NCBI GenBank assembly: GCA_015499995.1
Contig: JADNRV010000602.1
Coordinates: 1-22,755 of the forward strand
Direction of reading: 5' to 3'
Length of the DNA: 22,755 nucleotides
Source: Flammula alnicola
Lineage: Eukaryota > Basidiomycota > Agaricomycetes > Agaricales > Strophariaceae
Shown: positions 1 to 22,755 of the stretch, in pieces
Layout: the number at the start of each line of letters is the position of its first letter
Position numbering within the stretch: the stretch's first letter is position 1
Program-made: the position numbers and the translations under genes
Notes under the pieces: model-generated
The model's input: only the letters and a program-made list of their open reading frames with translations
What the model was told of the DNA's origin: nothing
Database searches by the model: none

Positions 1-674
1 GAAGTATATATGTGATAGATGTATTGTCTGGCAGGGATGTTTTGAGGAATCGATAGCTAAACTTGGGGCGGCGCGAAGAAGGATCAGATATCATAGGCAC
101 CGATGTGACAAATTAGTGGGGCGCCGCCAGGGTAGATGAGAGTACGAGTCGGGAGCACCACTCGGTGTTGTGGTTGAAAGAGCTGCGTTGATAGGTCCAT
201 GGTAGACTCGGAAGTGGCAATCCGGACTCGGATTCACTTTTTCTTTTTTTTTTTTTGGAAATGGGCGCGAAGAAAACAGGGAAATGATTGTGCTGCGCAC
301 CAAAGATATATTCCGCGGCGATCTGAGTTAGAACGCGAAATTGAGGCCCAGTAAAGAAGCGGTGAAAAATCGGTAGGAAACGGTGGACGAATTGGTGACA
401 ATGGTGTGCTGTTTCCTACACAATTCTCACGCGCCAAAATTTCCAGGTAGCTTTTAGTCCCCCAATCGAGGTCCTTCCGTATCGTCCTTCAACTACCCGA
501 TATCTTACCCTAAACCCACCGATTCTGACGCACGTTATCCCCATTCGAATCAACGACTAGCCAACGTTGAACGGAGGAAAGTTCAGACAGAAAAGAGAGG
601 CAAATTGACTCCAGGTCAAAATATCGGTATTATCATGCTTGGATATTGTACACGCCACGGTTTGAGAATTCTGC
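1..674. other. Left-end stretch without a recognisable gene
   Basis: All frames hold only short ORFs without recognisable domains or intron-exon structure. A pyrimidine-rich run with about 14 consecutive T lies near 243-256. The 3' untranslated region of the first minus-strand MARVEL gene should occupy the last part. No RNA gene or repeat was seen. Confidence 0.5.
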
Positions 675-1752
675 TCAAACCTGAGGCATTGATGCAGAGG
701 GAGTATAAGCCGCAGAGACACCCTGGTGAGAGTACGCCATATGCGGCGTCGGTCGAGCAGCCGCAGCTGGAATGACTTGCATCTTTGCTTGAGTGGGCGC
801 TCCAAACCCTGAAGTCTGCATCGGCGGAGAGTACGTCGTTGGTTGAGTAAATTGAGTTGGTTGATTGGGGGGCGGGTACGTATTCATAGCGATGGATGAA
901 GATGAAACGTGTTTTCCGATCTTCGCCTCTAAATCGCCAGGGTTGTGGGTCAAAGACGGCATTTGGATTTGCAACTCTTTGACGCTTCGGAACCAGACTT
1001 GCTTCCCACTGCGGAAGCTGACGATAGTCGAATAGATCAACAGCACCAGCATGTATTTCATAACTAACAGAGCGGATTCAGTTTGAACGCGAAGCCCGAG
1101 TTTGAAGATAACACGTACGCAGGACAAAGATAACGACTGTCAGTCCCACAATCCCAAATAATTCGGTACACCAATGAACTTGATTTGCTATAATATTTCG
1201 TAATTTTAGGGGAAAATTTTGAGTGATATGAGTCAGTACTCACTAGCCAGGAACTGGCAGTTGCCGAGAGGATAAAAAGTTTCTCTCCCCTGAATCGCAA
1301 GTGCTGCCGTAGCCACCCAGAAAATCCACATTGTACCTTCTCGCATCGTGATAAACGGAAATAATGATTAAAGCGAAGCAATGCTTACATATGATAGATA
1401 GTTCAGAATAAATGTAAAGAGCGTATGCGTTTTTTCTGATCTCAGGGAGAGCCAGCCTGATAAGAGGATGTGTAAGAATAATGTCTATGCAAATCAGCCT
1501 GTCCACTTACATCGTCGGAAAAACAAGGAACGACAGGCAAGATGTATAGAGCCCCAATGACTCGAAGCTATAAGTAACGTGGTTCAAATTGCTCCCTTGT
1601 GTCCAATGAGCCAGCAGGCCGAGAACCGGTATGTTCAGAATCGTAATGAGGCCTGAAAATCGCAGATACGGTACTTTAGTTACATTCGCGTACAGATATT
1701 CAAATAAAAACATACCAAGACAAACCATTCGATACGTGTAAAGGAAATTCAT
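675..1752 (-). CDS. MARVEL-domain-like integral membrane protein (copy 1)
   Basis: Six exons on the minus strand: 1716-1752, 1511-1652, 1389-1456, 1244-1336, 1113-1187 and 675-1063. Introns of 49-58 nt all have GT/AG ends. The exons sum to 804 nt, a 267-residue protein with no frame break. The start is the ATG at 1750-1752, which matches the start of the paralogue at 4041. The protein has about four hydrophobic segments (roughly residues 8-30, 43-64, 70-98 and 124-155). The third contains TMWIFWVATAALA, and a conserved Cys-Gln (GNCQF) and Cys-Thr-Glu lie in the following loop. This pattern fits fungal MARVEL/Nce102-like proteins of plasma-membrane domains. The C-terminal tail of about 100 residues is polar and rich in Pro, Thr, Gln and Ser, probably cytosolic. 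The MARVEL assignment is by pattern, not by search. It is a tandem paralogue of the gene at 3075-4041. Confidence 0.72.
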
Positions 1753-1859
1753 CTTGCGCAGCAAGACGAGGTAAGCGGAGGTCAGAAATCGAAATGGGGA
1801 ATTTTCAACAGAGACCAGAAATCAAGTTTTTGTACCGTTGCTCGCTAGGTATTTTTAGA

Positions 1860-2480
1860 ATGGCGGAGCGACAAGATCGACAGATACCCATCTACGCGCG
1901 GCCGCTGGCGCTCACGGTCATTCTACATCCAAGCGAGGGAATATGAGCAAGACTTGCTGGCATCATGAGTTAACGATCCCCATTTATCCTCGGGTATGTC
2001 ATTTCTCTTGAATAAAGGAAACATATCCCGGATGCCATCATAGTACCAAAAAATCCCATGGACCTCGATGAGAGCAAAGCTGCCATATTTCTGGTGATAG
2101 ACAGCAATCAATCATGCGCCCAGTAGAATTTGACAGTTCAAGGCGTCACAAACCATGGAAAAAGCGACGTCTTTAGATAGCTAAGCTTGACATCGTCGTA
2201 AAAGCAAACTGGATGGCACGGTGGAAAACGGGCAGGTGATTAGATGAGAGCGCCATGCGAATTGAGGCTATTCATCCAGCGCGTTGAAGAGTACATGAGT
2301 GATCCACTGTGTTGACAACGATGTGAGTCGTCGGCAACTTTCGGTCTGCCATGTAAGAACCGATTGCACGAAATGAAGACGTGCTGGTTGTACGGAGTCG
2401 GCTCGATGATAAGGAGAGTCGTGGATGGAGAACGACCAGAGAATCTCGGACCAAGTTGAAGGAACAATGGCTTGAAGCTT
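1860..2480 (-). pseudogene. Decayed remnant, probably MARVEL-like (left duplication unit)
   Basis: No continuous reading frame. The stretch aligns by eye with 4140-5150 in the second duplication unit. Shared landmarks include gcgac-agatcgac near 1868/4143, a Leu-Leu-Lys-Lys type stretch near 2008/4283, gttgaagag-acatgagtgatcca near 2283/4878, and gataagga-agt--tcgatggagaa near 2408/5058. The right-hand copy contains a piece resembling MARVEL exon 5, so both are probably remains of a third MARVEL-family gene. About 150 bp present at 4700-4860 is missing here. Confidence 0.5.
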
Positions 2481-2606
2481 AAACATATTTTACGTAATTG
2501 TGACGGTTAACATATTGCAATTGAACAATCATGATATTTAGCGCTCGCTCAGCGCTCTTCCTCCTCAACATTCCCTCGGCATCGAAGTGAATCCCGAACT
2601 TGTATA
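2480..2606 (+). pseudogene. Truncated duplicate of the F-box gene 5' region
   Basis: This segment repeats the promoter and first codons of the F-box gene at 5155-5260. Shared sequence includes catatt-ttacgtaatt-tga, cctcaaca, and catcgaa-tgaatcccgaact. The start ATG is GTG here, and a stop follows after five codons. The match ends where the inverted-repeat element begins at about 2607, so the rest of this F-box copy is missing. Confidence 0.6.
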
Positions 2607-2763
2607 AGTCAAACCTCTCTTAGCCCATACCCCTCGGTGGACGGTTTACGCTATGGGTTATGGGGGGTTATGGGTTATGAGAGGTCACCGGTCACCGGTC
2701 AAATTTGGTGTAAATCTCGGTTTGGTAGCCGCTAAAACCTATGGGACATGAGGGGTTTGACTG
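2607..2763. mobile_element. MITE-like element with TA target duplication (Tc1/mariner-type ends)
   Basis: The left end reads AGTCAAACC at 2607. The right end is its reverse complement, GGTTTGACTG, ending at 2763. Similarity of the inverted ends extends imperfectly inward (ctc, cccata). TA flanks both ends (2605-2606 and 2764-2765). The element is about 157 bp and non-coding. Inside are short direct repeats (tatgggttatggg, and ggtcacc repeated near 2682-2698). The size, TA flanks and CAGTCAAACC-type ends fit a non-autonomous Tc1/mariner-type MITE. The left end lacks the outermost C. Confidence 0.55.
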
Positions 2764-3074
2764 TACCTTCAAAAAGGTGCTTGTATGAGCTGTAGTTGTA
2801 TGGTGCAACTTTGAAAATTTCGGCCCTCTTAGGTGTCGAACTTCTGATACTTATAGTAGATACTAAGAAACTTGGCATGAAGCGCTGGTAAAGCCCAGAT
2901 AAAAACTTCGAAACTGGAATAATATGCATGACAGAGTGGGCAAGGGAGAAAGGGGGGTGGTAAAATCTCAATGACTCGAAGATGAGTAAATAATCAACAC
3001 GTGTCTAGAACATCAGGTATTACCATAATACCAATTTTGGAGCACTGTTACATGCCACGACAAGAAATACCTCC
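2764..3074. other. Gene-free spacer downstream of MARVEL copy 2
   Basis: No ORF with recognisable features and no clear homology to the left unit until about 3080, where the shared C-terminal coding sequence of the MARVEL genes begins. It probably holds the 3' untranslated region of the gene at 3075-4041. Confidence 0.4.
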
Positions 3075-4041
3075 TTAGACTTGAGGCATTGTGGCGGAGG
3101 GAGTATACACTGCCGTATGTTGCACCGGCGATGAGTATGTCATCGGATGAGTGGGAGGAATTGAAGGGTTGGACGGGTAGGTGTTCATCGCGATCGACGG
3201 GGAAGCAAAGCCCTTAGCCTCTAAATCGCCGGATTTGTGGGTCAAAGCTGGCATTTTGACCTGGAGTTCATTGACGCTTCGGAACCATACTTGGTCGTCA
3301 CCGCGGAAGTAGACGGTAGTGGAGTAGGTCAGCAGCAGTAGCATGTATTTCATCACTGACAGCCAAATTTGAGTCTGAATATAGAGCGGAATTTTGAAAG
3401 CACACGCACGCAGTACAAAGACGACGATCGTCAGTCCCTCGATTGCGAGCAATTGATTACACTTTTGTACGCCGACCTCTGTGAGATTTTATAATTTTAT
3501 TGGAGAAGCTGTCGGCTATACAAATCTGTGCTCACCGAAGACGAAGAATTGGCAGCCACCAAAAAGGACAAAATTTTGTTTCTTCTGGATTGCAAGGGCT
3601 GCCGAGACCACCCAGAATATCCACATCGTGCCTTCTTGCGATGTGAGAAGATTGAAATATACCCAGAACAAAGAAAAGAAATTCGCACCGATGATGGAGA
3701 GTTCAGAAACGATGTAGAGAATGAACGCATTTTTTCTAAGGAAAGGGAGTACCAACCTAAGAAGAAGGCCGGTCAGTACTACGTCTCTCAAATCGGACAA
3801 TTCACTGACATAGTAGGAAAGACTAGCAAAGACAAGGAGGAAGCAAAAGACCCATCCTTCAAAGCTCTCGGTCACCTGCTCCGACATGCTGAATTGCGTC
3901 CAAACAGCAAGGAGACCAAGTACCGGTAGACTCAGGATAGTGCAGAGGCCTTGTAAACACAGATATTTCAGCTACATTCAAGTTGCAACGAATGAACAAT
4001 GTACCGAGAATAACCATTCGATATACGTAGAAGTAGTTCAT
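3075..4041 (-). CDS. MARVEL-domain-like integral membrane protein (copy 2, one frame anomaly)
   Basis: Exons on the minus strand: 4005-4041, 3810-3949, 3689-3756, 3536-3631, 3404-3478 and 3075-3355. Five of six intron positions and phases match copy 1, and exons 1, 3 and 5 have identical lengths (37, 68, 75 nt). The shared core is clear: FLRKNAFILYIVSELSII, TMWIFWV, GGCQFF and QVWFRSV-EL. The tail is shorter than in copy 1 but keeps the Thr-Tyr-Pro-rich start and the terminal MPQV. Exon 2 ends in phase 0 (after Tyr-Tyr), whereas exon 3 needs phase 2, so the exons sum to 697 nt. Either one base is extra in exon 2 near 3811-3820, or the 53-nt intron 3757-3809 is retained, which happens to stay open. 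The protein would be about 231 residues with four membrane segments, probably in the plasma membrane. Confidence 0.68.
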
Positions 4042-4139
4042 CTTGCACTGGAGGATGGAGGGTAATATCGAATGGGGGAAAAGGAGTACTTTCAGCTGTT
4101 GAAAAAGGCATCATTTTGTACTGTTCCTCACCAGCTATC

Positions 4140-5150
4140 TTAGCGACCAGATCGACGGGTGCCCAAGTACAAGGCCACGGAGCTCACTGCCCCCTGTCAC
4201 TCTATTTAAGGAGGATGTGAACAAGATCGATATCATGCTATAAAAATCACCGACATTCAAGAGACGCGATAATAGGGGCTCTTCTTGAGTAAAGGAATCC
4301 CGAAGCCTGTGAGGATGGGGAGATATTTGGTAAGTACATAGTAGCCGGAGTGAATGTGGAACATCGATTACCGGTTAGAGATGACCACTCGACATCAAGC
4401 CCAGCAGTATCCGACAGACACGGTACATCATGCATCATGGCCTGACAGTGACACTGTTGAAGCTTGAAGCTTGAAGGTTGAATATTGAATGTTGACGTCG
4501 GACGGCTAAACTTGCCGTTGCCATGGCTCGGAAAATTATTGGAGAGCAGGAACATCGAGGTGGAAAATTGGTAGCTGAATTGACCAAACGCATGATGAGG
4601 TTGTCCGATTCAGGATGCCAAAAGAGCTATGTATGTCGATGGGTCACCGGTCACCTGAGATCTAAAATGGTTCGTTAGAGCGCCAATCAATCCCCCCTTT
4701 TCCCCCAAGGGAATGATTTGATACGCGCCAAAGATAAGTAAGTATGTTGGGCCGACAATTCGGACCATTTGGCGGCACAGTCGAGTGTAAGGCTCCAAGT
4801 TTGAAGGTAATACGCACGCTGTACAATGATAATGGCTGTCGGTTCTCGAGTACTCAGTACTAGCCACGTCCGGTGTGTTGAAGAGCACATGAGTGATCCA
4901 GTTTGTTGACAAGGACATGGCGAGGCGTCAGCAGTCGGTTTCAAGTTGGCACCAGTTTGGATCATGTCAGCTATTCCAATTGGCATCACGATAACTTCGG
5001 AGATTTGTTGTGGCGATATGATCCAACGAAGACATATATCCTGATTATACGAGTCACTGATAAGGAAAGTTATCGATGGAGAATGAGTTTGAAGTTTTTG
5101 AAAGAGTTCTCAGTTAGCAATGAGCTGAAAGTGAGTTGAAAGTTGGGACG
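4140..5150 (-). pseudogene. Decayed MARVEL-like remnant (right duplication unit)
   Basis: On the minus strand a stretch at about 4860-4790 resembles the exon 5/intron 5 junction of the two MARVEL genes (ccgacag-c-ttatc, then gcgtgcgt-tta-cttcaaa). No continuous frame links it to other exons. The remaining sequence matches 1860-2480 of the left unit. ORFs here are short and in changing frames. A partial alternating repeat (gaagcttgaagcttgaaggttgaatattgaatgttga) lies near 4460-4494. I read this as a third, dead MARVEL-family copy. Confidence 0.45.
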
Positions 5151-5237
5151 AGCATATTGTTACGTAATTATGAGCTTTTTTCTGCAATTGGACATCCTCA
5201 CCTCTTCCGACTTTCAAGTTCTTGCCTCAACATCGAA

Positions 5238-6627
5238 ATGAATCCCGAACTCGTCCTTCCAGTCGAATACTGGACCATATATTCACTTTCATGAGAAACG
5301 ACCTTCCTTCACTTCGAGCTTGTGCAAACGTCAACCAAATGTTCCACGATATCGTCGACAAACATTTCTATCATCAAGTCACATTGCATAATATCCAAGC
5401 TTCGGACGGTCAGATATCCCCCCCTCAATTGTCTAAACTCCTCGTAGATTCACCACATATTGCAAAATACGTCAGATCGCTTGAAATTATTATCGCTTCC
5501 CCGGGAATCCTGAAGTGGTTCATGACACGTTCATTGAACGATGAAGAGATAGCGCCGATTCTTCCTCTGCTTGCGCATCTTGAACGGATATCGGTTACTG
5601 GTCGGAGGAGTGGTAGAATAGCTTGGGAAAAGCTTTCATCGACCTTCCAGTCATCTCTCATACGCAGTCTTTGCTCGCGTTCCGTGGAGCAAATCGTTGT
5701 CAATGGGGTCGACAATTTCCCTCTATCCTCCCTGAACCATTCCACTGCCCTCAAACGTCTGTCGTTGGTGGGAAACTTCGACCTGAAGCTAGATTTCGGT
5801 ATCGATGTTGCGAACCTAGGGCTTTTGCCTGAGAATCTATTCACGAGACCACGGCTTGAAGGTCTCGCCATTCGACATTGTTCACCCTCTCTCCCGGATA
5901 TACTGGAATGGCTTCAGCAAGCCGACGGGTCGCCCGATATTAGCGGCCTTGTCGTCCTCGACATTGCAGCACAGCGGTCTGTTGATTTAGACCACTTTAC
6001 GAGCCTTCTGAAGTTGTGTTCAAGCACCCTGCGAGTGTTAGAATTGGACCCAGGACACGAAGGTTAGAACTGGTTCTTGTCTTCCTCCCGATTCTTATTC
6101 ATTGAATTTATTCTGACAGTTAATACGGTGTACAATTACCTGTCCTGATAAACACCATCTTACCTCCTCCTCCGTTGGACTTGTCAAAAATCTCCCACTT
6201 ACAAAGCCTGACCATCGCCGCGAATATTTGGTCTGCAGACGATTTTTGGGTCAGCAGCAATGGAGAAGAAACTTTACAACAGAATATCTATTCGACCCCT
6301 TTTTCCTGGATCATCCAACTTCCTCGACACCCTACCTTCTCCTCCTCTCTGTTGGAACGCATTACTCTCGAATTTTCCTTTAGGATCGACAAACACACCC
6401 TCGGGAGGATTAATTGGGGCAATTTGGCGAACACGCTATCGTCAAAGCGGCTTTCATCGCTGCAGCGGGTGGAGTTGTGGGTCTGGTTTGAGAGGACGCC
6501 GGGTTTGGATTGTGATACTCTGGTATCGATGCTGAAAAGCAACGAACATCTTTCTGAATTGATTCAAAGAGGGCTCCTTGTAGTTTTCAAATTGAATTCT
6601 AAATACGACGTTAACGCCCGCCTATGA
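5238..6627 (+). CDS. F-box/LRR-like protein (frameshifted)
   Basis: The first ATG (5238-5240) opens a typical agaricomycete F-box start, MNPELVLPVE. The motif continues as ILDHIFTFMRNDLPSLRA in a different frame, so one base is missing near 5265-5267. The frame is then open to 6062 with LRR-like leucine spacing (for example LERISVTGR, LKRLSLVG, LRVLELDPGHE). A likely 57-nt intron (6063-6119, GTTAGA...GACAG) follows. Downstream coding resumes as LDLSKISHLQSLTI and ends at 6625-6627, but it needs a second missing base between 6120 and 6150. The product would be a substrate adaptor for SCF ubiquitin ligases: N-terminal F-box to bind Skp1, C-terminal repeats to bind a target. It is either a recent pseudogene or a victim of sequencing indels. 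Its promoter and first codons are duplicated at 2480-2606. Confidence 0.6.
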
Positions 6628-7056
6628 GGCTCGTCTAGAGGTGCGAGCAATTCTTTCGATATACAGTTACACGTATTCTAAACACTTTCACGGTGATCGC
6701 CAACGTTAATTATTTTAGTCGGTCTCTGGCTCGTTATCAAATACCCATATTTGTACAATATACAGAGCGATCTTCCGAGCGCCCATCTCGCCGGCGAAAG
6801 TGTTGTCTTGCCACGTGCTAGTCGATTCGTAGAGGTATCGAGTATTTCATTTGTAGCCTTCAAGCCCTTCATTATAATTTTCTGACCAGGATCGTTTTGC
6901 GACACCTCTAATTGCAAATATTATCTGATAAGATTATACGCTCCTCTTGACAAACGGCTTCACTCCGTCGTCAGCAAAGTTGGCTTCAGTGCAGTCCTAG
7001 CAAGACGCTATAGTGATGAGCTGCTGGACAGTGTCAATATCGATATCTTGAGCGTC
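6628..7056. other. Spacer between the two F-box/LRR-type genes
   Basis: No long frame is open. Short open pieces (for example around 6940-7080 on the plus strand, with a leucine-rich run NIDILSVALLLTSLV) may be 5' coding remains of the following LRR gene, but I cannot assemble them. Confidence 0.3.
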
Positions 7057-8086
7057 GCGCTGTTGTTAACATCACTGGTTTAGACACATACTATGCGGGT
7101 CCAGGTGAAATTTCACTGCCTTCGAGGCAGTTGATCCACTTCAAGGAGATATCCGAATCGTGGTTCAACACATCGCTGTTGGACCTAAACTTGTTTCCGT
7201 CGCTTCAAAGCCTCGAGATAGAGAGTTTCCCGGGAGGCGATGTCTTCCCGACGACGCTTCTTCAAGATCTCGTCGTCTTGAAAATCGCACGCACCAGATC
7301 CGAAGAATCTACCTTTCATCGTTTGACGGTTTCTTCGATCAAGGAGATCATCATTGACGATCCCAATAATATATTCCCTCTGACTGCCATGGTCCAACGG
7401 TTGACATCCTCATGTTTGGCGCTAAAGCTTTGGATTGGAACCTGTCTTTTGCCACAACCTCATTTGGTAAACTTCCTTCGCGTCGTTCCTCAGCTAACCT
7501 CTTTAGATATCGACCACACGGCGTTCGTTGACCTTCGATGCCTCATTACCATTCAAGGTCATTATCTACTTCCTGGGTTAAAGACCCTCCATCTACGCTG
7601 CGCAACCCCAGCACCACGGTATGGAGAAGGCTTTTTCACCGAAATAAGCGATATCGCGACCTCACAATGCGATGGTTTGGATGTCTTCAGAGGGAACGCC
7701 TCAGAACGAAGCACTGTGAACTGCTACAAACATTCTATGTCTCATTCCCAACCGTCGAGACTTGTTACCACGCACAGGATATCCTCAATCGCTGGGTAGC
7801 AACGTCACCTGAACCATGCGAAACGGTATCATTGGATCGGAGTCTTTGGGGAGAATATTCTGACTTCTTCTTGAACGGTGGTCCTCATCGCAAAGACGCG
7901 CTAGACCTTACACGACCTTACCGACTCCTTGGCTTCTTGAAAGCTATGGCCGACTATAAAGTTGAAAATCCTGTTGATTTATATGTGCGTTTTCAAGTGA
8001 CCGTTTTCTCCCTTGATCAGTGATTCCTTAATCTACAGAAATCGAGGTTGCACCCCATACTGTTCTTTCGGAAACCCACTCACTAG
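7057..8086 (+). CDS. F-box/LRR-type protein, C-terminal part or fragment (frameshifted)
   Basis: The frame beginning about 7057 (VNITGLDTYYAGPGEI) is open to about 7690 with repeated leucine-rich strands (FPSLQSLEIESF, LLQDLVVLKIA, VVPQLTSLDIDH, LPGLKTLHLRC). Near 7676-7684 reading must move to the next frame (LQRERLRTKHCELLQTF). One missing T in a TTT run (ggtttgga) would explain this. Coding continues to 7984. A 54-nt intron follows (7985-8038, GTGCGT...CTACAG), then a last exon at 8039-8086 ending KPTH-stop. The architecture fits the LRR half of basidiomycete F-box proteins. No F-box start was found upstream, so this may be a fragment, or the C-terminal part of a gene whose beginning is disrupted. 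Confidence 0.5.
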
Positions 8087-8969
8087 TCTCTTGAGCAATA
8101 GGAGCCATTGGTCTGCATTAATTCCGACATTGCTCAGCGTGGCTAGCGCCTTGCTGGGCAGAAATATTGTCTGAAAGTAATGTCGAACGGACGAGAGTGA
8201 GTCATAGATAACGTGTCGTGTTAAATGAGTTTATATTTAGTCGCGTCACCTTTGCCAAGACGACGCGTTTGGACGCGATTATCGGATGAATGGTGAAAGA
8301 TATCGTGGAAGTTTATTCCGGAACCGTCTCAGCTGTCTTAGTTCTCAAGACTCAGATCCATGAGAATTGCGTGGAGAAACCATACTCCAATTAGTGCTGG
8401 TTGGCTGGATTACGAAGAATACGTTGCGGACGGGTGATGGATGTTGAAAAGAAGGGATGGATTACAAGCCATGCGGCGTGCCCGAGTCATTCTGTGTCAT
8501 TCCATGCGATGAAAATAGCAATGATTGATCGTTTGAAATCAACGAGACGCGTCTATAGTAGCAAATAACGCGTCCTGTTGATTGGCGCGTCTCTAATTAG
8601 GCGCGTCAAACCCTAACCCGAGAAACGATCTACAACCATTCCGTGGTCTTTCCTGGGCTGTGAAAAGTCGAATAAAAACATGAAATGGTGTTGAATAATT
8701 CAGAGAAATATAAAATATGGTTTACAAGGATGAAGGTGTGCTGTGGATTTGCAGGGAATAAAAGTCTGCTCTCAATCATCGAAAGCGGGTGATAAGCAAC
8801 ACCAAACATCAAAGCTTAGTCAGTGGTCACGATAAAATTGAGCGCGTCGTGTTTCGGTTCTTCGTCTTCTTCCCCACCAACTCCTCTTCCACACTCTTGC
8901 CTTGGATTCCATCTCGTCTCCCATATCTTCCTACAACTCACGCCAAAGACCCGCCCAAGCCACAACGCA
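8087..8969 (+). promoter_or_regulatory. Upstream region of the RNR large-subunit gene with MluI cell-cycle boxes
   Basis: This 883-bp stretch has no gene. It holds perfect ACGCGT hexamers at 8263-8268, 8547-8552 and 8568-8573. The related GCGCGT occurs at 8585-8590, 8601-8606 and 8842-8847, and TCGCGT at 8241-8246. Two further ACGCGT lie inside the gene at 9075-9080 (intron 2) and 9136-9141 (exon 3). ACGCGT is the binding site of MBF (Mbp1/Swi6 in yeast, Res1/2-Cdc10 in fission yeast), which drives RNR genes at G1/S. Binding here is inferred from sequence. A telomere-like CCCTAACCC lies at 8611-8619. Confidence 0.6.
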
Positions 8970-11900
8970 ATGGCGTACGTCTTCAAACGAGGTCAGTGGC
9001 CAATGTCTTTATGTCTATCGCGGAAGCTAACCAACAACCATCTCATGTAGATGGGTATGTCTTTTGGGCCTGGCACGCGTTTAAACGCATCAATAATGCT
9101 CAGGAATATTAACTCCTCTCTTGCAGTCGTAAAGAACGCGTCCAGTTTGACAAAGTATGTTCTAGACCGTGTCGCCGGACAGATCGCATATTGACATGCC
9201 TCTCAACAGATCACAGCGCGAATCCACAAGCTTTCCTACGGTCTCGATGTGAATTATATAGACCCTGTTGAGTATGTATTCAAATGCGCTCTCTCGTGTC
9301 TATCGCTCATAGACGGAAACGTATAGGGTTACGCAGAAGGTTGTGGCAGGAGTGTACCAAGGAGTGACGACAGTAGAGCTCGATGTAAGTCATTTCGTCA
9401 AACCTCTTTCAGACACGTCAATCTCATCTGTACCCTCGTAGAATTTGGCTGCCGAGACAGCTGCATATCTGACAACAAAGCATCCCGATTATGCCGTCCT
9501 CGCTGCTCGTATTGCTATCTCAAATCTTCACAAAGAGACAAAAAAGAACTTCTCTCAAGTAATCAAGGATCTTTACGAATATGGTGATGACTTTTACTTC
9601 CTGTCGTCCCATCTTTGTCTAATCAAAGCACAGTCAACCCTAAGAATGGCAGGCCGGCTGGTTTGATCTCTAAGGAGACATACGAGGTCGTACGTGATAA
9701 CGCTGAGATTCTCGACTCGGCGATCATCTACGACCGCGATTTTCACTACAATTAGTAGGTCTTTATTCATTTTATCCACATAACAGCAGGCTCATTCTCG
9801 TTCTAGCTTTGGATTCAAAACTCTTGAACGTTCCTACTTGCTCCGCCTCGATGGTCGTGTCGCTGAACGTCCCCAGCACATGATCATGCGTGTCGCTGTG
9901 GGTATCCACGGCTCTGACATCGACAGGGTTGTCGAGACCTACAACCTCATGTCGGAACGTTACTTCACACACGCCTCTCCAACCCTCTTCAATGCCGGTA
10001 CCCCTAACCCTCAAATGAGTTCATGCTTTCTTGTTTGCATGAAAGACGATTCCATCGAGGGCATTTACGACACTCTCAAGAGCTGCGCCATGATTAGTAA
10101 GACGGCTGGAGGTATTGGCCTGAACATCCATTGTATCCGTGCCACTGGGTTAGTTGATGACCTTGCCTCTTTGTTATGCATGCTCATCTCTATCTTAGAT
10201 CTTACATCGCTGGTACTAACGGTTACTCCAACGGCATCGTGCCCATGCTTCGAGCATATGATGCTACTGCTCGTTACGTCGACCAAGGAGGGAACAAGCG
10301 TCCCGGAGCCTTCGCTATCTACATTGAGCCATGGCACGCCGATATCTTCGAGTTCCTTGACCTCCGCAAAAATCACGGAAAGGAAGAAGCGCGTGCTCGC
10401 GATCTTTTCTATGCCCTCTGGATTCCTGATCTCTTGTGAGCATTAATAGCTTTATATTGCACATAGGGCATGGATCTGATAAACCTTTTAGCATGAAGCG
10501 TGTTGAGCAAAACGGCGATTGGTCATTGTTTTGCCCTAACGAGGCTCCGAACATGCACGAGGTTCACGGAGCCGAGTTCGAGGAGCTGTATCTGAAGTAC
10601 GAACGGGAAGGACGTGCACGCAAGACTATTCCTGCCCAAAAGCTGTGGTATGCTATTCTCGAGGCACAGATCGAAACCGGAGGACCTTTCATGTGCTACA
10701 AGGACTCCGCCAATTGTGAGTTACTTAAAGTCTACAAAATCTCTCGGAGTCTAACCTTGAGCCTTTAAGATAAATCTAATCAGAAGAACCTTGGCACCAT
10801 CAAGTCTTCCAACCTTTGCACAGAGATCATCGAGTATTCTTCGCCTGATGAGACCGCTGTCTGCAATCTCGCGTCCCTTGCTCTTCCCACCTTTATCCGC
10901 AACGGTCAATATGACTTCCAGAAGCTCCACGATGTGACCAAAGTCGTCGCATACAACTTGAACAAGGTCATCGATGTCAACTACTACCCCGTCCCCGAAG
11001 CTCGCCGCTCCAACATGCGCCATCGCCCTATCGGCGTTGGTGTGCAAGGTCTTGCCGACGCCTTCATGGCTCTGCGCATGCCATTCGACTCGCCGGAGGC
11101 TAAGGAGCTCAACATCCAGATCTTTGAGACCATCTATCACGCTGCGCTCGAGGCCAGCGCCGAGCTCGCTGAGCGTGATGGCCCTTACGAGACTTGGATG
11201 GGAAGCCCTGCTCAACTCGGTCAGCTTCAGTTCGACTTGTGGGGTGTTACGCCTACCGACCTGTGGGATTGGGCTTCGTTGAAGGAGAAGATTGCTCGCA
11301 CTGGTCTCAGGAACTCGCTGTTGTGCGCTCCTATGCCCACGGCCTCAACGAGTCAGATTCTTGGTAACAATGAGTGCTTCGAGCCTTACACAAGGTAAGT
11401 CTCTGTCATGCTTATCTTTTAAAACAATGCTAATTCCTATAATAGTAACATCTACACTCGCCGCGTTCTTGCTGGTGAATTCCAAGTCGTCTGCCCATGG
11501 CTTCTCCGCGAGCTCGTCGATCTCGGTCTCTGGGACGACAACATGAAGAACATGATCATCGCCCACAACGGGTCCATCCAGAACATCCCTACCATCCCTG
11601 ACGACGTCAAGGCCATCTACAAGACCGTCTGGGAGATCAGCCAGAAAAAAGTTCTCGACCTCGCTGCCGACCGTGGTGCCTTCATCTGCCAGAGCCAGAG
11701 CTTGAATGTCCATCTGCAGGCACCCACCCTCGGCCAGCTCACGAGTATGCACTTCTATGGCTGGAAGAAGGGTCTCAAGACCGGCATGTACTACCTCCGC
11801 ACGAGGCCCGCTGCACAGGCTATCCAGTTCACCGTCGACCAGAGCGTAATCAAGGACGCCAAGAAGCAGAACGCCGCCGCTGCGAGCCGTGTCTCCGCAT

Positions 11901-12259
11901 CGCGACCAATCGTCCGTGCTAATGGTATCCCTACTCCATCTTCTTCGCCGTCTCCTTCGCGTTCTATCAGCACTCCATCTCCAGCGCCTGTGGTGATCAA
12001 GCAGGAGCCTATCTCGCCATCGCCACTAAAATTCGACCCTGCCCCAATGACGCCATCGTCGTCGAGCGGGTCCACGTCGGTCGACACAACCGCTATCTCA
12101 CTGGCCGCTCTGTCGCTCGACGAGAAGACGCTCAAAGCCGCCGAAGCCGATCCAGAGTTCGCCGCCGCTCTTCTACGAAAGCACGAGCGCGACCTGGAAG
12201 AGGCCAAGCTGATGTGCTCTCTGGAGAACAAGGAAGCGTGCGTGATGTGCTCTGGCTAG
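8970..12259 (+). CDS. RNR1: Ribonucleoside-diphosphate reductase large subunit (RNR1)
   Basis: It reduces ribonucleoside diphosphates to deoxyribonucleotides, with the small subunit, in the cytosol. Twelve exons: 8970-8991, 9051-9054, 9127-9154, 9210-9271, 9327-9384, 9442-9583, 9634-9754, 9807-10148, 10199-10435, 10492-10715, 10770-11394 and 11446-12259. They sum to 2679 nt, giving 892 residues, close to the 888 of yeast Rnr1. The start YVFKRDGRKE matches the family ATP-cone start. Key residues: redox Cys219 (QMSSC) and Cys445 (TAVCNL); active-site Asn428, Cys430 and Glu432 (SSNLCTE); and the C-terminal shuttle pair Cys887/Cys890 (ACVMCSG end). [10 protein letters not shown] and the P-T-A-S-T-S loop are intact. 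Residues of about 780-860 form a Ser/Pro-rich linker, as in other fungi. The 4-nt second exon is required to supply Asp-Gly. Promoter MCB boxes suggest S-phase control. The gene is convergent with the one at 12928-14221. Confidence 0.97.
9051..9054 (+). other. RNR1: 4-nt microexon of the RNR1 gene
   Basis: The bases atgg lie between introns 8992-9050 (GTCAGT...TGTAG) and 9055-9126 (GTATGT...TTGCAG). With the last g of exon 1 and the first t of exon 3 they complete the codons GAT GGT. These give the invariant Asp-Gly of the family motif KRDGRKE. No other combination of the visible splice sites restores both the residues and the frame. Confidence 0.85.
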
Positions 12260-12927
12260 AAAGAGGAACCTTCTTTCTGCCAGCTGTCGTCGTGCTAATG
12301 TTGCTTTCGCTGTATCTTTGTTCTCTCCGTCTTGCGTTGTTAGAATGGACTCTGTTGTAATATGCCCCCTCCTTCCTTTCTGCCATTACATGGTTCGGTT
12401 GACTTTCTCATTATTGGAACCTCTTACATTTTTTTGCGTACATATAATCATCACTAAACATTTTTTTCGTGTCTTGTGTTCATTTTCTGCTTATGATCTC
12501 TGTATGATACCAGATCCAATCCATAAATGTTTCCTGTCATCTCCGCGAATGGACTAGTACTGGTGTTGACGTGCTGGAGGCCAAGAAAATTGGCTCAATC
12601 AGATCTAATAAATGCGAGGTCTATTGCTATTAGTATAATATGGTTACAAACGATGACTGTTCAATGTTCAACGTTCAACTACGGAGTGGGGATATTAGTG
12701 CCTACTTACTACTTTGCCAGGTTTACCATCAGCACTGATCAAGCAATAATCAGGTGTGCACCATCTGCCTTGCCCACTGTATATGAGAGAGGGACAGGAT
12801 GGGATACATAATACATAACTTACATGTGTTCGTGTATAACGATCCGCCTAGCGTGAAGAGCCGAGGGGACTTGAATGATTAGTATCCGGCCAAAATCGAC
12901 ATGCACTTGTGTCATACGACAGACAGG
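12260..12927. other. Convergent intergenic region (RNR1 / K+-H+ exchange gene 3' ends)
   Basis: This holds the 3' untranslated regions of two converging genes. It is T-rich after 12300. ORFs here are short and show no domain. A short imperfect direct repeat (gttcaatgttcaacgttcaact) lies near 12660-12680. Nothing else is supported. Confidence 0.5.
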
Positions 12928-14221
12928 CTATAGCTCCGGGCGACCGGTAGATACTCTAACGCGGGCTTGCTCCACAGCGCGATACAGGTCCGCAGCCGCC
13001 GTCGACTCTGGCTTGAACCCGTATATCGAGAGGATAGAGGGCACGGCGTCGCGCGTAAGAAGCAAGATATGGCTTGGCGCTTTGGACTTGGGAGCTGATG
13101 ATGACGACGCGTCACTGGCCGGGTCAATTTCAGGTGCTGATGATGGTGATGATGACTCTGTCGATTCGGATGGTGTGGGTGGTGCAGCCAGTTGGCGCAG
13201 TCTATACACTTCGTCTAGAGGTTCGCTAGGTTCTGGGACAATTATGTTGTGTTCTAAGAGAGATTGCAGGTATTGGGATGATTTATATGCTGCAGGCGTC
13301 CGTGTCAGTGTCCGTACAGTTTTCATGGACACGTGAACCCAGTTCGAAGTGCATACCTCTATAATGTGACCACGACCGCCAAACGCAGAAGAAAAATGGA
13401 AGATTGGGTATGATAGCTGTGCATCACGACCTCAGCGTCGAATATACGGGAAAGCAACGAAGAGACTCACGAACGATTATGAAAGGAGCGGTGAGAGGGG
13501 AGAGGAGCATCCAGAAGTAGAAGCCCTTTCGATGCCGTGGTATCCGGTGCCCTGTGTATGCACGCAGCTCTGACAGAGCGGTTGACGGCGACAGCTGAGA
13601 TGGAGGAAATATCAGTGGGATCTAGTAGTATGAAGAAATTATCGTTGTTAACAAGTGACTAGCATGCTCAGACGAAGGAAAGTAACACCTTCGGAGGCTC
13701 ATTCTTCTCGTCCAGCACAAGACTCCGTTTCAGTTGTATGATGGACGGGCCAAGCGACGGGTCGATGCTCTTGAGAGCCAGCTCTTCAAACTCCATCCGA
13801 TCCATTAACTTCTCTCCAGCCTGATACACTTTCAACTGAGGGTGCGAAATTCCAGATCAGATTCTCGTGCTTTATCCTTGGTCAATAGAACGAAACATAC
13901 CTTCCACCCACCCTTGGTCTTCCCAAACCCGGCCCAAATATCCGCTGCCTTCTGCGTTGTCCAGTCAACGACACCCTCTTCCCGGATTTCCGCCAACCAG
14001 CCTTTCTTCTCGGCCTGAGATGGTCCAGCTTCCTCTACTTTACCCTCACTTGACGCGGTCGAAGTTGACGGAGGAGGTGGTTTCTTCGTCTTTGCCGCTA
14101 TTTGGAACTGGTAGTACGTCAAGCGATTCAATTTCGCTCCAGCAGGCGTAACAACTCGTATATTAGGCCGTGTAAGTGGGACAGCGATAATCCGCATCTT
14201 CCGCACAGCTTGCAGCGCCAT
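12928..14221 (-). CDS. Mitochondrial K+/H+ exchange-related protein (Mit_KHE1 family)
   Basis: Five exons on the minus strand: 13901-14221, 13689-13835, 13471-13621, 13357-13416 and 12928-13289. Introns are 54-67 nt and the exons sum to 1041 nt, giving 346 residues. The conserved N-terminal motif MRIIAVPLTRPN starts at residue 9, so the true start may be the ATG at 14195-14197. It is followed by W-A/G-F-x-K and GGWKLKVYQAGEKLMDRMEFEELALKSID-type sequence, which is characteristic of the family. Residues of about 189-219 form a hydrophobic hairpin (FYFWMLLSPLTAPFIIV, then PNLPFFFCVW), ending with WSHYRAYKSSQYL. These proteins sit in the mitochondrial inner membrane and affect potassium/proton exchange and mitochondrial volume. 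The molecular activity is not proven. The last 100 residues include a Ser/Asp-rich linker. The reading frame is intact. Confidence 0.85.
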
Positions 14222-15334
14222 TTATCGTCGAGCTCCGGGGTGGTTTAGTGTTGGGAACTTGGAAGGCTCTCGGAGTCGCTCTGCTACTCCGCTCTGAGAA
14301 AAAAGCCTTCCTCCTCAACAAATATTGTATAGCCTCGAAGCGGAAGTCGGTCGACCTTTTCGTCGCGAAGAAAGAAAGGAAAGCAAAAGAATGTTGTAGG
14401 AGATCAACAAAAGGCCAGGAAGACAAGATGAAGGAGTCGGCTCTTGTCGGCACGTCACATGATATTTTTGAAAAAGTTGAAAAACGACTGGACGGAGCTC
14501 GGAAATTTTATGTGTAGCATTTCTTGTATCATAATGTATGGAATAAGTAGGGCTGTCAAATTATAGAAGATAACAACATCCGCAGAAGCCAGAATGTTAT
14601 ATGCCGCGGCGCATTGTCCACCATGCGTATACCCGGGCCGTAGATTCCGCACATGTTTGCCAGTCTGAGTTATGTAATGTGTTCGCGCCTCTGCTCTCGA
14701 GTCTCAACTGCTCTCATCGACGAGTCCTAGGCCTAAAACCTTCTCTCCTCGGAGCATCACCTGGCTTCTCCTCTTTTCAGCTTCTTCTCTGCAGCAAAGA
14801 CTCCGCCTCTTTCTTCAAGAAAGGGTGCACTCATTTCCGATAAGATCAAACACGCTCGGCCTTTGGGGTTTGATGAAAGCCGCAGGGAATGTCTTCCGAG
14901 TCGTTCGACAGTTCGTTGCTCGAGGACAAATTTTCTTTGAGACTTGATATCGTTTTCCAAGTCCTTGATGTCCTTTGACGAAGATGATAAAAAGAGCGGA
15001 GTATCGGCGAGGAGTTAGACGGATAAAAACAGGATTGGAGAAAGAGACGGGAGAAAACGCACAGGAGCCGCCAGGGACCAGATTTCCTTTTCGCCAATTT
15101 ATTTCTCCTGGCCCAACATACCGGTGATGCATGGTTCACGCAAATCGATCCTCCCCAGTGCAATATCTGCAATTCATGGCCAGCGCAAACTTACTTGAAT
15201 TCAAGCTCGAAACCTCGCGCGACTCTCTAGGGCACGATGTGCTCATCATCAGGTTCTCGGCACAGCGCTGGTACTTACTTAGCTGACATAAACTGGAGAA
15301 AATAACGCCCCATCGAAATTTCCATTTAGTTCTC
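14222..15334. other. Gene-poor spacer with a doubtful minus-strand ORF
   Basis: About 1.1 kb without a convincing gene. The minus strand at 14960-14757 has a 67-codon frame. It is charged and helix-prone (begins MENDIKSQRKFVLEQ, ends KKLKRGEAR) and open further upstream through DIKDLE. It could be a small gene or a fragment, but no splice partners or family are visible. The first part should contain the promoter of the K+/H+ exchange gene. Confidence 0.35.
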
Positions 15335-15440
15335 TGCGCTTGTTGTCTGCTGGTCACTAAACACCTTTCGAAGTCTATCACTCGAATCTCGTCCAAATAA
15401 TCACTATGAGTATCTTCTCCGTCCACTGCCCTTTGGGAAG
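15335..15440 (+). pseudogene. Displaced duplicate of the secreted-protein gene 5' end
   Basis: The stretch from about 15335 matches 19570-19700. Both have ctgctggtcactaaacac/gtgctggtcactaaacaac, then tttcgaa-tct--cactc-aatctc-tcc, then an ATG (15405 and 19648) followed by -gt-tcttctccgtc. The copy keeps the first signal-peptide codons (MSIFSV) and a GSASALA piece equivalent to GSVSALT, but about 11 bases between them are gone. Beyond about 15440 the similarity stops, so only the 5' untranslated region and signal peptide were duplicated. Confidence 0.6.
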
Positions 15441-15771
15441 CGCTTCTGCGCTTGCCGGGGAAGGATGCAGTGCCACACGGATAGCGTTGCACTCGTCCTC
15501 ATCAATAGGGAGGCTCAAAGTGGGCCGCCGTTCGCGGAAGACCTGGAGCATAGTTAGATGGACAGTCGATATATTCGGAGTATCACTCGCTTGCGCCTTG
15601 CATAGTTCTGGCATCCGCATGAGGAACTCTGAAATGTACTATTGACCTCATTGACAATCAATGTGCTGGGGAATACTACATACCGTGAAACTGGGAGGAA
15701 TAGAAGTATCTAGAGAGTAGAGTGTGTAAGTCTACAGCGGCATCTAGGTCAGTAGCATGAAAGCTCTCGCC

Positions 15772-18734
15772 TTAGGGGAGAATTTCCTCAACTACATAAA
15801 CATCGTCAGAACGAAACGAGCATGGATTCCCAGAACACTCACATCGACTAGCTTCATCAGCTTTTGCCGCATTCTGCGCGAGTTCAATTGCGAGTTCAAT
15901 CTGGAAGAGGTTATGAAAGCATGTAAGGAAATGGAAGTCACATTCCGCTTGAGAACATACCCAGAGGAGGAAGGAGATAGGCAGTACACATGAGAATTCT
16001 CAGCTAGCCTAAAACGAAATACTTACCCACTGCAACGTGCGAGACCATGGTCAGTGAGCATAGAATATGACTGGCAATGTTGCGGAGGCACATACTTGCT
16101 GGAGGTGTGCAAAAGTAGAGTGATTGCGAGTGTCAGAAGTGGTCAGTGCTCAATCAATAGGTTCACTTACTTCCTGGAAATGCGCAAGCGAGACGGAATC
16201 GTCAGAGGGTCGGCTGGTGCTCATCAACAAGTTCACGTACAAGCTGTAAATGCGCAAGCAAGGCAGAATCGTCAGAGGGCTGGTCGGTACTCAATTGACA
16301 AGTTCACATACTCGCTGGAAATGTGTAAGCGAGATGGAATCATCAGAGGGCCGGTCGGTGCTCAATCAACAAGTTTACATACAACCTGGAAATGGCAAAC
16401 AAGACAGAACCGTCAGAGGGACGGCCGGTGCTCAATTAACAAGTTCACATACAAGCTGGAAATGTGCAAGCGAGACAGAATCGTCAGAGAGCGAGTTGGC
16501 ACTCAATCAACAAATTCACGTACTTGCTGGAAATGCACAAGCGAGACGGAATCGTCAGAGGGGCGGTAAGTGCACGATCAACAAGTTCACGTACACCCTG
16601 GAAATGCAGGAGTGAGACGGAATCATCAGAGCCTGCCAGTTAGTGCACAATCAACAAGTTGACTTACTGCCTGGAAATGTACAAGCAAGATGGAATCATC
16701 AGAGGGCCGGTTGGTGCTCAATCAACAAGTTCACGCACAAGCTGGAAATGCATAAGCGAGACAGAATCGTCAGAGGGTCAGTTGGTGCTCAGTCAACAAT
16801 TTCACATACCGGCTGGAAATGTGCAAGCAAGGCAGGTCAGAGGACTGGTCGATGCTCAATCAACAAGTTCACGTACATGCTGGAAATGTGTAGAGAAGAC
16901 GGAACCGTCAGAGGGCCCGTCGGCGCTCAAATAACAAGTTCACGTACACCCTGGAAATGCGCGAGCAAGACGGAATCATCAGGGGGTGGGTCAGTGCTCA
17001 GACAACCAGTTCACGTACTCGCTGGAAATGTGCGAGCGAGAGGGAATCGTCAGAGGGGCAGTCAATGCTCGATCAACAAGTTCACGTACACCCTGGAAAT
17101 GCGCAAGCAAGGCAGAATAATCAGAGGCGTGGTCGGTGGTCAATCAACAAGTTCACTTACATACTGGAAATGTGCAGACGAGACGGAATCGTCAGAGGGC
17201 CCGTCAGTACTCAGTCGACAAGTTCACGTACTCGCTGGAAATGCACAAGCGAGACGGAATCATCAGAGGGCCGGTCAGTGCTCGATTAAAAAATTCACGC
17301 ACAATCTGGAAATGCGCAAGCAAGACGGAATTGTCAGAGGGGGGTCGGTGCTCGATCAACAAGTTCACGTACATTCTACAAATGCTCGCAGGCGAGGAAA
17401 TTGTGAGAATACTGCAAATGCATTTCTACCAAATGCTTGTATTTACCTTTTCGACTGGCACAAGCTGAATATTGCGGAAGTCCACAATGCTCAGGTCCTT
17501 CAAAGGTGGCCTATTCGCACGTATCGATGTATCTGCCCAACGGAAGCGTCGTTCGCAACGCCGACTAGAATGCAGCGGTCATTAAATGCAAGGAAAATTG
17601 GCAAATCATGCTTACCACTCTAACCATCCGTCGTCCTGCATCACACCAACATATGTTCTGTAACATCGTGGACACGTCGTCCTCTGAAGCGCAGCAGACT
17701 CCGACGTCAGCTTTACCCTCCTTACCTTCATGCTCATGACAACAACCGCCCCTTTCTTCACCACTGAATCCCATTCAAATGGATACTTTACGACTGCCTT
17801 ACCATCCGCACTGGAAATGCTGTATTCGTGCTGCTCAACATAGTCATGACCGATCTTTCCCTTGAAGTGCTGCATCATAATATCGTGAAGTTTCTGTACC
17901 TGAAGCATGAGTGCATAGAAGGGAATGCACAAAAAAGGCGCACATCTGGTGAGTAGCAAAAGTCCATTGGCAACGTCATCGGCTTCCCGAATGCATCTAC
18001 CAGGATCACGGCGTTTTCACGACCATACCCAAGGGATGGAGGTAGTTGCCTCTGTATTGTGAGTATCTCTTGCGTTGTTGTCGTAATTGACGCCAAGGCC
18101 TCTCTAATGACGTCCGCGTGGTAGGAAGTCGAGGAACTGAGGTAGCATGGCATTAGTGAGGATGAAGACGTTTAGTGCGAGATCCAACTAACATTGCCAG
18201 TCCAGTCAAAAACACTGTAAGATTTTGTTTATGTTGAGAAAGCTTCTGTCTAAACTCCGCAACGTCGGTGGCTTTAAAAAGACCCCACCCGATTTTGCGC
18301 CAAGAGGAGTTCCGTCCGCCACCACTGAGAGCCTTCTGGTACGACTTGATACGATCCCAGAACTTCTCCAGCAACTTGAGACACATTGTGGCTTCTTCCT
18401 TGATATCCTGCGCCACAGATGCATTGGGGAGAGTTGCACGAATTACGTCGTTCACAAATAGCAAGGCGTGATGGAAAGAACGCAGTTCGCTGATCAAGCA
18501 TTGATACTCGTATGAGGCTCCCGTGCTGTCGTTGAGAGCTTTGTAAATTGAGAGAGCAAGGGTGGCGGCGGCGACGATGTCGCCAAAGGAGCTTGGAACG
18601 AAGGGAAGCATTTCAGGTAAGGTGGTGGGCGCATTCACATTGACTGAGGGCTTGAGTATCAGATTCCATTTCGCTTTTCGCTTTTGATGGGTTACATAAC
18701 ATTCAAATTTCAATTGACGGCGAACGGCGGCCAA
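15772..18734 (-). CDS. Fungal ubiquitin-like-domain / zinc-ribbon protein with single-codon microexon array
   Basis: Minus-strand exons: 18193-18734, 17944-18136, 17616-17899, 17447-17564, then twenty 3-nt exons (16027-17375), then 15843-15900 and 15772-15791 (stop). The total is 1275 nt, 424 residues. The real start may be Met42 (18609-18611), since family members begin near the PSSFGDIV motif. Residues 42-185 form a helical N-terminal domain. About residues 220-305 are ubiquitin-like (LGYGREN-VILVDAFGKPMTLPMDFC, ending in VKKGAVVVMSMKV). Cys321/324 (CPRC) and Cys340/343 (CRRC, with Cys340 made across a splice junction) form a zinc ribbon. After Lys379 come the microexons, then an Ala-rich helix IELAIELAQNAAKADEASR. 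The ULD-type family is common and expanded in Agaricomycetes; its function is unknown. The end is uncertain: retaining the first array intron would stop the protein 6 residues after Lys379. A different last acceptor (15744) would open a longer tail toward 15378, antisense to the duplicated fragment at 15335-15440. Confidence 0.7.
15901..16026 (-). other. Last intron after the microexon array, with a decayed unit inside
   Basis: The modelled intron runs from GTAAGT at 16026 to CTTCCAG ending at 15901 (126 nt), about twice the usual length here. A second good donor, TGG-GTATGT, sits at 15960-15955, followed by a normal 60-nt intron body. No AG lies directly before that TGG. It looks like a 21st microexon unit that lost its acceptor. 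Confidence 0.45.
16027..17446 (-). repeat. Tandem array of 20 introns separated by 3-nt exons (~71-bp unit)
   Basis: In transcript order the 3-nt exons are: AAT 17373, ATT 17303, CGA 17232, TAT 17161, GGT 17090, CGA 17019, GGT 16948, CAT 16877, CCG 16810, CTT 16739, GCA 16668, GGT 16595, CAA 16524, CTT 16453, GTT 16383, CGA 16312, CTT 16241, GAA 16171, CAA 16096, TGG 16027 (lowest coordinate given). The introns before them are 71, 67, 68, 68, 68, 68, 68, 68, 64, 68, 68, 70, 68, 68, 67, 68, 68, 67, 72 and 66 nt. Donors after the microexons: 9 GTACGT, 5 GTATGT, 4 GTAAGT and 2 GTGCGT. Sixteen of 20 acceptors are CATTTCCAG. The array introns between microexons all carry CTGAC or CTGAT before the acceptor. 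End units (first, 19th, 20th) are diverged. The array may be read as a minisatellite, but its period is exactly intron plus one codon. Confidence 0.88.
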
Positions 18735-19531
18735 CTTTTGAACTTCCCTATTGTTCTCTCACATCCCTTGATCAGCATCCAACGAACTCCTGGCTATTTG
18801 ACGGCAACACTCGACGAAGACATTATGGGCTAGACCAAAAAGACGGCGACTCTGGTATGTGTCTTCGAGTGTGATCCACTCACTTTCTCGGCCATCCCGA
18901 CGGCTAGACGCGTTCCCAGCGTCGTCAAGACACGAAAAGTCGGGATAGAGAGACGTATGTACATATAACTTAAGTAATACACGATCTCTGACCCCTAATC
19001 TCGTCCCCAGTTACTACTAGTACTTGGGACGAGGCGGATTTCAGCCTCCAAGTCTCTCCAAGTTTGACCTAGCGCCTGCCTTCTCAGTGGGGCTGAATCG
19101 CGCTAGGGTTGCGTAAATAACTGAAACGTTGCGATTGTTGTGAGTCTTTGGCGAGTCTACATACGTAGTCAAAATCTAGCGATATCGATAGGGTTTGATG
19201 CCAAGTTTCTTGAGCAACCTTGAATATGGCGCCAATAGCATCCAGAGAGAAGGATTTCATTCGATTTTTTTGTGGTAGGGCCCTCGACGTCCGCACGGTC
19301 TACTTTTGCAAGTCAAGCCTCCTATTTACCAATATGTATCTGCAGTCGGTTCAAATTCCTCGAGGCTCGCTAGCTCAAAGCTTCGAACTCGCTAGTTCAA
19401 GCCCCGAAACTTGACACAACTCCTCCTCCCTGTGCTCAGCATCAGATTCTAGGCACTGGGGTGACAGCGGCGCTGGTTGGCGAGACCAATCAAAAGCCCC
19501 GTGGCTGCGCCAAGGAATGTCATAGTTCACC
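18735..19531. other. Divergent intergenic region with an inverted repeat
   Basis: This stretch lies between the 5' ends of the ubiquitin-like gene (minus) and the secreted-protein gene (plus). It has no convincing ORF. It contains a near-perfect inverted repeat, CTCGTCCCCAG at 19000-19010 and CTTGGGACGAG at 19023-19033 (10 of 11 pairs), with a partly self-complementary 12-base centre. A second inverted pair, ATCCCGAC / GTCGGGAT, lies near 18893-18955. Short direct repeats (ctcgctag-tcaa) occur near 19367-19402. No tRNA was recognised. Confidence 0.45.
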
Positions 19532-19538
19532 TATAAAA
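19532..19538 (+). promoter_or_regulatory. TATA box of the secreted-protein gene
   Basis: TATAAAA lies 116 nt upstream of the ATG at 19648. The 5' untranslated stretch between is pyrimidine- and CT-rich, as in strongly expressed fungal genes. Only the part downstream of about 19570 is shared with the displaced copy at 15.3 kb. Confidence 0.6.
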
Positions 19539-19647
19539 GCAGAGCAAGTTCCATGAAAATCTGCAGCTGCGCTTCCTCCCTCGCTTGTTTTGTGCTGGTC
19601 ACTAAACAACTTTCGAAATCTACCACTCAAATCTCCTCCAATCCACT

Positions 19648-20267
19648 ATGCGTGTCTTCTCCGTCCTTACCTTGGCCACTGCCCTTCTGGATCAGTTTCA
19701 GCCCTTACCGTGCCCGTCAAACGCTGGGATATTGATTCCTTAGAGTAAGTGATAATGTTCTTTTGGCGGCTTATGCCCATTTACTAAATTATTTTGCTTC
19801 TTGAAGCTTGCTTGAGGCTCGGGAGCCCGCTAATCCCATCAAATTCAGCAAGGGCGCTAAAGAGCACCTGACCAATCTTGGCCTTGCCAAAGGAAGCGCC
19901 GAGCGCAAGGAGGTCAAAGAATACCACAGGAATATTGTTGCTGCAAAAATGGCGGAGCATGGCGCGCACTCGGCACAAGTTGTGTATGTTTCCAGCTTCA
20001 ACTTCTTGTTTGGAACGGCCCATTTATAGCTGGCGATATTCTAGACACTTGGCCCACACAGTGGGATCTGCTGACCCGAGGCTCCACGTCACAACTGGGC
20101 TGTGGGACAAAGATAACAAGAGGATCAAGAGCACTTTTGGCGACCCGCCTAAGTCCGGCCACCTCCACCACGCATACGGTGATCCTGCTGCCGTCAACCC
20201 AACCTATGCTGCCCACGTTCACGCAGCCGGAAAGACCCTCCGACGAAGATCCTATCACTGGGAGTAG
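19648..20267 (+). CDS. Small secreted protein, lineage-specific (one-base frameshift in signal peptide)
   Basis: Three exons: 19648-19744, 19807-19983 and 20045-20267. The introns are 62 and 61 nt (GTAAGT...TGAAG and GTATGT...TCTAG). The protein begins MRVFSVLTLATALL, then continues as GSVSALTVPVKRW in the next frame. One base is missing near 19688-19690; restored, the sum is 498 nt and about 165 residues. The N-terminus is a typical secretion signal with cleavage likely after the SALT region, and a Lys-Arg follows as a possible Kex2 site. The mature part is charged and rich in His, Lys and Ala (FSKGAKEHL, KMAEHGAHSAQ, GLWDKDNKRI, KSGHLHHAYGDP) and has no cysteine. I do not recognise a family. 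The paralogous 5' end at 15.3 kb shows that the gene belonged to a duplicated pair. Confidence 0.62.
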
Positions 20268-20657
20268 TTTCTTACGAGTGCCGTCGTTATGTAGTTTATG
20301 GTTGTCCAAATTAATCGTTTTAGACTTCAGTATTGGAGAAGCCGCGTGCTTACGTCTAAGAGGAAACCTACCGATGTCCATCGTATCAGCGTCTGGGAAT
20401 TATGCGGTTCTTTGCCAAAAAAAAACAGGTCTCTCATTGTACCGTGCCAGATATCCTCATTCCGTCTTGCATTGTCGGCCAATTCACACAGTTGACGAAC
20501 GTTCAGTTAGGGACAAGGATTAGAGTAGATGAGCCACATCCAGCATGATTTGGTATCCAGCGTAATTGGTGCTGCAGTAGGTTGGCAGTAGGCAATCTGG
20601 TCGCAAAATTTGGTCAATATTACTGCACATAAAAAAAGATGGTATTCAAGGCATCGT
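20268..20657. other. Convergent spacer between secreted-protein and GNAT genes
   Basis: About 390 bp holding the 3' untranslated regions of two converging genes. Short homopolymer runs occur (8 A near 20418, 7 A near 20631). No ORF with features. Confidence 0.45.
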
Positions 20658-21357
20658 TCAATTTACTTCGTTCTTTCCCTTGCTCCAATCGTCTACCAAT
20701 ATTCCCATGTAAATCACATCCCTCCACCCACCATTCTGCCAGTTGGCCTTGCGTTGCTTTCCCTCAAAAATAAAGCCACTGCAATTTTAAAAAAAATAAG
20801 CACACCATCCAACGAAACAGAGAGCATCGTGGTATAGGTAAATCCACTCGGAACTCACCACTTTTTATAAACAGCAAGCGCCCCGTCGTTTCCCTCTTTA
20901 ACCGACAAGGATATACGATGCATGTTCAGATCGTTGAAAGCATAGTCGACCATAAACTGCGTGATCCTTGTCCCATAGCCCTTGTTCCAAACTTTTTAGC
21001 GAGCGAGATGGAATAGCTCGAGTGTCGGTGGCCGCGCTCTCCTCCTGCCACCCATAACACTGCGAACCCAACAAACTCAGGCTCCGGGGATGAAGACTTT
21101 TCGCCAGGAGCTTTAGTTGACTTGACTGTTTGGGAGGCGGCCGCCAGAAGAAGCGTCTCGACGATACAACACATCTCTGTGTGCTTCTCGAGATTCTGCT
21201 TATATTCCTCCATTTTTTTCTCTCCCTGTGGAACAGGGAAGGCCACGGAGGCCCCAGCTGCGACATCTACGTCGTTTTCCAGTGCGAGTATGTTTTCCAG
21301 ATCCACGGAAGGTTTAAAGGCACGCAGGCGGAGACCGATGTCTGGTAAGTCGAACAT
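20658..21357 (-). CDS. GNAT-family N-acetyltransferase (one-base frameshift)
   Basis: Two exons on the minus strand, 20859-21357 and 20658-20778, with an 80-nt intron (GTGAGT...TTGCAG). The start MFDLPDIGLRLRAF (21355-21357) fits the beginning of RimJ/RimL-like acetyltransferases; an upstream ATG at 21447 gives an unlikely 30-residue extension. The frame is open to SISLAKKF, then must shift by one base in the AAGTTTGG run near 20988-20994. It resumes as WNKGYGTRITQFMVDYAF, the acetyl-CoA pyrophosphate-binding motif (Q/R-x-x-G-x-G). The end MHRISLSVKEGNDGALAVYKK, then CGFIFEGKQRKA, is the classical GNAT C-terminus. With the missing base restored the protein has 206 residues. It transfers an acetyl group from acetyl-CoA to an amine; the substrate is unknown. 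A Lys/Ser/Pro-rich insert lies between the second and third conserved blocks. Confidence 0.75.
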
Positions 21358-22174
21358 GAGGGAAGTTAATCGATGTTGGATCGCTTTCAAGATACAGTCG
21401 TTATTTCTCGACGAGAGAAAAATGGGGTGACGCCGGGAGAATTGCAATTGAAGCCCACTAGCTGAAAGTTATATAGCTTCGGTGTTTAAAGACGAAATCT
21501 GCTGCGGCATCTTGTCTTCGTTGAACGAAAGGTTCACTGCGCGTATGCCGAAGCAAAAATAAACCACCGGGAGGCGAAGCCGCAGTCGAGTGTTATCTCT
21601 TCCAATGCACGCGTCCCCCGAGCGACATTCACGGAAACTATTTTTACCAGTTGTTTACCTTGAGAAGTTCTCTTGTTGATGGCTGGAGTTCAAAGCAAAG
21701 TCAAGAGCAAAGTAGAGATCTTGGTCATTTGATCATCCATGGCTTCCAAGCATTTGGTATGCGCTGCGCACTGCCATGTCATTTGACAAAACAACCATAA
21801 TGGTCATGGAAAACCGTAGGGTTAACTAAGGAAAAAAATTGGTGAGAGCAATACGGTACAGGAAAGGCTCGGAGATGATTGTCGAAAGTATACAAGTTTT
21901 CTTGGCTTTCTACACCATGGTACCCACTTCTCATTTCCGTCACGTGAGACACTCAGCATACGTAGCCGAAGAAGACAGTCTACATAGTCACAGACAGTGG
22001 ACACAAAGCTGGTGGAAACTAGCGAATAATTATAAAGATTCTATACGTAGGTATACAAAGACTCTAGAATAATCAACTAGGGCCTCTAGGCATATAGTAG
22101 GTAAGTTTGTAGAGGAAAAATTAGGTACCATTAATACCGAAGGAAAAAGGCGATCTTGGCTCTCGGGTGGGACA
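21358..22174. other. Intergenic region between GNAT and SMC6
   Basis: This contains the promoter of the GNAT gene (right of 21357) and the 3' untranslated region of SMC6 (left of 22175). A 77-codon plus-strand frame at 21839-22072 has no domain and no splice context. The part from 22000 to 22130 is A/T-rich. No other feature was seen. Confidence 0.4.
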
Positions 22175-22755
22175 TTAAGACGAAGCGAAAGGAAGAGTTC
22201 CGTTACCGCGCTCAGGATCCGTCATCCTCAAAACGCGTACGCTCGGTCCTAGAGTAACATTGGTCATATCCTGGGGCGTGATCAAGATGTATTGTTTCCT
22301 GTCAGATGTGTTGGCGGTCTCAATCATCATCTTCATGCTGATACGACGATTGACAGCGTCCATGAAACATCGAATTCATCTACGAGCGTGTTAGCGGCCA
22401 TAGAAAGAGCTAAATAAGAGGAGATTAACATACCGAGACAACGCAAGGGACATCCGATGCACTCCCAAAGGAGAGTAGCAAACAAATGGTCGAGAAGGAT
22501 TTCTCGCCACCACTGAGTGAACGTGGGTCCTTGTCACGAGTGCCCTGTGTCTGATGCTGGTCATCCGTTTGCACCTGCGGATATTATATTAGCCAGTCTG
22601 GACGATGAAGGCCAAGTAAAATAGTAAACAAACCCGAAGCTGCAAGGTGGCCTGGTCGTGGTTGAAGAGAATTTTCCCATAATATCCACGGTTCGAAAGA
22701 TGATATTGGAAGACGTGCTTGCAGCGGAGAGCGATATGGCGTCTGAACTCCTGCC
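22175..22755 (-). CDS. SMC6: SMC6, structural maintenance of chromosomes protein 6, C-terminal part (gene continues beyond window)
   Basis: Three visible minus-strand exons: 22634 to the window edge, 22434-22574 and 22175-22380. The introns are 59 and 53 nt (22575-22633 and 22381-22433). The conserved end is clear: FRRHIALRCKHVFQYHL, RGYYGKILFNHDQATLQL, the ABC signature LSGGEKSFSTICLLLS, the Walker B/D-loop stretch LDEFDVFMDAVNRRIS, then ILITPQDMTN and MTDPERGNG near the stop. SMC6 is the ATPase partner of SMC5 in the complex for recombination repair and rDNA stability in the nucleus. Two one-base corrections are needed: a missing T in the coding strand at 22467-22469 (after LLLSF) and another at 22366-22368 (DEFDV-F). 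Both fall in runs of three T. For a conserved repair gene, sequencing undercalls are the likelier cause. Confidence 0.88.

Follow-up and report, generated by a model that had tools for sequence, protein, structure and literature searches.

The window analysed here is a stretch of 22,755 nucleotides from Flammula alnicola, and a gene on its minus strand carries a run of 20 three-base segments between 21 GT...AG intron-like sequences. We interpret this array as a chain of predicted single-codon exons, which are probably joined one by one into a 20-residue stretch (NIRYGRGHPLAGQLVRLEQW) of a variable C-terminal tail; the interpretation is drawn from genomic sequence and its comparison. The initial annotation had placed such a run between 17447 and 15900, and it is found exactly there. 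The exon ending at 17447 and the exon starting at 15900 are both in frame with the 20 codons, as had been claimed, and the assembled frame stays open to a stop at 15772. The proposed series of phase 0 single-codon exons is further supported by paralogues, by gene models from other genera and by a constraint on the last codon base, as well as by the identity of all codons within two of the three close paralogue pairs, by conservation of the coding exon that follows the array and by two broken copies in which the pattern has decayed. The residue numbers first given for the tail (380–399) have to be replaced, as the gene model yields 337–356 or 339–358 with the two possible acceptors of the upstream intron. 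Exon 3 starts at 17899 in the gene model used here, or at 17893, as in the public model P0002, which starts at KLHD. The features of the gene are as follows.

18193..18611, minus strand: predicted coding exon 1, with ATG at 18611 and the N-terminal helical region (gene model, homologues)
17944..18136, minus strand: predicted coding exon 2, where the ubiquitin-like domain begins (gene model, Pfam)
17616..17893, minus strand: predicted coding exon 3, ubiquitin-like domain and first CPRC of the zinc-ribbon-like stretch
17447..17564, minus strand: predicted coding exon 4, second half of the zinc-ribbon-like stretch, C-terminal end ...VPVEK
17376..17446, minus strand: first array intron, no repeat copy, stop at 17428-17426 if retained
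17373..17375, minus strand: predicted single-codon exon 1, AAT (N)
17303..17305, minus strand: predicted single-codon exon 2, ATT (I)
17232..17234, minus strand: predicted single-codon exon 3, CGA (R)
17161..17163, minus strand: predicted single-codon exon 4, TAT (Y)
17090..17092, minus strand: predicted single-codon exon 5, GGT (G)
17019..17021, minus strand: predicted single-codon exon 6, CGA (R)
16948..16950, minus strand: predicted single-codon exon 7, GGT (G)
16877..16879, minus strand: predicted single-codon exon 8, CAT (H)
16810..16812, minus strand: predicted single-codon exon 9, CCG (P)
16739..16741, minus strand: predicted single-codon exon 10, CTT (L)
16668..16670, minus strand: predicted single-codon exon 11, GCA (A)
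16595..16597, minus strand: predicted single-codon exon 12, GGT (G)
16524..16526, minus strand: predicted single-codon exon 13, CAA (Q)
16453..16455, minus strand: predicted single-codon exon 14, CTT (L)
16383..16385, minus strand: predicted single-codon exon 15, GTT (V)
16312..16314, minus strand: predicted single-codon exon 16, CGA (R)
16241..16243, minus strand: predicted single-codon exon 17, CTT (L)
16171..16173, minus strand: predicted single-codon exon 18, GAA (E)
16096..16098, minus strand: predicted single-codon exon 19, CAA (Q)
16027..16029, minus strand: predicted single-codon exon 20, TGG (W)
16141..17373, minus strand: tandem repeat of intron + codon units, period 71, 17.4 copies (Tandem Repeats Finder)
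16099..16170, minus strand: half-repeat intron, first ~41 positions fit the repeat profile
16030..16095, minus strand: intron before TGG, non-repeat
15901..16026, minus strand: intron after TGG, non-repeat
15843..15900, minus strand: predicted coding exon after the array, IELAIELAQNAAKADEASR (gene model, comparison with paralogues)
15772..15791, minus strand: predicted last coding exon, FEEILP and stop TAA (gene model)

The spacing of the splice-site motifs is strict. On the array strand, the pattern YAG-N(k)-GTRNGT has 20 matches at k = 3 and none at any other spacing from 0 to 12. As only 0.066 matches at k = 3 are expected from an order-1 Markov model (maximum of 2 in 500 simulations), the array pattern is not due to chance. 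Outside the array, the window holds one such match on the minus strand and two on the plus strand. The repeat intron is typically 68 bases long and forms a unit of period 71 with its codon, each unit bringing its own GT, CTGAY-like site and AG; intron lengths inside the run range from 64 to 72 nt. The earlier description of near-identical ~71-bp repeats holds for 17 introns, which are full copies, and for half of an 18th (16099–16170). It fails for three introns that are not copies: 17376–17446 (donor GTAAAT), 16030–16095 and 15901–16026. The 20 predicted microexons, each of 3 nt and all in phase 0, have the consecutive, very short and symmetric exons that characterize micro-exon-gene architecture. 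The predicted tryptic peptide GHPLAGQLVR is composed of ten single-codon exons (7–16) and nothing else, and the predicted peptide LEQWIELAIELAQNAAK leads from the last four array codons into the terminal exon.

The array is not the single case that it was first taken to be, since arrays of 10 to 32 units are found in paralogues in the same genome. We segmented these arrays with exon length left free from 1 to 30, requiring GT or GC donors, AG acceptors and introns of at least 45 nt; the profile was trained on four of the segmented arrays, so the result is not wholly independent. Every exon is 3 nt long in the window (18), L028 (18), L026 (18), L030 (18) and L025 (10), as are 31 of 32 in L024, 32 of 34 in L023 and 19 of 20 in L027, with a longest unbroken run of 22 (L023 and L024). 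Together, these eight arrays contain 164 three-base segments and no stop; for the absence of stops, 2.2 are expected among 114 segments (P = 0.11), which is weak evidence by itself. The count leaves aside the final CAA/AAA of seven arrays and the TGG of all, where the segmentation stopped earlier, and an extra CTT triplet beside a shortened intron in L026 and L030, where an intron below 45 nt was disallowed. It also leaves aside L021 and L022, which hardly differ from the window, L029, in which large insertions make segmentation meaningless, L031 (contig end, frameshifts) and L032 (a fragment). Indels do occur in the introns, as 43 of 153 internal introns have a length other than 68, and retention of an intron would add a stop or shift the frame in 153 of 157 cases. 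The broken copies depart from the rule: L031 has a 2-nt exon and L032 has lost an acceptor.

The codons carry a signature of their own. The last triplet base is A or T in 162/164 segments and in 151/338 codons of the ordinary exons of the window gene; for non-redundant triplets the comparison is 112/114 versus 151/338 (p 4e-29). The ratio of NNT to NNC is 76:1 in array codons versus 84:85 in ordinary exons (p 6e-17), and because NNT and NNC are synonymous, no amino-acid preference accounts for the avoidance of NNC. The A/T rule has exceptions: in the window, CCG and the last codon, TGG, end in G, and CTC in L028 ends in C. Within six arrays, transitions make up 62–75% of the intron differences and 10–25% of the codon differences. 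The last codon base, directly before the donor, is thus under constraint, although transitions predominate among the intron differences.

Codon positions 1 and 2 are the most variable of the 71 columns (160 units). Within seven arrays, codon distances of 0.50–0.66 are about those of random draws, and intron cores differ by 0.09–0.28. We rejected neutral duplication of units with unconstrained codons as a complete explanation, since codon distances are 2–5 times intron distances and the mutation spectrum is another. Between close paralogues, codons change no faster than introns, a caveat to this rejection. In the L026–L030 pair, 0/54 codon bases differ versus 51/1140 in introns, and in the L023–L024 pair 0/111 versus 12/1973; in the window–L028 pair, codons change as fast as introns (7/54 versus 144/1117). 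The VRLE codons are the same in the window, L028 and L026, and units 1–14 differ at 26/42 codon bases between the window and L026. These comparisons suggest that codons may be held or diversified by selection at the protein level, with the introns being homogenized.

The same contrast bears on the origin of the array. Introner-like elements might have been inserted between the codons of an existing tail, as if the codons, at random-draw distance, were older than intron cores that are 72–91% alike within arrays. We consider this origin unlikely compared with duplication of units. The strict 3-base spacing would be hard to reach by independent insertions, and in its own genome the repeat is found, among the matches listed of 123 places, only on contigs with this gene family and in one fragment on C323. 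Most codons of L027 are one-step neighbours (AAA, AAT, GAT, TAT, ATT, CAT), the pattern expected from duplication. A Mantel test shows a correlation between intron distance and codon distance in the window (p 0.013) and in L027 (p 0.0015), but no significant one in the other five of the seven arrays.

Gene models from other genera contain related tails. Models from Laccaria and Galerina read through homologous introns, and those from Gymnopilus and Psilocybe do so less cleanly. The tails of P0008 from Galerina (E 4.6e-9) and P0022 from Laccaria (E 1.6e-7) match the frame that runs across an intron, the codon and the next intron, with exactly one codon between introns. The tail of P0011 from Gymnopilus matches at E 4.3e-6 with two extra residues between introns. 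As a control, 100 shuffles of each of these three tails gave best E values of 0.005–0.01. The JGI protein P0010 is uninterrupted over three ordinary intron positions and then has a terminal exon like that of the window gene, as expected of a spliced transcript. Its tail can be aligned in two ways, with 20 residues or with only four (SLLW) ahead of the terminal exon.

The shorter of these alignments, in which SLLW is all that separates the zinc-ribbon-like exon from the terminal exon, would fit partial inclusion, in which the exons are real and each mRNA keeps some of them, giving many in-frame tail variants. Any subset would keep the frame, because each member of the run is a phase 0 exon of 3 nt. 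Donors without G at −1 in 163 of the 164 counted units suggest weak sites, and one intron is cut to about 42 nt in L026 and 35 nt in L030, judged too short, so that the codon is probably skipped in frame. However, the identity of the codons in two close pairs and the conservation of VRLE point to a role for the sequence that is included, and we regard partial inclusion as rather improbable.

Removal of the whole array as one or a few large introns, with the segments never kept and the repeat being an intron-derived minisatellite, is less probable still. Repeat structure alone copies any motif, and the public model P0005 joins MSYFQA to IELAQ with the codons between omitted. Such removal leaves unexplained the A or T at the last codon base, the avoidance of NNC and the mostly transversional codon changes; nor does it explain why codons, the most variable columns inside arrays, are unchanged in two of three close pairs.

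A protein that ends before or in the first intron, at the stop at 17428–17426 or after GWLEW, would turn the array into untranslated 3' sequence. Public paralogue models P0002–P0004 do stop at GWLE or GWLEW, before the array, and the models P0001, P0006 and P0007 apparently read only a few residues of an array intron before they terminate. These ends are, however, where a predictor unable to place 3-nt exons would probably end its models. Moreover, TGG and the following coding exon are found in the window, L028, L024, L025, L026, L027 and L030, the exon being conserved in frame in these seven arrays with a counterpart in P0010, and an early end is highly improbable. Finally, an intron-encoded array of small RNAs, such as C/D snoRNAs with meaningless exons, has next to no likelihood despite tandem intronic repeats with CTGA motifs, given that a search of 15700–17700 against Rfam gave no match up to E 5, the consensus fold of 22 introns reaches only -3 kcal/mol with both-side changes in only 3/15 pairs (not evidence for a common RNA fold), and the constrained third base sits in the exon.

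Returning to the chain of single-codon exons, the unit would be an intron plus a codon, and gain or loss of a whole unit would mean one residue more or less. With one codon per unit the frame would never shift, so that tail length can vary, as seen in the DNA (10 to 32 units). Splicing would rely on intron definition and, in the simplest case, would advance co-transcriptionally one step at a time from the 5' end, with each three-base exon joining the growing upstream exon and thereby placing a full exon ahead of the next donor. A G at the last codon base would strengthen U1 binding at a site overlapping with the acceptor, which lies three bases upstream; this may explain the near-ban on G. This argument accounts for the avoidance of G and not for that of C.

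In the host protein, a helical region is predicted at the N-terminus, along with a ubiquitin-like domain and a stretch resembling a zinc ribbon. The ubiquitin-like domain PF22893 (ULD_2) scores 59.7 bits in the window protein against a Pfam cut-off of 24.5 and matches in 20/20 relatives of set A3; the top Foldseek matches are ubiquitin folds, though with a best E of 0.047. PF17111 (PigL_N) reaches 26.9 bits against a cut-off of 27.2, with 11/20 relatives matching at E 0.01, and the structure model of P0001 shows a helical bundle. Speculatively, the array-encoded tail could serve as a variable contact segment. The P0010 model places one low-confidence helix in the tail (pLDDT about 45–58), and the hydrophobic moment is not above that of shuffles in any of six assembled tails analysed for an amphipathic pattern (lowest p 0.14).

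Isolated 3-nt exons and micro-exon genes are known, and no described example of a tandem array of single-codon exons was found in the literature searched. RPS24 reportedly has an isolated 3-nt microexon. Other such exons, in mouse Ncam, Drosophila homothorax and exon 2 of gpd in Ganoderma lucidum, likewise a mushroom-forming basidiomycete, are described in PMC8379801 and PMC8042270; there too the spliceosome includes a 3-nt exon, but a single one and not tandem runs of 10–32. Regarding micro-exon genes (MEG), PMC10526429 describes for Schistosoma many successive very short exons, mostly multiples of three, which are hard for automatic annotation and create variation by alternative splicing. 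Those exons are 6–81 bp (3–81 in the abstract) and mostly 15 bp, with introns of 0.1–5 kb. Both systems have successive very short exons, whereas those of Flammula are 3 nt long and lie between introns that are mostly near-identical 68-nt tandem copies. The array lacks the long introns and ~15 bp exons that define the MEG superfamily, and its protein family (PF22893) is unrelated.

Fungal introner-like elements (PMC4457414) are spliceosomal introns of near-identical sequence that have multiplied within a genome and occupy hundreds of genes unrelated to one another. The array shares the similar intron-like sequences and differs in being confined, among the matches listed, to one family and a fragment. 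New introns can arise by duplication of a segment with splice sites, with one or few duplications in the cases described in PMC4974935; Flammula has a long array with one codon per unit. Stwintrons, as outlined in PMC9024468, are intervening sequences with consecutive splicing reactions and repeated sister copies, in which one intron interrupts the donor, branch site or acceptor of another. In contrast, the introns of the array are neighbours, each separated from the next by a codon.

If spliced as predicted, these arrays would represent an extreme of exon size in runs, with up to 32 one-codon exons per array. They would test how far intron definition and stepwise co-transcriptional splicing can be pushed, and how closely U1 and 3' splice-site factors can crowd on an exon of three bases. 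The arrays with 10, 20 and over 30 units and their decayed copies form a natural series for testing splicing rules. They also mark a blind spot of annotation, as the public models for these genes end at the array, pass over it or misread it. For the protein, splicing as predicted would mean a tail that evolves by single residues through gain and loss of whole units. More tentatively, from the sequences compared, a family spread over several families of Agaricales may use one amino acid per exon and the 68-base intron as a copyable cassette, giving a tunable and possibly combinatorially spliced tail in which residues are added, lost or swapped singly with the frame kept.

The array gene lies on the minus strand of the window, whose sequence holds 21 GT...AG sequences in a row, each exactly three bases from the next. 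The 20 triplets between them translate as NIRYGRGHPLAGQLVRLEQW, and in our gene model they share one frame with the flanking exons, which opens with an ATG (18611) and closes with a stop (15772). The sequence places the exons bordering the array as follows.

17564-17447, minus strand: predicted upstream exon, ending VPVEK
15900-15843, minus strand: predicted downstream exon after the array

The initial annotation claimed twenty 3-nt segments between introns, in frame with both flanking exons, and this layout is borne out by the continuous frame and by the motif YAG-N(k)-GTRNGT, which occurs 20 times at k = 3 on the array strand and at no other k from 0 to 12. Outside the array the window has one minus-strand and two plus-strand matches to the k = 3 form, whose chance level is a mean of 0.066 with a maximum of 2 in 500 runs (order-1 Markov, array composition). 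The introns had also been called near-identical; this describes 17 full copies and an eighteenth half copy, while three introns (the first, the one before the final TGG codon and the last) are not copies. Tandem Repeats Finder reports a single array at 16141-17373, with a period of 71 and 17.4 copies. Elsewhere, the window carries a ribonucleotide reductase large subunit gene in several open frames (9784-12259, plus strand; PF00317, PF02867) and three diverged direct repeat pairs (75-88%; 921-1106/3213-3398, 2275-2345/4869-4939 and 15337-15396/19582-19641), suggesting local duplications; the last pair flanks the array gene on both sides.

The predicted protein contains a ubiquitin-like domain (PF22893, 59.7 bits against a cut-off of 24.5), and its N-terminal region scores 26.9 bits against PF17111, slightly below the cut-off of 27.2. 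By eye, a zinc-ribbon-like CPRC...CRRC stretch follows these domains; it has no Pfam match in the window protein, and one zinc-ribbon match was obtained among 20 relatives. The closest relatives are proteins of Flammula alnicola itself (Strophariaceae, NCBI). In the AlphaFold2 model of one of these paralogues, P0001, local confidence is good for a helical bundle at the N-terminus and for a ubiquitin-like region, and low beyond them. The best Foldseek matches are ubiquitin folds, none with E <0.001.

Sister arrays occur elsewhere in the genome. A DNA search with a 237-base query had 101 hits, which lie on contigs C53, C157, C239, C323, C479, C560 and C643, all of which carry members of the gene family except C323; the N-terminal part also has remote relatives on C423 and C13. 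Twelve genomic stretches were taken for comparison. The segmentation left exon lengths free at 1-30 and intron lengths at 45-140, with obligatory GT/GC and AG. With a profile trained on four of the arrays to which it was applied, every exon came out at three bases for the window, L028, L026, L030 and L025, as did 31 of 32, 32 of 34 and 19 of 20 for L024, L023 and L027, respectively. The exception shared by L023 and L024 is an 18-base in-frame exon, MSYFQA, included in public model P0005; in both arrays (~4480-4580 of L023) the acceptor of one unit is damaged and an in-frame acceptor lies 18 bases before the next donor. L023 also has a 7-base end effect, with an insertion after TGG, and the exception in L027 duplicates part of the upstream exon and is read as TVNIQLVPVKK in P0001. 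Outside the counts lie the last CAA of seven arrays (AAA in L027) and every TGG, where the segmentation chain stopped earlier, together with L021 and L022, which are near-identical to the window. The window contig C560, C479 and C643 hold three near-identical copies of gene and array, which may be recent duplicates or assembly-separated haplotypes.

Where the gene decays, the three-base rule decays as well: L031 carries a two-base exon in its array and is frameshifted in other exons, and L032, a fragment on C323, has lost one acceptor. The latter (2862-3110) is an orphan array 3' end with TGG, outside the gene family, whose splice sites are already eroding. L029 (C53, 72000-80000), with its array split by two insertions of ~1.4-1.5 kb, is probably a dead copy. 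A deletion in one intron of L026 (3610-3654) and of L030 (3136-3173) leaves ~42 and ~35 nt, which would probably force in-frame skipping of the codon concerned.

The codons themselves carry a constraint on the last base. No stop codon occurs among the 164 three-base exons, an absence that is weak evidence alone (2.2 expected in 114, P 0.11). The last base is T in 110, A in 52, and G and C in one each. With redundant arrays removed, A or T ends 112 of 114 array codons against 151 of 338 codons in the window gene's ordinary exons (p 4e-29), and the NNT:NNC ratio is 76:1 against 84:85 (p 6e-17). NNT and NNC are synonymous, so the scarcity of NNC cannot come from amino-acid choice. Likewise, transitions account for 62-75% of the intron differences inside these arrays, so the mutation spectrum seen in introns is not the source of the bias. 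As neither explains it, the base before the donor is under selection, which would be expected of used splice junctions. The final TGG, preceding a non-repeat intron, departs from this pattern. Avoidance of G would fit a need for weak U1 pairing, the donor overlapping the acceptor three bases upstream, but this reading would leave the avoidance of C unexplained. Intron position +4 is also tied to the last codon base: in six non-redundant arrays, GTNAGT follows 16 of 36 A-ending and 3 of 76 T-ending codons.

Among the 71 columns compared over 160 units, codon positions 1 and 2 vary most and position 3 is the 17th; GT, +5G and AG are invariant (GT and AG imposed by the segmentation) and CTGA is nearly fixed. 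Within seven arrays, per-base differences are 0.50-0.66 for codons, about equal to the 0.60 of random draws from the column compositions, against 0.09-0.28 for intron cores. The contrast is sharpest in L027 (0.501 against 0.094), whose array (C53, 23500-31500; 3349-4770 of the stretch) combines the most similar introns (9% apart) with a codon set rich in lysine and tyrosine. Codon change is no faster than intron change between close paralogues: 0/54 codon bases differ against 51/1140 intron bases for L026-L030, 0/111 against 12/1973 for L023-L024 and 7/54 against 144/1117 for window-L028. Between the window and L026, 26/42 bases differ in codons 1-14 (introns 176/808) and 0/12 in codons 15-18, VRLE (introns 30/238). 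The simplest joint reading is that selection keeps the codons while introns are homogenized, or that the codons had a burst of diversification; on both readings the codons must matter. We favour unit duplication as the source of the arrays, given the strict spacing and the mostly one-step codons of L027; intron and codon distances correlate significantly in only two of seven arrays.

Downstream, TGG and the following in-frame exon are present in the window, L028, L024, L025, L026, L030 and L027. This exon reads IELAQ...EASR or a variant (NEL... in L025), with a 12-base IELA duplication in the window, and the last exon reads FEEILP in the window, L024, L025 and L027 and FEEILS in L028. Public models of these genes stop at, skip or misread the array. 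The tails of gene models from Galerina marginata (P0008, E 4.6e-9) and Laccaria bicolor (P0022, E 1.6e-7) match the Flammula frames across an intron, one codon and the next intron; that of Gymnopilus junonius (P0011, E 4.3e-6) is similar but carries two additional residues where the codon lies. Shuffling each tail 100 times gave a best E of 0.005-0.01, and the array-masked window gave no match <0.1. The match of Psilocybe cyanescens P0023 covers the coding exon and the first intron and runs into the beginning of the following one, with an E of 3.5e-6 that includes the coding exon. NCBI places these genera in Galerinaceae, Hydnangiaceae and Agrocybaceae, for which the comparison covered gene models. 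P0010, a protein from a 1486-base JGI contig, is unbroken across three ordinary intron positions, continues VER-SLLWVELVELLALARRREKW-CQAEAEEANRFVEIS and resembles either a spliced transcript or a copy that lacks introns. Taking its REKW as the equivalent of LEQW would put 20 residues between the landmarks, as in the window; taking SLLW instead would put only four there.

Isolated 3-nt exons (PMC8042270) and microexon genes, in which short exons follow one another in runs (PMC10526429), are described, a mushroom precedent being the 3-bp exon reported for the Ganoderma lucidum gpd gene (PMC8379801), and papers on fungal introner-like elements (PMC4457414) and tandem duplication (PMC4974935) explain intron multiplication in other settings. 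In agreement with the initial annotation, which knew of no such gene, we found no tandem run of single-codon exons described in open-licence full-text papers, some queries being on neighbouring topics. We rate the window array, as predicted, as an extreme of microexon gene architecture.

A separate donor, branch-like CTGAY and acceptor are present in every repeat intron, and most of these introns are 68 nt long. A length of ~68 nt is ordinary in fungi. Splicing would proceed intron by intron, most simply in transcription order, adding three bases each time; in 153 of 157 cases, keeping an intron would bring in a stop or a frameshift. Because a unit is an intron plus a codon, its gain or loss would alter the predicted tail by one residue without a frameshift.
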